Shown here piece after piece: positions 1 through 64,000 of a stretch of 64,000 nucleotides of DNA (positions are counted from its first letter, which is position 1; each line of letters opens with the position of its first letter). The position numbers were made by a program, and so were the translations under genes. Below the pieces are notes generated by a model, which did not search any database, was not told the origin of the DNA, and worked only from the letters and a program-made list of their open reading frames with translations. The stretch covers positions 20,001 to 84,000 of the forward strand of contig NZ_JASNVW010000002.1 in the NCBI RefSeq assembly GCF_030186535.1, in the 5' to 3' direction. The stretch comes from Ignisphaera cupida. Its GTDB lineage: Archaea > Thermoproteota > Thermoprotei_A > Sulfolobales > Ignisphaeraceae.

Positions 1-1365
<1,365 letters not shown>

Positions 1366-1431
1366 GTTTGCACAGCGCTCATCAGGATTATTGCTTCGTT
1401 AAACCTTATTTTCTGTGGAGGTTCATAGTAG

Positions 1432-1740
1432 ATGAGGCTAGGTGAGAGGCCTATGTCTGTTGATCAGCAATCTAGTGAGAAGCAAAAAGATGCTAAAAAA
1501 GCTTGGATTCAGAAGATGATTAGAAGTGCTAAGCTTCATCACAAGCTCTGTCCTTTTTATGATAGAAAGAAGAGGCTTTGTTTTCTTAAGCTTGGTGAGC
1601 GATGCCCATTTGATGGAAGATTTGAGAACTGTTCAATATTCATAGGATTTCTGGATAGGAGATACGATGAAATTGTTTCTGCTGGAAAGCCTCTTCCAAT
1701 AGATTTTGAGGATCCTTTAGTTCAGTTTGGGGTTTCATAA
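1432..1740 (+). CDS. Small cysteine-containing conserved protein, function unknown
   Basis: A 102-residue basic protein with four cysteines spaced C-x8-C-x7-C-x7-C (CPFYDRKKRLC...CPFDGRFENC) in its middle. This suggests a metal-binding knuckle. I do not recognise the family. Two starts are possible. ATG 1432 has GGAGGT at 1417-1422. ATG 1453 (MSVDQQ) has GGTGAG at 1441-1446. The gene lies between 23S rRNA and argS and ends two bases before the argS start, so it is probably co-transcribed with argS. Coding is supported by codon usage like its neighbours and by the tight spacing. Confidence 0.75.
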   Translation: MRLGERPMSVDQQSSEKQKDAKKAWIQKMIRSAKLHHKLCPFYDRKKRLCFLKLGERCPFDGRFENCSIFIGFLDRRYDEIVSAGKPLPIDFEDPLVQFGVS

Positions 1741-1742
1741 CT

Positions 1743-3629
1743 ATGTGTAAAAACCCTTTAGAAGATATTAGAATGTGTATAGCCACTGCATTGAATGCTT
1801 CGCTAGATGGTGTTAGAAAAGGGTTTGAGATTCCCAGGGAGGAGTTTGGTGATATAGCAATTATTTTGACTAAGGCTATGATTGAGAAAAACAGTGTTTT
1901 CTTAAACAATTTAAAAAGTTGTGAGCTTGTTGCGCAAGCTGATTTGAGGGGGATATACCTAAACATATTTCTCGATAGAGAAAGGTTTGCTAGAAAAACC
2001 CTAGAGTATGTTACTAGCTATGATGACTATGGTGTTTGTAGAGAGGAGAAAGAAAAGAACATAGTTGTTGAATATGTTTCTGCAAACCCCATACACCCAC
2101 TACACATAGGTGCAGCAAGAAACGCTGCATTAGGTAGCTTCATAATCAAGATACTTAAGGCATTTGGAAACAACACACAAGCAAGGTTCTACATAAACGA
2201 TGCTGGAAGACAAGTGGCAACAGTTGCTCTAGGATTTAAGCTGCTTAAAAACCATGAAAAACCAGCTAATGTGAAGCCAGATCACTGGGTTGGGCTCATA
2301 TACGCAATCACAAATACTGTAGCTGAGATTCAAAAAATAAAGAAGAGTCTTGAAAAAGCAGATGAAGAAAATATGAAAAAGCTAAGAGAGGAACTAGATG
2401 AGCTCATGGCTGATGCGGCAAAGCTTTGGAGAATAGCTCCAGATGCATTCAATGAAATATCTGAGGGGTTAAAGAACATAGATTTTGAGGAGGAGATATC
2501 AAAAATAATGAGAAGCTATGAAGAGAAGGAGCCAAGCACAGTAGCTTTGGTGAGAAGAATCATAAACATGTGTTTAAATGGCTTCATGGAAACACTCAAA
2601 AGATTTGGTGTAGAGATAGATGTTTGGGATTGGGAAAGCGACCTTATTTGGAGTGGTGAAGTAGAGAAAATACTAAGCGAGTTAAGAAGAAAGGCAACAA
2701 CATACAAAGGCACGCTAGCAGTAGACTTTAGAAGCATAGATACAGAGGAAGTGAGGGAAAGGCTGGGAATAGAAAAAGAGCTGGAGATACCACCACTAGT
2801 AATTCAGAGAAGCAATGGAACAACACTTTACACAATAAGAGATATTGCATATACACTGAAAAAGTTTAGAGAATTCAACGCTGATAAGGTAATAAACGTA
2901 ATTGCATCAGAACAAAAGCTTCCACAAGCACAGCTAAGACTAGCACTATACATGCTTGGCTATACAAAAGAAGCTGAAAACCTAATGCACTATAGCTATG
3001 AGATTGTGAATGTTGAAGGAATGAAGATGAGTTCTAGAAGAGGAAGAATAGTAACACTAGATGAGATAATTGACGAAGCAAAGAAAAGGGTTTTAATGGA
3101 GTTAGAAAAAAGAGGTGGAGGCACAGAAGAAGTAGCGGAGAAAATAGGTGTAGCAGCAATAAAATTCTACCTCCTATCTGTTTCACCCTCAAGGCCAGTT
3201 AAATTCTCTTGGGATGCTGTTTTAAACTTTGAGAGAAATTCTGCTCCTTACCTACTATACACATATGCTAGAACAGAAGGAATATTTAGAAAGGCGAAGG
3301 AACTGGGGCTAGAGCTTAACTGGGCCAAGCTTCTTCAAGCAATAGATAAAAGATTTGTTGAAAACAATAGAAGGTGGAGACTAGTAAAACTAGTTGCGCT
3401 ATTTCCAGACACTGTCTATAAAAGCTATAGGGAGTTGGACCCCTCACCATTAGCAATATACACACTAAGACTTGCTGACGAGTTTAATGCGTGGTATGAT
3501 GAAGAGCCCATAGTGCTAGAAAAAGATGAGAAGTTGAGATCATCAAAAATTTTGCTTGTACATGCAGTAAACAAGGTGTTGAAGAAATCTCTTCAACTTC
3601 TTGGCATAGAACCTCTAGAGAAAATGTGA
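1743..3629 (+). CDS. argS: Arginyl-tRNA synthetase
   Basis: A class I aminoacyl-tRNA synthetase of 628 residues that charges tRNA-Arg in the cytoplasm. It has an N-terminal additional domain of about 110 residues, then the catalytic Rossmann fold beginning at SANPIHPLHIGAARNA, a KMSKS-type loop (GMKMSSRRGRIV) in the second half, and a helical C-terminal anticodon-binding domain containing SAPYLLYTYART. The length is normal for archaeal ArgRS. The HIGH signature reads HIGA, so the second histidine is replaced by alanine. The gene follows the small cysteine protein with a 2-base gap. Confidence 0.95.
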   Translation: MCKNPLEDIRMCIATALNASLDGVRKGFEIPREEFGDIAIILTKAMIEKNSVFLNNLKSCELVAQADLRGIYLNIFLDRERFARKTLEYVTSYDDYGVCREEKEKNIVVEYVSANPIHPLHIGAARNAALGSFIIKILKAFGNNTQARFYINDAGRQVATVALGFKLLKNHEKPANVKPDHWVGLIYAITNTVAEIQKIKKSLEKADEENMKKLREELDELMADAAKLWRIAPDAFNEISEGLKNIDFEEEISKIMRSYEEKEPSTVALVRRIINMCLNGFMETLKRFGVEIDVWDWESDLIWSGEVEKILSELRRKATTYKGTLAVDFRSIDTEEVRERLGIEKELEIPPLVIQRSNGTTLYTIRDIAYTLKKFREFNADKVINVIASEQKLPQAQLRLALYMLGYTKEAENLMHYSYEIVNVEGMKMSSRRGRIVTLDEIIDEAKKRVLMELEKRGGGTEEVAEKIGVAAIKFYLLSVSPSRPVKFSWDAVLNFERNSAPYLLYTYARTEGIFRKAKELGLELNWAKLLQAIDKRFVENNRRWRLVKLVALFPDTVYKSYRELDPSPLAIYTLRLADEFNAWYDEEPIVLEKDEKLRSSKILLVHAVNKVLKKSLQLLGIEPLEKM

Positions 3630-3639
3630 AATAGCAGGA

Positions 3640-3879
3640 ATGTGGCAAGCCATGGAGGAATGCAAAAAAGTGTTAAAAATATATGACTTAGAAGGATATG
3701 CAATTGCAGGGCTTATCACAAGTGCTGAATATATATCATGTGGAAAGGGAAAATCAAAAATAGTTGCAAAACTTGCAAACAATGAAACTGTCTGCAGTGA
3801 ATGTATGGAAAACAAATTTATTGAGTTAAGTAAAAAAGTTATTGAAATATATAAAACATTTAGGTTATTGGAAAAATGA
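3640..3879 (+). CDS. Small hypothetical protein downstream of argS
   Basis: A 79-residue reading frame starting 10 bases after argS stops; ATG 3652 is an alternative start. It has a glycine/lysine-rich centre, a CSEC pair near residue 52 and a helical C-terminus. No family is recognised. Codon use fits the region and the position suggests an argS operon member. The evidence is only length and position. Its stop codon (3877-3879) lies inside the C box of a predicted guide RNA. Confidence 0.5.
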   Translation: MWQAMEECKKVLKIYDLEGYAIAGLITSAEYISCGKGKSKIVAKLANNETVCSECMENKFIELSKKVIEIYKTFRLLEK

Positions 3880-3932
3880 TGAGTGGTATTACCACAGAGC
3901 AAAAAAGCGATGAAGAAGGCACTAGACCCTGA
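3876..3932 (+). ncRNA. Box C/D guide sRNA candidate (16S 530-loop guide)
   Basis: Box C ATGATGA is at 3876-3882, then a 12-base guide GTGGTATTACCA, a weak D' box CAGA at 3895-3898, C' ATGAAGA at 3910-3916, a second 12-base guide AGGCACTAGACC, and box D CTGA at 3929-3932. The first guide is complementary over 10 bases to GGTAATACCA, which I know as the conserved 530-loop segment of crenarchaeal 16S rRNA. The fifth base from D' would face the A of GGTA. Box C overlaps the stop codon of the preceding reading frame. Confidence 0.65.
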
Positions 3933-3951
3933 ATTCTCTCATTAACAACTA

Positions 3952-3964
3952 TAAGTTTATAAAC
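3952..3964 (+). promoter_or_regulatory. TATA box of the TFS-like gene
   Basis: AGTTTATAAACC forms an archaeal TATA element about 45 bases before the GTG at 4005. This predicts a start site near 3985 and a leader of about 20 bases. Confidence 0.55.
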
Positions 3965-4004
3965 CTTCAAAGATAGAAAGCTAGAAGCTAATTAAATTTG
4001 TAAG

Positions 4005-4304
4005 GTGATTAAAACGCAGTTTTGCCCTAGATGCGGAGGTTTAATGAAACCTATAAAAAAAGAGGATGGCTCAACAATTTTAAAATGCAGTAAATGTGGA
4101 TATGAATTAACATCAGCTGGAGCTGGCTATACAGTAGGTGTGCAAACATCATCTAGTGATAGAGTGAAAACAACTTCGGTTATAAGTGAAGGTAAGAAGG
4201 TGGGGAGAAAGAAAGAGGAGATTGAGCAAGAAAAGGAGGAGTACTACAAAGAGTTGTTTCTTGAACTTCTTCATGAGGAGGAGTATGGCGGTGAAGAAAC
4301 ATAG
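4005..4304 (+). CDS. RPB9/TFS-type N-terminal zinc-ribbon protein
   Basis: A 99-residue protein whose first 30 residues are a zinc ribbon (FCPRCGG...LKCSKCGYE, C-x2-C...C-x2-C) like the N-terminal ribbon of archaeal TFS and the RPB9/RPC11 family. The rest is a short flexible part and a charged helix (KKEEIEQEKEEYYKELFLELL). The C-terminal ribbon of TFS with its acidic DE dyad, which stimulates RNA cleavage, is absent. This is therefore not a full TFS and cannot act by the known mechanism. An RNA-polymerase-associated role is an inference. The start is GTG at 4005, 20 bases after the predicted transcription start. Confidence 0.7.
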   Translation: MIKTQFCPRCGGLMKPIKKEDGSTILKCSKCGYELTSAGAGYTVGVQTSSSDRVKTTSVISEGKKVGRKKEEIEQEKEEYYKELFLELLHEEEYGGEET

Positions 4305-4318
4305 ATATTGAAAATACT

Positions 4319-5206
4319 ATGAGAATGATTGTGGAAAATGCTGAAAAAAACTCAGATAAGATATTTGATGCATTAATAAATGATGTAGGTAAAGCAAGGA
4401 GCATTGCAATAACATATTGTGGTTCTCTTGAAGGAGTGACAAGACATCTTGAATCAATTCTAAGAATATCAAAACCAGAGATAAATGTTTTGACAATGCA
4501 TGGAGACTATATGCATAACATAATATTGCCATATCTAAGTGAGTACATGGATTATGTTATACTGTTTTCACATAGTTTTTCAACAACATGTCTTCAGAGA
4601 GTATATCAATCACTAAAACTTCTAGATACAAGGCTTTCAATAATAATTTCACAACCTCTGCAAAGCCTTGAAAAATTCCTAAAAAAAGATGACAATACTG
4701 TGGTAGAAATTGATGAGAGAACATACAGATTATCAGTAATGCTTGCCAATATAAAGCTTGGTACTAGGCTTTGTGGAGGGAATAACCAGAGGATTAAGAG
4801 GATGGAGCAGGAAGTAATGCTATCTAATATATTTAATGATGTGATAAGAAAATATGGTAAGTTTATTGAAAAACCTTTAGAATTTGATTTAATTGCATCT
4901 ACATACTCTTTGTTGTCTGTAGCCGAAGAGTTAGGTGATATAGGCTATATGTACACAGTTATAGATAGATTGCATAACTTTGTGAAATTTGCAAACAATA
5001 TTGTATTATTTTACACAACAGCAGAAGAGCATGTAGCGAGAGAAGCTGTGTTGAATATAAAAAGATTTTCGATGCAAAGAAATATTGTTGAGGTAAAGAT
5101 TAATACAGATCCACTCACAGCACCACTATATGGGCTAATCATGGCCTACTACATGCATTTGAAAAGATCTTTATATAATTCACGTGGAAGAGAAAGCATT
5201 GGTTAA
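4319..5206 (+). CDS. Conserved hypothetical protein
   Basis: A 295-residue soluble protein starting 15 bases after the zinc-ribbon gene and probably in the same operon. The first half alternates beta strands and helices (IAITYCGSLEGVTRHL; VILFSHSFSTTCLQRVYQSL). This recalls Rossmann-like folds such as SIS domains, but no diagnostic motif is present. The second half is mostly helical. No signal peptide or membrane segment is seen. ATG 4325 is an alternative start. No function is assigned. Confidence 0.75.
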   Translation: MRMIVENAEKNSDKIFDALINDVGKARSIAITYCGSLEGVTRHLESILRISKPEINVLTMHGDYMHNIILPYLSEYMDYVILFSHSFSTTCLQRVYQSLKLLDTRLSIIISQPLQSLEKFLKKDDNTVVEIDERTYRLSVMLANIKLGTRLCGGNNQRIKRMEQEVMLSNIFNDVIRKYGKFIEKPLEFDLIASTYSLLSVAEELGDIGYMYTVIDRLHNFVKFANNIVLFYTTAEEHVAREAVLNIKRFSMQRNIVEVKINTDPLTAPLYGLIMAYYMHLKRSLYNSRGRESIG

Positions 5207-5265
5207 ATAGTGATATAAGCTTTTTAGACTCTACACGAAAAAGTATTAATTGGGTTTTGCATGGC

Positions 5266-5341
5266 GCCGGGGTAGCTCAGCTGGTAGAGCGCGGGGCTGT
5301 TAACCCCGTGGTCGGAGGTTCGAATCCTCCCCCCGGCGCCA
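5266..5341 (+). tRNA. tRNA-Asn (GTT), CCA encoded
   Basis: A complete cloverleaf. Acceptor GCCGGGG pairs with CCCCGGC. D-arm GCTC/GAGC. Anticodon stem CGGGG/CCCCG has loop CTGTTAA, with anticodon GTT at 5299-5301. The T-arm is GGAGG-TTCGAAT-CCTCC. Discriminator G is at 5338 and an encoded CCA follows at 5339-5341. There is no intron. Confidence 0.97.
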
Positions 5342-5360
5342 ATAAACGATTATATTTAAA

Positions 5361-5409
5361 ATGATGAGGCTCGAAAGGGTTGATTTGTGATAGACTCGCG
5401 CAGGTCTGA
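5361..5409 (+). ncRNA. Box C/D guide sRNA candidate between tRNA-Asn and ubiX
   Basis: Box C ATGATGA is at 5361-5367 and box D CTGA at 5406-5409. The two guides are exactly 12 bases each (GGCTCGAAAGGG and ACTCGCGCAGGT). They are separated by a degenerate D' (TTGA, 5380-5383), a 4-base spacer and a degenerate C' (TGATAG, from 5388). The element starts 20 bases after the tRNA and ends 5 bases before the ubiX start. It may be processed from a joint tRNA-sRNA transcript. I found no target in the visible 23S part. Confidence 0.6.
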
Positions 5410-5414
5410 AGGCA

Positions 5415-6035
5415 ATGAAGATATTTCTTGGTGTTACAGGTGCTAGTGGCTGTGTAATTGCATTGAGACTTGCAGAAGTTTTGAGTAGTCTTGGTCATGA
5501 AATATATGTAGTAGTTTCGGAAAATGCGCTTGTTGTTGCAGATTATGAGTGTAGAAATAGAAGTTGGTTTCTTGAAAAAATGAAAAGCTTTTCCAAAGCT
5601 ATCTACCATGAGAAGAATCTGCATGTCGATATAGCTAGTAGTAGTAACACCTTAGATGCATACATAATTGCACCTGCATCAATTAAAACTCTTGCTATGA
5701 TAGTTAATGGCATAGGTGAAAACCTTATTACAAGAACAGCTTTGGTTGGAATACGAATGAAAAAAACTACACTAGCTATTGTTAGAGAGTCTCCACTTGG
5801 AGTAGTAGAGCTTACAGTTCTTCTTAAAGCAGCTAAACTAGGAATTCACATAATACCTGCTGTCATAGGCTTTTACTCATATCCTCAGAGTATTAAGGAT
5901 GTTATTGACTTTGTAGTTGGTAAAGCACTTGATGCTCTGGGTATTCAGCACAACCTATATAGGAGATGGAAAGGGTTTAGAGATCCTCAATTCCAAGATC
6001 CTTGCGAATACCTCTACGGCTCAGCAAACTCTTGA
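5415..6035 (+). CDS. ubiX: UbiX-family flavin prenyltransferase
   Basis: Makes prenylated FMN, the cofactor of UbiD-type decarboxylases, from FMN and dimethylallyl phosphate. At 206 residues it has family length. Visible signatures are the FMN-binding start FLGVTGASGCVIALRLAE, APASIKTLAMIVNGIGENLI with the family SxKT motif, the conserved RESPL loop, and FYSYPQSIKDVIDFVVGKALDALG near the end. No ubiD is seen in this window. It starts just after the guide RNA candidate. Its last 59 bases overlap the end of the convergent gene on the minus strand. Confidence 0.92.
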   Translation: MKIFLGVTGASGCVIALRLAEVLSSLGHEIYVVVSENALVVADYECRNRSWFLEKMKSFSKAIYHEKNLHVDIASSSNTLDAYIIAPASIKTLAMIVNGIGENLITRTALVGIRMKKTTLAIVRESPLGVVELTVLLKAAKLGIHIIPAVIGFYSYPQSIKDVIDFVVGKALDALGIQHNLYRRWKGFRDPQFQDPCEYLYGSANS

Positions 6036-6459
6036 GATTACCCAAGTCATCTTTCTTTTCAACTTCTTTCAAGAATTCATCCTCACTTTTCTCAGAGCCT
6101 TTTACAACAAATAGACATCTTCCATCAGGTAGTAAATATCTCATGCTACATGATGCATATTGGCATTTATATCCAATGCAGTAATCGTTTACCCAACTAC
6201 ACCAAGCTGTAGGTCTTCCATCAACAAGTTTTATAATCAAAGCCCTCTTACCGCATCTGAAAAGAGGACATGTTGGGGCGCATTGTGTGCCTATGGGTCT
6301 TGGAACAAGTTCTTGTCTACTCTCCCTATCTCTATATTCAACATGTTGTCGATGAATGGGTTTTTGAAATCTTTCCTCTCTCCTTGGGTTATTTTCTCTT
6401 TTTATGTTTCGTCTAGAGAAATGTCTATTATCTTCACTTTCTTCTTTCTTATTATACAA
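5977..6459 (-). CDS. Cysteine-rich conserved protein, function unknown
   Basis: A 160-residue protein with a highly charged, probably disordered N-terminus of about 55 residues. A central region holds many cysteines (CAPTCPLFRCGKRA; WCSWVNDYCIGYKCQYASC), which suggests a zinc or iron-sulfur site. The C-terminus is charged and helical. The start is TTG at 6459 with GGTG about 8 bases upstream. The 3' end overlaps ubiX by 59 bases in convergent orientation. I do not recognise a named family. Confidence 0.75.
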   Translation of the reverse strand: MYNKKEESEDNRHFSRRNIKRENNPRREERFQKPIHRQHVEYRDRESRQELVPRPIGTQCAPTCPLFRCGKRALIIKLVDGRPTAWCSWVNDYCIGYKCQYASCSMRYLLPDGRCLFVVKGSEKSEDEFLKEVEKKDDLGNLKSLLSRRGIRKDLGIEDL

Positions 6460-6507
6460 ACAATTTTCACCACAGATGATGCAAAGCGTTTGGTTTCTGT
6501 GCCATAT

Positions 6508-7077
6508 CTATATCTTAACCCATTTAAAAACTATATAGTTTACAGAACCTGTTTTCTCATCCACAATTGCTAAAACAGATCTTTTTCTAACACTATGACC
6601 TATTCTACCAAGACCCACAATATCCACAGCTCTAAGAGAGTCATTACAAGAAACAACAGTGACAACATAAGGTGCATGTTCAAGACCAGGTCCAAGCTCA
6701 TACACAGTAAAATCTGAGCCAAACTTCATGCCACTTCTGACTACATATCCCTGCTCTCTCAATTGCTTAAACACCATGTATTTTCTTCTGAATTGAGGCA
6801 TTATTCTCTCAGAATATTTTTCAAGATCTGTGCAAGAAATCTCAACTCCGTGAATTAATGGCTTTGCAACACCTTTTTCACAAAGATACAGAGTTTCATA
6901 CATGGATAAAACAAGAGGAGCATTGTAAATAGTATTTGGATTTGGCTTTGCAACTCCCAGTGGTTTACCTATAAACATTTTGAATAGTTTCGAAGCTTTT
7001 TCAATATCTAGAACAATACCCTTCCAACCAATGATATACACATATACCTTTAGCTCTTCTTTGCTATGTGAAGACAT
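6508..7077 (-). CDS. endA: tRNA-splicing endonuclease, catalytic subunit
   Basis: Cuts introns from pre-tRNAs and other RNAs at bulge-helix-bulge motifs. The 189-residue protein has the N-terminal EndA domain and the C-terminal nuclease domain (GYVVRSGMKFGSDFTVYELG). The catalytic triad is visible as Tyr126, His134 and Lys165. In crenarchaea the enzyme is usually a heterotetramer with a structural subunit, which is not seen in this window. The start overlaps the end of the upstream gene by 28 bases, so it is the last gene of a minus-strand operon. Confidence 0.92.
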   Translation of the reverse strand: MSSHSKEELKVYVYIIGWKGIVLDIEKASKLFKMFIGKPLGVAKPNPNTIYNAPLVLSMYETLYLCEKGVAKPLIHGVEISCTDLEKYSERIMPQFRRKYMVFKQLREQGYVVRSGMKFGSDFTVYELGPGLEHAPYVVTVVSCNDSLRAVDIVGLGRIGHSVRKRSVLAIVDEKTGSVNYIVFKWVKI

Positions 7078-7712
7078 ATCAAAGCCTCATAGAGTTTAGC
7101 TATAGACTCTGTTAGTTCTATAACATTACTTGATAAAGCATATGCATGCAAAGTCTCATACAAATTATTTGCAAGACCTTCATGCACATAGCTCTCTACA
7201 CTATTTAGATTTTTATATAGCATATCCAATAACTCATCTAGTTTTCCACTTTTAGAGATCTGTGCTAGGAAGTAGTTTGAGATTGTTTTAAGATATGTAG
7301 ACACCATGTCAAATAGTTTTTGTATTTCAATAACAAGTTTTTCATTCTCTTTAATTTTACTTAGCATAGTGGTGTTCATAAGAATTAAGATTTTGTGAAT
7401 ATCTTGAAGAACTTCTCTTAAATTGTTAATTAGATTCATGTAATGAATTGAATATGAGAAAGTTGTAGAAACCTTGGCTAGGTATGTATATGAGGATAAT
7501 ACTGAGTCTCTGCAGTTATTGAATATGGCTATGGCCTTTTGAATTCTATTTCTAGCACTCTCAATCCTATCAGAAATAATATCATCTAGAATCTCTTTAA
7601 TAGTTTCTGTAAGCTGCACAGCTTTTGTTGTGATGTTACTAAGACTTTCAACAATAGTTTCTTCAGCTAGTGAAAGCTGTGATACATCAAAGCTGAGTAC
7701 ATCACCACTCAA
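7050..7712 (-). CDS. Helical coiled-coil protein, function unknown
   Basis: A 220-residue, almost entirely helical protein with heptad-like spacing of hydrophobic residues (AVQLTETIKEILDDIISDRIESARNRIQ). The pattern resembles PhoU/DUF47-like helical bundles, but no metal-binding EDxxD motif is evident, so no family is claimed. It overlaps endA downstream by 28 bases. The gap to the upstream gene is 66 bases. No signal peptide or membrane segment. Confidence 0.75.
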   Translation of the reverse strand: MSGDVLSFDVSQLSLAEETIVESLSNITTKAVQLTETIKEILDDIISDRIESARNRIQKAIAIFNNCRDSVLSSYTYLAKVSTTFSYSIHYMNLINNLREVLQDIHKILILMNTTMLSKIKENEKLVIEIQKLFDMVSTYLKTISNYFLAQISKSGKLDELLDMLYKNLNSVESYVHEGLANNLYETLHAYALSSNVIELTESIAKLYEALICLHIAKKS

Positions 7713-7778
7713 ATTGCTTCACCATGGCATGATCACATCTATATTAGCTTAGATACAGTAGAGAGAATATAAGCATTA

Positions 7779-8225
7779 TTATGTTTTTGTTTTTTGAAGA
7801 AGGAATTGTATAGATTCATTAATATTTTTTGCAAGAGTTTTTGTCATGTTAACCCTCTCTACTTCTTTCTCGATAACTATACTCAATTCAGCTAGTTCTT
7901 TCTCATATGTGTGCATTCTATTCCAAAAGTCTATTTCCTCATTTGTGCTTACTTCATATACAAAAAATGTTAGCAAGTCGAGTCTTGATAGAGAATCCTG
8001 ATCCAACTTTTCCAAATCATAGTTCATCATAGATCTAAGAATGGAATCTAGCTTCATAGATAACTCCTTTAATTTCCTTACATATTTTCTAAATCTTTTA
8101 ACTGATGCATCATCAAAAGGTTCAAGCCTTAGTGTTTTACTTTTTTTCAAATGTTTGCTATGTTCATGAACAACATTTTCTAGAACTGTAACGAAGTTCA
8201 TTTGCTTATCCCAATTAACATTCAC
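7779..8225 (-). CDS. Small helical hypothetical protein
   Basis: A 148-residue charged, helical protein (FRKYVRKLKELSMKLDSILRSM; EKELAELSIVIEKEVERV). No recognised domain. The start overlaps the stop of the upstream gene by 4 bases (ATGA arrangement), which indicates translational coupling. It belongs to the operon that ends in endA. Confidence 0.75.
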   Translation of the reverse strand: MNVNWDKQMNFVTVLENVVHEHSKHLKKSKTLRLEPFDDASVKRFRKYVRKLKELSMKLDSILRSMMNYDLEKLDQDSLSRLDLLTFFVYEVSTNEEIDFWNRMHTYEKELAELSIVIEKEVERVNMTKTLAKNINESIQFLLQKTKT

Positions 8226-8599
8226 AAAGCCCTAATGGTGCATATGCTATTATCTGCTATGCCATTCCTTTTCATAAGATCTGGATTAACATAGACAAAA
8301 CTTGAAGATGCAGCATCATCTAATCGCACTTTTAACCTAAATCTCTTCTTACCTGCCACAGTAATTTCTATAAATTCTTTAATACCCAACTCCTTTGCCA
8401 ACGACGGTGATATCTTTGCTTCATCCTCATTTACACTACTATCATATAAAAGCCTCAACCTCTTTTCCCTAATTCCTTGCTTCTTTTTGGATAGTATTTC
8501 CGATGGAGGAGGCACAACAGCTAAGAGCTTCTTTAAATCAACCTTCTCCTGGCGATCTAAGTCTTCCCCAATATTGTCTTTAATATTTTCGCTACTCAC
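8222..8599 (-). CDS. Conserved hypothetical protein, first gene of the endA operon
   Basis: A 125-residue protein with a charged N-terminal half and a C-terminal part rich in predicted beta strands (KEFIEITVAGKKRFRLKVRLDD; FVYVNPDLMKRNGI), which could be a small barrel. The family is not recognised. TATTTTATAAAGCC on the minus strand about 40 bases upstream is a good TATA box. It overlaps the next gene by 4 bases. Confidence 0.75.
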   Translation of the reverse strand: MSSENIKDNIGEDLDRQEKVDLKKLLAVVPPPSEILSKKKQGIREKRLRLLYDSSVNEDEAKISPSLAKELGIKEFIEITVAGKKRFRLKVRLDDAASSSFVYVNPDLMKRNGIADNSICTIRAL

Positions 8600-8667
8600 T
8601 TAAAATACACCTTTTCACCATTGCTCAAATTCTGGCTTTATAAAATAAAAACCTTATCTACTTTTGC

Positions 8668-10440
8668 CTACAATTCTTTGCTTTCTGTCTGTGGCTCAAT
8701 TATTGGATATCCCAAAGCAAAAATGTTTTCTCCTTTAAGCCCCAAGTCAATGACCTTCACAATGTCCTCTATGGGTACACGAATTTGCTTTCTGCTATCT
8801 CTGTCTCTAATTGTGACACTTCTATTGCTTATGGAGTCATAGTCCACGGTAATAACATATGGTATTCCAATTTCATCTGCTTGCGCATATTTCTTTCCTA
8901 TAGAGCTTCCCTCTAAGTATTGAACGTAGTAGAACTTCTTGAGTGTATTGAATATTTCTTGCGCAATTCTTTCAAGTGGTTCTCTATCAACAAGTGTTGC
9001 TATACCAACTTTTATTGGTGCTAATTGCTTTGGCACTCTAAACACAATTCTGTTACCATCTTCACTATATGCATATTCTAAAACAACATACAAAAGTCTT
9101 TCAGCACCAAAGGAAGGCTCAGCTACATGGGGAATAAACTTTTCTATCCATATATTTTCCTCAACTGTTTCAATTCTTAGAATATTCTTCGGAATTTCTA
9201 CACCTCCAACGTTAACAAAATCTTCTTTGGATTCTTCAACAAGTTTTGCAAGGTCTTCACTACTCATGGTTGATAATGCTTTGAAAATAAGTGGTGCTTT
9301 AGAGCCAAACATGTTAATAATAGCATTTTTATCATATTTAACAATTTTTTTCTTAAGCATCTTAGGGGATTTTAACTGTTTAACAGCATACAAATCTGCT
9401 TTACTAAATGCTATGTGTCTTTCAAGGTCATAAGTATGTCGATAGGCATGGCCAGAAACCTCCAGCTTTCCTAACTTCTCTACAATAACAATCTGATCAA
9501 AGGTTTGCTTAGAGTAGTGAGCTCTTTCACTTGGCAGCTTCTCTTCGAAATACATTTTTTCATCAGGTACACCAAGAGCATTAACAAATTTTTTCGATAT
9601 ACACATCCAGTAAGCAAGCCATGGACTCAACACAATTTTTTCATTAAAAGCCTCTACAACATTTACTGAAATAGGTCTATTCTCTCCCCTGCTTCTAAGC
9701 TCAGCTGTCAAAACATTTATTCTCTCATCTGAACATCTTTCATAAAGCACTTCACACTGTGGATTTGTATCGTCGTAGAAAAACTCTATCTCCATTATAG
9801 TAAACTCTCTTAACCTTATAGGGCCTTGTCTAGGAGATATCTCATTCCTAGCAACTTTCCCTATTTGGGCTATTCCAATAGGTAACCTTCTTCTCATTAA
9901 CTCATATACACGCTTAAAGTTTATGAACATGCCTTGTGCAGCTTCTGGTCTTAAATATGCTAAGTTGCTTACAGAATAAGGCCCTATATATGTTTGGAAA
10001 AGCAGTAAGAATTTGTGAACATTTCCAAGAACACCACCACAAATAGGGCATCTAATATTGTTTTCCTTTATTAGTTTATCAAGCTCTTCAGCACTCAAAC
10101 CCTCTGCAGAAATCCCCAAACGCTCCTCAACCAAATGATCAGCTCTGTAAATTCTGTGACACTGTAAACACTCTACAGCATAGTCTGTGAAATTTTCTTC
10201 ATGACCACTAGCTTTTAACACTATTGATGGTGTGATAATAGGTGTTTCAATTTCAACAACAAAATCCTGATGCTGCTTAACGAAGTAATTACGCCATAGC
10301 TCAACAATATTATTCTTGAGCAGCACCCCTAATGGCCCAAGATCATAAAACCCTGCCTGCCCCCCATAAATTTCAAATGACTGCCACAATATCCCTTTTC
10401 GAATAGCAAAATCAATAACCTTGTCATATTTTGATGACAT
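8668..10440 (-). CDS. glyS: Glycyl-tRNA synthetase
   Basis: A class II alpha2-type synthetase of 590 residues that charges tRNA-Gly. Motif 1 follows the typical start (RKGILWQSFEIYGGQAGFYDLGPLG). The inserted region with paired cysteines (CLQC...CPICGG) is typical of archaeal GlyRS. Motif 2 is around RNEISPRQGPIRLREFTIMEIEFF. Motif 3 is in EPSFGAERLLYVVLEYAY. The C-terminal anticodon-binding domain contains GKKYAQADEIGIPYVITVDYD. The ATG at 10440 gives normal length. It shares an 81-base intergenic region with the divergent agmatinase gene. Confidence 0.95.
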   Translation of the reverse strand: MSSKYDKVIDFAIRKGILWQSFEIYGGQAGFYDLGPLGVLLKNNIVELWRNYFVKQHQDFVVEIETPIITPSIVLKASGHEENFTDYAVECLQCHRIYRADHLVEERLGISAEGLSAEELDKLIKENNIRCPICGGVLGNVHKFLLLFQTYIGPYSVSNLAYLRPEAAQGMFINFKRVYELMRRRLPIGIAQIGKVARNEISPRQGPIRLREFTIMEIEFFYDDTNPQCEVLYERCSDERINVLTAELRSRGENRPISVNVVEAFNEKIVLSPWLAYWMCISKKFVNALGVPDEKMYFEEKLPSERAHYSKQTFDQIVIVEKLGKLEVSGHAYRHTYDLERHIAFSKADLYAVKQLKSPKMLKKKIVKYDKNAIINMFGSKAPLIFKALSTMSSEDLAKLVEESKEDFVNVGGVEIPKNILRIETVEENIWIEKFIPHVAEPSFGAERLLYVVLEYAYSEDGNRIVFRVPKQLAPIKVGIATLVDREPLERIAQEIFNTLKKFYYVQYLEGSSIGKKYAQADEIGIPYVITVDYDSISNRSVTIRDRDSRKQIRVPIEDIVKVIDLGLKGENIFALGYPIIEPQTESKEL

Positions 10441-10521
10441 TACATATCCCTACATTGCTATGGTCTACAAAACTTCTTCAGTTTAAAAACTTAAGTGATA
10501 CTAGAATTAAAAATCCTATAG

Positions 10522-11457
10522 GTGAATCCATTGAAAAATATATATTTGAACAACATTACTGATGCAAGTTCTTTCCTTGGATTTAACAAATCATTTGAAG
10601 AAACACCATTCATTATCATTGGAGCTCCACTAGATATTTCAACATCATATAGAGGTGGATGTAGCAAGGCACCAAAAGCGCTAAGAGAAGCATCAAAGTC
10701 AATTGAGCTTTGCACAGCTTTTTCAAACATTGACTTAGAGCAGATAGGCTTTCATGATCTTGGAGACATAGTTATGGTGCCTGGCAATATAGCCGAATCC
10801 TTGATGCGCATTGAAAAAGTTATTCATGATGTGCTAAGCTATGGTAAAAGATTTTTTATAATTGGTGGTGAACATACAATAACACTACCATCATTCAAGG
10901 CATTTTCAAAACATTTTCAAAACCCATGTCTAATAGTTTTTGACGCTCATGCAGACTTCAGGTCAGAGTATCTGGGATCGAAATACAACCATGCAACTGT
11001 AATTAAGAGAATATCTGAGGAAGCTCAATACGAAAAGATTTTGATAATTGGAGCAAGAGCTATAAGTAAAGAAGAGATAGAGCAAAGCAAAGCTATGTCC
11101 AATAAAGTAAGTCTGATTAGAGTATTAAATGTTCTGTCTAGGGATGTAATGGAGCATATAAGAAAAGAGGTTGAGTTGTGTAAGGATCTTCCCAAGTATA
11201 TTTCAATTGATATTGATTTTATAGACCCTGCATATGCGCCTGGTGTACAAACACCAGAACCATTGGGAGTGACACCAATTGACTTGTTAAACATTTTAAG
11301 CATTGTTATAGATGAAAAGGTGTTTGTCATAGATATTGTTGAGATAACACCTACTTATGACTCATCTGAAATAACAGCATTCTTAGGAGCAAAAATAATA
11401 GTGGAAATAGCAGGTTTGCTAACGAAAAAACTTGGTATAGGAAGTGGTTGTTGGTAG
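10522..11457 (+). CDS. speB: Agmatinase/ureohydrolase
   Basis: A ureohydrolase of 311 residues, most likely turning agmatine into putrescine and urea. Binuclear manganese motifs are GGEHTITLPS, DAHADFRSEY and SIDIDFIDPA. The loop ending in PEPLGVTP is also typical. A spermidine synthase gene at 19566-20429 would use the product. The start is GTG at 10522; TTG 10531 is an alternative. AGTTTAAAAAC upstream is the likely TATA. The final TGG codon and TAG stop are antisense to the CCA and 3' end of tRNA-Gln. Arginase activity cannot be excluded by sequence. Confidence 0.9.
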   Translation: MNPLKNIYLNNITDASSFLGFNKSFEETPFIIIGAPLDISTSYRGGCSKAPKALREASKSIELCTAFSNIDLEQIGFHDLGDIVMVPGNIAESLMRIEKVIHDVLSYGKRFFIIGGEHTITLPSFKAFSKHFQNPCLIVFDAHADFRSEYLGSKYNHATVIKRISEEAQYEKILIIGARAISKEEIEQSKAMSNKVSLIRVLNVLSRDVMEHIRKEVELCKDLPKYISIDIDFIDPAYAPGVQTPEPLGVTPIDLLNILSIVIDEKVFVIDIVEITPTYDSSEITAFLGAKIIVEIAGLLTKKLGIGSGCW

Positions 11458-11527
11458 CCGGGCGGGGATTCGAACCCCGGTCACGGGGGCCAGAGCCCCG
11501 CATCCTTGGCCGCTAGACGACCCGGCT
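11452..11527 (-). tRNA. tRNA-Gln (CTG), CCA encoded
   Basis: Read on the minus strand, acceptor AGCCGGG pairs with CCCGGCT. Anticodon stem CGGGG/CCCCG has loop CTCTGGC (anticodon CTG). The T-arm is CGGGG-TTCGAAT-CCCCG. Discriminator A is followed by an encoded CCA (11452-11454). There is no intron. The 3' end overlaps the last codon and stop of speB on the other strand. Confidence 0.96.
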
Positions 11528-11635
11528 TCACCATTTGTTTTGCTTTTAGCATTGTTTTTAAGGGTATTTAAGTTTATCGTTAATACGCATAACAAGCTTA
11601 ATTGCTATTATCGAAAGAAAAGTATTTTTTGAGGC

Positions 11636-11650
11636 GAAAAATTTATAAAT
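11636..11650 (+). promoter_or_regulatory. TATA box and BRE of the tfb gene
   Basis: A purine-rich GCGAAAAA precedes ATTTATAAAT (11641-11650), a strong archaeal BRE/TATA pair. Transcription should begin near 11672. This excludes the upstream TTG codon at 11654 and supports ATG 11684 as the start. Confidence 0.7.
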
Positions 11651-11683
11651 GTTTTGCAAGAAAAGTTAAGAGGCGTTATCAAA

Positions 11684-12637
11684 ATGGTTATAAGACCTTC
11701 TGAACCTTCTCAAGAAGATATATTATCTCAGTGTCCTAGTGGAAACATAATTTATGATGAGGTTCGGGGAGAGTGGATATGTGCAGATAGTGGCGAGGTT
11801 ATAGCAGAGCATGTTATTGATAGAGGCCCTGAGTGGAGGGCTTTTACTGCTGAGGAGAGGGATAGGAGGAGCAGAACTGGTGGACCAATAAATGTAGCTC
11901 TTCATGACAGTGGTCTTTCAACTGTTATAGACTGGTATGATAGAGATGTGACTGGAAGGAAGCTTGATTTAAAGAAGAGATTGGAATTAATAAGAATGAG
12001 GAAATGGCATAGCAGAATGAGAATTCAGAGTGCCATGGATAGAAATCTTATACAAGCTCTTGACGAGCTTGATAGACTTGCTGATCAGCTAAATCTTCCC
12101 AGAACTGTTAGAGAGGAAGCTGCAATGATATATAGAAAAGCTGTTGAAAGGGAGCTTGTAAGAGGTAGAGCAATAGACAGTATGGTTGCTGCTGCACTTT
12201 ATGCAGCATGCAGAATTCATGGTGTTCCAAGAACATTGGATGAGATTTCAAAATTTGCAAAAAGCACAAGAAAGGAGATTGCGCGATGTTATAGACTTCT
12301 TCTTAGAGAGTTGAATTTGAAGATACCAATTGTTGATGCTTCTGATCATGCTCAAAGAATTGCCTCAATTCTAGGACTAAGCGGAATGACAGTGAAAACA
12401 GCTATCGAAATTATTCAAAAAGCTAGAGAAAGAGGTGTTACAGCTGGTAGAGACCCTGCAGGTGTAGCTGCTGCAGCAGTTTACATAGCTGCTCTTCTAA
12501 ATGATGAAAGAAGAACTCAAAAAGAGGTTGCGATGGCTGCTGGTGTTACAGAGGTTACAGTAAGGAATAGATATAAAGAGCTCATAAGTGTTCTAAGTAG
12601 TGAAGAACTTAGAGGAGGTAAGAAACAATCAGAATAA
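11684..12637 (+). CDS. tfb: Transcription initiation factor B (TFB)
   Basis: The archaeal TFIIB homologue, which bridges TBP-TATA and RNA polymerase. The 317-residue protein has an N-terminal ribbon, the B-reader ([19 protein letters not shown]) and two cyclin folds (about 120-210 and 220-310). The ribbon keeps only Cys17 and Cys33 of the usual four cysteines (CPSGN, CADSG). Sulfolobus TFB1 is degenerate in the same way, so this is probably the main crenarchaeal TFB. The start is ATG 11684, with GAGG about 10 bases upstream and the TATA box placed to fit. Confidence 0.95.
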
Positions 12638-12818
12638 CAAAATAATTTTTGTTTTATAATTAATGGTTATTGAATTAATGTAGATAACTTGGGATTTTGT
12701 TCCAACACATTTTTATTTTAAACTAAAATAAATAACGGATCAGCTTTAGCTAACTAAACAAAATTTATTCTAAGAGAACAAATGGAGAATATAGTTTAGA
12801 GTATAGAACCAGTGATAC

Positions 12819-12965
12819 TCAAAGTGCTCTAATAGTTTTTATTTCACCACTTCTAGCTTTGGCAATTACTTTATATCCACAATAAGGACATCTCACATTC
12901 ATCATAACTGCAAGCTGTGATTCATCAAATTCTCTTCCGCAGCGTATACACAGATATTTGGCCAT
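12819..12965 (-). CDS. rpoP: RNA polymerase subunit P (Rpo12)
   Basis: A 48-residue protein beginning MAKYLCIRCGREF and containing CPYCGYKV. Cys6, Cys9, Cys26 and Cys29 form the zinc site of the archaeal Rpb12/RpoP subunit, and the end IRAL matches the family. The start is ATG at 12963-12965 on the minus strand, with GGTGA six bases upstream. It is divergent from the aIF1 gene. Confidence 0.92.
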   Translation of the reverse strand: MAKYLCIRCGREFDESQLAVMMNVRCPYCGYKVIAKARSGEIKTIRAL

Positions 12966-13052
12966 GCACAGTCACCATATGTGCTTCTAACTGTTTTTAG
13001 GAAGTAAACTTTTAAACTCTTCTGTACAAGTTGGTTATGGGCATGCAAGCAA

Positions 13053-13367
13053 ATGAAATCAGATCTAGAGTGTATGGGATTACCACCAGAGTTGTGTACA
13101 CAACTAGAAATGGAGTCACAAGTCATTAAGATAAAATTAGAGCATAGGAAAATGGGAAAAGTTGTTACAATAGTTGAAGGAATAGATGATAAAACATTAG
13201 ATTTGAAAAAACTAGCCTCTTACCTAAAGACAAAGTTGGCAGCTGGAGGAACTATCAAAAATGGTAGAATAGAAATTCAAGGAGATCATAGATCAAGATT
13301 AAAGAAAATATTGACTGAAGAACTTGGCTTTAAACCAGAGAATATAGTGTTTATTGAAGAAGAGTAG
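13053..13367 (+). CDS. Translation initiation factor aIF1 (SUI1 family)
   Basis: A 104-residue SUI1-domain protein that supports start-codon selection on the small ribosomal subunit. After an N-terminal tail, the conserved core reads [14 protein letters not shown], then [22 protein letters not shown] and the C-terminal helix [10 protein letters not shown]. The length is typical for archaeal aIF1. CTTTTAAAC about 45 bases upstream is a plausible TATA. Divergent from rpoP. Confidence 0.93.
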
Positions 13368-13431
13368 AAAATGATTTTCATTTCTATAAAACAATTTTTA
13401 ATACATAAGAATACATTTCTCTACATATAAC

Positions 13432-13482
13432 TCAGTGCGAGAGCTTATCATCATCCATATCAGATGGTTTGCTTATCATCAT
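13432..13482 (-). ncRNA. Box C/D guide sRNA with two guides matching 23S rRNA
   Basis: All four boxes are perfect: C ATGATGA (13482-13476), D' CTGA (13463-13460), C' ATGATGA (13454-13448) and D CTGA (13435-13432). Both guides are 12 bases (TAAGCAAACCAT and TAAGCTCTCGCA) with a 5-base internal spacer. The first guide pairs over 8 bases with GGTTTGCT at 913-920 of the 23S rRNA and would methylate U915. The second pairs over 8 bases with GCGAGAGC at 890-897 and would methylate A893. Box C overlaps the stop codon of the ATP-grasp gene. Confidence 0.88.
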
Positions 13483-14384
13483 TTTTTAGCAAGTCTCATA
13501 ACATATTTAACAATGTTTTTTGCAGGATTTATGCCAGTAACTTTTTGTATTCCTCTCCACTGTGGTGAAGCATTAACCTCAAAAATAACATAGCCATTTT
13601 TCGTTTCTCCAAAGTCTATTCCTGCATAGTGAAGTTTTAAAACATCTAAAACCTTAAATGAGTATTCCTCCAATTCCTTATCAATTTTCTCTATAGGCTT
13701 TGCAACAGCTCCTTGTGCAATATTTGTCTTCCAATTTTCTGGATTTATTTGTATTCTGTAATAAGCAATAACAATTTCATCACCTACAACCAGTATTCTA
13801 ATATCCCTATTTGGCTTATCAATAAATTCTTGTACATATATAGGCTGTTTTATTTGGGTGAGAGTTTTTCCTATTGTGTATGCAAGATCTGGATTGTCAA
13901 CTTTTATAACACCAAAACCAAGGCTGCCTATAAGAGGTTTAATAACAGCTTTAGAAAACATTTCCACAGCCTTAATGGCTGCGTAATGATCTTCAACAAC
14001 AATAGTTTTTGGAACTGGAATGCCAGCTTTGCTCAATAAGCACAAACTTAAATACTTATCTCTTGCAGTTACATAGGATTCAACAGGGTTTACAACTGGT
14101 ATACCAAGCAATTCCATGTGTTTAAATAAATCCACTCTACGAAGATATGTCTCTACAGTTGTTGCCACACCTAAATCACGTAAGATTATAGCGTTTACAT
14201 CGAAAGGCTTTAACGTGCTGCTAAAAACTATCTCATTTGCTCCTCCAACAAATGAGGTTATATCAGAAGGTCTTACATAAATTGCTTCACCACCAAGCTC
14301 TTCTATTGCTAGCATTATTTGCCTAACACTCCAAGGTGGAACTGGTTTATCGGCAACAACACCTATTCTCATGGGAATCATCAA
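13479..14384 (-). CDS. RimK-type ATP-grasp ligase
   Basis: A 301-residue ATP-grasp enzyme of the RimK/LysX/MptN group, which adds an amino acid such as glutamate to a carboxylate through an acyl phosphate. The N-terminal pre-ATP-grasp domain (MRIGVVADKPVPPWSV) is followed by the ATP-binding lobes (KAVIKPLIGSLGFGVIKV; YVQEFIDKPNRDIRILVVGD) and the metal-binding end (YVIFEVNASPQWRGIQKVTG). The substrate cannot be read from the sequence. The adjacent DUF1614 gene and a possible CitG-like gene hint at coenzyme or pterin modification. The stop codon lies in the C box of the guide RNA. Confidence 0.85.
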   Translation of the reverse strand: MMIPMRIGVVADKPVPPWSVRQIMLAIEELGGEAIYVRPSDITSFVGGANEIVFSSTLKPFDVNAIILRDLGVATTVETYLRRVDLFKHMELLGIPVVNPVESYVTARDKYLSLCLLSKAGIPVPKTIVVEDHYAAIKAVEMFSKAVIKPLIGSLGFGVIKVDNPDLAYTIGKTLTQIKQPIYVQEFIDKPNRDIRILVVGDEIVIAYYRIQINPENWKTNIAQGAVAKPIEKIDKELEEYSFKVLDVLKLHYAGIDFGETKNGYVIFEVNASPQWRGIQKVTGINPAKNIVKYVMRLAKK

Positions 14385-14397
14385 AACAAGTCTTCAT

Positions 14398-15012
14398 TTA
14401 AACAAATCTTGTGCGGCATATAAATGTTATTAGAGTTGTGCGAAATATTTCCAGCCATTGAATAGCTATAGTTGAAACATATATAGCATCATATTCACCA
14501 GCACCACCAACTATTAACACCTTTGACTTTAGCTGATCTAGAAAGTAAATACCGTGTAGCAAGTCAGAACCTATTATTATGCCAAGTTGTGTAGCTAGTG
14601 GAAGAATATAGGGATAGAATATTAGGTTTCCACATAGAATAGATGATAACATAAAATATATCAGTACATAACCAAGAACATTTACAGCAAAAAGATTTTT
14701 AGTAATTACTGTGTTTAGCGAGGACAAAGCCATTGCTAAACTTATTAAGAAAGCCATGAACATGTAATCTAGGTTATGAAAAACACTTAATGCAATAACC
14801 ACAGACGTTGATAAAGGTATTAGTGCTCCTTTAAAATCAAACACTATTCCTTTATTTAATAACCTAAGACCACCTTTAAACATTTTCTGATTCGTCAAGT
14901 AAAGAACTTCAATTATAGTTGATGTGACTATAGCTATAAAGAAATTTCTCAATACTATGATGCTGTATGCAATTACTGTTACAATAAATATTGTACTATT
15001 TTTTGTAAGCAA
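14398..15012 (-). CDS. DUF1614-family membrane protein
   Basis: A 204-residue integral membrane protein with about six hydrophobic segments. The loop VLIVGGAGEYDAIYVSTIAIQW matches the conserved region of DUF1614 proteins. The function of this family is unknown to me. It lies 13 bases upstream of the ATP-grasp gene on the same strand, so the two are probably co-transcribed. Confidence 0.7.
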   Translation of the reverse strand: MLTKNSTIFIVTVIAYSIIVLRNFFIAIVTSTIIEVLYLTNQKMFKGGLRLLNKGIVFDFKGALIPLSTSVVIALSVFHNLDYMFMAFLISLAMALSSLNTVITKNLFAVNVLGYVLIYFMLSSILCGNLIFYPYILPLATQLGIIIGSDLLHGIYFLDQLKSKVLIVGGAGEYDAIYVSTIAIQWLEIFRTTLITFICRTRFV

Positions 15013-15058
15013 TGAAATTCACCTTTAAGCTATTTAACATAAATAAATAAATTAAGTT

Positions 15059-15901
15059 GTGAGACCGAATTACTTACGTGATGATAAAATGTTATCTGAA
15101 ATTGTCAAAGCCTTTTTCTATGCATGTAATAGTTATCCAAAAATCTCTGCACCGCATAGGTATAGCCCATCGGATGATTTCGAAATATGTATTTTGTCTT
15201 CAATAATTCCTGCAACAACATTTCATGAAAATATCTATAGTATTGTTAATGACTTAAAATATGGAAGAAGAGGAGTAAGGGATCTAGAGATAGGTAAAAC
15301 TATTGCTAAAAGCATAGCATTTATGCTAAGAGATATGGGATACAAAATCTCTATACCAATCACAACAACATCAATAATAACTACATATATAGATGCATTA
15401 CTCTTTAGCAAAATAGAGAAAGAGTTTTACGAAGCAACAAAGAAAATCTTTACAGCATTGAATTTATCACCAGTTCAAGATACTGTTGAATTGTTTAGAA
15501 TATTTAGCATCATGGGAGGAGAGTTTCACAGAATTATTGAATTAAGTGAACTTACTGAAAAGAGAATATTGGTAGAAGGTACTAGCCTAGGCCAATTTTT
15601 TGAATTAATATCGATGCATTATAAACACTTTAGCTTTTTCACATCAACTCAAAAGGTATTAGAAATTCTAACACTAGCTGACAAACTATTCAACGAATCA
15701 CAAAACATTAACACAGCTCTTTCTAGACTCTTTATGGAGCTTGCAAAAAATGTTGTTCAAATGAAGATAGATTTGGATAAAATGGTTATTGCAGATGCTA
15801 TAAGAATAGACATAGAAATGAGAAGAAAGGGCATAGATCTAACTCATTTCATGCCATATATAATGCTAGCATCATTTTACATAGTAAAAACTAAATTATG
15901 A
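15059..15901 (+). CDS. Helical protein, possible distant CitG-family member
   Basis: A 280-residue mainly helical protein. The N-terminal part (EIVKAFFYACNSYPKISAPHRYSPSDDFEICILSS) resembles the start of triphosphoribosyl-dephospho-CoA synthase-like proteins, where a YPKPGNVHR-like sequence precedes DF. The later glycine-rich motif of that family is not clear, so this is a weak assignment. It starts 46 bases from the divergent DUF1614 gene. The last 11 bases overlap the convergent phosphoesterase gene. The first codon is GTG/ATG-type; ATG 15089 is an alternative. Confidence 0.6.
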   Translation: MRPNYLRDDKMLSEIVKAFFYACNSYPKISAPHRYSPSDDFEICILSSIIPATTFHENIYSIVNDLKYGRRGVRDLEIGKTIAKSIAFMLRDMGYKISIPITTTSIITTYIDALLFSKIEKEFYEATKKIFTALNLSPVQDTVELFRIFSIMGGEFHRIIELSELTEKRILVEGTSLGQFFELISMHYKHFSFFTSTQKVLEILTLADKLFNESQNINTALSRLFMELAKNVVQMKIDLDKMVIADAIRIDIEMRRKGIDLTHFMPYIMLASFYIVKTKL

Positions 15902-16592
15902 TTGTTGAAACACCCTTTTTAGCAGGTATAGAAACATTAAAAACATTAACACCATCTACAACAGCTTCAGTTACTGATGAATTATGAGCATGTCCATGAA
16001 TAGCGAGATTGGGTTTCGAATCAACACTCTCTATTATTGGGTATCCTAGATATGGATAGATAGAGGGGTCTTCACCTCGAATCGTTAAGTAACTCGATGC
16101 ATAATGTGTTATTAGAATAGTGTAATAGGAGTTTTGTTTACAAAATTCAATCATCTTGACAATCAATTCCAAGTTTTTAGCGTAAAAATCTTCAATTCCC
16201 TTAATATTTCTTTGCTGCCATAACGTAGGTTTTTTAAGCACTCCACGACTTCCAATAAAACAGATTTTAGAATTATTTAATTCAACAATTTTATAATTGT
16301 TATTAAGCCATATAATACGTGGATACATGCTATAATATTTTGTTTCTGTATTCATATATTCCTCATTACCAAAAACTGCGATAATTATTGGTTTTGTGTA
16401 AATATGTGGAAAGAATCTTTGTAGAATAGAAAGAACAATATTCATATGTTCAACCCTTCCCTTATCAACAACATCACCAGCCATAACAATAACATCAACA
16501 TTACTAACATCAACTCTTCTTAATGAAGATATTAGCAAATTAACATATTGAGTACCATGAACATCAGCAAATGCAACAATATTAATTGGCAT
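15891..16592 (-). CDS. Calcineurin-like metallophosphoesterase
   Basis: A 233-residue protein with all metal-binding blocks of the superfamily in order: FADVHG, MAGDVVDKG, FGNEEYM (the GNHD position with Glu-Glu), LITHYAS and IHGHAHNSS. It acts on a phosphoester, but the substrate cannot be read. No signal peptide, so probably cytoplasmic. It converges with the helical protein gene and overlaps it by 11 bases. Confidence 0.88.
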   Translation of the reverse strand: MPINIVAFADVHGTQYVNLLISSLRRVDVSNVDVIVMAGDVVDKGRVEHMNIVLSILQRFFPHIYTKPIIIAVFGNEEYMNTETKYYSMYPRIIWLNNNYKIVELNNSKICFIGSRGVLKKPTLWQQRNIKGIEDFYAKNLELIVKMIEFCKQNSYYTILITHYASSYLTIRGEDPSIYPYLGYPIIESVDSKPNLAIHGHAHNSSVTEAVVDGVNVFNVSIPAKKGVSTIII

Positions 16593-16683
16593 TATAACAC
16601 CTTACTAAATTCAACTCAGCATCTCAGCTTATAAAATCTGTGTAAAGATTAGAAACAAGATATGTCAATAAGGTGTTAAAGAA

Positions 16684-16908
16684 ATGTTAAAGCCTAGGGG
16701 ATGTAATGCTTCAGGACATAGAGGATGGTATGAAGTTAAATGCGCTATATGTGCTAAGAAGCTTTATCTAGGAGATGATATTGTATATCAATGTCCTAAA
16801 TGCGGACCCAAATATAATCTCTATTATTGTCAAGCAGATGCCAAGAGGCTTCATATGAAATGCTCATTTTGCGGATCAGATCTTGTACTTGTAGTTTACT
16901 CTACCTAG
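16684..16908 (+). CDS. Small zinc-ribbon protein
   Basis: A 74-residue protein with several knuckles (CAICAKKLYLGDDI, CPKCGPKYN, CSFCGSDL) that can bind two zinc ions in a treble-clef or ribbon arrangement. GCTTATAAAATC about 45 bases upstream is a TATA box. It is probably co-transcribed with the gene starting 9 bases after its stop. No specific function is recognised. Confidence 0.8.
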   Translation: MLKPRGCNASGHRGWYEVKCAICAKKLYLGDDIVYQCPKCGPKYNLYYCQADAKRLHMKCSFCGSDLVLVVYST

Positions 16909-16917
16909 AGGTTTGGT

Positions 16918-17274
16918 ATGAGCGTTAAAGAATATTTTATTGATAAACATAGAAAAGTTGTTTTTGTTAATGAAAACAACTATACAATGCTAATAGCAGA
17001 TTTATATCCATGTCAAATTGAAGGTTTTGAAAATATTGATAAAGTAGTGGAAATAGATAAGATTAAAATAATCCTTAGCAAAATAATAGTGTCAAAACCT
17101 TTTGATGATGGAATGATAGAAATTCTATGTACAAATTCTGCAAAATGTTTTTCAGTAAGTTTAATACTGAGATTATCACACCTTGATCAACAAGAATTTG
17201 AAGAAATAATGAAAAAGATGAAAGATATACTTTCACAATATGAAAATTGCTTGCAGCAAAAATATTCATTTTGA
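16918..17274 (+). CDS. Hypothetical protein
   Basis: A 118-residue protein with an N-terminal beta-rich half (HRKVVFVNENNYTMLIADLYP) and a helical C-terminus ending in EEIMKKMKDILSQY. No motif or family recognised. It starts 9 bases after the zinc-ribbon gene, with GAGG upstream, which suggests an operon of two. Confidence 0.7.
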   Translation: MSVKEYFIDKHRKVVFVNENNYTMLIADLYPCQIEGFENIDKVVEIDKIKIILSKIIVSKPFDDGMIEILCTNSAKCFSVSLILRLSHLDQQEFEEIMKKMKDILSQYENCLQQKYSF

Positions 17275-17599
17275 ATAGAAATAGGAATCTATAGATTCTC
17301 TGTTTTCTTACCAATCCCAATAGTTATCATGAGAGTCGATCCTAAGCCAATTGCAAAGAAAAATCAAATATAGAAAAGCTCTTATAATTACTTAGTAAAT
17401 AACAAATGTGAGCCTACATGAATGGTAAAGTTATTGAATCATTTTTCAATTCTTTGACTATTATTTTAGAATAGAGAAAAGACTAACACTTAAACCGATT
17501 GAGCAATTAAGTAGATGAGAAGTAATCATGTAATCATAAAGAGCAATTGTGGTATGCTAATTTAAAACATTATCATTGTTAATGTGCATTTAAAGAAAT
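17275..17599. other. Intergenic, nothing recognised
   Basis: About 325 AT-rich bases between a plus-strand and a minus-strand gene end. No reading frame of note, no C/D boxes with proper spacing and no clear repeat. Confidence 0.5.
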
Positions 17600-17905
17600 T
17601 TATCTACGAATAACCTCCAAGAGTTTTCTTAGCTCTTCCTGCACCATAATCTCTATGTCTTTAGCATGAACTCTTATTAGATGAAGATACATTCCCCTCT
17701 TTGTAAATGGCCCTTTATCACATAGGTTACATCTTAAACCACTACCTCTTTTCACAAGTGCTGAAGCCATTTTCTCTACAGATTTTTCAAACATGGGCAC
17801 AATCGATGGAGATACTAAGTCATCTAGGTCATATTTTTGTGTTAAAGATGCAGCCTTTCTTGCAACATACTCAACAATTTTCTTTAACGCTATTTCTTGA
17901 CGCAT
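17600..17905 (-). CDS. C2H2-type zinc-finger protein
   Basis: A 101-residue protein. The first 50 residues are helical. Then comes a classic finger with Cys59, Cys62, His75 and His80 (C-x2-C-x12-H-x4-H; CNLCDKGPFTKRGMYLHLIRVH region), followed by a C-terminal helix. Such single-finger proteins occur in crenarchaea and their role is largely unknown. Nucleic-acid binding is an inference. Monocistronic. Confidence 0.8.
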   Translation of the reverse strand: MRQEIALKKIVEYVARKAASLTQKYDLDDLVSPSIVPMFEKSVEKMASALVKRGSGLRCNLCDKGPFTKRGMYLHLIRVHAKDIEIMVQEELRKLLEVIRR

Positions 17906-18234
17906 TTAACTGCACCCCCTATTAAACTTAACTCATGCTTTACCTAATTTAAGGTGTGAGGCTGTTCGTTTTGAAAAATCAAGACACTAAAGATGCATAA
18001 ATTCACAACGAATATATGGCAACTATTGATTATACAGCAGGAGATGCTAGGTATTAGAAATAGACATCAATAAATGTTCTTAAATGAGAAATTGGTGTAA
18101 ATTTGTTAGCAAAAACTAAGACTATTTTACCATGATTGCTCAATCTGGTGGAACTGCCATGATTTAATAATTGTCATGAAAATATATAAGGCAATGTCAT
18201 GATGTAGAAATTTAAGGTTAAATGGTAATCAAAT
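17906..18234. other. Divergent intergenic region
   Basis: About 330 AT-rich bases. Near the plus-strand gene there is a TATA box, AAATATATAAGG at about 18178-18190. Imperfect CATGA/TCATG inverted repeats (about 18157-18205) flank it and could be an operator. Nothing else is seen. Confidence 0.35.
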
Positions 18235-19569
18235 TTGCTATTTCCCAAAGTATATTATGAAGGTAAAAAGGAAAATAAAAGAATTACTGCTATTGCTATA
18301 GCAATTTTGGTGTTCCTCTCTATATCAGTGCAAATTCCTTATTTAAAGGCGCAAAACAATCTATTGTTGGTAAATAACCACAGTATCTTATGGGCTCTTA
18401 CAAATGCATCTGAGATTAGATCTCAGTTTAATGTATTTGTAATAGCATTTTCCCATAATAGTCTAAAAGCAATGTTTAGTATTAGTTCGCAGTTGGGTAG
18501 CTCCATACCAGAATCTAACATAACCATAAATATTATTGGCAGTGAAAGAATACATTACTTATTCACATCATCTATTACAAATACTATAAGAGAATACTTC
18601 GAAGGTAACATTGTAATAGATAAAAAAGACATTATTGTACAGTGGCACAAACACGAAATAACAATGCTTGGAAAATTCAACGAAACACATACCTGGATTT
18701 TGCTTAGACAACAATTAATGAATTTATTAAACAATAATTCAATTAATCCTGGTAAGGTGCTAACTGATGCTAATGGCATATACGTAGCTGAAGCTACGCA
18801 AAACAAATTTAGATCTATTTATTATCTACTCGACATCTATGTAAATAAAAGCAGATATTTGGGTAATGTACCAAATTGTGATGTAATAGATGCTTTACCG
18901 ATGAGAACTGATATAAGTATGGGTATAAAGGCAAGCAAAAATGGGTATATGTACACAATTTCTATAGATGGTTCAGTTCCTAATGACATATTAAATGGAT
19001 ATAAAGCAATGCTATGTATGTTGCCACTGCTGACAAAGCTGCAAGATATAATAAAGTATTTGGAGGCTAATGTGACACAGGTAAGTATACATAGGTTGGG
19101 TATTGCTAACGTATTTTTGGAGTCGGTTACTCCATTCTTTTTAAATGCAATAGCAAATACTTTAGTAAGTGGCTATGTACACATATTTTCAATACCTCTC
19201 ATAAGAGGTAATGTAGATATAGTCATAGTTTCTCTTTATAATTACTCATCTTCTAGAATAGCCTTGGCAATAACCAATATTAACTCTACTAAAAACATTA
19301 GATATGCAGAACTTATGTGCAATCTATCCAATTATATGATTAATCCATTTATTAATCAAAACATTTGTAAGGAGATAGGCAATGCCATCACTATTGTGAA
19401 ACATCTAAATGTCTCTACACAAACTTTTACACAACCAATGCAGAACACATTACAAGGTTTGCAAAATACATTTCTAATGCTATTTATGTTAATTATAGGC
19501 ATTGTGGCTGTGGAAACAGGTGTGGTTATATATATGGTATTTAAAATTTTGAAATATAAAAAAGCTTAG
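18235..19569 (+). CDS. Secreted, membrane-anchored orphan protein
   Basis: A 444-residue protein with a basic N-terminus, a hydrophobic stretch ITAIAIAILVFLSISVQI and a plausible signal-peptidase site after LKA near residue 39. A long extracellular domain carries many N-x-S/T sites. A C-terminal membrane helix (LMLFMLIIGIVAVETGVVIYMVF) is followed by lysines. The topology is a surface protein with a single anchor. No family is recognised. The start is TTG 18235, about 10 bases after GGTAATC; no ATG is available in frame. The 3' end overlaps the convergent speE by 4 bases. Confidence 0.7.
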   Translation: MLFPKVYYEGKKENKRITAIAIAILVFLSISVQIPYLKAQNNLLLVNNHSILWALTNASEIRSQFNVFVIAFSHNSLKAMFSISSQLGSSIPESNITINIIGSERIHYLFTSSITNTIREYFEGNIVIDKKDIIVQWHKHEITMLGKFNETHTWILLRQQLMNLLNNNSINPGKVLTDANGIYVAEATQNKFRSIYYLLDIYVNKSRYLGNVPNCDVIDALPMRTDISMGIKASKNGYMYTISIDGSVPNDILNGYKAMLCMLPLLTKLQDIIKYLEANVTQVSIHRLGIANVFLESVTPFFLNAIANTLVSGYVHIFSIPLIRGNVDIVIVSLYNYSSSRIALAITNINSTKNIRYAELMCNLSNYMINPFINQNICKEIGNAITIVKHLNVSTQTFTQPMQNTLQGLQNTFLMLFMLIIGIVAVETGVVIYMVFKILKYKKA

Positions 19570-20429
19570 TAAATGCCCATTGACAACATGGCCGCAATTC
19601 TTTTACCATTAATAAACCTTGTTTCAACACCTCTTAACCTTAGTACTTTATCTACATTCTCATGATTTAGCAAAATTTTTGTGTCAAAGTTTTTAGAACC
19701 TATGATGAAATTACATGAATATCCAAAAGACGGAATCCAAACCTGATATTCAGCAACATATTTAAAAACATTTTTAGCTGCATTGGCAACATCTTCATAA
19801 ACTTCTCTATAGAAGAATCTTGAACCTGCTTGTGTAGCAAAAACACCATCTTCTACTAGTATCATACTTATCTTTTCAAGAAATTGTTTTGTATATAATT
19901 CTTTTGCAATTTCGCTAGAGTAGGGATCTGTCAAATCCATTATAACGACATCGTATTGTGCACCTCTCTTAATTTCTTTTTCAACAAAATTCTTTCCATC
20001 ATCAATAACAACTTTGGATCTTTTATTAAAGAAGGAGCCTTGGTGCATCTCTGGCAAATATTCCTTTGATAACTCAATCACGTCCTTATCTATATCAACC
20101 ATTACAGCTTCCTCAACCATATTATGCTTAAGGACCTCTCTAAGCGTTGCCCCCTCACCTCCACCAATGATTAAAACTCTCTTTGGATTAGGATGGAGAA
20201 TCATGGCTGGGTGAACAAGAGATTCATGATATATAAACTCATCAGCAACAGTGCTTTGTAAATACCCATCCAAAATTAATGCTTTTCCAAATTCCTCAAC
20301 ATCTGCTACTATAATTTCCTGAAAAGGCGATTTTTTAATTGCAATGAGACTTCGAACCTTTATAGCCATAACACTGTTTTTGCCAATGCCTTGAACTATG
20401 AGCGTTCCTAGCATCATTTTTAAACCCAA
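19566..20429 (-). CDS. speE: Polyamine aminopropyltransferase (spermidine synthase)
   Basis: Transfers the aminopropyl group of decarboxylated S-adenosylmethionine to a diamine. The protein is 287 residues. Family blocks are DGYLQSTVADEFIYHE, the nucleotide-binding LIIGGGEGATLREVLKH, VDIDKDVIELSKEYLP and the catalytic aspartate loop VIMDLTDPYSSE. Together with the agmatinase at 10522 it supports a putrescine to spermidine route; thermophiles often use longer amines. The start is probably ATG 20429, with later methionines possible. Confidence 0.93.
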   Translation of the reverse strand: MGLKMMLGTLIVQGIGKNSVMAIKVRSLIAIKKSPFQEIIVADVEEFGKALILDGYLQSTVADEFIYHESLVHPAMILHPNPKRVLIIGGGEGATLREVLKHNMVEEAVMVDIDKDVIELSKEYLPEMHQGSFFNKRSKVVIDDGKNFVEKEIKRGAQYDVVIMDLTDPYSSEIAKELYTKQFLEKISMILVEDGVFATQAGSRFFYREVYEDVANAAKNVFKYVAEYQVWIPSFGYSCNFIIGSKNFDTKILLNHENVDKVLRLRGVETRFINGKRIAAMLSMGIY

Positions 20430-20501
20430 TACACTATTTGTTAATGTAAAAATTTAAATATTACTTCATCTTAAAAAGTATATCGTAAGGAAAACAGGAA
20501 A

Positions 20502-20563
20502 ATGATGATCATGCTAAACACTGATTAAAATACTGAAAATGTGATGTGGGGCCAAAGCGCTGA
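20502..20563 (+). ncRNA. Box C/D guide sRNA candidate
   Basis: Box C ATGATGA (20502-20508), a 12-base guide TCATGCTAAACA, D' CTGA (20521-20524), C' GTGATGT (20541-20547), a second 12-base guide GGGGCCAAAGCG and box D CTGA (20560-20563). A TATA-like AATTTAAATATT about 50 bases upstream could be its own promoter. It lies alone between two minus-strand genes. Neither target is certain. Confidence 0.75.
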
Positions 20564-20658
20564 TTAGGAAAGGAACCAAAGTTTAACAGTTATGCTTTAT
20601 CTTAGTTTATTCATTTTTGATTGCGTATCTTACACTTTTTATTCTTCTATTTTAAGAG

Positions 20659-20690
20659 CCTTAGATTTACAGCTAAGATAAAATCTAAGG
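20659..20690. repeat. Perfect 10-bp inverted repeat
   Basis: CCTTAGATTT and AAATCTAAGG are separated by 12 bases, about 65 bases past the stop of the DtxR-family gene. It may be a hairpin at the mRNA end or a regulator site. Confidence 0.45.
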
Positions 20691-20755
20691 AGAAGGCACA
20701 GTCTCTAGAACAACTAATGGTTCATCGCTTAATGTAATATTTGAGTAACTCTTCA

Positions 20756-21436
20756 TTAAGTACTTGTTATCTCTAAACCTCTTATCAAATTTGCTTGGTA
20801 ATAAGGTAGCTTCACAGAAATGTTGTTAGGGCTTTTTACAACTATTCCTAGTGAATCTTTTTTCTCTATTGTGACTATGGTCCCTCTGCTTATATTAGCA
20901 TTGATTAATGTTTTCATGAGATCGTATTGAAAAGAACATAGTATTCTTGTTATCTTTACTTTTGCATCCTTATCAAAATTTGCAAGGGGTTTATCATTTT
21001 CTATTTCTTTAATTTCATTTTCATTGTACTTTGGTAATCCAGGAATAAGATTTCCATGTGGGCATACACTTGGTTTTTTCATAAACAACCATAACCTTTC
21101 AAAAAATTCTGAAGGCATATGCTCAAGCATGTGAGCATATTCATGGGCTTTAACAAGGTCAAATCCAAGATAGTGGTAAAGAAAAGACTCAGCTATTCTA
21201 TGTTTTTTAACAATATCTACAGCTATTTTTCTTCCCCTATCACTTAGTCTAACCCCCTCGTATGGAAGCCAAATCACATAGCCATTTGATTCAAGTTTTC
21301 TTAAAGTTTTGGAAACAGTTGCAGCTGTAACCCCAAGTTCTTTAGCTATATCACTTGTCTTAGCATGTCCCAGCACCTCTTCCAGTCTGTATATAGCTTT
21401 TAAATAATCTTCTAATGTTCTCAATTCTTTATTCAA
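20756..21436 (-). CDS. DtxR/MntR-family metal-dependent regulator
   Basis: A 226-residue regulator. The N-terminal winged helix (LEDYLKAIYRLEEVLGHAKTSDIAKELGVTAATVSKTLRKLE) is followed by the metal-binding/dimerisation domain (HRIAESFLYHYLGFD...AHEYAHMLEHMPSEFFERL...CPHGNLIPG). A FeoA-like SH3 domain lies at the C-terminus (about 150-226). Iron or manganese control is expected from the family. No metal transporter is adjacent, so its targets are unknown. Monocistronic. Confidence 0.9.
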   Translation of the reverse strand: MNKELRTLEDYLKAIYRLEEVLGHAKTSDIAKELGVTAATVSKTLRKLESNGYVIWLPYEGVRLSDRGRKIAVDIVKKHRIAESFLYHYLGFDLVKAHEYAHMLEHMPSEFFERLWLFMKKPSVCPHGNLIPGLPKYNENEIKEIENDKPLANFDKDAKVKITRILCSFQYDLMKTLINANISRGTIVTIEKKDSLGIVVKSPNNISVKLPYYQANLIRGLEITST

Positions 21437-21634
21437 GTCTCCAGCCCTTCTTCAAAATATGGTTTTATCCAGTTTATTCAATAGATATTCATTAGTATAT
21501 GATTTAATATGTTTTTCTGGAACTTCGCCTTAATATTTTAATTACTTTGTTTATGCTCTTACAAGAGAATTTGATAATCTTTGCAAAAACCCTACAATTT
21601 TTAGAATATCTAGTTCTAAGTTCTTACTATAGTA

Positions 21635-22012
21635 GTGTATAGTAGGGCCAAGGAAATGATAAAAAGATTGTCAAAAACTATTAAAGAAGTTGATGAAAAC
21701 GTAAGGAAATTTGGAACAGTGTTTTCTAAGATGCTAAGTGAAAAGCCAAAACATGGCAAAAGTAGAAAAAACTTAGAACATGATATTGCAGATATTGCTA
21801 CAGTACTTGTAAACATGTTGTTAATAGGTAAAGAAAAAGCCTATAGATGCAAATACTATAATCATGAAGAAGGCATCTGCATGTTTCAATGGCACAACAT
21901 TACTGTACCAACTCTCAATTATGTAAATAAAAATGGTACCCTTTACCTAAACGTTGCTAGGAATCCTGAAATATGTGCTGCTTGTCCATATTGGAGTGTT
22001 AAACAGGAATGA
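21635..22012 (+). CDS. Hypothetical protein with four C-terminal cysteines
   Basis: A 125-residue protein with a basic helical N-terminus and a C-terminal part holding CKYYNHEEGIC and ICAACPYW, a possible metal site. GTG 21635 starts the frame; ATG 21656 (MIKRLSK), after CCAAGGAA, is an equally good start. No family is recognised. Confidence 0.65.
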   Translation: MYSRAKEMIKRLSKTIKEVDENVRKFGTVFSKMLSEKPKHGKSRKNLEHDIADIATVLVNMLLIGKEKAYRCKYYNHEEGICMFQWHNITVPTLNYVNKNGTLYLNVARNPEICAACPYWSVKQE

Positions 22013-22188
22013 GTTTTACATATCTACACTTCATAAACAATTACATCCAATTTCCTCTATACATTCCATGGCGAAATCCAAAAGAATAGCCTACTAAATA
22101 TGTTTCTCTGCTCCGAGGTTTAGCTTATGGTTAAAGCATTAGTTCATAACAAATTTTTGGCACTAAGTCTCCTAGCGCTCTAGAGAAT

Positions 22189-22204
22189 ACAAATTTATAA
22201 ATAT
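22189..22204 (+). promoter_or_regulatory. Promoter of the pyrimidine operon
   Basis: AAATTTATAAATAT is a strong TATA box, predicting transcription from about 22225. A second element, TTATTATAAGAG, follows at 22209-22220. Confidence 0.6.
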
Positions 22205-22263
22205 TTATTTTATTATAAGAGACAAGGTCTTAAGCAATAGTAATGATTTACTTTGTGGTATAT

Positions 22264-22938
22264 ATGATTATAGTAGCTTTGGATCCACCTCAAAATGTTG
22301 ATGTTGAGAAGTGGATAAAAATAAGATATGATGAGCTCAAGGAGTATGTGCAAGGATTTAAAATAGGAGTACCAGCAATTATAAGAGTTGGCCTTGAAGG
22401 TCTAAGCAAAATTTTCAAGGATTACAGTGGGCTTCTCATTGCGGATTTAAAGTTGGCTGATATAGGAGATGTAATGGCTTTAACAGCGAGTATTGTTGGA
22501 GATTATGGTTTTAATGCTGTAATAGCTCATGCATTTGTTGGGTATAGCCAAGCAGTTGATGAGCTTAGTAAAACTTGTGAAAAGAAGGGTTTGAAACTCA
22601 TACTAGTTGTGTCAATGTCACATAGAGGATCTGAGGAGTTTATAGATAAGCATCTAGAAAGTTTTGTTGAAATTGCTAAAAGGGTTGGTAGCTGGGGATT
22701 GGTAGCACCAGCTACAAGACCTTTGATTATAAAAAGAGTTAGGGAGTTGATAGGAAGTGAAGTGAAGATTCTATCACCTGGTATTGGAGTGCAAGGTGCT
22801 GAACCTGGTACTGCAATATGTTATGGCGCTGATTATGAAATTGTTGGCAGAGCCATAACACATTCAGAAAATGTGAAACAAAGTGCTTTAAAAATTATAG
22901 AGAATCAAAAACAAAGGGTTGCAAAATGTCGTGGATAG
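22264..22938 (+). CDS. pyrF: Orotidine 5'-phosphate decarboxylase
   Basis: Last step of UMP synthesis (OMP to UMP). TIM-barrel enzyme of 224 residues from this start. The catalytic LLIADLKLADIGD (the DxKxxD array) is near residue 60. The phosphate-binding end is LSPGIGVQGAE...IVGRAIT. Starting at ATG 22264 puts the first strand (IIVALD) at the N-terminus as in the family and follows GTGGT. ATG 22243 would add seven residues. First gene of the operon; overlaps pyrE by 13 bases. Confidence 0.94.
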   Translation: MIIVALDPPQNVDVEKWIKIRYDELKEYVQGFKIGVPAIIRVGLEGLSKIFKDYSGLLIADLKLADIGDVMALTASIVGDYGFNAVIAHAFVGYSQAVDELSKTCEKKGLKLILVVSMSHRGSEEFIDKHLESFVEIAKRVGSWGLVAPATRPLIIKRVRELIGSEVKILSPGIGVQGAEPGTAICYGADYEIVGRAITHSENVKQSALKIIENQKQRVAKCRG

Positions 22939-23522
22939 CTGTGGAACTTTATAGACATGGCATGATTAAAATAGGCAGTTTTAAACTGACTTCAGGTTTG
23001 GAAAGTCCTTATTACATAGATCTACGACTTCTATACAGTTTTCCGGAGCTGAGAAGCAAGATAATTGATGAACTAATATCTAGGTTTAGCGTTTTCAGGA
23101 AGTGCGATGTTGTTTTAGGTATTGCAACAAGTGGTTTGGTATTAGCCTCGATCATAGCTGATAAACTAAACAAACCTCTTGCATATGTAAGAATTGAAAG
23201 AAAAGAGCATGGAACAAAATCATTAGTTGAGGGAATAGTTACAGATAAGCAAGTTGTTATAGTGGATGATGTTGCTACTACAGGTGGTTCTATAGAACAT
23301 GCTATAACAGCTGTTAAAGAACTAGGAGGCAAGCCCATCGCAGCAGTCACAGTAATTGATAGAGAGCAGGGAGCAAAACAAAGAGTGAAGAAATATGGTA
23401 TTGAGCTATACAGTCTTACCACTGCTCGTGAAATTTTTGAACATCTTCATAACAATGGATTTATAGATTCCAATACATATAATAAAATTGTTAAATATAT
23501 TAAAAACACGATTATTGTGTGA
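22926..23522 (+). CDS. pyrE: Orotate phosphoribosyltransferase
   Basis: Makes OMP from orotate and PRPP. A type I phosphoribosyltransferase of 198 residues. The PRPP loop is [13 protein letters not shown] and the catalytic loop region is [31 protein letters not shown] is the N-terminal family signature. It starts inside pyrF and its stop overlaps the GTG of pyrB by 4 bases. Confidence 0.95.
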
Positions 23523-24511
23523 AAATCAAACCAAAGAGCTTATATTTTTCGACTCACAAAGAATTTAGGCGGGTCTTTGTGAAAGAACTGTTTTATCAAC
23601 GAGATGTAATATCCATATTAGACTTTAACAGAGAAAGTCTTGAAGTATTATTTGAGTATGCAGATAGAATGCTCAAACATATAGATACAAAACTTAGTTT
23701 GCTAAATGGTAAGGTAGTTTCCTTAGCATTTTTTGAGCCATCAACACGAACAAGACTCAGCTTCGAGGTTGCCGCTAAGAAGTTGGGGGCGGATGTTATA
23801 TCAATTGTTGGAGAGGAGGCGTCAAGTGTAAGCAAGGGTGAAAGCTTAGCTGATACGATTAGGATGCTAGATTCGTATTCAAATGCAATTGTGATAAGAC
23901 ATAGATATGAGGGTGTAGCTAAATATGCTGCAGAAATAGCTGAGCACCCAGTTATAAATGCTGGTGATGGTAAGCAGCATCACCCAACACAAACAATGAT
24001 AGATTTATATACAGTTAAAAAGCTTTTCAATGATATTGATGGGCTTGTTTACGGGGTCTTAGGAGACTTGAGATATGGTAGAGCAACGACATCATTTCTC
24101 TACGGACTTTCCCTATTCAAACCAAAGAAGGTGTACTTAATATCGCCTGAAAGTCTAAGAGTAAGAGAGGAAGTGTTGCATGTTCTAAAGGAGAGAAACA
24201 TTGTTTTTGAAGAAAGGAGAAACTTGGAAGATGTTATTGAGGAATTGGATGTTCTATATGTTATAAGAATTCAAAAAGAGAGGTTTCCAGATCCATTAGA
24301 ATATGAAAAAGTCAAAGGATCTTACAAAGTTACACTTGAAACACTTAAAAAAGGTAAGAAGAATTTAAAAATCTTGCACCCTCTTCCAAAGGTTGATGAA
24401 ATAGATGAGAGAATAGATTATACATCATATGCAGCATACTTTACACAGGCAAAGTATGGTGTACCAGTTAGAATGGCTCTTTTAGCACTAATTTTTGGTG
24501 TTGAGCCATGA
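23519..24511 (+). CDS. pyrB: Aspartate carbamoyltransferase catalytic subunit
   Basis: Joins carbamoyl phosphate and aspartate. The carbamoyl phosphate motif [11 protein letters not shown], the aspartate-region [17 protein letters not shown] and HPLPKVDEI are all present. GTG 23519 overlaps the pyrE stop and gives 330 residues, about 20 more than usual. An internal GTG near 23579, giving [13 protein letters not shown], fits family length better. The adjacent pyrI shows this is the regulated two-subunit enzyme. Confidence 0.95.
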
Positions 24512-24990
24512 GCGAAGAGCCCACGCTTGTAGTTTCTAAAATTAGAAATGGCACAGTAATAGACCATATACCCGCTGGAAAAGCTATGGACATACTCAAT
24601 GTACTAGGAATCAATGGTAGGGAGGGTTTAAGAATAGCAATACTCATGAATGTTGAGAGTAAGAAGCTTGGAAGAAAGGATATAATTAAGATAGAAGGAA
24701 AAAGACTATCACCTGAAGACTTAAATGTGATAGCATTGCTTGCTCCAAGTGCTACTATAAACATAATAGAGGATTTTGCTGTTGTAGAGAAGCACAAAGT
24801 TTTGCTACCAAACATAATTGTAGGTGTTTTGAAGTGTCCTAATCCAACATGTATAACAAACAAAAGAGGTGAATTTGTGAAAACAAGGTTTAGACTAATT
24901 TCTCGAGATCCAGTTAAGCTGCAATGCGAGTACTGTGGAAATGTTGTCAGTGGTGATGAGGTGACAAAACTAATTGCAAAAAGACGCTAA
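24508..24990 (+). CDS. pyrI: Aspartate carbamoyltransferase regulatory subunit
   Basis: Allosteric partner of PyrB, binding nucleotides. The 160 residues form an N-terminal nucleotide-binding domain ([26 protein letters not shown]) and a C-terminal zinc domain with four cysteines (CPNPTC...CEYC) that contacts PyrB. The ATG overlaps the pyrB stop by 4 bases. Confidence 0.96.
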
Positions 24991-25771
24991 CATTGCTAAA
25001 TATTTTATAAAACCTGCTAAAATCATTGAAAATAGAAAAATTTCTAGCGATTTACATCTTCTAAAGATAAAGCTTATGCAAAAACTTCATATAAGTATTG
25101 AACCATTCAATTTTTTCAACATATGGGTACCAAGAGTAGATGAAATTCCTCTTAGCATAGCATATGCAGATAATGAATCACTTTTCTTTTTATATAAGGT
25201 AAGAGGGTTAGGAACAAAAACACTGTCTCAACTTAATCAAAATAGTTTCATAGGTGTTAAGGGTCCTCTAGGCAAGGGCTTTAAGCCTTTGCCAAATGAA
25301 AAGTGGCTTGTTATTGCTGGTGGTGTAGGTATTGCCCCAGTTCCATTTTTGTTGAAATGGGGGTTGAGTCTAGGAACGAAAATAGATGTTGTATGGGGTG
25401 TGAAGAAGAGTAGTGAGTTTTTTGATGTTGCTAATGTTTTCAATCTTCCGCAAGAGGGCTGGAAATTGATAAAGGTTTCAGAGGATTGTATAGATGGTTT
25501 ATGTGGATTAGCAACAGATGTTCTAAGTAATATGAATATTGCTGAATACGACGTTATTATAGCCATAGGTCCTCAACAAATGCTGAAAACGTTTTGTACA
25601 TTGCTCAAAGACAAAGAGAATGCATATGTATCACTGGAAAATATTGTTAAATGTGGATTCGGAGTTTGTGGTTCTTGCTATGTGAAAGAATCCCAAAAAC
25701 TAGTATGTATTGATGGACCAGTTTTCAAATGTTCTGAGGCGGTGGCTAGTCTTGAAAATACTCTTTATTAA
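24974..25771 (+). CDS. pyrK: Dihydroorotate dehydrogenase electron-transfer subunit
   Basis: FAD and [2Fe-2S] protein linking PyrD to NAD or another acceptor. A ferredoxin-reductase-like FAD domain comes first, then a nucleotide-binding domain beginning [17 protein letters not shown]. The C-terminal iron-sulfur cluster has [10 protein letters not shown] plus a later Cys (LVCIDGPVF). At 265 residues it has family length. The start is TTG 24974 with GAGGTGA upstream, overlapping pyrI by 17 bases. Confidence 0.92.
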
Positions 25772-27053
25772 GGCTTTGCTAGATGAGGTGAAAGAGGTCA
25801 CAGTATTTGTGGATGAAAAAGGGTTTGTGACAAAAGTGAAAGGTGGGGTGTTTAAAGAGCTTTGCAAAGAATTTGAATGTAGTGATCTTACTGAATATGG
25901 TGTTGCACTTCCAGGATTCATAGATATTCACACACATTTAAGGGGGTTAGAACTGGCCTATAAGGAGGATGAGGAAAGTGGAACAAAGGCTGCTGCAAGA
26001 GGTGGTTATACTGCTATTGTTGATATGCCTAACACAAAACCTAGAATAAATAATTTCAACGCTCTTAAACTAAAACTTGAAAAATTAAATGCGAATGCCT
26101 ATACCGATTTTGGTGTTGCCATATCACCACCTTTGGATAGAGACTTTAATGAATTCAAGCTCTTGGTGAAAAGGTCAGAGGTTGTAGCAGTTGGCGAGCT
26201 ATTTCCAGAAGAGTTAAACACATTACCTCAAGTTATTGAGGTTATGGCTCAGGCCAAGATTAAAAAACCTGTTTTGATTCATCCAGAGCACATAAGCTTT
26301 ATTAGTGAATGTGAAAAGGGTTTTAGATGGCTTTGCAGACCACTTGAAGCTGAGCTAAAGTCATTGATAGAGGTATACAGGATAGTTTCCAATAATTTTC
26401 GTCATATACCAATTCACATTACACATGCAACAAATCCTGTGTCGATAGTATATGCAAAAAAACTTGGATTTACTGTTGATACAACTCCTCACTACATATA
26501 TTTATCAAATGAAGAGGAGTATAGCAAGGGATGCATAGCTAAGGTTAATCCACCACTTCGCCACAGCTCAACAAGAAATATCATGACTGAATATATTGGC
26601 TATGTAGATGCCATTTCAACTGACCATGCCCCCCACTCAATTACTGAAAAAAGCCAGGATTTCAATGCATGCCCACCAGGCATAGCATCAATTGAAATAG
26701 CTCCGTCGCTTATGCTAAACCTTGTCTCAAAAAATGTAATTGACTTAAATACTCTAATTAGACTTCTTTCCCTAGGCCCCTCAAAAATACTGGGTCTTGA
26801 GAAATGGGGTTGTGCAGACACTGGGTGTATTGCTAGCTACACCATTGTAAATTTGGAGAAGAGCTGGGTTATAGACTCTTCAAATTTTTATTCAAAAGCT
26901 TGTTATAGTCCTTACGATGGTCTTAGAATTAGGGGTTCTGTTGAAGCAACAATAATTCGTGGAACTGTTGTGCATTTAAATGGAGAAATTGTTTCTAAGC
27001 CCATTGGAAAACCATTTGGGTGTTTAAATTATGACTCAGGGCAACCCACTTGA
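25752..27053 (+). CDS. pyrC: Dihydroorotase
   Basis: Zinc amidohydrolase that forms dihydroorotate. Metal motifs are GFIDIHTHLRG, KPVLIHPEHISF, IHITHATNP and ISTDHAPHS. DMPNTKPR is the class I signature. TTG 25752 follows GGTGG by six bases and gives 433 residues. The frame extends upstream into pyrK, but that part is unlikely to be translated. It overlaps pyrK by 20 bases and pyrD by 23. Confidence 0.94.
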   Translation: MKILFIKALLDEVKEVTVFVDEKGFVTKVKGGVFKELCKEFECSDLTEYGVALPGFIDIHTHLRGLELAYKEDEESGTKAAARGGYTAIVDMPNTKPRINNFNALKLKLEKLNANAYTDFGVAISPPLDRDFNEFKLLVKRSEVVAVGELFPEELNTLPQVIEVMAQAKIKKPVLIHPEHISFISECEKGFRWLCRPLEAELKSLIEVYRIVSNNFRHIPIHITHATNPVSIVYAKKLGFTVDTTPHYIYLSNEEEYSKGCIAKVNPPLRHSSTRNIMTEYIGYVDAISTDHAPHSITEKSQDFNACPPGIASIEIAPSLMLNLVSKNVIDLNTLIRLLSLGPSKILGLEKWGCADTGCIASYTIVNLEKSWVIDSSNFYSKACYSPYDGLRIRGSVEATIIRGTVVHLNGEIVSKPIGKPFGCLNYDSGQPT

Positions 27054-27957
27054 GGTGGTTGTTGCAGGTATTAAGCTTGTCCACCCGGTTATGAATGCAA
27101 GTGGGTTTCTCGGCTATACCAAGGAGCATATACGTAGACTAGCTAGCTATGGCTTTTCAGCTATTGTTACAAAAACTATAACACCATATCCTAAGAAAGG
27201 GTATGAGCCTCCAATCATAATTGCTTTGCCAAATGGCGGCCTCTTGAATGCTGTTGGTCTTGAGAATCCTGGCAAGAACTGTATAAATGATCTGGTTGAG
27301 GAGTCTAAAAAATTTGGAGTACCAATAATAATTAGCGCTGGTGGATCAACTGAGGAAGAGTTCATGAACGTTGCCATAGAAGCTGAGCTAAGAGGAGCTT
27401 CAGCTGTTGAGCTAAATCTTAGTTGTCCACATGCTAAGGGATATGGAATTGAGATTGGGGCTGATCCCCAGAAGGTGTTTAGTGTTGTAAAAAATGTTTC
27501 ATCAGTAATCAAAATTCCGGTTATAGCAAAACTAGGCTTATCTGACAAAATCCTTGATTCTGCTGGAAAGGCTTTGGAGGGTGGAGCAAAAGCCTTAACA
27601 CTAATAAACACAGTTAAAGCTATGACAATAGATGTTTACACACTAAAACCAATTCTATCAAATATCTTTGGAGGTCTTTCAGGACCTCCTATACATCCAA
27701 TAGCTGTTCGTGTTATTTATGAAGTATACAAAGAGTATAAAACAGACATTATTGGTTGTGGTGGAGTTGCTTCATGGGAAGATGCAGCAGAATTTATTGC
27801 AGCAGGAGCAAAAGCTATTCAAGTCGGTACTGCAATAGCTTTTCATAACAATCCTTCAGAACTTGTGAAGAGCATGTTAAAAGGCTTGAGAACCTGGCTT
27901 TATATGCACAAGTTCAAAAGCATTGATGAAGCTGTTGGTGCAGCACAAAAGGTGTAG
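27031..27957 (+). CDS. pyrD: Dihydroorotate dehydrogenase catalytic subunit, class 1B
   Basis: FMN enzyme oxidising dihydroorotate to orotate. The 308 residues contain PVMNASGFLGYT, the class 1 catalytic cysteine loop LNLSCPHAKGYG, GGLSGPPIHPIAVR and the FMN phosphate site GCGGVASWEDAAEFIAAGAKAIQVGTA. With the neighbouring pyrK it makes the class 1B heteromer. Starts inside pyrC; last recognised pyr gene of the operon. Confidence 0.95.
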   Translation: MTQGNPLEVVVAGIKLVHPVMNASGFLGYTKEHIRRLASYGFSAIVTKTITPYPKKGYEPPIIIALPNGGLLNAVGLENPGKNCINDLVEESKKFGVPIIISAGGSTEEEFMNVAIEAELRGASAVELNLSCPHAKGYGIEIGADPQKVFSVVKNVSSVIKIPVIAKLGLSDKILDSAGKALEGGAKALTLINTVKAMTIDVYTLKPILSNIFGGLSGPPIHPIAVRVIYEVYKEYKTDIIGCGGVASWEDAAEFIAAGAKAIQVGTAIAFHNNPSELVKSMLKGLRTWLYMHKFKSIDEAVGAAQKV

Positions 27958-27961
27958 AAAC

Positions 27962-28642
27962 ATGGTAAAAGGAGATGTCATAATCAGGATAAATTGTTTA
28001 GATAGAGATTCCTGGCTTAAGCTCATAAAGAAGGGGGGTGTAAATGCAATAGACCTTTGCTTAGACATTTATACTAGTAGAGAAATAGAGGAGCTTAACA
28101 AAATTTTTGAATCGAACAACAAAGTATTAATAGCTTATGCCACGCCAATAATAAACGTAGCATTTCTAATTTCTGGAAGAATTCTAGCTATATTCAAGGA
28201 GCTGCAAGAACTGGAAATAAACATGTTATTGAATAACAAGCTATTATCATACATAAGAACATTTATAGTGTCAAAGAACTTTAAAATAGAATTGATAAAA
28301 CAACAAATAGAGAAAATAATAGAAACGCTGATAAACAAACAAATCAATTTACATGTTAATGTTCAAGAACATAAAGACAATAGTGTAGTTGTAGGAGGAA
28401 AAGGTGTAACATATAACAATGAATTAAAAGAATTAGAATACAAAATACAATTCGATGCTACAAAAAATATTGTAGCGCTAAGCACAAGCTCAATAATAGA
28501 GATGCTTGGATTAGAAGCAATAGCAATGAATGGATTTAAAGACTTTCTCAGCATTGGAAAAGTGGAGGGCTTATATACTATCTACATAAGCAAATTAATT
28601 GAAAGAAAAGTCATAGACATAAAAGAGTTATATAGTCAATAA
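27962..28642 (+). CDS. Hypothetical protein at the end of the pyrimidine operon
   Basis: ATG 27962 begins a 226-residue protein (MVKGDVIIRINCL) four bases after the pyrD stop. The frame also extends upstream to 27923, overlapping pyrD. It has a mixed alpha/beta N-terminal half and a lysine/isoleucine-rich helical part. No domain is recognised. Its position suggests co-transcription with pyrD but says little about its role. Confidence 0.7.
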   Translation: MVKGDVIIRINCLDRDSWLKLIKKGGVNAIDLCLDIYTSREIEELNKIFESNNKVLIAYATPIINVAFLISGRILAIFKELQELEINMLLNNKLLSYIRTFIVSKNFKIELIKQQIEKIIETLINKQINLHVNVQEHKDNSVVVGGKGVTYNNELKELEYKIQFDATKNIVALSTSSIIEMLGLEAIAMNGFKDFLSIGKVEGLYTIYISKLIERKVIDIKELYSQ

Positions 28643-28745
28643 AGCAAAAACCCAATCCATAATTAAACCTCTAAGTCTTCAATACCGAACTTATTTCAGT
28701 ATAAATCGTAAATTTTTAGTAGAAGCCATGAAATAAAAAGATAGA

Positions 28746-30650
28746 CTATATTCTAGGCATGCGGCTTTTAATTATGTGTTCAAAGGCCTTGATAATATCA
28801 ATTACAAGTGTGGCTAAAATAACTAGGCTTGCTGCAATGACTACATATGTGCTTAAATCAATTAAGTCTTTTTCTATGTTGCTTAAAGCTAAAACAAAGT
28901 TTAGTGGATATAGTGATAATAATATGATTAAAAGAAGAATAGCTTTTTTAACAATCCTTTGATAGACTGAGGGTGTAACCCAAAGCTTTTCAACTACTTT
29001 ATCTTTTACTATTGTGAATAGTGTTACAAGATTCTTTACAATATTGTAGGTAAGGTAAACTATTAATGCTATTTCTACTGAGGCTACAAATTGCCATAGA
29101 ACTATATATGGTGATGCCTCTCCAAAGGCTTTGTAGTAACTAATTTTATCTATGGCTATACCTGTGAGATATAGTAATATGGCTAGAACTACTGAATAAA
29201 GAAAGATCTCTTCAATAAGCAGTCCTGCAGAAGGTCTAATTACGGGTTTTGCATGTGGCAACCTAATTTTGTAGAACCTGGGGGTTCTGCCTCTAATCTT
29301 TAAATCTTCTCTTAATTTATAAATTAATACTCTTAATATGAAGAACCAGCTTGAGAATGAGACATACATAAAACCTATCTCATAGCTATTTAGTAAAGTT
29401 GCTATAGCTAAAGCTACTGCTCTAACATCTCTAGTTGGCCAAGGAAATGAGTTTCTTAGTTTTGCAATATAATCCCTATTCTCCACTAAATTACTTACGT
29501 AACTAACATATGTGGAGCCTAGAAGGGTTAAGCCAAAAAGGGCTATGTATAGAGATGTGTAAAGAGAGTTTATTGTGGGAAGCAATTTTAACAATAGCTG
29601 ATAAAACATTGCAGACATAAATGTAACATCAACAATTCTATCAAGTAAAGTATCGAGAAAAGCACCAAACTTTGTTTGTGCCTTGAATAACCTAGCCAAT
29701 TCGCCATCAACGCCATCGAGAATAGAGGAAACTAGCATTAGTATAGCACCTAACCATGTAGATCCCATAAATACTAGTGCAGATGCTAGTAAGCCTATTG
29801 CAAACACGATTAAGGTAACTATATTGGGATTTACAAATATTCTTGCCTTGTAAAACGCTAAACTTATTCTTGTTGAAATTCTTCTATTTAAATATTTAGA
29901 AACAATTCCATCACTTTCCTTAACAAGATTCTTTGCCAATATCTTCCAGTAAATCTTTCTAGCTCTTTCAACATCTTCTAGAGTGTCAATGTCTTGCCAT
30001 AAAGATCCAGAAACATCAACATAGCTTACAAGACCTTCTTGAGCTAGAACATTAATTAAGTCAGATAAGGATGCTTTTCTACCCTTTTCAGAAACAACTT
30101 TGTTTATGTAGCTAAAGATGTTTCTAGGAATGTAGAAAAGCCCAGTATCAATTCCGCTATAGGGAGGAACATTTTTACCTGATAAAACAACAATATCACC
30201 ACTAACAATAATTTTAAGACCCTCGACAGCATCCCTACCCCTAACCAATCTATCTAAACACATATAAACCTTTGAAGAATTTTTAGCAACTTTAATCAAT
30301 TTATTTACCATGGAAAACTCATAGATGTGATCAGACATAGACAAAACAATATCATCCTCAACACCTTTTTCAACAAGTTGTTTAATAGCCTGGTGCAAAG
30401 TCCAGAGATTTCCATCACCTTCAGAAACATCAACAACTAAAACATCTACATCATTCCTACCATAGAAAAAGTGAACAACATCTTTTCTAGTAACGACATA
30501 TATGTGATCTATGCCTATACCTCTAAAAACATTAACTATGTAGTCTAGAATTGAGACACCTGGCTCAAGCTCTATCAAAGTTTTGGGTATATGCAAGGTT
30601 ATAGGATGCAGGCGCGTACCATACCCAGCAGCAAGAATTAATCCAATCAT
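28746..30650 (-). CDS. Bifunctional inositol-1-phosphate cytidylyltransferase / DIP-phosphate synthase-like protein
   Basis: A 634-residue fusion. Residues 1-235 are a nucleotidyltransferase (LILAAGYGTRLHPIT...PKTLIEL; SDH at 106-108). Residues 260-460 form a CDP-alcohol phosphatidyltransferase membrane domain with the complete motif D-G-x2-A-R-x8-G-x3-D-x3-D (Asp315, Asp333, Asp337). This order is that of the IPCT/DIPPS enzymes that make di-myo-inositol phosphate, a heat-stress solute of hyperthermophiles. About 170 extra C-terminal residues with several membrane helices go beyond the roughly 430 residues of the Archaeoglobus enzyme. A phospholipid role is the main alternative. Confidence 0.82.
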   Translation of the reverse strand: MIGLILAAGYGTRLHPITLHIPKTLIELEPGVSILDYIVNVFRGIGIDHIYVVTRKDVVHFFYGRNDVDVLVVDVSEGDGNLWTLHQAIKQLVEKGVEDDIVLSMSDHIYEFSMVNKLIKVAKNSSKVYMCLDRLVRGRDAVEGLKIIVSGDIVVLSGKNVPPYSGIDTGLFYIPRNIFSYINKVVSEKGRKASLSDLINVLAQEGLVSYVDVSGSLWQDIDTLEDVERARKIYWKILAKNLVKESDGIVSKYLNRRISTRISLAFYKARIFVNPNIVTLIVFAIGLLASALVFMGSTWLGAILMLVSSILDGVDGELARLFKAQTKFGAFLDTLLDRIVDVTFMSAMFYQLLLKLLPTINSLYTSLYIALFGLTLLGSTYVSYVSNLVENRDYIAKLRNSFPWPTRDVRAVALAIATLLNSYEIGFMYVSFSSWFFILRVLIYKLREDLKIRGRTPRFYKIRLPHAKPVIRPSAGLLIEEIFLYSVVLAILLYLTGIAIDKISYYKAFGEASPYIVLWQFVASVEIALIVYLTYNIVKNLVTLFTIVKDKVVEKLWVTPSVYQRIVKKAILLLIILLSLYPLNFVLALSNIEKDLIDLSTYVVIAASLVILATLVIDIIKAFEHIIKSRMPRI

Positions 30651-31137
30651 GGTTTAAAACACTTTTAACAAAATTGTCTCCATTATATTTAAGTAATGAA
30701 GATTTTTAAATTTATATTATCCATTTAGGGTTTGAATGTCAATTCTAGACAAAACAAAATTAAATCATTGGCTACTTCTATTTTCCATATAGATAATTTC
30801 AAGGGAACTTAGTCTTCTGAGGGGGAAGGAGAGGTTAAATAGTCAATAAAACCATGAACAGTCTATAATTGTTCCTTAAAATTTTTTGTTGCACTACCTA
30901 TACAAGGTTAGGCAAAGACAATGTGCATGTTAACAAGTAAATTTTGGGTCTTAAATCAGGAACTGTGAATATGTAATAAGCATGAATATGTATAACATGG
31001 TACATGCAATAAACAATTAGGAATTAGTAGTTATTTGCATTTCCTTCTTCTATTAACAAAACGTATTAATTGTATATTATGTCTAGTAACAAAAAATTTA
31101 TTAAGGAAAGCTTGAAAATTATATTTGGTGTGCCTGG
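30651..31137. other. 487-base divergent intergenic region
   Basis: AT-rich and without a convincing gene. On the minus side, CTTAAATATAAT about 35 bases before 30650 is a TATA candidate for the DIP synthase gene. On the plus side, AAATTTATTAAGG (about 31095-31107) is the TATA candidate of the binding-protein gene. No C/D boxes or repeats are seen. Confidence 0.5.
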
Positions 31138-33411
31138 TTGAGTGAATACAAAAGAATTTATCTAGTAGTAGCCTTAGTGACAATATCCATATTATCACTA
31201 GTTTCACCAATGCAGTCTGTAAATGCTCAATTACCATTGCCACCAGGTGTTCCAAGAGGGGATGTTCTTGTCGTTGAGAATCACTGGGGTGTGTATGTAG
31301 ACCCCACCGACTTTAACTTCTTTGTGCCAGGTAAGCCAGCTATAGGAGGTAATGGCATGAGCCAAGTATGTGCTGGTAGACTATGGTACATTAATACAAC
31401 AAACAGTGAACTCATATCATATGCTGCTGCAGCACCGCCAGAGTACTCACCTGATTTTAAGACTGTGAAAATATATATTAGAAGAGGTGTTACGTGGAGT
31501 GATGGAGCACCGTTTACAGCTGATGACCTTCTATTCACCATTGATATATGTATGAAGACGCCAAAATTTGGCTGTTACTACACTCTAACTCCGTGGGTTG
31601 ACAAGTACTATAAACTAGATGATTACACAGTTGTTGTTGAGTTGAAGAAGCCTAATCCAAGATTTCACTACTTCTGGACTGTTATAATATATGGCTCTGC
31701 TGTTCCACACCTACTTCCAAAGCATGTATGGGAAAAGGTTACAGATCCTGTTGCATACAAGTTCTATCCACCAGTATGCCTAGGACCCTACGTCCTAAAA
31801 GATGTTGATCCTGGTGGCACATGGTTCTTATGGGAAAGAAATGAGAATTGGTGGGGAACAAAACTCTATGGAATAAAGCCAGGTCCAAAATACGTGCTGT
31901 TTATACATCATGGACCTGAAGAGAAAAAAGCACTGGCTATGTCAAGACATGAATTAGATGCTATAAGAACATTCTTACCAGAAAACTTTGAAATTGTATG
32001 GAAAGCTAATCCATACATAGGTGGTTGGAGAAGTAAACCACCTTTTGCATGGCCATTTGATGCTTGTGTAAAAGGCATAGGCTTTAACCTATTAAGATAT
32101 CCATACAACATTACAGAGGTTAGAAAGGCACTTAGATTTGCTATTAACTTCTATGAACTATGGGAAGCATTCACAGGTCCAGATGGCTCAAAACCAACAC
32201 CTTCAGTTCTCCCACTAGTTAGATATGTATATAAAGATAAGCCCTATTACCAAGCATTAAAAGATGAGCTATTAAAGCTAGGATTAGATCCATCGCCAAG
32301 ACCCGAGGTTCAGGAATATCTAAAGAGTTTAGGCTTAGATCCAGCAATTGTGTGGTGGAAATATGATCCTGCTGAAGCTGAAAGACTACTTAAATCAGTT
32401 GGATTCTACAAAGGACCAGATGGAAAATGGTACATGCCTGATGGAAAACCATGGGTAGTTAGAATACTGACAACATCTGGTTTTGAGATGGAAAGTCAGA
32501 GAATAGGCTTCATGGTCGCTGAGCAGTGGAGAAGATTCGGTATTACAGTAGAGGTAGAGCCCGTAGAAGCAGGTCCTTGGAGTGCTAGAACAGCAAAAGG
32601 AGATTATGATGTGGCTACAATATGGCCTGGATGCTCACTACTACTAGATGCAGCGCCACATGTATGGAGTTGGCACAGTAAATACTGTAACCCAGATGCA
32701 CCTGGTAACGGCTGGAGTTGTTATGGTGTTCTAGGAGGAACGAAATTCCCGGAGAGAGGAGAACTAGATAAGTTAATTGAGCAGCTAGAGTTGACACCAC
32801 CATGGCAGCTAGATCAAGTATATGACATAGTCAGAAAAATATTAATCATATGGGCAAAGCAAGCACCATGGGCTGGTCTCTTCCCAACACCATTCTACAC
32901 ATTAAATGATAGATACTGCTGGGAGAATTGGCCTGCATATCCTGAAAACTACTACATGGACACTGTCTACTGGTGGGCACAAATGCAATTCATAATACTT
33001 AACCTTAAACCTTCAGGTAGATGCCCAACAAAAGAAGCATATACACCTACTAAACCAGTAAAATTCCCCGTTGAACTTCCAACACCAACACCTACTCCGA
33101 CGCCTACTCCAACGCCTACACCTACACCAACTCCAACTCCCACACCAACTCCTAAGCCAACACCATCACCAACACCAACACCTACAATAGCACCAACAAT
33201 AACAACAACTGTTACTGTTGTTGTTACTCAAACAATTGAAAGAACTGTTACAACAATATCAACAATGTTATCAACAGTTGTCTCAACAATGTTATCAACA
33301 ACAACATCAACTGTTACACAAACAGTAACAGAATGGACAACAACAATAGCAATAGCAATAGTGTTATTCATAATTGGATTCGCAATAGCATGGACAATAA
33401 AAAGAAAATAA
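31138..33411 (+). CDS. ABC transporter substrate-binding protein, family 5 (oligosaccharide/peptide)
   Basis: A 757-residue surface lipoprotein-like binding protein. Signal peptide of about 30 residues ends SVNA; the mature protein starts QLPLPPGV. The long solute-binding domain has the family 5 signatures KIYIRRGVTWSDGAPFTADD and YNITEVRKALRFAI. A threonine-proline repeat linker (about 648-684), a Ser/Thr-rich stalk and a C-terminal membrane anchor (TTIAIAIVLFIIGFAIAW) follow. The start is TTG 31138 with GGTG upstream. It heads an operon with two permeases and two ATPases. Sugar rather than peptide import is inferred from the neighbouring glycosidases. Confidence 0.9.
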   Translation: MSEYKRIYLVVALVTISILSLVSPMQSVNAQLPLPPGVPRGDVLVVENHWGVYVDPTDFNFFVPGKPAIGGNGMSQVCAGRLWYINTTNSELISYAAAAPPEYSPDFKTVKIYIRRGVTWSDGAPFTADDLLFTIDICMKTPKFGCYYTLTPWVDKYYKLDDYTVVVELKKPNPRFHYFWTVIIYGSAVPHLLPKHVWEKVTDPVAYKFYPPVCLGPYVLKDVDPGGTWFLWERNENWWGTKLYGIKPGPKYVLFIHHGPEEKKALAMSRHELDAIRTFLPENFEIVWKANPYIGGWRSKPPFAWPFDACVKGIGFNLLRYPYNITEVRKALRFAINFYELWEAFTGPDGSKPTPSVLPLVRYVYKDKPYYQALKDELLKLGLDPSPRPEVQEYLKSLGLDPAIVWWKYDPAEAERLLKSVGFYKGPDGKWYMPDGKPWVVRILTTSGFEMESQRIGFMVAEQWRRFGITVEVEPVEAGPWSARTAKGDYDVATIWPGCSLLLDAAPHVWSWHSKYCNPDAPGNGWSCYGVLGGTKFPERGELDKLIEQLELTPPWQLDQVYDIVRKILIIWAKQAPWAGLFPTPFYTLNDRYCWENWPAYPENYYMDTVYWWAQMQFIILNLKPSGRCPTKEAYTPTKPVKFPVELPTPTPTPTPTPTPTPTPTPTPTPTPKPTPSPTPTPTIAPTITTTVTVVVTQTIERTVTTISTMLSTVVSTMLSTTTSTVTQTVTEWTTTIAIAIVLFIIGFAIAWTIKRK
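33075..33185 (+). repeat. Thr-Pro codon repeat in binding-protein linker
   Basis: Repeated ACN-CCN codons encode an extended Thr-Pro spacer between the solute-binding domain and the anchor. A matching repeat in the paralogue lies at about 57215-57295. Confidence 0.8.
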
Positions 33412-33461
33412 ACAAAAACAAATTTTTAAACTTTTTTAACTAGCTTAAATATGATCAGAAT

Positions 33462-34478
33462 TTGGTGTTGCTATTGAATCCTCTAATAAAGTACATAATT
33501 AGTAGATTTGCATCCTACATTACCACAATCTTTATCAGTTTTACATTTATTTTTTTATTATTAAAAGCTATGCCTACAAGTATTGTAGAGGCTATCATAG
33601 CTTCTATGACATCATTGGGTATGGTTTATGATCCTCAAGGATTGATAATGTTGAGGGAGAGTCTCTATGAGATTTTTGGGTTAAAGGGAAGTTTATGGGA
33701 TCAATACATAACATTTTTAAGAAGGTTTTTAACATTGGATTTTGGTCCATCCACAATCTCGTTTCCTACACCAGCTAAAGAACTTGTGTATAGACAGTTA
33801 CCATGGACATTAGGCTTACTATCAACAACAACTGTTTTGTCTTGGCTAATAGGTAATATGCTTGGTGCTTTAGCTTCATTTAAACGTGAGTCAAGAGTTT
33901 CTAAAGTATTGCGATCAGTAGCTGTGACATTGTATCCTATTCCATATTATATCATGGCTTTAGTTCTTGTATATTTACTAGCTTATTTAGTGCCTCTATT
34001 TCCTATAGTTGGTGGAGGTGTATCTACGGAGAAAATAACTTTGAACACCATCTTAGAAATAGTTTATAGATCAGCTTTACCAGCATTATCAATTATGATA
34101 CCTAGTATGCTTGGATGGTGGTTTCTTAGCTCAAGTACTTTAACACTTACAGTAATGTCTGAGGACTACTATATATATGGTGAGTTAAGGGGCTTGCCAA
34201 GATCACGCATTTTTCAAAGATATATTTTAAGAAACATATTATTGCCTCAAACAACAGCTTTAGCATTAGCACTAGGAGGGATATTTGGTGGAGCCTTATT
34301 AACTGAAGCCATATTTGCATATCCGGGACTAGGCCAATTACTTTATAGAGCGGTGGGAATGGGGGACTATGCTACAGCTATGAGCATACTATCTCTATCT
34401 ATAATAGGTATTGCAACTGCAACACTCATAATAGACATAATATATCCATTTATAGATCCTAGGGTGAGATATAGATGA
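33462..34478 (+). CDS. ABC transporter permease, DppB-like
   Basis: A 338-residue inner-membrane permease with six membrane helices. It has the DppB-type N-terminus (TFIFLLLKAMPTSI, YEIFGLKGSLWDQYITFLRRFL, LDFGPS) and the EAA-loop region (ELRGLPRSRIFQRYILRNILLPQ), which contacts the ATPases. The frame opens with several UUG/GUG codons; TTG 33474 lies six bases after GGTG and may be the true start. Overlaps the next permease by 4 bases. Confidence 0.92.
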   Translation: MVLLLNPLIKYIISRFASYITTIFISFTFIFLLLKAMPTSIVEAIIASMTSLGMVYDPQGLIMLRESLYEIFGLKGSLWDQYITFLRRFLTLDFGPSTISFPTPAKELVYRQLPWTLGLLSTTTVLSWLIGNMLGALASFKRESRVSKVLRSVAVTLYPIPYYIMALVLVYLLAYLVPLFPIVGGGVSTEKITLNTILEIVYRSALPALSIMIPSMLGWWFLSSSTLTLTVMSEDYYIYGELRGLPRSRIFQRYILRNILLPQTTALALALGGIFGGALLTEAIFAYPGLGQLLYRAVGMGDYATAMSILSLSIIGIATATLIIDIIYPFIDPRVRYR

Positions 34479-35368
34479 AAACCATGATTGGATTTGGGGT
34501 ATTAAAAAGATTTGCTAAAGGATTAAAGAACCTGTACATGAAGGATATCAAGTTTCGAATTGGCTTCACACTCTTCATAGCAATAATAGTAGTGGGCTTA
34601 TTATCACTATTCTCACCTCCGTATTACAAAACATGGTACTACTTTAAGAAGGATCTTCCACCATCTTTTCAATCTCTTGACTTATTACTGGGCACAACAA
34701 CTAATGGCAGACCTGTTTTCTGGTCTTTAACAAATGCAATAATTAATTCCCTCGCTATAGCAGCTGTAACTACTCTTATAGCATCTCATCTTGGCTTGGT
34801 AATAGGTTTAGTATCTGGCATAAGAGGAGGTGTTGTGGATAGGGTTCTAATGACAATAACTGACACATTTGTTACTATACCTGGTTTTCCACTACTTTTT
34901 GTCTTATCCATGATACTTAAGGACTATTTAACCATACCGTTGCTTGGTCTAATGATCTCTATTACTTCGTGGCCTTGGCCTGCTCGACAGGTGAGGGCAA
35001 TTGTTTTAAGTTTAAGGGAACGTGATTTTGTGTTAACAGCTAGGCTATCTGGTGCAGGTACATTTAAAATCATTGTACAAGAGCTTTTACCATATGTATT
35101 AGGATGGCATTTAATTAATGCAACCAACACTGTTTTGTATTCAATAGGATCTGAAGCAGGTTTAGCCATATTGGGTTTGTCAATACTTAGTGAAGATACT
35201 CTTGGAACAATGATATACTGGGCTCAACACTATGGAGCATTGTACAGGGGCAAGTTGTGGTGGATAATGTCTCCAGTCACAATGCTGATAATAATATTTG
35301 TTTCACTTTATTTAATCTCATTTTCACTTCAAGAATATTTCAATCCAAGGTTAAGAAGATTAAGGTGA
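34475..35368 (+). CDS. ABC transporter permease, DppC-like
   Basis: A 297-residue permease with an N-terminal membrane helix, the large first loop of DppC proteins (LLGTTTNGRPVFWSL) and five further helices. The EAA loop is REDFVLTARLSGA-like (RERDFVLTARLSGAGTFKIIVQELLPY). ATG overlaps the stop of the first permease (ATGA). Partner of the 33462 gene. Confidence 0.92.
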   Translation: MKTMIGFGVLKRFAKGLKNLYMKDIKFRIGFTLFIAIIVVGLLSLFSPPYYKTWYYFKKDLPPSFQSLDLLLGTTTNGRPVFWSLTNAIINSLAIAAVTTLIASHLGLVIGLVSGIRGGVVDRVLMTITDTFVTIPGFPLLFVLSMILKDYLTIPLLGLMISITSWPWPARQVRAIVLSLRERDFVLTARLSGAGTFKIIVQELLPYVLGWHLINATNTVLYSIGSEAGLAILGLSILSEDTLGTMIYWAQHYGALYRGKLWWIMSPVTMLIIIFVSLYLISFSLQEYFNPRLRRLR

Positions 35369-35375
35369 ATATATT

Positions 35376-36362
35376 ATGGTTGAGGTATTGAAGGCGGAGA
35401 ATCTTGTTGGAGGTTATGAGTTTATAGTTGGTGAAAAAAGGGTTTATGTTGATGCTGTTAGCAATGTAAATATAGGTTTTGAAGAAAGCCTGGTTTATGG
35501 AATTGCTGGTGAATCTGGTTGTGGAAAATCAACGCTTTTGAAGCTTCTCTACGGATTTTTAGCAAAACCTCTTACTGTGAAAAGTGGTAATGTAAAGCTC
35601 TATATATCAAATAACTACATAGATATTTTAAGGTTATCTGATGATGTGAGAAGATATAAGGTGTGGTGGAAGGAAATTTCATGGATACCGCAAAATGCAA
35701 TGAGTGTTCTTAATCCCGTTCAAAGAATTAGAGATCACTTTACTGAGATTTTAACTGTACATATGGATATGGATAAAGAAGATGCGTTGAAGTATTCCTT
35801 AGAACATGTTGAGGGCTTAGGCCTTTCCAAAGATGTTCTAAATGCTTATCCGCATCAGCTTTCTGGTGGTATGAGGCAAAGAGTTGTTATAGCTTTGGCA
35901 CTTTTACTTAAACCAAAAATTGTTTTAGCTGACGAGCCTACATCAGCTCTTGATGTTGTTGTTCAAAGAGGTGTTATGCAAATGTTATTGGATAAGCAAA
36001 AAGAAATGAAGAATAGTTTAGTTCTTGTATCTCATGATATGGGTATACATGCAATGGTTACAAACAGATTGGCTATAATGTATGCCGGTAAAGTTGTTGA
36101 ATTTGGGGATACAGATGCCGTTTTTGAGAAACCTCTTCATCCATACACTAAAGCACTAATAGATTCACTGCCAAGAATAGGCGATAAAAATCCCAGGCAA
36201 GGATTGTCAGGTTCACCACCAGATTTATCAAATCCACCACCTGGTTGCAGATTTCATCCAAGATGCCCATTTGCAATGGATATATGTAGAAAAGAAATAC
36301 CTCCCACAATAGAAATTGAAAAGAATAGATATGTATCATGCTGGCTATATGCCAAAAGGTGA
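35376..36362 (+). CDS. ABC transporter ATPase, OppD-like
   Basis: A 328-residue ATPase. Walker A is GESGCGKST, the signature is LSGGMRQR, Walker B is IVLADEPTSALD and the switch histidine is in VLVSHDMG. The C-terminal oligopeptide-type extension has the cysteine cluster CRFHPRCPFAMDIC. ATG 35376 follows AGGTGA. Works as a heterodimer with the next gene product. Confidence 0.94.
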   Translation: MVEVLKAENLVGGYEFIVGEKRVYVDAVSNVNIGFEESLVYGIAGESGCGKSTLLKLLYGFLAKPLTVKSGNVKLYISNNYIDILRLSDDVRRYKVWWKEISWIPQNAMSVLNPVQRIRDHFTEILTVHMDMDKEDALKYSLEHVEGLGLSKDVLNAYPHQLSGGMRQRVVIALALLLKPKIVLADEPTSALDVVVQRGVMQMLLDKQKEMKNSLVLVSHDMGIHAMVTNRLAIMYAGKVVEFGDTDAVFEKPLHPYTKALIDSLPRIGDKNPRQGLSGSPPDLSNPPPGCRFHPRCPFAMDICRKEIPPTIEIEKNRYVSCWLYAKR

Positions 36363-36368
36363 TACACA

Positions 36369-37340
36369 ATGTCTGCACAAGCACTGCTTCAACTAAAAAA
36401 TGTTACAAAAATCTTTAGATATGGCTTCTTCGGATTTAAATTCAAAGCTGTAGATAATGTCTCTCTCACATTGGAAGACAAACCATTCATATTTACACTA
36501 GCTGGAGAATCTGGATCAGGTAAAACAACATTAGCTAGGATTATTCTTGGTATATATAAACCTGAATATGGCGAGGTTCTATACAAAGGGAAGAACATAT
36601 TTAAATTGAAAGGAGGTGAGGTTAACTGGTTTAGAAAAGAAATTCAAGCAGTTTTTCAAGATCCATATGCAACATTCAATCTTTTAAGAAAGGTCTATGG
36701 ATATTTATACGATACTGCAAAAAATGTTGCTGGAATAAAAAAAGATGAAATCGATGCGTATATAGATGAAACTCTTCAAAGAGTTGGTTTGAATATTGAA
36801 AAAGTTAAGGATAAATATCCTCACGAGTTTTCTGGAGGAGAACTGCAAAGAGTATCAATTGCACGAGCTCTTCTCACAAATCCAAGAATTATAGTTGCAG
36901 ATGAGCCTGTTTCAATGCTCGATGCCTCTTTAAGAATAAGCATTGTTAATTTGTTTAAGGAATTAAAGGAAAGCTTAGGCATATCATTTATATATATAAC
37001 ACATGATCTTTCAACAGCTTATTACATAAGTGACTGGATAGCTATAATGTTTAGAGGCTGGATTGTTGAAACAGGTCCAGTTGAAAAGGTTTTAAATGAT
37101 CCTCTACATCCATACACAAAAACACTAATAATGTCTGTTGCTGTACCTGATATCAAATGGAGAAGCAAGTGGTTAGAAGCTATAAAACTTGCATCATCAA
37201 TAGAGGAGAAGGAGTTCATTGCTAGAGGATGTAAATATGCAGGTAGATGTCCATATGCAACAGAAAGATGTTTAAACGAAGAACCACCAGAAATTAATAT
37301 AAATGATGTGTATGTAAAATGCTGGCTATATCAAAAATAG
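36369..37340 (+). CDS. ABC transporter ATPase, OppF-like
   Basis: A 323-residue ATPase with Walker A GESGSGKTT, Q-loop in VFQDPYATFN, signature FSGGELQR, Walker B IIVADEPVSMLD and the OppF-type C-terminus with GCKYAGRCPYATERC. Last gene of the operon. A T-rich stretch at about 37368-37378 could end transcription. Confidence 0.94.
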   Translation: MSAQALLQLKNVTKIFRYGFFGFKFKAVDNVSLTLEDKPFIFTLAGESGSGKTTLARIILGIYKPEYGEVLYKGKNIFKLKGGEVNWFRKEIQAVFQDPYATFNLLRKVYGYLYDTAKNVAGIKKDEIDAYIDETLQRVGLNIEKVKDKYPHEFSGGELQRVSIARALLTNPRIIVADEPVSMLDASLRISIVNLFKELKESLGISFIYITHDLSTAYYISDWIAIMFRGWIVETGPVEKVLNDPLHPYTKTLIMSVAVPDIKWRSKWLEAIKLASSIEEKEFIARGCKYAGRCPYATERCLNEEPPEININDVYVKCWLYQK

Positions 37341-37430
37341 CACGTGACCCCCTATAGCTATGGTTAATTCTTTTTTATAAACATTTTCCTAATAGTTTAA
37401 ATCTCATTACATTTAGAGCAAGTAATGTCT

Positions 37431-38467
37431 TTAGAGCCATATATTCTCCATCAATGTTTTTGCTAATTCTTCTATTGTTTCAATATTTGCAGGTGGATGA
37501 ATTTCAGCATATATCATAAACCCTCCTTTGGGGTTCTTAAACTGTTTTATAACTTCAATTATGTATGATTTTACTTCACTTGGGTTTCCACGGGCTAATA
37601 ATGTTCTGTTAATATCAAGGTTTATAGCAATTTTTCCTTTCAATTTTTCTATATTTTCTAATTTATTTGGCTTATCCTGAATATTTAATATATCAACTCC
37701 TGCCTCTATTAGCATATCCCATAATTCAACTACATGGCCATCAGTATGTAGATATATTAAAGAGTTTCCTGATTTGGCTTCTGAAAAGATTTTTCTATAT
37801 GCTGGATATATGTATTCCTTGAAATGACTAGGCTTAATTAATGGTCTATCATCTCCCCCTAGATCATCACCGAAATAAAAAACATCTATTAATGGGAAAT
37901 TCCTTTTATATATTTTAATAATTTCTAAATAGTATTCCGTTAACATATCTATTAATTTATAAAGTTCCTCTTTCTTTCTATACATGTCTAGGTACAGATT
38001 TCTCCACCCCCTTAAATATGCTAGGCGCAAAAATAAGAAGCCATGTGGAAGCCATGCTGATATAACATCTCCTTTCTCCTTTGCTTTCTCCATAGAATGG
38101 AATATTTCATTCCAAGAAACTATAGCCTTAATTTCCCCAGGCTTGGTTAAGTAAGTCACCTCCCCAGATTCCGTTGGAACCCCAGACTCTGGATCAGGCA
38201 ACTTAAAATCTTTTAACTTGCTCCAATCATCTAAAGGGTTTTTGACAACCTCACCAATATAGCGTTTCCCCACTCACGGTACTTATAATTGGTTTCAATT
38301 ACTTTTAACTCCGTGGGTGGGGTTGGCCCTAGGCTTGGGTTCACCAGCTTCACCCAAGCCTCATGGGGCTCTGTCGAGCCCAACGCCACGAGGCTCCCAT
38401 CTACAACTCTTACTCTCTCACCCCCTCTCACCGCATAGCGGATCACAGAGATGTGTTTACACAACAT
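37431..38467 (-). CDS. URO-D/MtaA-family protein split by a -1 frameshift
   Basis: Two frames together encode a protein of about 345 residues, the usual size for uroporphyrinogen decarboxylase-like proteins. The 5' frame starts at ATG 38467 and contains VIRYAVRGGERVRVVDGS and VNPSLGPTPP, ending YKYREWG. The 3' frame (to 37431) continues KRYIGEVVKNPLDDWSKLKD and the rest of the barrel. The join lies at G-GGA-AAC (38270-38264), a canonical -1 slippery heptamer. Members of this family in sugar or methyl clusters are often corrinoid-linked methyltransferases, not haem enzymes. It could be programmed frameshifting, a recent mutation or a sequence error. Confidence 0.7.
38334..38394 (-). other. GC-rich strongly folding segment in the URO-D 5' region
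   Basis: Inside AT-rich surroundings, two adjacent hairpins are predicted. One has an outer 8-bp stem (38358-38365 with 38387-38394) closing an inner 6-bp GGGCTC/GAGCCC stem. The other has a 7-bp stem, CTTGGGT (38334-38340) with ACCCAAG (38352-38358). The segment also reads as part of the URO-D frame. Confidence 0.5.
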
Positions 38468-38479
38468 CTTTTCTCATCA

Positions 38480-38825
38480 TCAAGTATTTACATGTGAACA
38501 AAAGCATTTAAATTTATCGCTAAATCGAAAACAGCCTATTATTCTCGATTTCCACACGCAGTTAAAGGCATCAACTTTAACAATGTTGGTATATGGTATA
38601 TCTTGTGAATTCACATAAACAATATTTTCTGGATCATAATATGGAAATAGCAGGGGGTACTTCAATGCAATTTTTTTCTAACTTCTCTCTATAAGTATTC
38701 CAAACAGGATAGAAGGGAGCTATAATAGTAGGTATATACTCCGGATAATTAAATAATGCACTTTTTAAATAGTTTTCTCTACGACTAATCTTTGGTAATT
38801 TCAAAAAAGCCACCAGATAAAACAT
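38480..38825 (-). pseudogene. N-terminal remnant of a second URO-D-like gene
   Basis: The frame from ATG 38825 gives ISRRENYLKSALFNYPEYIPTII and NTYREKLEKN, like the N-terminus of another URO-D-type subfamily. After about residue 50 the continuation (KYPLLFPYYDPENIVYVN; VKVDAFNCVWKS) is in a different frame, and the barrel is missing. The remnant stops just before the frameshifted URO-D gene. It is a decayed, truncated copy, possibly left by a rearrangement. Confidence 0.55.
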
Positions 38826-39039
38826 TCATAACTGCTATATATGATTTATATCTCATGTCAATAACCCATAGCATAGAATCTTTACTTTAATCGATTTAAC
38901 CGTAGAGATTTGATATTTTTATTGGAACAGTGAAAAAGGCGATTACTTAAAGTAGGTTAATATTTTGGTGCTAGCCCCTTCACATACTTGTAATAAGCGA
39001 AGATGATAATGAAATGAAAAATAGAGGTTAAGTTTTTGT

Positions 39040-40575
39040 TTAGCTGTAGTGTTTTGCCATTTCTTCGTTTTCAGGTATTTTTAGTAATGCATTTATTACA
39101 TCTTCTACTTGTTTCATACTTTTTGTTCTAACATCAGTTACTAGCCACTGAATAAGGGAGTCTCTTCCACCTTCCAGAAATGCTTGTAATGCCCATTCAG
39201 CTCTTAGTAGTCTATGTAAAAGCACATATCTATATATTTTGTGAGGTGGTTGTATTAATTGTTTTCTATGGACTCCTTTACCATCGATTTTAACAGGAAT
39301 TTCAACAGCCACATCGTTTGGAATACCATTTAAGATACCTTCATTGGGAATATTCACTTGTAGTGGTGCTGGAACTTTTATTTTCTCCTCCTTGCCTGGA
39401 ACATAGATGTAGTAGAATTCCTTGGGCTTATCATTTACAATAGCATCTATGATCTCCACAATGGATTCACCGCTTGACTGTGGGGGGTATCTATGGACTA
39501 GAGGTGTCGACATATCTTCAACTGCCATGGCAAGGGATTCTAAAGATCTTCGAAGAGCCGCTAAGTACATTGCCCATCCAATTTCAGAATCCGGTCCTCC
39601 ATATGGCCCATACCAATATTTCTTGGTTTGCAGATCCCAATGGTATTTCCACGTGCCACCCCTAACAGCGTCGCCTATTGGCAAAAGACCATATGTTTTA
39701 TACATGTCTATAGCTGCTGGAGATAAGTCTATATCAAAAGGATTTGCTGTAAACTCTTTCCAAACATTCCAGTACTTTTCAGCATCCTCCTTTATCCAAT
39801 CATTCAAATACTTATATGCATCTTCGCCTGCATATCTAAACTTTGTAAGCCAAATAACGTGATTAAATCCCGACATCTCAACCTCGAGATCTTTAAAATC
39901 TATAAGTTTAGCTATTGTTGAGTAGCATTCAGGATCATGCATTGCACATAGACTTGTTATGTCTCTACCTAGCTTCTCTTTTGCTAATCTCATGCCCAAA
40001 ACTTCAACAGCTTTTAGAAAGCCTAGATGTCCATGACATAAACCTATGAACTTTACCTTCTTAACCATTCTAGTTACAAGAGTTGTTAATTCAAAAACGG
40101 GGTTGGCAACGTTTATAAGCCATGCGTTGGGCGCATATGCCTCAACATCTTTAGCTATATCAAGCATTAACTTAAATTGGTAGTAGCCCCAAATAGTGTG
40201 GTAGTCGCTTACATAATTCCATTCAACGCTATTTATACCTCTATAATAACCATATTTTTCAGATATTTCTCTCATTTTCTCATAGTAGCTATGGCCACCA
40301 GCCATAGCAGAGTTTATCACAAAATCAGCATCTTTAATAGCTTCAACTCTATCCTTTGTCTTAAAAACCTTTGCATCAACCTTAAGCTCATCGATGTACC
40401 TCTTAGCAAAACCATATATTAAATTGAGTCTCCAATCACTTATATCCATAAGCCATATATCCACTCTATTCCTCAGATCCTCATGTATTAAAAGATCCAT
40501 GACAATTCTGCTTGACCAAATAGCACTACCAGCTCCTATGAAAGCTACTTTAATTCTTTCCAAAATTAACACCAT
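39040..40575 (-). CDS. Glycoside hydrolase family 4 (alpha-galactosidase/glucosidase type)
   Basis: NAD- and metal-dependent glycosidase of 511 residues. The Rossmann loop VAFIGAGSAIW is at the N-terminus. NPV follows at 158-160. The metal ligands are Cys180 in GLCHGHLGF and the histidine in GFNHVIW near 239. The mechanism is oxidation at C3 followed by elimination. The substrate (alpha-galactoside, alpha-glucoside or glucuronide) cannot be fixed; CHG is between the known subgroups. Cytoplasmic, with no signal peptide. Divergent from the alpha-mannosidase. Confidence 0.9.
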   Translation of the reverse strand: MVLILERIKVAFIGAGSAIWSSRIVMDLLIHEDLRNRVDIWLMDISDWRLNLIYGFAKRYIDELKVDAKVFKTKDRVEAIKDADFVINSAMAGGHSYYEKMREISEKYGYYRGINSVEWNYVSDYHTIWGYYQFKLMLDIAKDVEAYAPNAWLINVANPVFELTTLVTRMVKKVKFIGLCHGHLGFLKAVEVLGMRLAKEKLGRDITSLCAMHDPECYSTIAKLIDFKDLEVEMSGFNHVIWLTKFRYAGEDAYKYLNDWIKEDAEKYWNVWKEFTANPFDIDLSPAAIDMYKTYGLLPIGDAVRGGTWKYHWDLQTKKYWYGPYGGPDSEIGWAMYLAALRRSLESLAMAVEDMSTPLVHRYPPQSSGESIVEIIDAIVNDKPKEFYYIYVPGKEEKIKVPAPLQVNIPNEGILNGIPNDVAVEIPVKIDGKGVHRKQLIQPPHKIYRYVLLHRLLRAEWALQAFLEGGRDSLIQWLVTDVRTKSMKQVEDVINALLKIPENEEMAKHYS

Positions 40576-40634
40576 GATATAGTTGAAATGGTTAGATATT
40601 TAAATTTTTATCAAAATGATTAATAAGCCACAAA

Positions 40635-40670
40635 CCTTTTTAACCACACCCCAATATATCTGTATGGTGG
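40635..40670 (+). promoter_or_regulatory. Promoter and RBS of the alpha-mannosidase gene
   Basis: CCTTTTTAACC (about 40635-40645) is a TATA candidate about 35 bases before the start. GGTGG at 40666-40670 precedes GTG 40675. Confidence 0.5.
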
Positions 40671-40674
40671 TTTT

Positions 40675-43600
40675 GTGAGTAGAAGATATGATTTGAGGAT
40701 TGCTGAGAGAAGAGCTTTTGATCTATTGGCATCATCTATTGCAAATTATATTGAATTAGATGAGTGGTTTTATGCTAATGAAGGTATACGCATACAATTA
40801 CCATTCGCTATTGATAGTACGCCAGACAAAATTCACATATTTAGAACTAGCATCGAAGTCCCCTCTACAAATCATAGATGGTTTCTAAAGTTTGTTGTTA
40901 ATGGTAATGCTAGGCTTAGAATTAATGGAGAGAACTATTTTGGTGTTGATGAAGTACATACCTATGTTCCCATAACCTCTGGCAAACATGATATAGAGTT
41001 AATTGTTTCACCAAGAACTTTGTTTGGTTTGCATAAATGGGGGGTAATATTTTCAAAATCATATGTAGTTGAAGTTGCATGGAATGTTATGAAAGTGGCT
41101 TTGAAAATTCTTGAGATTCTAAGATTAGTTGAGGAGCTTCCTCAAGATTCTGAGTTTCGTAAAGATTTGCAAAATCTTTTGTTAAATACATTGCGAAATA
41201 CTAGAATTAATCCATCTCTTAAACAAGTATCTATAGCTTTATCGCTTCTCTATGAATCTGAATTGCAAAAGCCGTTTATGAATAGAATGGATTTGAGAAG
41301 ACCCTATGGCGACTATGGATGGCTAGCTCATGTTTATGGCATAGGTGTTTTAAAGGGGTATTTGGAGGATGTACCTGCAACACCTATGAATAAAGTTATT
41401 GAGGAGGCTAGGAGAATAGATGAAGAACTTAGCAAAGGTTTTGAAATGCTAAAGAATAAGTATCCTAAGATTGGCACGATATATGCTGTTGGCCATAGCC
41501 ATATTGATGCTGCATGGCTTTGGCCAAGAAGTGAAACAATTGAAAAGGTTTTAAGAACATTCTCAACTATTACAAATCTTCTCAATGACTATAGATTTGC
41601 ATATGTTCAAAGCTCTGCTCAGTACTATCAATGGGTTGAAGAATTAGATAAGCAATTGTTTGAAAAAATAAAGAAATTTGTTAGTGAGGGTAAGTGGATT
41701 ATTGTTGGTGGTATGTGGATCGAAAGTGACACAAATTTGGTTGAGGGAGAATCATTAGCTAGACAGTTTCTCTATGGGCAAAGATACTTTTTAGAGAAGT
41801 TTGGTAGAATTGCTAGAATTGGTTGGATACCAGATAGCTTTGGTTTTTCAGGTAATTTACCACAGATTATGAGAAAAAGTGGTGTAGAGGTTTTTGTAAC
41901 TCACAAGGTTATGTGGAATGATACAAACAAGTTTCCTTACCACACCTTTATCTGGAGAGGGGTGGACGGAACAGAAATACCTGTACAAGTGCTTATAACA
42001 AGCTATAACGAATCTGCAACACCAGCTTCTATCTATAGATACTGGTCTCTCTATAAGCATAAGGACTCCATACCTTTTACTATTTATTCCTATGGTTATG
42101 GAGATGGTGGAGGAGGTCCAACAAGAGAAATGCTAGAGTATATAGACCTAGCAAACTCTCTACCAATGTTGCCAAAGGTTGAACATCTTGTAGAAGATTC
42201 GTATATAAACGAACTTCTGAAGAACAAAAATGCTATGCCTACATGGAATGGAGAATTATATGTGGAAATTCATAGAGGCACTTACACAACAAATATAGAT
42301 ATGAAGAATGCTATGGCTGAAGCAGAAAAAGCTATCATAGAGATGGAAACTTTATCAACAATAGCACAAATTATAGGTAAGTATACTATTGATAAAGCAT
42401 ATCTTGATAATTTATGGAAATTAGTGTTGTTTAATCAATTCCATGACATAATACCTGGCTCCTCAATTAAGGAGGTATATGACGATGCTTTAAATGATTT
42501 AAAACATGTTATTGAAGAATCTAGCAAAATTATTTCAAAAGTCATTGATTCAATATCCGATAAACACTCCAATAAATACCACATTGCCATAGCCAACACT
42601 CTTCCATGGAAAGTAAAAACTGTTGTTGAAATTCCTAAGGGATTTGGAATTCCAAAGAATGTTGAATGTCAAGAAGATAGTGAGAGTTTCAAAATCATGG
42701 CTGAAACCATTCCAATGGGTATAACATATATTGAGCTTGGGGGTGACAGTTGTAAGACCTCTGAGGGTGTTAGGGTTTATGAGTATGCAGATGGGGTTGT
42801 TATGGAGAATAGTTATATGGTTGTTAAGATTAATGGAAATGGGGATATAGAGTCTATAAAGCTTAAGGAAAACAATGTGGAGATTCTTCGTGAACCAGCT
42901 AAAATAGTTGCTCATGTGGATAAACCTGGAGTATTTGACGCTTGGGATGTGACTGATGAGTTTTTCGAAGTGAGAGGTATCGAGCTAAAAGCTTTGGACA
43001 AGCCCAAAGTAATTTCAAAAGGTTCTTTAGAGGCTTGTGTAGAGGTTGTGAAAGGGTTTGAGGATTCTAAAATTATTCAGAGAATTTGTATGCAAAAAGA
43101 TGTGAGTTATATCACAATATTTTGTAGAATTGATTGGAGAAGCAAAGGTGTTTTAGTAAAACACTGGTTCAAAACAACAACAAAAGCATCGAAAGCCATT
43201 TACGATATACCCTTTGGAGTTATAGAGAGATCAACTAAAATGGAGAGTAGTTGGGATGAGGCCAAATTCGAAGTACCTGCTGTTAGATGGGCAGACATAT
43301 CTGATGATGAGAAAGGCCTTGCTATTATAGCGCCTTCAAGACATGGATACTCAGCAAAAGAAGGAGATATAGGGTTATCGCTAATAAGATCTCCTCTGTT
43401 TCCAAATCCATGGAGCGACCTAGGCATTCACGAAATTATCTATTACATTTATCCACACAAAGGCAATTATCAAGTAGCTGAAGTGCCTAGAATTGCTCAA
43501 GAAGCCCTGCACAAACCCATTGCAAAAATTGTTAGAGGTATAGGCAAAGAAGTTTCAGTTTTGTTTGTAGAACCTCCAAAAGCTATCATCTCAGCATTTA

Positions 43601-43815
43601 AACCTTCATACGATGGCAATGCCTATATCTTAAGAATATACAATCCATATAGAGAACCTGTAGAAATTACTCTTCACTTTAATATTCATGTAAATAAAGT
43701 TGAGGAAACAGATATTATAGAGTTGAATAGGCTTGTAGAACTCAACTTAACTGCAAATAATGTTAAGATATCGCTAAAGCCATTTGAGATAAAGACACTC
43801 AAAATCTACATCTAA
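40675..43815 (+). CDS. Alpha-mannosidase, glycoside hydrolase family 38
   Basis: A 1046-residue cytoplasmic alpha-mannosidase that removes mannose from short oligosaccharides. After an N-terminal beta domain comes the catalytic barrel with GHSHIDAAWLWP (zinc ligands His276 and Asp278), SSAQYYQWVEE and the nucleophile Asp387 in IPDSFGFSGNLPQI. QFHDIIPGSSI is also diagnostic. The C-terminal beta domains complete the family architecture. The start is GTG 40675. The ceramidase-like gene begins directly after its stop, so the two are co-transcribed. Confidence 0.94.
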   Translation: MSRRYDLRIAERRAFDLLASSIANYIELDEWFYANEGIRIQLPFAIDSTPDKIHIFRTSIEVPSTNHRWFLKFVVNGNARLRINGENYFGVDEVHTYVPITSGKHDIELIVSPRTLFGLHKWGVIFSKSYVVEVAWNVMKVALKILEILRLVEELPQDSEFRKDLQNLLLNTLRNTRINPSLKQVSIALSLLYESELQKPFMNRMDLRRPYGDYGWLAHVYGIGVLKGYLEDVPATPMNKVIEEARRIDEELSKGFEMLKNKYPKIGTIYAVGHSHIDAAWLWPRSETIEKVLRTFSTITNLLNDYRFAYVQSSAQYYQWVEELDKQLFEKIKKFVSEGKWIIVGGMWIESDTNLVEGESLARQFLYGQRYFLEKFGRIARIGWIPDSFGFSGNLPQIMRKSGVEVFVTHKVMWNDTNKFPYHTFIWRGVDGTEIPVQVLITSYNESATPASIYRYWSLYKHKDSIPFTIYSYGYGDGGGGPTREMLEYIDLANSLPMLPKVEHLVEDSYINELLKNKNAMPTWNGELYVEIHRGTYTTNIDMKNAMAEAEKAIIEMETLSTIAQIIGKYTIDKAYLDNLWKLVLFNQFHDIIPGSSIKEVYDDALNDLKHVIEESSKIISKVIDSISDKHSNKYHIAIANTLPWKVKTVVEIPKGFGIPKNVECQEDSESFKIMAETIPMGITYIELGGDSCKTSEGVRVYEYADGVVMENSYMVVKINGNGDIESIKLKENNVEILREPAKIVAHVDKPGVFDAWDVTDEFFEVRGIELKALDKPKVISKGSLEACVEVVKGFEDSKIIQRICMQKDVSYITIFCRIDWRSKGVLVKHWFKTTTKASKAIYDIPFGVIERSTKMESSWDEAKFEVPAVRWADISDDEKGLAIIAPSRHGYSAKEGDIGLSLIRSPLFPNPWSDLGIHEIIYYIYPHKGNYQVAEVPRIAQEALHKPIAKIVRGIGKEVSVLFVEPPKAIISAFKPSYDGNAYILRIYNPYREPVEITLHFNIHVNKVEETDIIELNRLVELNLTANNVKISLKPFEIKTLKIYI

Positions 43816-45096
43816 ATGAGGTTCTCAAAGCTAAAATACTGTATGGTGACACGGCTTTTGGAAATTGGCTATGCGAAAACAGCTGTAAATCCTCCAATAG
43901 GTATTAAACTTGAAGGGTATGCTAACAGATTAGAACCCTCTAAGTGTATATATGATGACTTATACTCTAGGTGTTTATCTCTCAAAGTCAAAGATACTAC
44001 AGTAAGCATAGTTGTTGTAGACTCTATTGGCATACCATATTCACTTTATACCAAGGTTTTGAAGAGGTCTAGTGCTTTCGGTGTAGATGTTCTCTTAGGT
44101 GCTACACATAGCCACTCTACGCCTTCACCATTTGAGGATCCATTATATGAAGAGTATTTAGTTAGAAGTATTGTAGGCTGTATAAATGCATCTCTAAATA
44201 ATATGAACAATATTCAGCATTTTGTTGTTGGCAAAAGCTTTTTGCCGCAGCTTATATATAATCGGAGGAAACCTCTGGAAGGGGTTGTAGATCCAGAAAT
44301 TATAGCTGTAGATAGTAAATTAATAACAATAGTCAATTTCACATCACATCCCGTGGTGCTAGGACCCAACAATTTGTGTATATCATCAGACTACCCTGGT
44401 GCAGCTATTCGATGGCTTGAGAATATTACAAATAAAAATGCTATGTTTCTCAACGGTTGTTGTGGAAACATAAATCCATATACTGCTAGCACTAACATTA
44501 ATAAGCCATATGATAGGAGTGGTGGCAGCTATGAGGAAGTTAAGCAGTATGGTGAAGTATTGGCTTTAGAAGCTTTAAAATCAATTAGACTAGGAGAAAG
44601 AATAGATCTAGAAAAATGTGATGAGCTAAGCTATAAAAAATCTGTTATCAGACTAAGGCTTCGAAAAGAAGTTATGGAAACTATATCAAGTTTGAGAAAA
44701 GCAAATATTGAATCCATGATTGTTGAGGCTGAAAAACAAGGAAACGTATATGAGTTGTGGAAGCTTAAACTAGTTAAAGCATTTCTTAGGGAGATAAGCG
44801 AAGAAGATTTACCAGTACCTATAGCTGTAATCAATTTGTGTAATAAACTAGCCTTTGTATTTCTTCCTGCAGAAGTTTTTGTGGAACACCAACTATACAT
44901 AAAGAACAAAAGCCCATTTAAATACACAATTGTGACATGTTACTTCAACTCTTATTGGATGTATATACCAACAAAAGAAGCGTTTTCTGAAGGTGGTTAT
45001 GAAGTTGAGCCATATATATCAATAATTGAAGCTGGTGAAGGTGAGAAACTTAGGGATGAGGTTGTTAAAATGCTTCAAGAAGTTTATACAGGCTAA
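43816..45096 (+). CDS. Neutral ceramidase-family protein lacking the ceramidase serine
   Basis: A 426-residue protein with the N-terminal domain of neutral/alkaline ceramidases (IGYAKTAVNPPIGIKLEGYANR, GATHSHSTPSPF, NFTSHPVVLG). The zinc-binding HxH is kept, but the GDVSPN motif that carries the catalytic serine reads GNINPY. There is no signal peptide, and the C-terminal ceramidase domain is shorter. A cytoplasmic amide hydrolase on a sugar substrate is possible but not shown. ATG 43816 abuts the mannosidase stop; ATG 43843 is an alternative start. Confidence 0.8.
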   Translation: MRFSKLKYCMVTRLLEIGYAKTAVNPPIGIKLEGYANRLEPSKCIYDDLYSRCLSLKVKDTTVSIVVVDSIGIPYSLYTKVLKRSSAFGVDVLLGATHSHSTPSPFEDPLYEEYLVRSIVGCINASLNNMNNIQHFVVGKSFLPQLIYNRRKPLEGVVDPEIIAVDSKLITIVNFTSHPVVLGPNNLCISSDYPGAAIRWLENITNKNAMFLNGCCGNINPYTASTNINKPYDRSGGSYEEVKQYGEVLALEALKSIRLGERIDLEKCDELSYKKSVIRLRLRKEVMETISSLRKANIESMIVEAEKQGNVYELWKLKLVKAFLREISEEDLPVPIAVINLCNKLAFVFLPAEVFVEHQLYIKNKSPFKYTIVTCYFNSYWMYIPTKEAFSEGGYEVEPYISIIEAGEGEKLRDEVVKMLQEVYTG

Positions 45097-45121
45097 TCTA
45101 AACATTTAATTACTATAATTA

Positions 45122-46183
45122 TTAAAATTTTTCCACAAATCTAACAAGGTTTCTAGGTGCATCAACATTAACTCCTAGTGTAGTTGCATATCCCACGGCT
45201 ATGAGTTGTATGGGAAGTATTGCGGACAGTGCCTCAAATTCCTCGATATCTATTTTCGGCAATTCTATAGTATTATCATCTATGTCTCTGCTACTAAATC
45301 TAATAAATAAGCTTGTTTTTTCAAGTCCTTTAATCCTTTCCCTTAGCTCTTTATATAGTTTATACACATAAGAATAGCTATTGTCATGCTGATTAAATAT
45401 TGTAATCACTTGCTCTTCACCTAAAGTGGCGATTGGTCCATGCCTAAACTCTAATGAGTAGAGAGCCTCGGTAGATGTATATGATGTTTCTTTTACCTTG
45501 AGAGAAGCTTCAAGAGCTATTGGATAAGAAGGACCTGAACCCAAAAATACAAATCTCTTTAAGTTCTTTAGAGCTATTTCCTTGCCAATATTAATGTAAA
45601 TCTCCTTAGCATTCAAAACATTTGTAAAATATTCAGAGAGGATGTTGAGAGAATTCCTCAATAAATCAATAACTTCCTTACCTGAGACCATCATCATAGA
45701 GATTATTAAGCCTGTTAGAGATAAAGTCACGAAGCTTTTTGTCATAACAACACCTCTTTCAATACCTACATCAACATAGACATATTTTTCAGCTATGCTC
45801 ATACCTTTCTCACTTTTGCTTATTGAAACCATTACGGTGTAAGCACCTAACTCCTTAGCTTTTTTCAAAGCTTCTAAAGTCTCAGCTGTTTCGCCGGATC
45901 TTGAAAATGCAATGACACAACAATCTTTTTCAAGTTTATTATGATACATAATAAACTCTGAAGAAGGTGTAGCATAACTATACATCAACTTGGTTTTGTG
46001 TATTGGAAAACTTGAGAGCATTGCAATGTAGTAAGAAGAGCCGCAGCCTATCATATATATGTGTTTGCATCTAGATTTCAAGTCTCTTGCTATAGATTCA
46101 AACAAATCTGTGCTATTCTCAATAGATGTTATGGCTCTTGGAATCTCTGAAATATCTTCAAGTGTTTTATATGTAATTTGCAT
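45122..46183 (-). CDS. SIS-domain sugar isomerase/deaminase (AgaS/GlmS-like)
   Basis: A 353-residue protein with two SIS domains, as in the isomerase half of GlmS and in AgaS/NagB-II deaminases. Phosphosugar-binding motifs are MIGCGSSYY, FSRSGETAETLEALKKAK and LGSGPSYPIALEASLKVKE. EALYSLEFRHGPIA is the usual GlmS-type active-site region. It probably turns an amino-sugar 6-phosphate into a ketose 6-phosphate. It is 48 bases downstream of the KbaZ-like gene on the same strand. No glutaminase domain is attached. Confidence 0.88.
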   Translation of the reverse strand: MQITYKTLEDISEIPRAITSIENSTDLFESIARDLKSRCKHIYMIGCGSSYYIAMLSSFPIHKTKLMYSYATPSSEFIMYHNKLEKDCCVIAFSRSGETAETLEALKKAKELGAYTVMVSISKSEKGMSIAEKYVYVDVGIERGVVMTKSFVTLSLTGLIISMMMVSGKEVIDLLRNSLNILSEYFTNVLNAKEIYINIGKEIALKNLKRFVFLGSGPSYPIALEASLKVKETSYTSTEALYSLEFRHGPIATLGEEQVITIFNQHDNSYSYVYKLYKELRERIKGLEKTSLFIRFSSRDIDDNTIELPKIDIEEFEALSAILPIQLIAVGYATTLGVNVDAPRNLVRFVEKF

Positions 46184-46231
46184 AATATTCGCCTAGTAGC
46201 GCTCACAATCTAAGTAATAAAAGCTTTTAGG

Positions 46232-47395
46232 TTAAATAATTCGATGTAGTCCAAGTCTAATAAAATATCTATACACCTCTTCTTCAAGACTTTTAACTAA
46301 ATGATTTCTTATGTCAAACCCTAGGTGCTTATTAACATCATTTAAAAATATTTCCAATTCGTTCTTAGACCATATGTAGCGAGATGCAAGACCCAGTTTA
46401 TACTCCTCAACCTTGTTAATATCAATTAAATATTTTCTGAGCCTATCTGCTGAAGCAATGATTGTGTTAAGCTTTGTTATTAACTCATTTGCTAATTCCT
46501 TTTCCAAATTTTCAAAGATTATTCTCTTAAATGTGGAATACATGGTATGAGCAAACATAGGTCCTACGTTAATTCCACCAACATTTTCTAATATAAGGTA
46601 TTCCAAATGAGTTAGATAATCTCCGGAATGAATCTTTAAATAGATGTTGTGTTTCTGCATAATTTTTGAGAATGTAGATATGATAAGCAGGTTAGCTTTA
46701 TTATAGGGAACAACTTCTGTTCCAACATCTGCAACACCAAAAACTATCTTTTCAATGTTTATACCTCTTGATTTAAGTCTTGACATGGTTAACTCAATAA
46801 ACTTGTCTATTATTTCCGGTGATTTGTAGCCCCATCTATCACTTCCAATTTCATAGCCAATATCAACACCATGTTGTTTTGCCATGTCTTCGGAATATTC
46901 AATAAGTTCTACAGTTCTATAAGCAGCCACATCAGGTTCAGCATTTCTATCAGGTTTATTTAAATCAATAGTTGTATCAATGTGAATTAAACTAAAACCG
47001 GCTTTTATAAACTCATTTAATGATTTGAGAAAATCATCTACAGCTTCTTCATAGGATAAATTTTTGAGTAAATGCTCGTCTCTAAGCCAGGGCCCTCCAT
47101 GATCAAGTTGAAGAAATATTAATGTATTATTTTCATGTAAGTTTTTCATATAGTTGTTAATGTACTCTGAAAATTGTTTAGGAGTCCAACCAGTATATCC
47201 ACCATCAACATTTATTTGATTTAATGAAGCAATAAAAATTATTGGAGCCTTTAAATTAGTTGCAGCATTAAGTACTGCAGTAACAACGTATTTAGAGATA
47301 GGTGAAACCCCCAATAAACAAAAATTTCTGTTTTGAATATTTCTTAGAAACAACAAGTCTCTTAATGCTTTATAATCACCGTAAAAATTCGTCAA
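46232..47395 (-). CDS. GatZ/KbaZ-like tagatose-bisphosphate aldolase family protein
   Basis: A 387-residue TIM-barrel protein. VVTAVLNAATNLKAPIIF...NQINVDGGYTGWTP matches the GatZ/KbaZ family. Metal-aldolase-like positions remain: LDHGGPW and IHSGDYLTH. In bacteria KbaZ helps the catalytic subunit KbaY, but no KbaY-like gene is in the window. This protein may act alone, or the partner may lie elsewhere. The start is TTG 47395. First gene of the minus-strand pair with the SIS gene; divergent from the BadF kinase gene. Confidence 0.82.
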   Translation of the reverse strand: MTNFYGDYKALRDLLFLRNIQNRNFCLLGVSPISKYVVTAVLNAATNLKAPIIFIASLNQINVDGGYTGWTPKQFSEYINNYMKNLHENNTLIFLQLDHGGPWLRDEHLLKNLSYEEAVDDFLKSLNEFIKAGFSLIHIDTTIDLNKPDRNAEPDVAAYRTVELIEYSEDMAKQHGVDIGYEIGSDRWGYKSPEIIDKFIELTMSRLKSRGINIEKIVFGVADVGTEVVPYNKANLLIISTFSKIMQKHNIYLKIHSGDYLTHLEYLILENVGGINVGPMFAHTMYSTFKRIIFENLEKELANELITKLNTIIASADRLRKYLIDINKVEEYKLGLASRYIWSKNELEIFLNDVNKHLGFDIRNHLVKSLEEEVYRYFIRLGLHRII

Positions 47396-47456
47396 CTTAC
47401 AATACGCCTCTCAGCATTTAGTGTCAAAGTATCTAGGCCTTATTTAGCATAACTTA

Positions 47457-47467
47457 AGTTTAAATAG
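47457..47467 (+). promoter_or_regulatory. TATA box of the sugar kinase operon
   Basis: AGTTTAAATAG lies about 35 bases before ATG 47499 in the 103-base divergent region. GGTG precedes the start by about six bases. Confidence 0.5.
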
Positions 47468-47498
47468 TTTTTTATCACCATAAGAAGTTGGTGTCTCT

Positions 47499-48497
47499 AT
47501 GAAATTTATGGCTATTGATACAGGAAAGACAAAAACTATTGCAATGCTTTTTGACAAAAATTTAGATGTTTTATGTAGTGTTGCTGGAGATCCTGCTGAT
47601 ATAACTCTTGATCCAGATGTTGTTAAGGGGAATATAGATAAGGTTGTGAGGAAATGTTTTGAGTTGTCTGGTCTTAGTTTTAAAGATATTGACTTAGTTG
47701 TTTTTAGTTGGGCTGGTCTCGATACTAAGAAGGATTTTGATATTGCTTGGAGTTATGTTAAAGAGCTTGGCTATCCAATTGAGAAAATTGTTATTGAGCA
47801 TGACGCTGTAACAGCTTTTTATGCTGTTACATGGGGCGAGCCAGGCATTGCTATTATAGCTGGTACAGGTGCTATAGCTTTTGGTATGGATAAAAAAGGT
47901 AGAAGAGCTAGGTCAAGTGGATGGGGGTGGCTCATAGGTGATGAGGGAAGTGCTTCATGGATTGCTTTACAAGCTCTTAACGCAGCTTCAAGAGCTTATG
48001 ATGGTAGAGACAGATATACCTCTCTTGTTGAAAGAATAAAAAATTTCTTTGGAGTTAACGACTTACTTGATATTGTTACAATTGTATATAGAATTAAGCC
48101 ATTTGATATAGGAAAAATAGCTGCAATAGCTGTTTTAGTTGATGAGGAAGCTGAGAAGGGTGATGAAATAGCTATGGAAATAATGAATAAAGCTGGGCTG
48201 GAATTAGCCCTAGCTGTTTATAATGTTGCGCAAAAGCTTAATATGGTTGATGAGGAGATTATTGTTGGTGGTGTTGGTAGCGTGTTTAAGTCTAAGATTG
48301 TTCGAAAAGTCTTCGAAGAAAATGTTAGGAAGATGCTGAAAAAGGCTATATTGAGGGATCCGATTATAGGATACAAGGCTATTATAGGTCCTGTTATAAT
48401 AGCTTTGAAGAGATTTGGTGTAGAGATAAATAGGGATGTTGTAAATCTTATTGAGGAAAGAGTTAATAAAGCAGAGAAAAATATTGTAACAGTTTAA
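47499..48497 (+). CDS. BadF/BcrA-type ATPase, hexokinase or N-acetylhexosamine kinase
   Basis: A 332-residue ASKHA-fold kinase. Phosphate loops are FMAIDTGKTKTIAML and IIAGTGAIAFGM. SSGWGWLIGDEGSASWIA is the family signature near residue 150, and EEIIVGGVGSVF is the adenosine motif. Archaeal members such as the Sulfolobus tokodaii hexokinase phosphorylate glucose, mannose, glucosamine and N-acetylglucosamine. The neighbouring SIS, PfkB and KbaZ-like genes favour an amino sugar. Followed after 21 bases by a PfkB kinase gene. Confidence 0.88.
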   Translation: MKFMAIDTGKTKTIAMLFDKNLDVLCSVAGDPADITLDPDVVKGNIDKVVRKCFELSGLSFKDIDLVVFSWAGLDTKKDFDIAWSYVKELGYPIEKIVIEHDAVTAFYAVTWGEPGIAIIAGTGAIAFGMDKKGRRARSSGWGWLIGDEGSASWIALQALNAASRAYDGRDRYTSLVERIKNFFGVNDLLDIVTIVYRIKPFDIGKIAAIAVLVDEEAEKGDEIAMEIMNKAGLELALAVYNVAQKLNMVDEEIIVGGVGSVFKSKIVRKVFEENVRKMLKKAILRDPIIGYKAIIGPVIIALKRFGVEINRDVVNLIEERVNKAEKNIVTV

Positions 48498-48518
48498 GTA
48501 TTTATTGCTGAAGGTGGT

Positions 48519-49472
48519 ATGATGGCATTTGATGTTATATCACTTGGTGAGCTTCTTGTTGAGTTTGTTAGAAAGGAGAGAGATGGTGTTCATACAACAC
48601 CTGGAACATACCTTGGGCCTTATCCAAGTGGGGCACCTGCAATTACTATAGATTCTTGTGCACGTCTAGGACTAAAAACAGGATTTATAGGCGTTGTTGG
48701 AAATGATGATTTTGGTCAACTTCTTATAAAGAGACTTGCTAGTGATGGTGTTGATGTATCGAAGATTTATATAGATGAAAATTCTATGACCGGAATGGCT
48801 TTTGTAGCATATAGAGTTGATGGAAGTAGAAGATTTGTATTTAACTTAAAATTTTCTGCATCTGCAAAGTTGTCACCAGACCATATAGAAGTGGATTATG
48901 TTGGTAAGTCAAAGGTTTTGCACATATCCGGTTCAACAATTTTCATAAGCAAGAGTAGTAAAGAAGCATGTGAAAAAGCTGTTACAATAGCTAAGCAAAA
49001 CAATGTTTTGGTCACACTTGATCCAAATCTAAGACCTGAACTTGCATCCTTAGAAGAGTCTAGAGAGGCTTTAAGCTTCTTCATATCTAAAAGTGATGTG
49101 ATTCTTGTAGGTGAAGATGAACTTCTAAAACTATTTGATACCCAGTATCTCAATGAAGCAATTCAAAAGTTATTTGATCGAGGTCCAAAAATAGTTGTTG
49201 TTAAGAGAGGTAAGAGAGGATCCATGATGGTAACAAGATCCGGAGATGTTGTAGAAGCCTCAGCGTTCACAGTTAAAGAGGTAGATCCAACAGGAGCTGG
49301 GGATGTATACAACGCAGCTTTTATATATGGGTATCTAAAAGGATGGGGTTATAGAGATATCCTCATATTTGCAAATGCTGCAGGAGCTGTGAAAGTAATG
49401 AAGGTAGGTCCCATGGAGGGCCCAGAATCCATCGACGAAATCTCGAAGATAATCAGAGAATTTAAGGTTTAA
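48519..49472 (+). CDS. PfkB-family sugar kinase
   Basis: A ribokinase-fold kinase of 317 residues. N-terminal GELLVEF, substrate-side GVVGNDDFGQ, and the second signature DPTGAGDVYNAAF with the catalytic Asp. KdgK, fructokinase and tagatose-6-phosphate kinase share this fold, so the substrate is open. Its position after the BadF kinase suggests a second phosphorylation in the same pathway. ATG 48519 or 48522 follows AAGGTGGT. Confidence 0.9.
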   Translation: MMAFDVISLGELLVEFVRKERDGVHTTPGTYLGPYPSGAPAITIDSCARLGLKTGFIGVVGNDDFGQLLIKRLASDGVDVSKIYIDENSMTGMAFVAYRVDGSRRFVFNLKFSASAKLSPDHIEVDYVGKSKVLHISGSTIFISKSSKEACEKAVTIAKQNNVLVTLDPNLRPELASLEESREALSFFISKSDVILVGEDELLKLFDTQYLNEAIQKLFDRGPKIVVVKRGKRGSMMVTRSGDVVEASAFTVKEVDPTGAGDVYNAAFIYGYLKGWGYRDILIFANAAGAVKVMKVGPMEGPESIDEISKIIREFKV

Positions 49473-49525
49473 ACACAAGTAGTTTTAACTCAAAACACAA
49501 AACTTTATTAGGTTTAAGTTTAAAT

Positions 49526-49738
49526 ATGTCTTTTAGTATTGATGGGAATGTGTTTAGAGAAGTATTTAAAAAATCTTACATGAATAGAAGTAGGTATAGG
49601 ACTAGTAGGAGGAATATGGAGGATATCATTAGACTTGGTCTTTTTGCTAAAGAGCTTGTCAGTCTCTATTTCTCTGTGGTTAAATGGAATGATTTTGATA
49701 GGGTTTTGAGAATTAATGTAGGTGTTACTGTTGAGTGA
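49526..49738 (+). CDS. Small basic protein upstream of a nucleotidyltransferase (possible antitoxin/partner)
   Basis: A 70-residue protein rich in arginine near its middle (YMNRSRYRTSRRNMEDIIR), with a hydrophobic C-terminal half. AGTTTAAATATG just before its start is a TATA candidate, which implies a nearly leaderless transcript. The end overlaps the following nucleotidyltransferase frame by 17 bases. This arrangement is typical of toxin-antitoxin or MNT-type pairs, but the family is not recognised. Confidence 0.6.
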   Translation: MSFSIDGNVFREVFKKSYMNRSRYRTSRRNMEDIIRLGLFAKELVSLYFSVVKWNDFDRVLRINVGVTVE

Positions 49739-50342
49739 AGGAGGTGTGCTATCTATAGTAAATGAGCTATATAAAGCTTTTATTAATGATGTTTTGCCAA
49801 AATTAGAAAAGATAGCAGATGAGGGTAAGCGGTATCTCTATTTCTTAGCATGGCTAAATAGTGAACTTGAAAAGAGATGTTTAGGTAAAATAATTGTTAC
49901 TGGTGGATTTGCTGTTGAAGTGTATACTGGTAGAATCTATAGAACAATGGATGTGGACATCATTGTTGAAAACGCAAAAGCTAAGAATATTATCGATGAG
50001 TTCTTAAACATGTTTTCTGAGAAAATTGGGAGGGGGCATTTACCAAAATATGAAATACTTCAGTTAAAATCTATAGACATAGTGTCAACAGTTTATAATA
50101 AACCAGTTATTCCAACAAAGATAATTGTAAATAGTTTTACATTGTATTTAGAACCTGTGGAAGAGCTTATTGTAACTTATTTAGCTGGTTGGAAGTTTTG
50201 GGGAGCTACAGAGGATAGGGATAAAGCCATCTGGTTATATATGGTATGGAAAGATAAGTTAAATATGCACTATCTTGAATCAAGGGCTTTGAAGGAAAAT
50301 GTTTATGACTATCTTCAGGAGCTTAAGAAAATAGCTATTTAA
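49722..50342 (+). CDS. Nucleotidyltransferase-fold protein (AbiEii/MNT-like)
   Basis: A 206-residue protein with the minimal nucleotidyltransferase signature TGGFAVEVYTGRIYRTMDVDII (GG followed by DxD). This is as in AbiEii-type toxins and related archaeal proteins. AAGGAGGTG at 49738-49746 is a perfect ribosome-binding site, but no standard start lies at the right distance after it. GTG 49722, inside the previous gene, opens the frame. Paired with the 70-residue protein upstream. No HEPN partner is seen. Confidence 0.75.
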   Translation: MLLLSEGGVLSIVNELYKAFINDVLPKLEKIADEGKRYLYFLAWLNSELEKRCLGKIIVTGGFAVEVYTGRIYRTMDVDIIVENAKAKNIIDEFLNMFSEKIGRGHLPKYEILQLKSIDIVSTVYNKPVIPTKIIVNSFTLYLEPVEELIVTYLAGWKFWGATEDRDKAIWLYMVWKDKLNMHYLESRALKENVYDYLQELKKIAI

Positions 50343-50414
50343 ATCACGATTTCAAGTAAGGTTTTAGATCAAAATTGGTAATATATTATATTCTTGAATT
50401 TAGCACTGTTTTAC

Positions 50415-50464
50415 GTGATGAAAGGAGGGAAGAGCTGAGTCCTGATGACCTCACCCTTTGCTGA
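50415..50464 (+). ncRNA. Box C/D guide sRNA candidate
   Basis: Box C GTGATGA (50415-50421), a 13-base guide AAGGAGGGAAGAG, D' CTGA (50435-50438), a 3-base spacer, C' CTGATGA (50442-50448), a 12-base guide CCTCACCCTTTG and box D CTGA (50461-50464). The second guide pairs over 8 bases with GGGTGAGG at 73-80 of the 23S rRNA, with G73 at the methylation position; this match could be chance. It lies between two convergent genes. Confidence 0.82.
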
Positions 50465-50566
50465 TTAATTCTTATGTTTTGCAGATAACATTGAAATAAG
50501 CCTTTATTCAGAAATTGAAATGTTGTTGGATTGTACTTTATTAGAATTGAAAAATAAGTTGATATG

Positions 50567-51082
50567 TTAAAAAGGTACATAGTTTAAGTCTTTGTTAAGG
50601 ATTTTCTCAACAAGTTTTTTCGTTGTTTTTGTTACATCATCTCTTTTAATAACTTCTTCAAGAGGTATCCAAGCAACATCAATAGCGTCTCCACCTGCCC
50701 TGAGATTGCCTTTAATAGTGTTTGAATCGAATAGAACATCTATGATTACGTAGTGATACTGAACCTTTCCAAGCTCATCACGAGTTATAGCATTGAAAAC
50801 TCCTATAATTCCAAGGGGCTCAGCAACAATGCCTGTTTCTTCTTCAAGTTCCCGCTTGGCTGCTTCATCAATAGTTTCACCAGCTTCTATTGCACCTCCA
50901 GGAACAGCCCATACACCAGGTCTTGGAGCATAGCCTCGTTTAATAAGCAAAATACTATTGTTTTTAACAAGGACACAGCCAACAGCTGCAATAGCATATT
51001 TAGGATATAACCTACCACAATTTTTGGTCAAGGTAATCACATTTAGTGTTAACGCATGATTAACGTCATTGGTATAAAACAC
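50567..51082 (-). CDS. Nudix hydrolase
   Basis: A 171-residue protein with a perfect Nudix box, G-x5-E-x7-R-E-x2-E-E-x-G (GGAIEAGETIDEAAKRELEEETG), about residues 60-83. It hydrolyses a nucleoside diphosphate linked to another moiety; the WAVPGG and YHYVIIDVLF parts resemble ADP-ribose pyrophosphatases. The first 25 residues are not typical, and the start may be internal. Monocistronic on the minus strand. Confidence 0.9.
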   Translation of the reverse strand: MFYTNDVNHALTLNVITLTKNCGRLYPKYAIAAVGCVLVKNNSILLIKRGYAPRPGVWAVPGGAIEAGETIDEAAKRELEEETGIVAEPLGIIGVFNAITRDELGKVQYHYVIIDVLFDSNTIKGNLRAGGDAIDVAWIPLEEVIKRDDVTKTTKKLVEKILNKDLNYVPF

Positions 51083-51208
51083 TGGCCTGAAACATTAATA
51101 AGCGTTAATAGCCATAGACTAATGATTTGAAATATGAGTAAACATATCGCAGTGCAGAAATGGTGATAAAAACTGTAGATTTAATATCTTTAATGCTGTT
51201 GAAACATC

Positions 51209-52168
51209 TTAATGAGCAGATACAGTATTTAAGTATTGTTCAAATTCTTGTCTCTTTGGAATAGCCGTTACAGCTCCTCTTTTAAGGCATTTTAAACCTG
51301 CTACGATATTTGAATACATTACAGAGGTTTCAAGGTCTTTACCTTCAAGTATGTAAAATGTTATAAATGCTGCTGTCCAAGCATCTCCAGCTCCTGTAGT
51401 ATCAACAGGCTTTATTTTTATTGCTTGTTTATATACCTCTTCTTTTCGTGTTTTTACATATGCCCCCATAGCTCCAAGTCTTATAGCCACAACCTCAACA
51501 TTTTTATATTTCCTCATAATCTTTTCAGCAACATATTTGTAGTCTCTAGTCATAAACATGTTGTCTAGCTCTTCAAAACCCATGGTAATTATTGTGGAAA
51601 CCCTAAAATATTTATCCATAACCTCCAATGCCTTGTCTCCATACCCCCAAATATCCTGTCTGTAATTAGGGTCTATAGAAACTTGAAGACCTTTTTCAAA
51701 AGCTCTACTCATTATAGCATATACAGTTTCTGAGAGAGGTGGATATGCTGTTGCTACGCCAGATACATGAATAATCCTAGTTTTTACAACACTATCTACA
51801 TCAATATCATTCACAGTTAACATTGTATCAGCTGTTTTTACCCAGGGATCTCTATAGAAAAAGAAATCTCTTTCACCACCACTTTTTCTAACAACAAAAG
51901 CAAGTGACGTTCTAGCAGATTTTGTTACAAGCCACCTAATATCAACACCTTCATTTTCGAGAAAGTTTTTAAGCATATACCCAAACTGATCATCCCCTAC
52001 AGCTCCTATAAAGGCGGATCTATGCCCAAGTCTTGCAATACCAATAGCAACATTTGCAGGAGCTCCACCGAAATGTATTTCAAAAACCATTCCATCTCTG
52101 TAACTACCTTCTTCAACAGGTATTATATCAACCAGTATTTCTCCTACGCATACAGCCTCAATAGACAT
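51209..52168 (-). CDS. PfkB-family sugar kinase
   Basis: A ribokinase-fold kinase. ATG 52168 (MSIEAVCVGEILVDI) is the likely start, giving about 319 residues. The frame extends 30 residues upstream, but TTTATAATA at about 52207 and GTGGT before ATG 52168 argue against the longer form. Signatures are FGGAPANVAIGIARLG, GAVGDDQFG and DTTGAGDAWTAAF. Fructokinase- or KdgK-like; substrate unknown. Divergent from the sugar isomerase gene. Confidence 0.9.
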   Translation of the reverse strand: MSIEAVCVGEILVDIIPVEEGSYRDGMVFEIHFGGAPANVAIGIARLGHRSAFIGAVGDDQFGYMLKNFLENEGVDIRWLVTKSARTSLAFVVRKSGGERDFFFYRDPWVKTADTMLTVNDIDVDSVVKTRIIHVSGVATAYPPLSETVYAIMSRAFEKGLQVSIDPNYRQDIWGYGDKALEVMDKYFRVSTIITMGFEELDNMFMTRDYKYVAEKIMRKYKNVEVVAIRLGAMGAYVKTRKEEVYKQAIKIKPVDTTGAGDAWTAAFITFYILEGKDLETSVMYSNIVAGLKCLKRGAVTAIPKRQEFEQYLNTVSAH

Positions 52169-52367
52169 AACTACCACACATAACCAATTTTGAAATACAT
52201 ATATTATAAATCTATTTAAACAATGCCAAGAAATTTCATCAGAACAAAGCTTTATCACATCATATAATTAAATATGAATAGCATGTTTGATTACATCGTT
52301 ATAAAAAACTTAGAGTAAGACTTATAATTTTTGCATAAAACCATATTTGCTGGGGTGGGTTAGATAT

Positions 52368-53159
52368 ATGCGAATTGCACTTCAGCTGTATTCACTAAGA
52401 TCTTATCTTGAGAAAAACTTTGAGGAAGTAATTAGGTGGGTGGCTGATATAGGTTTTGAAGGTGTTGAGTTTGCAGGTTTCTATGGCAAGGACCCTAATT
52501 GGCTTAGAGAATTCTTAAGCAAAGCTGGTCTTGAAGTAGCAGGGGCACATATTCCATTGAATGCTTTTAGTGATAGAGAATTTGAGAAAACCATAGCATT
52601 TAACAAGAGTCTTGGAAATAAATATCTTATAATACCTGGGGCACCCAAGGAAATGATAAAAACACGAGGTGATTGGATAAGTTTCTCAAAGACCTTGAAT
52701 AATCTAGCTAATAAGCTTAAGATACATGGCATGAAAATAGGTTATCACAATCATAGATCAGAATTTGAGTTGGTTGAAGGTGAAAGACCTTGGGATATTA
52801 TTTTCAGTAATACTGTTAGTGATGTTATTATGCAGCTTGATATTGGACATGCGCTAGCAGCGAAATTATCTGAGGAGGAGATAATAACTGTTATCAAAAA
52901 ATATAGGGGTAGAGCTGTGACTATTCATGTAAAAGATTATTCAAAGAAAAAAGCTATTGAATTTCAAAGTGTTGAAAAAGGCTATGAAGTTGTTCTTGGA
53001 GAAGGTGATACAAAGTGGTTAGATATTATAAAAGCATTGAAAGACTATGGAAATACTGAGTGGCTAATAATAGAGCAAGAAACATATCCTTATCAACCAC
53101 CAATAGAATCCATTAAAAAATCTTATATATTCCTACGTAATCTTATTGCAACATTGTAA
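52368..53159 (+). CDS. TIM-barrel sugar isomerase/epimerase (AP endonuclease family 2 fold)
   Basis: A xylose-isomerase-like barrel of about 263 residues. The start MRIALQLYSLRSYLEKNF, the metal-binding GYHNHRSEFE, MQLDIGHALAAK, VTIHVKDY and WLIIEQE fit this family, which includes inosose dehydratases and hydroxypyruvate isomerases. ATG 52368 follows GGGGTGGGT by seven bases. CTTATAATTT at 52321-52330 is the TATA. TTG 52347 lies before the expected transcription start. Probably acts with the Gfo/Idh/MocA genes downstream. Confidence 0.88.
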   Translation: MRIALQLYSLRSYLEKNFEEVIRWVADIGFEGVEFAGFYGKDPNWLREFLSKAGLEVAGAHIPLNAFSDREFEKTIAFNKSLGNKYLIIPGAPKEMIKTRGDWISFSKTLNNLANKLKIHGMKIGYHNHRSEFELVEGERPWDIIFSNTVSDVIMQLDIGHALAAKLSEEEIITVIKKYRGRAVTIHVKDYSKKKAIEFQSVEKGYEVVLGEGDTKWLDIIKALKDYGNTEWLIIEQETYPYQPPIESIKKSYIFLRNLIATL

Positions 53160-53286
53160 ATTATGTCAAAGACAAAACAATATTTTTTGACTTATATTTT
53201 TAAACATCACAATTGAAAGATATTGCTACAAACATCACTAAGCTGATTACTCTCTAATAATTTTGTTCACCAAACTAATTGAACAT

Positions 53287-53297
53287 ATATTTAAATA
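53287..53297 (+). promoter_or_regulatory. TATA box of the dehydrogenase pair
   Basis: ATATTTAAATA lies about 40 bases before ATG 53332. It excludes the earlier start codon at 53263, which is upstream of it. Confidence 0.6.
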
Positions 53298-53331
53298 CTT
53301 CACGCTGTTACATTCTAATGCAGTGTTGCAT

Positions 53332-54453
53332 ATGTCTAAATTAAGAATAGCTTTTATAGGGCTGGGGGGAATAGCTAAGAATGCTCATTTACCAGCTTTA
53401 AAAGGACTTGGATATAAAGTTGATTTTTGTGTTGATATAGACACTGGAAGAGTGAAGGAATTCACTGAAAATGTTGGATGTAAAGGTTATGCAGATTATA
53501 GAGAAATGCTCAAGAACGAAAATCCTGATGTTGTACTTGTTGCAACACCTCATGCTTTTCATGCTCAAATAGCTGTTGATGCTTTAGAAAATGGTTCTCA
53601 CGTATATATTGAAAAACCTATGGCATTAACGGTTGAGGAGGCAACTAAAATAGTTGATGTTGCTCATAGAAAGAATAGATTTATTGTTGTTGGCCACAAT
53701 GGAAGGTTTAGTTATAAAAACTACACAGCTGCTAAAATCATTCATAAAGGTGTTGTTGGGAAAATTTATTATGCAAGAGGATTTATACTTAGGCAAAGAG
53801 GGATACCACCAGCTCCAACATTTCTAAAGAAAGAACTTGCAAGAGGAGGAGCTGTATATGATATAGCTTCACATGCGTTAGATATGCTGCTTTACTTTAT
53901 AGGTTATTCAAAACCTGTTTCTGTTAAGGGATTTACCTATAGAGCTTTTGGTGAAAGAGTGGATGAGTTTGGAGGAACCTATCCACAGCCACCTATACCA
54001 GGCCTAACATCTGATGTGGAAGACTTTGGCTCAGCATTTATATCATTTGACAATGGCATTGCCATGTATGTAGAGGTTAGCTGGGCTGGGTATTTAAAGG
54101 AAAGCAAAGTAGAGTATGTGGTTCTTGGTGATAGAGGAGGAGTACATGTAGATAATACTAACCTATACTACATATCATCAGCTGGGAAAGAGCTTTTTGT
54201 GGGAAGCCATGTTGGTTTAAACATACATGTTGATACCTATGCTGAGGTTTGGAAAAAATTGTTGAATGCTATTGAGAAAAATGATGAAGCTTGCTTATGT
54301 CCTGCAACAACAGCTGAACAAGGCTTTATTAACACTGCAATTCTGGAGTCTATCTACAAATCATCGATGAGTGGTAAGGAGGTTGAATTAAATATTCCAG
54401 ATAAAATAGTTGAGCATGCTAAAAATCAATTGAAGTGTCTAGTAAATGAATAA
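53332..54453 (+). CDS. Gfo/Idh/MocA-family oxidoreductase
   Basis: NAD(P)-dependent sugar dehydrogenase of 373 residues from this start. Rossmann loop IAFIGLGGIAKNAH, the EKPMAL catalytic lysine motif (YIEKPMALTVEEA) and the C-terminal sheet domain with GGAVYDIASHALDMLLYF (His of the active site). The substrate is not readable. Followed, with one base of overlap (TAATG), by a related gene with which it probably shares an operon. Confidence 0.92.
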   Translation: MSKLRIAFIGLGGIAKNAHLPALKGLGYKVDFCVDIDTGRVKEFTENVGCKGYADYREMLKNENPDVVLVATPHAFHAQIAVDALENGSHVYIEKPMALTVEEATKIVDVAHRKNRFIVVGHNGRFSYKNYTAAKIIHKGVVGKIYYARGFILRQRGIPPAPTFLKKELARGGAVYDIASHALDMLLYFIGYSKPVSVKGFTYRAFGERVDEFGGTYPQPPIPGLTSDVEDFGSAFISFDNGIAMYVEVSWAGYLKESKVEYVVLGDRGGVHVDNTNLYYISSAGKELFVGSHVGLNIHVDTYAEVWKKLLNAIEKNDEACLCPATTAEQGFINTAILESIYKSSMSGKEVELNIPDKIVEHAKNQLKCLVNE

Positions 54454-55550
54454 TGGTGTTATATATGGATAGAAAAATTGTTAGATATGGTATTATAGGT
54501 GTTGGTGGCCATGGTGTAAATAGGCATTTAGTTCCATTACTCAAAGTATCAGAGGCAAAACTTGTTGCAGTAGCTGATATAGATAGGGCTAGATGTGAGG
54601 ATGTAGCATCTAAATATAATACAAAATGCTATACTGACTACATGGAGATGATTAGCAAAGAAGATTTAGATGCTGTTAGCATTGTTACTCCAACAGGTCT
54701 TCACGCAAAAATAGCTATAGATGTTTTAAAAAGAGGTATTCATGTATTAGTTGATAAACCTCTTGGCGCAAATCTTGACGAAGTTGTAAATGTTGTTAAA
54801 ACTGCTAAGAAAATGAATAGAAAGCTCATGGTTGGCTACTGGTCCAGGTTTTCACCAGCACTTCAATACATTAAAGAAGTTTATGAAACGAATCTTTTAG
54901 GAGAGCCTTACTATGCATATGGATATCTAATTAGGAGAAGAGGCATACCAGGAAAACCAACGTTTATAGATGAGAAGCTGTCTGGTGGAAAAGGGGCATT
55001 GCTTGATATAGGGTGTTACATACTAGATAACCTCCTTACAGCAACAGGATTTAGAAAACCATTAAGTGTTAGTGGAGCTGTTTACACAAAGTTTGGTAAT
55101 GTGCCAGAGGAAATTAAATTTAATTGGGGCAACTGGGACCCATCAAAATTTAAATTAGATGACTTCGCCACTGGTTTTATTAGATTTGAGGGTGGCTTAG
55201 TAATAAGCTTTGAAGTTGCGTGGGCAGCTAATGTTTCTCATGTTGGTGAAGTGGGGTATATGAAGATTCTTGGTGATAAGGGTGGTATTGAAGCTAGAGG
55301 TGATGAGGCTATGAGAGAAGTTTCATTTCATAGCAGAACAAGCAACTTTCTATATGATGCAAAACCCATTATAAAAACAACTGATATGGCTTATGAGATG
55401 ATCAAATCATTTGTAATAAGCATTATTGAAGATAAAGAACCTCCTGTTACTGGATATCAAAGTGTGGTTCTTCATGCAATAATAGATGCTGTTTATGAAT
55501 CCTCGGTTAAAGGTAGAGAAGTCTTCATAAAAATTCCTGAGGATATATAA
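54453..55550 (+). CDS. Gfo/Idh/MocA-family oxidoreductase
   Basis: A 365-residue paralogue of the preceding enzyme. Rossmann loop IIGVGGHGVNRHLVPLL, DKPLGANLDEV with the catalytic lysine, and GGKGALLDIGCYILDNLL where the family has an active-site His or Tyr region. The resemblance to its neighbour (QRGIPPAPTF versus RRGIPGKPTF) shows a tandem duplication. The two may form a hetero-oligomer or act in sequence. Confidence 0.92.
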   Translation: MVLYMDRKIVRYGIIGVGGHGVNRHLVPLLKVSEAKLVAVADIDRARCEDVASKYNTKCYTDYMEMISKEDLDAVSIVTPTGLHAKIAIDVLKRGIHVLVDKPLGANLDEVVNVVKTAKKMNRKLMVGYWSRFSPALQYIKEVYETNLLGEPYYAYGYLIRRRGIPGKPTFIDEKLSGGKGALLDIGCYILDNLLTATGFRKPLSVSGAVYTKFGNVPEEIKFNWGNWDPSKFKLDDFATGFIRFEGGLVISFEVAWAANVSHVGEVGYMKILGDKGGIEARGDEAMREVSFHSRTSNFLYDAKPIIKTTDMAYEMIKSFVISIIEDKEPPVTGYQSVVLHAIIDAVYESSVKGREVFIKIPEDI

Positions 55551-55582
55551 ACTCTAAAATCGAAAAATAGAGGTAAAAAAGG

Positions 55583-56806
55583 CTATGTTTTCTTTCTTGC
55601 ATATATAGGTATGTAGTCCTCTACCTGTATTGGGTCAAACCTTATTTTAGTGCCTTTCTCTGCAGACAGATATGTGTGCATCATTAACTGAACTACTAAG
55701 TAGCCATCATACCAATTCTCCATAGGCATTTTATTAGCTAAGAACGATTCAACCATATGCTTATCCTCTGCATGATAGCCATAAGTTATGGACTCGTCAG
55801 GTATTATTGGCATAAGACCTTGTTCAGCATTTTGCTTCTCTACAAATTCTTCTGTTGGCGGTATCTTAATGTTTCTACTGATAAACGTGAAGAGCTCTGG
55901 TTGTAGAGTGTTTATGTAGAGACTGTATTCTGGCCCTAGAACCTCAAATGATAGTCTCAGCCCTGCTCCTACGAAAGACCAGGAAGTTCTAGTTTCCGAT
56001 AAAACTATGTTGCCTTCATCATCTTCGTAAGTGACAACTGCAAGTGCATAGTCTTCTGCAGGCTCTTTCTCAAAGTCTACTCCAAAACGCTTCTTAAGCT
56101 CCTCAACATATTCTTTCTTCAGCCACTTCAATATAGCTACCTCCCCATAGACATATCTTGGCTTAAGACTATCCCTACCTTTTCTAGGGTCATAGAGAAA
56201 GAATCTTGCAGCTTCTAAGCTATGGCACATCATGTCAAGCAACACTCCTCCACCAGATATTGAAGGTCTCCAAAACCATGAATTATGAGGACCTGAATGC
56301 TCTTCAGCAGCTCTTGCAAGATATGGTCTTCCAGAGTATTTAGCACCAATATTCCACACAACATCTTTGCCCTTAGTAACAGATGGCATGAAAACTTGGT
56401 TTTCTAAATACCCATGCAACAAACCAGCCTTCTCAACAGCACTCAGCATCTCCTTAGCCTCCTTTACATTTCTAGCAAGAGGTTTTTCAATAACAACCCC
56501 AACTAAATTTCCTTTACCCTGCCTAGCCTCTTCAGCAACATACTTAGCGTAAGTAACATGAGTATCATTAGGAGTTAAAATCCAAATAGCGTTAACCTTA
56601 GAGTCTTTCAGCAAATCCCAAACATCAGTATAAACCTTTGGTTTACCCAAACCAAGTTGCTCAGCATATGAAGCAAGCTCCTTAGCTTTCTCAACACCTC
56701 TAGAGTAGATAGCAACAACATCAGCATTTCTAATATTAGCAAAAGCCCTAAGATGAAATCTTGCAACAAATCCTGCACCTATAATACCCACACCAAGTCT
56801 ATCCAT
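55583..56806 (-). CDS. Gfo/Idh/MocA-family oxidoreductase
   Basis: A 407-residue third member of the family, on the opposite strand and more distant. Rossmann loop VGIIGAGFVARFHLRAF, VIEKPLARNVKEAKEM with catalytic lysine, and SGGGVLLDMMCHSLEAARFFL. It is longer than the other two because of insertions in the C-terminal domain. Converges with the tandem pair. Confidence 0.92.
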   Translation of the reverse strand: MDRLGVGIIGAGFVARFHLRAFANIRNADVVAIYSRGVEKAKELASYAEQLGLGKPKVYTDVWDLLKDSKVNAIWILTPNDTHVTYAKYVAEEARQGKGNLVGVVIEKPLARNVKEAKEMLSAVEKAGLLHGYLENQVFMPSVTKGKDVVWNIGAKYSGRPYLARAAEEHSGPHNSWFWRPSISGGGVLLDMMCHSLEAARFFLYDPRKGRDSLKPRYVYGEVAILKWLKKEYVEELKKRFGVDFEKEPAEDYALAVVTYEDDEGNIVLSETRTSWSFVGAGLRLSFEVLGPEYSLYINTLQPELFTFISRNIKIPPTEEFVEKQNAEQGLMPIIPDESITYGYHAEDKHMVESFLANKMPMENWYDGYLVVQLMMHTYLSAEKGTKIRFDPIQVEDYIPIYARKKT

Positions 56807-57016
56807 AAATTATCTCCCAGAGTAACTATCAATTAAGCCCTATTTATATATTTTAATGTACATAAGGAAAAGATAATAGAAGACAATGCAAGATTCAAGA
56901 TGCTAGGAAACTACAATGAATTGCATATATATTCTTTAACAATCACTAATTAAAATAATTTATCAATAAATTAAATCGTAGATTTATAATTAAAAAAGTT
57001 TAAAATTATTTTATTT

Positions 57017-59272
57017 TTATCTTCTTTTTATTGTCCATGCTATTGCGAATCCAATTATGAATAACACTATTGCTATTGCTATTGTTGTTGTCCATTCTGT
57101 TACTGTTTGTGTAATAGTTGATGTTGTTGTTGATAATACTGTTGATATTGTTGTAATAGTTCTTTCAATTGTTTGAGTAACAACAGTTGTAATAGTTACT
57201 ACAACACCAGGTGCTGTTGTAGGTGTTGGTGTTGGAGATGGTGTTGGCTTAGGAGTTGGAGTTGGTGTAGGTGTAGGCGTTGGTGTTGGCTTATATCCTT
57301 TTGGATATAGTTGTACTAATTGTATTTTGAATGGTTCGCACCAGAACATTGGATTTACTCCTGGATTTGCACTCGATGGCCATCCATCCCAGTAGTCATT
57401 GACATAGAAGAGTAGCTTCTTGCAGTCACCAGTTGTTATAGAAACCATTTCTTTTACCACAAACTTTATTATCTCTTCAGTCATTGCTATTTGTTCTTGT
57501 GATCCAGGGAGCATTCCTAGTGCTTTATTTATTAAGCTATCCAACTCTGGATTGCAGTATCTGGCCCAGTTAGGGCTATAGTTACCTATTGGCTTAACAA
57601 ACTGACATTCAAGTATTTGATAATTCATTGGTATAACGAATGGGTCAGATGCAAAGGCGTGCAAGCCCCAGTATGAACCTACTTCAAATGTTCCATAGCT
57701 TGCAGCATTCCAGAACGGTGTGGATTCTAATACTTGAACACTAACATCTATTCCAAAGCTTCTCCACATTTCAGCAGCTGCCTGTCCTAATACAATGGCA
57801 TCGTATTCATATGTTGGTATATTGATTGTTATTTTCCATGGGGCTCCATTAGGCAATAACCACTTTCCATCAGGTCCACGCTTAAATCCTACTTTCTTTA
57901 GTAATTGCTCTGCTACATCAGGTGCATATTTCCACCATCCAATACCCCATGTATATGTTATTCTATCTTTACTCCACTCTTGTGTTATATATCCTTGTGC
58001 CTTTGCCCATTCATATATCTTAAATGGTATTATGTCGTCAAAAACTTTGAATTGCGTACCATTGGGTAGTGTTATAGCGAATTCTTTTAGCCATGGCAAT
58101 AATCTTTCTTGCCAGTAGAGAGTAGGTCCTTCTGTGCCAACAGGTAGTATAACAATTCTTTGAATACCTCTGTAGGCTTCTATCATAAGCTTTGTCATGT
58201 TAATTGCTAAAGCTAATGCCCATCTAACCTCGGTTATGTTATATGGATACTTCATTATGTTAAAGTATATTCCTCTATTTGTTGGGTCATAACCCCAGAA
58301 GTATGGCCATTGAGGAAGCCATGTAACTATTCGATTACCCATGGACTTTAGTATTGTTTCAAAAGCTTCTGGGCTTGGATCAAATATTGTGTCTAGGTTT
58401 CCTGCAAGTGTTTCTAGAACCTTGGTTTGCTGATCCAAGAAACCTCTTTCAAGAACCCATGTGGGTCCTCCATACCAGCCATATTTCTGTATTAAATCAC
58501 CTAAATCTGATCTTAAATAATCATCTCGTCTCTTCCATAGGAACCACATTCCACCTGTATCATAACTATGCAACACATAAGGTCCTATGCATACAGGTGG
58601 GTTAAATTTATCTTCATGGATTTTATCCATTGATATGCCTTTGTTTTCAAAATAATGCTTTGGCATTATGTACATAGCATTCCAAGCTTGGACGAGGAAG
58701 ATGTAATGTGCATAGGGGTTTGGTTGTGTAAGTGTTATCTCCACAGTGTATTTATCGAGGGCTTTAACATCTTTAACCCATGTCTTTGCTGTGGCATACC
58801 ATATTAGGTTGGGGTTGTTAAGCATGGCCTGAATAGTAAAGACAACATCATCTGCTGTAAATTCAACTCCATCACTCCAGTAAACACCTTGCTTAAGTTT
58901 TATAGTCAATTTTGTATAGTCTGGGCTATATTGTGGTGGTGCAGCAGCTAATATGTTAACTGGTTTGCCCATTGGATCAGAGAGATTGCCATACCACAAA
59001 GCATCTACACAAAATTGATGTATATGCCCTTGAGGCACTCCAACAACCCATACATTGAAGTTGCTAGGATCAGGTGTTCTGCCATGTATTATATCAAGTA
59101 TAACAACATCCTTCCTGGAGACTCCTGGTGGGAGAGGAAGTTGTGCTGAAACTTTGGGCGTAAATCCTAGTATTAGTGATGCAAACATTATTACAATGAG
59201 AATTATTGCAGCAATTTTTACAACATTCATTGCTTGTTTCATATTGAAACCCATGTACATCACATATATCAC
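57017..59272 (-). CDS. ABC transporter substrate-binding protein, family 5 (paralogue)
   Basis: A 751-residue counterpart of the 31138 gene. Signal peptide ending VSA, mature start QLPLPPGV, family 5 blocks (KLTIKLKQGVYWSDGVEFTADD; YNITEVRWALALAI), a Thr-Pro repeat linker, a Ser/Thr stalk and a C-terminal anchor nearly identical to the first one. The solute domains have diverged clearly, so the ligands should differ. The frame begins with GTG 59272. ATG 59260, preceded by GGGTGAT, is the more likely start. Last gene of the minus-strand ABC operon. Confidence 0.9.
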   Translation of the reverse strand: MIYVMYMGFNMKQAMNVVKIAAIILIVIMFASLILGFTPKVSAQLPLPPGVSRKDVVILDIIHGRTPDPSNFNVWVVGVPQGHIHQFCVDALWYGNLSDPMGKPVNILAAAPPQYSPDYTKLTIKLKQGVYWSDGVEFTADDVVFTIQAMLNNPNLIWYATAKTWVKDVKALDKYTVEITLTQPNPYAHYIFLVQAWNAMYIMPKHYFENKGISMDKIHEDKFNPPVCIGPYVLHSYDTGGMWFLWKRRDDYLRSDLGDLIQKYGWYGGPTWVLERGFLDQQTKVLETLAGNLDTIFDPSPEAFETILKSMGNRIVTWLPQWPYFWGYDPTNRGIYFNIMKYPYNITEVRWALALAINMTKLMIEAYRGIQRIVILPVGTEGPTLYWQERLLPWLKEFAITLPNGTQFKVFDDIIPFKIYEWAKAQGYITQEWSKDRITYTWGIGWWKYAPDVAEQLLKKVGFKRGPDGKWLLPNGAPWKITINIPTYEYDAIVLGQAAAEMWRSFGIDVSVQVLESTPFWNAASYGTFEVGSYWGLHAFASDPFVIPMNYQILECQFVKPIGNYSPNWARYCNPELDSLINKALGMLPGSQEQIAMTEEIIKFVVKEMVSITTGDCKKLLFYVNDYWDGWPSSANPGVNPMFWCEPFKIQLVQLYPKGYKPTPTPTPTPTPTPKPTPSPTPTPTTAPGVVVTITTVVTQTIERTITTISTVLSTTTSTITQTVTEWTTTIAIAIVLFIIGFAIAWTIKRR

Positions 59273-59411
59273 CCATTATGCAACCTTTCACAGTCTGTGC
59301 ATGTCCTGCGTTTTTAAGCTTTTTGTATGTATGAAGGTATAAAGGTAAGATAGGGTATGTAAAATTGTAGAAAACAAAATAGTATTATTCAATCGCTATT
59401 ACTATTAACCG

Positions 59412-60419
59412 TTACGTAACATATAGCCAGCATCTAACGGCTCTACCATTAATTTTTATTTCTGGTGGTGGGGTTTCATAACACTTTTTGGTAGCGTAGG
59501 GGCATCTCATAGCGAATTTACATCCCTGAAGTAGAAATTCTTTCAATTCTATTGTTGATCTTTTAAGAGGCTTCACCTTTTTACGTATATCTAGACTGGG
59601 TTCAAGAACCGATGATAGTAATAGTTGTGTATATGGATGCAAAGGCTCGTTATAAACCTTTGTAATTGGGCCTAACTCTACAAGATCACCTCTATATAGA
59701 ACTGCTATTCTATCCCCAACATAATATGCAGTCAAAATGTCATGTGTAACATATATTATTGATGTTTTTAGATTCTCTTTAACATCTTTCAAAATGTTTA
59801 GAATATCTACACGTAATGATGCATCAAGCATTGAAACAGGTTCATCAGCTAAAAGCAGCTTTGGTCTAGATAAAAGTGCTCTTGCTATTGAAATTCTCTG
59901 TAATTCTCCCCCAGAAAATTCGTTGCTTCGTTTTCCATCAACTTTTTCTAGACTTAAACCTACAAATCTAAGTGTTTGATCAATTAATGTTTTTCTTTCT
60001 GACGCATTTCTCACTTTTAATAAATACTTTAAAGTGTCATTTAAATAGTCCACAACAGGTCTTAAAGGATTAAATGTTTCGAATGGATCCTGAAATACGG
60101 CTTGCACCTCTTGTCTATACCACCTAACCTCAGAAGATTTCATTTTGAAGATGTTCTTACCCTTATACAAAACAGTTCCATAATCTGGTACCAGCATTCT
60201 TAGTATTATTTTTAAAAGAGTTGATTTTCCACTACCTGTTTCACCAACAATTACTAAGATCTCTGGTTCTATAGGCATAGTCAAGGAGACATTGTTTAAT
60301 GCTCTGAATTTTCTCAATCCAAGTAAACCATAGCCAAAAAGCTTAGTTACATTATTTATGTGCAACAAAGTATCTGTATTATTCATATTTTTAATCACCT
60401 TTTTGCATATAGCCAGCAT
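59412..60419 (-). CDS. ABC transporter ATPase, OppF-like
   Basis: A 335-residue ATPase with Walker A GETGSGKST, Q-loop VFQDPFETFN, signature FSGGELQR, Walker B LLLADEPVSMLD and the OppF C-terminal GCKFAMRCPYATKKC. It overlaps the OppD-like gene by 25 bases. Pairs with it in the importer whose binding protein is at 57017. Confidence 0.94.
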   Translation of the reverse strand: MLAICKKVIKNMNNTDTLLHINNVTKLFGYGLLGLRKFRALNNVSLTMPIEPEILVIVGETGSGKSTLLKIILRMLVPDYGTVLYKGKNIFKMKSSEVRWYRQEVQAVFQDPFETFNPLRPVVDYLNDTLKYLLKVRNASERKTLIDQTLRFVGLSLEKVDGKRSNEFSGGELQRISIARALLSRPKLLLADEPVSMLDASLRVDILNILKDVKENLKTSIIYVTHDILTAYYVGDRIAVLYRGDLVELGPITKVYNEPLHPYTQLLLSSVLEPSLDIRKKVKPLKRSTIELKEFLLQGCKFAMRCPYATKKCYETPPPEIKINGRAVRCWLYVT

Positions 60420-61399
60420 GTAACAAAACGATTCTTGCTAATTTCAATTATTGGAGGCTCTTCCTTTCTACAAATATCCATTGCAAATGGACATCTTGGA
60501 TGAAACTTACAACCAGATGGAGGATTCCTCAAATCTGGTGGTGAACCAGGTATTCCTCTTTTAAGACCTTTATCTCCTCTAACTATTAAGGAACTCATAA
60601 GCATTTTAGTATATGGATGTAAAGGTTCTTGAAATACCTCTTCACTTTTGCCATACTCTACAATAGATCCTGCATACATTATTGCAATGGCTGTATCCAT
60701 ATATGCATGAACTCCCATATCATGTGATATTATAACAATAGAGCTTTTCTTACTATTTTGATATTCTCTTAAAAATGTTAAGATATTTAATTGTGTAACA
60801 ACATCTACAGCTGTTGTAGGCTCGTCAGCAATGATTATTCTAGGATTTAACATCATTGCTAGTGTTATTACAACTCGTTGACGCATACCACCAGACAATT
60901 GATGGGGATAGGCGTTTAATACATCAGTTGGTAGTCCAACAAAATCAAATAAATCCCTTACGTACTTAGTAACCTCGTCTTTGCTTATCTCTATTCCATG
61001 AAACTTAAAAGTCTCAATTATTGTATCACGTATTCTCTTCATCGGATTTAGAACATTCATAGAGTTCTGTGGTATATAACTTATTTCTCTCCACCAAATC
61101 CTCTTAGCTAAATCCTCTTTATCCAATTTAGTTATATCTACTATTCTTCCTTCTGAAGTGTGTAAATATATGCTTCCTCTTCTTAAGACAAGTGGAGGAT
61201 CTACAGCTCCATAAAGTATTTTAGCTAATGTAGATTTGCCACAACCAGACTCTCCAGCTATGCCCAAAATCTCATTGTAATTGAGATTTAATGATACGTT
61301 TCTTACTGCATGAACAAATCTCAACTCTTTTTCGCTTGACCCTATAACATAACCTCCATCCAAGTTAACTGCTCTTAGAACAAAATCTTGAGAGGTCAT
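60395..61399 (-). CDS. ABC transporter ATPase, OppD-like
   Basis: A 334-residue ATPase with Walker A GESGCGKST, signature LSGGMRQR, Walker B IIIADEPTTAVD and the C-terminal cysteine cluster CKFHPRCPFAMDIC. Close to the 35376 gene (same CRKEEPP end). Starts two bases after the permease gene ends. Confidence 0.94.
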   Translation of the reverse strand: MTSQDFVLRAVNLDGGYVIGSSEKELRFVHAVRNVSLNLNYNEILGIAGESGCGKSTLAKILYGAVDPPLVLRRGSIYLHTSEGRIVDITKLDKEDLAKRIWWREISYIPQNSMNVLNPMKRIRDTIIETFKFHGIEISKDEVTKYVRDLFDFVGLPTDVLNAYPHQLSGGMRQRVVITLAMMLNPRIIIADEPTTAVDVVTQLNILTFLREYQNSKKSSIVIISHDMGVHAYMDTAIAIMYAGSIVEYGKSEEVFQEPLHPYTKMLMSSLIVRGDKGLKRGIPGSPPDLRNPPSGCKFHPRCPFAMDICRKEEPPIIEISKNRFVTCWLYAKR

Positions 61400-61401
61400 A
61401 A

Positions 61402-62238
61402 TTAGGCAACACCTCCATAGAATATATGCTCATCTATTTTAATGCCGATAATGTATAAAGTTACTACAACGATTACTAGGAATATTGTTGGTATTGTATA
61501 CCACCACCAAAGACCTAATAAAAATGATTGATAACGCAAAGCCCAATAAAGTGTTGTACCTATAGTTGGAACCTCCATTTTCATTGCTCCAAACATTGCT
61601 ACTGTAGTCTCCATACCTATTGCCCAGAGCACTAAATTCACAAAGTTCACCAGTAAGTATCTAAGTGTGTAAGGTATGAAGTCCTTGAGCACAATAGTGT
61701 ATTTTGGAGCTCCTGTTAAGTATGATGTGTATATAAATGTTCTCTCCTTTAAACTTATTAGAAGTGATACTAATGCTCTCGAGGGCCAAGCCCATCCAAA
61801 TATAGATAAAATGAGACCTATCATAGGCAGTGTTATAATGTCACGCCATGCAAATACTAATGTGATTAACGCTGGAAGAGGTGGGAGACTACTCATTATA
61901 TCTATAAACGTTAGTATTATGCTTATACCTCGTCTTATTAGAGCGGTAGTTGATGCTAAAACTATGGTGATTAGTATAGATACAGAAGCTGTTACAAAAC
62001 CTATTGTAAGTGAATTTAGTAATGCAGCAGGTATAACATCAAATAGGTTTTGACCTGTTAATGTTGTGCCAAATGGGTATTGCAAAGATGGTGGAAGACC
62101 TTGTGGAACTTGATACCATCTACCTGGATTAGTTTTTACAAAATATCTCAGATGTATAATGCTGAATAATACAATGAACAAAAATACTGCAAGCGCAACT
62201 ATAAATACTTTATCTCTGATTAATTCTCTGTAGCCCAT
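61402..62238 (-). CDS. ABC transporter permease, DppC-like
   Basis: A 278-residue permease with an N-terminal helix, the DppC loop with LQYPFGTTLTGQNLFDVI, and five further helices. The EAA-type loop is LKERTFIYTSYLTGAPKYTIVLKDFIPY. It lies 16 bases after the DppB-like gene and continues directly into the ATPase genes. Confidence 0.92.
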   Translation of the reverse strand: MGYRELIRDKVFIVALAVFLFIVLFSIIHLRYFVKTNPGRWYQVPQGLPPSLQYPFGTTLTGQNLFDVIPAALLNSLTIGFVTASVSILITIVLASTTALIRRGISIILTFIDIMSSLPPLPALITLVFAWRDIITLPMIGLILSIFGWAWPSRALVSLLISLKERTFIYTSYLTGAPKYTIVLKDFIPYTLRYLLVNFVNLVLWAIGMETTVAMFGAMKMEVPTIGTTLYWALRYQSFLLGLWWWYTIPTIFLVIVVVTLYIIGIKIDEHIFYGGVA

Positions 62239-62254
62239 ATTTAATCACCATTCT

Positions 62255-63262
62255 TCACTGTCCAGGGTATCTTATCCTCGGATCTATCAATGGATATATT
62301 AAATCAAGTATAAAAGTGGCTATTGCAACACCTACAATTGATAGATATGTTATTCCCAACATTAAATTGTAATCAGCATTTATTACAGATACCACAAGCA
62401 ATATTCCTATTCCAGGATAGGAAAACAAGTATTCTACAAGAGCATTACCTGTGAACATCATTCCTAAACTTAGTAGCAAGTATGTGAATTGTGGTGCTAA
62501 TGAATTTCTGAATACATATTGGAATATGGTTCTGCTTGGAGCACCTCTAAGCCTAGCAAATTGTATGAAGTCTTCGTTCTTTAACTTTATAGCTAGGTTA
62601 TGCATGGATAAGAAGTTGCCCATCCACCCCCAAAGAATTAGCGCACCCAATGGAGCTATGGATCGCTGTAATGCCATTATCATAATCTGATACCACGAAG
62701 CCCCTACGAATGTACCAGTAGCTATAGAACCTTTTAATACAAGTACATATAGTATTAAATATGCTGTAGCAAGTATTGCAAAAGGAATTGGGTTTAAACC
62801 TAGAGCTATAACTTCAAGAGTTCTTGCAAGTTTTCTTCTCTTTGTTAAAGCTGTTAAAGCACCTAAAATATTTCCAATAAGCCATGTTGTTATTGATGCT
62901 AAGAGGAGTAGAAGTATTGTCCAAGGCAAGGCATTCATAATTATTGATATTGCAGGTGTGGGGAAATATGCAAATGAAGGCCCTAAATTCCCTGTTAAAT
63001 AGTTGCGTATAAATCTAAAATATTGCTCTATAGGAGATCCCGATAAACCAAATATCTCATACAATGTGTTTCTCATAGTAGCTATTTCTTCTGGGCGCAT
63101 ACTCATAGCATATGATAATAAGCGTGATACTAGTATATCAGCAGGATTAAAAGGCATAGCTCTCGATATAATAAATACTATTGTTAGTCCAATCCAAATT
63201 GTTACAAACATCCTAATAACACGAATTATTATGTATTTTGCTAAAGGATGCAGAGACTTCAC
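62255..63262 (-). CDS. ABC transporter permease, DppB-like
   Basis: A 335-residue permease of six helices with the DppB-type start (TIWIGLTIVFIISRAMPFNP; YEIFGLSGSPIEQYFRFIRNYL) and the EAA loop FARLRGAPSRTIFQYVFRNSLAPQ. First gene of the minus-strand importer operon and paralogous to the 33462 gene. Confidence 0.92.
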   Translation of the reverse strand: MKSLHPLAKYIIIRVIRMFVTIWIGLTIVFIISRAMPFNPADILVSRLLSYAMSMRPEEIATMRNTLYEIFGLSGSPIEQYFRFIRNYLTGNLGPSFAYFPTPAISIIMNALPWTILLLLLASITTWLIGNILGALTALTKRRKLARTLEVIALGLNPIPFAILATAYLILYVLVLKGSIATGTFVGASWYQIMIMALQRSIAPLGALILWGWMGNFLSMHNLAIKLKNEDFIQFARLRGAPSRTIFQYVFRNSLAPQFTYLLLSLGMMFTGNALVEYLFSYPGIGILLVVSVINADYNLMLGITYLSIVGVAIATFILDLIYPLIDPRIRYPGQ

Positions 63263-63807
63263 CTAACACTTTTCACTGTTCATATGCACGATAGAGTAAT
63301 GAGATTCAGCAAAATAAATCTTTATGGTTTTCATAAAAACATTTTTCCTAAATTTTCATACCAAAATGCTATCAAAAAATCACAATCTATCCATTTGCAG
63401 AATCCCAACATTAAGATATATGTGGTAAACATAATTGATGTCTCTACAGAGGTATGTACTGGATATACACATTCTTGAAAATTGTAGAATTCCTCTCATT
63501 TCATTATAGATTAGTTGTAATAACATTTTATCATGTCTCAAAGCATGTATTGCTTGAAAAATATTTGGAAAAAGCTCTAGGAGACTGTTAATATAGTAAT
63601 TGATAATAAAGTGTTGGAATATATCACTTTGGAATAGCTCCTAAATAATTGTTGATGCTTCTACAATATACTAATAAATGTAAAGAAAAGGAATTAGTTA
63701 GAAGAGTTGTGATTCCAGAAATTTGTGTGAATATAACAATCCTAATATGCTGAAGTTAGTTTTATCAACAATTTAACATTTATTTAATTGCTTACCTACA
63801 TACCACA
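63263..63807. other. 545-base intergenic region
   Basis: AT-rich, with the promoter of the minus-strand importer expected near 63300. No convincing gene, guide RNA or repeat was found in the rest. Confidence 0.45.
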
Positions 63808-64000
63808 TTAATTGCTAAATAGTCTTTTCAATGCTAACTTTACTTGTTCACGATCTATTTGATTGCCTTTGAATTCTATTATGTCTACAACTTTAAACTT
63901 AGATAGTAGCTCCTTTAACTTTTTGCCTGCTACAGAACCCCATCCATAGGATGCTAAGATGAGTATTTTCTTGTTTTCAGGTATTTTTGCATTAATAAGA
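63808..64000 (-). CDS. A-type flavoprotein, C-terminal end (partial)
   Basis: The minus-strand frame entering from the window edge encodes 63 residues ending in TAA at 63808. ILILASYGWGSVAGKKLKELL and VDIIEFKGNQIDREQV match the last part of the flavodoxin domain of FprA/F420H2-oxidase-type flavodiiron proteins (SYGWG). The N-terminal diiron domain would lie beyond the window. It may be an oxygen or NO reductase; the partial sequence cannot prove it. Confidence 0.7.
   Translation of the reverse strand, partial: LINAKIPENKKILILASYGWGSVAGKKLKELLSKFKVVDIIEFKGNQIDREQVKLALKRLFSN

Follow-up and report, generated by a model that had tools for sequence, protein, structure and literature searches.

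A predicted C/D box double-guide sRNA at the 3' end of an ATP-grasp ligase gene in Ignisphaera cupida

Archaeal double guides and 3'-overlapping sRNA genes

In the part of the survey by Dennis et al. (2015, PMC4644070) that we draw on, 262 of 489 archaeal sRNAs are double guides with rRNA sites no more than 100 nt apart, and such double guides were proposed to help local rRNA folding as well. Guide matches of at least 9 bp were the rule there, somewhat relaxed for double guides, and the hotspot in domain V of the 23S rRNA was H90-H93. Overlap with another gene's 3' end is seen in about 25% of archaeal C/D sRNA genes, and in almost half of these cases the stop codon of that gene lies in box C (PMC7994747). 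Reporter tests showed such 3' overlaps to be neutral or slightly negative, and maturation was driven by the boxes and not by the flanks (PMC7994747). According to the reviewed account of Tripp et al. (2017, in PMC7994747), a separate promoter is unnecessary for these genes.

The DNA analysed here (the window) is a 64 kb stretch of an Ignisphaera cupida contig. On its minus strand, a 51-nt element at the end of a RimK-like ATP-grasp ligase gene very probably encodes an ordinary archaeal C/D double-guide sRNA that probably derives from the tail of the ATP-grasp mRNA and is predicted to direct methylation of U915 and A893 of the 23S rRNA. Like the double guides of PMC4644070, as far as they are described in the portion used here, its two guides are directed at rRNA sites within 100 nt of each other. 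It differs from them in that each guide matches over 8 bp instead of at least 9 bp, one below the rule of that survey, and in that the targets lie in H89 and not in the domain V hotspot. With the 3'-overlapping genes it shares an upstream gene's UGA placed in box C, and the reviewed account of Tripp et al. holds no notable difference from the window sRNA. The sRNA is thus real but ordinary, since archaeal precedents for both its layout and its stop overlap are well documented. With it, a known guide RNA family gains a member from Ignisphaera and can be traced, together with its host gene, across an archaeal order. Two H89 methylations are predicted, while the view of how guide RNAs work is left unchanged.

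Boxes, guides and predicted targets in helix 89

The features of the locus and of its target, with window coordinates, are as follows.

13432..13482, minus strand: C/D box double-guide sRNA gene, 51 nt from box C to box D (from sequence, relatives and a weak RF01144 match)
13476..13482, minus strand: box C, AUGAUGA, holding the UGA stop of the ATP-grasp gene (sequence)
13464..13475, minus strand: D' guide UAAGCAAACCAU, to 23S 913-920, predicted site U915, E. coli U2491 (pairing and E. coli alignment)
13460..13463, minus strand: box D', CUGA (sequence)
13448..13454, minus strand: box C', AUGAUGA (sequence)
13436..13447, minus strand: D guide UAAGCUCUCGCA, to 23S 890-897, predicted site A893, E. 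coli A2469 (pairing and E. coli alignment)
13432..13435, minus strand: box D, CUGA (sequence)
13479..14384, minus strand: gene for a RimK-like ATP-grasp ligase of the alpha-L-glutamate ligase family, whose transcript likely carries the sRNA (ORF list, TIGR00768, PF08443)
1-1344, plus strand: 3' part of the archaeal 23S rRNA (LSU_rRNA_archaea match)
890..920, plus strand: helix 89 region of the 23S rRNA with both predicted targets, A893 and U915 (LSU_rRNA_archaea match and alignment to E. coli rrlB)

Read from 13482 to 13432 on the minus strand, the sRNA is AUGAUGA-UAAGCAAACCAU-CUGA-UAUGG-AUGAUGA-UAAGCUCUCGCA-CUGA, with box C first, then the D' guide and box D', a linker of 5 nt, box C', the D guide and, last, box D. 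Its four boxes are perfect by the archaeal pattern (RUGAUGA, CUGA, RUGAUGA, CUGA, with guides of about 12 nt), and both guides are 12 nt long; the pattern scan thereby confirmed the coordinates and lengths given in the initial annotation of this DNA. The strict four-box double-guide pattern occurs only here on both strands of the 64 kb, and it was absent from 40 sequences simulated to the window's first-order dinucleotide make-up. Folding of the single strand was nothing special (z -0.51), as is expected of a C/D sRNA.

The D' guide pairs by 8 Watson-Crick bases with 23S 913-920 (guide positions 3-10), and the D guide by 8 Watson-Crick bases with 23S 890-897 (guide positions 2-9), with an A-C mismatch at position 2 of the D' guide and an A-G mismatch at position 1 of the D guide. 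In both duplexes the fifth base from the box is paired, which points to U915 for the D' guide and to A893 for the D guide, 22 nt apart. The pairings, the five-base count and the spacing had all been put forward from the sequence before and were reproduced here. Alignment to E. coli K-12 rrlB equates A893 with A2469 and U915 with U2491. Both belong to helix 89 (E. coli 2454-2498), on its opposite strands. The earlier placement of the two sites in the peptidyl-transferase region was loosely worded: both lie in H89, with A2469 toward the far end of the helix.

The target search covered the complete 23S rRNA of a same-genus relative and the tRNA-Asn of the window. The best sites of both guides in that 23S rRNA were the H89 sites; other 23S targets were rejected, as they offered runs of 7 bases only, and no match to the window's tRNA-Asn was found. 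The relative's 23S rRNA stood in for that of the window's genome, whose 5' half falls in masked sequence immediately before the window; no 16S rRNA was found in this genome.

Could the boxes have come together by chance where a coding gene ends, with no sRNA being made? A single 8-base match somewhere in the 23S rRNA is not rare: over 4000 trials, letter-shuffling produced one in 4% for the D' guide and in 15% for the D guide, and both together in 0.6%. A joint match with the two sites no more than 30 nt apart, however, arose in 1 of the 4000 trials (0.025%), and the earlier statement that two matches this close are improbable by chance now has a frequency of 0.00025 behind it. Together with the empty simulated sequences, the occurrence of orthologs in 110 of the order's 214 genomes and the existence of a curated Rfam family (see below), this led us to reject a chance origin, which has practically no probability left.

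Conservation in relatives and relation to RF01144

A sequence-only model built from 17 copies, used alongside BLAST, placed orthologs in 110 of the 214 genomes of the order and in 40 of 300 genomes sampled across the phylum, the latter nearly all from the window's own order. An alignment of the locus in relatives had been suggested in the initial annotation as a check, and it bears the sRNA out as conserved, its guide cores having hardly changed. None of the 17 aligned copies departs from AAACC in the D' core or from GCTCTC in the D core, whereas the length of the D'-C' linker is highly variable.

Same-locus orthologs score above the gathering cut-off (36 bits) of the Rfam family RF01144 (sR17), with 63.3 bits for L066, 40.0 for L075, 39.8 for L081 and 39.6 for L058, which is of the same genus; the sRNA family is hence already catalogued, as judged from these scores. 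The window copy itself reaches 31.7 bits and so falls under the cut-off. It shares the box layout of sR17, and its D guide and D box end are nearly identical (UCUCGCACUGA), but compared with the model its D'-C' linker carries 2 inserted bases and its guides differ. Since the guide cores are conserved across families and orthologs match a curated Rfam family, the reading of the locus as a double-guide sRNA with two predicted H89 targets is well supported. A literature search with the guide sequences returned only unrelated papers among the matches listed.

The paired H89 bases were the same in all ten relatives read, and because the target is almost invariant, compensatory change between guide and target is uninformative. 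The guides themselves do vary. In family f11 the D guide forms a 10-base duplex with its target (GAGCTCTCGC with GCGAGAGCTC), whereas the D' guide has drifted to CTAAAAAACCGG in L066, L067, L075 and L085 of that family, leaving about 6 pairs with H89; the D guide is still perfect in these genomes. In some relatives position 3 of the D guide is altered and no longer pairs. One of the two guide functions has possibly been lost in the four f11 genomes, and given the pairing of only about 6 bases in several f11 members, the D' site may not be methylated in every relative.

These differences bear on whether both guides are active in I. cupida. A genuine C/D sRNA might direct methylation through its D guide alone (at A893), with the D' guide acting as a weak H89 anchor or folding aid, or being inactive. 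The mismatch at position 2 of the D' duplex and the contrast in f11 between a drifted D' guide and a D guide perfect over 10 bases are in line with this. On the other hand, the D' core GCAAACC is fully kept in all aligned Ignisphaera copies and the predicted site is still paired, so that we regard a single active guide as unlikely, albeit worth bearing in mind, and retain the reading with two active guides.

The stop codon in box C and the proposed route to methylation

The ATP-grasp ORF matches TIGR00768 with 199.2 bits (cut-off 143.4) and also PF08443, and its product is 74% identical to a protein from Ignisphaera sp. It runs from 14384 to 13479, with its TGA at 13481-13479 inside box C (13482-13476), where the initial annotation had also put the stop codon. 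The stop codon lies in box C in 26 of the 42 orthologs read (17/17 in family f11, 7/13 in f1, 2/9 in f9 and 0/3 in f8). The overlap is missing in the other 16, several of which belong to the same genus, and in 6 of the 13 f1 orthologs the stop of the same gene is found 8-29 nt upstream of box C. In some families the sRNA sits behind genes other than that for the ATP-grasp ligase. As close orthologs carry the sRNA 8-29 nt past the stop, the overlap is not required, and the distribution among relatives marks it as old but dispensable.

The initial annotation had further proposed a competition between RNA processing and the mRNA end. This is unsupported here: 16 of 42 orthologs have no overlap, and the effects published for 3' overlaps are neutral or slightly negative (PMC7994747). 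A functional overlap, in which L7Ae or the sRNP bound at box C regulates the ATP-grasp mRNA and sRNA maturation competes with translation, would fit the 26 of 42 orthologs with the stop in box C, and above all the unbroken series in f11. It is nevertheless very unlikely, considering the f1 orthologs lacking the overlap, the families with the sRNA after other genes and the same published reporters. Moreover, UGA is part of the box C consensus, so stop overlaps evolve easily. That the overlap is under selection, with sRNP assembly on the mRNA tail tuning expression of the ATP-grasp ligase, we likewise consider very unlikely.

The proteins needed for an active sRNP are encoded in the genome, with matches to PF01269, PF01798 and PF01248 above their cut-offs; the fibrillarin and Nop genes are neighbours on contig 1, and contig 2 carries two genes of the L7Ae family. 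How the double-guide sRNA would be transcribed, processed and put to use we infer as follows. The RimK-like ATP-grasp mRNA would contain it as its 3' end, and trimming would then release it, as L7Ae, Nop5 and fibrillarin bind the C/D and C'/D' motifs and protect them. Both strands of H89 in newly made 23S rRNA would be bound by the two guides, so that fibrillarin would 2'-O-methylate A893 (E. coli A2469) and U915 (E. coli U2491), and guide binding might also help H89 to fold.

Two other features of the window were observed. A minus-strand tRNA-Gln (CTG) gene at 11452-11527 shares a few bases with the end of an arginase/agmatinase-like ORF at 10522-11457 on the plus strand. A second likely C/D sRNA, GUGAUGA-AAGGAGGGAAGAG-CUGA-GUC-CUGAUGA-CCUCACCCUUUG-CUGA, is intergenic at 50415-50464 on the plus strand, and DNA similar to it recurs in the genus (four other genomes) and in two more genomes of the family. 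Its D' guide pairs over 8 bases with 23S 934-941, with U938 as the predicted site, near the H89 targets.
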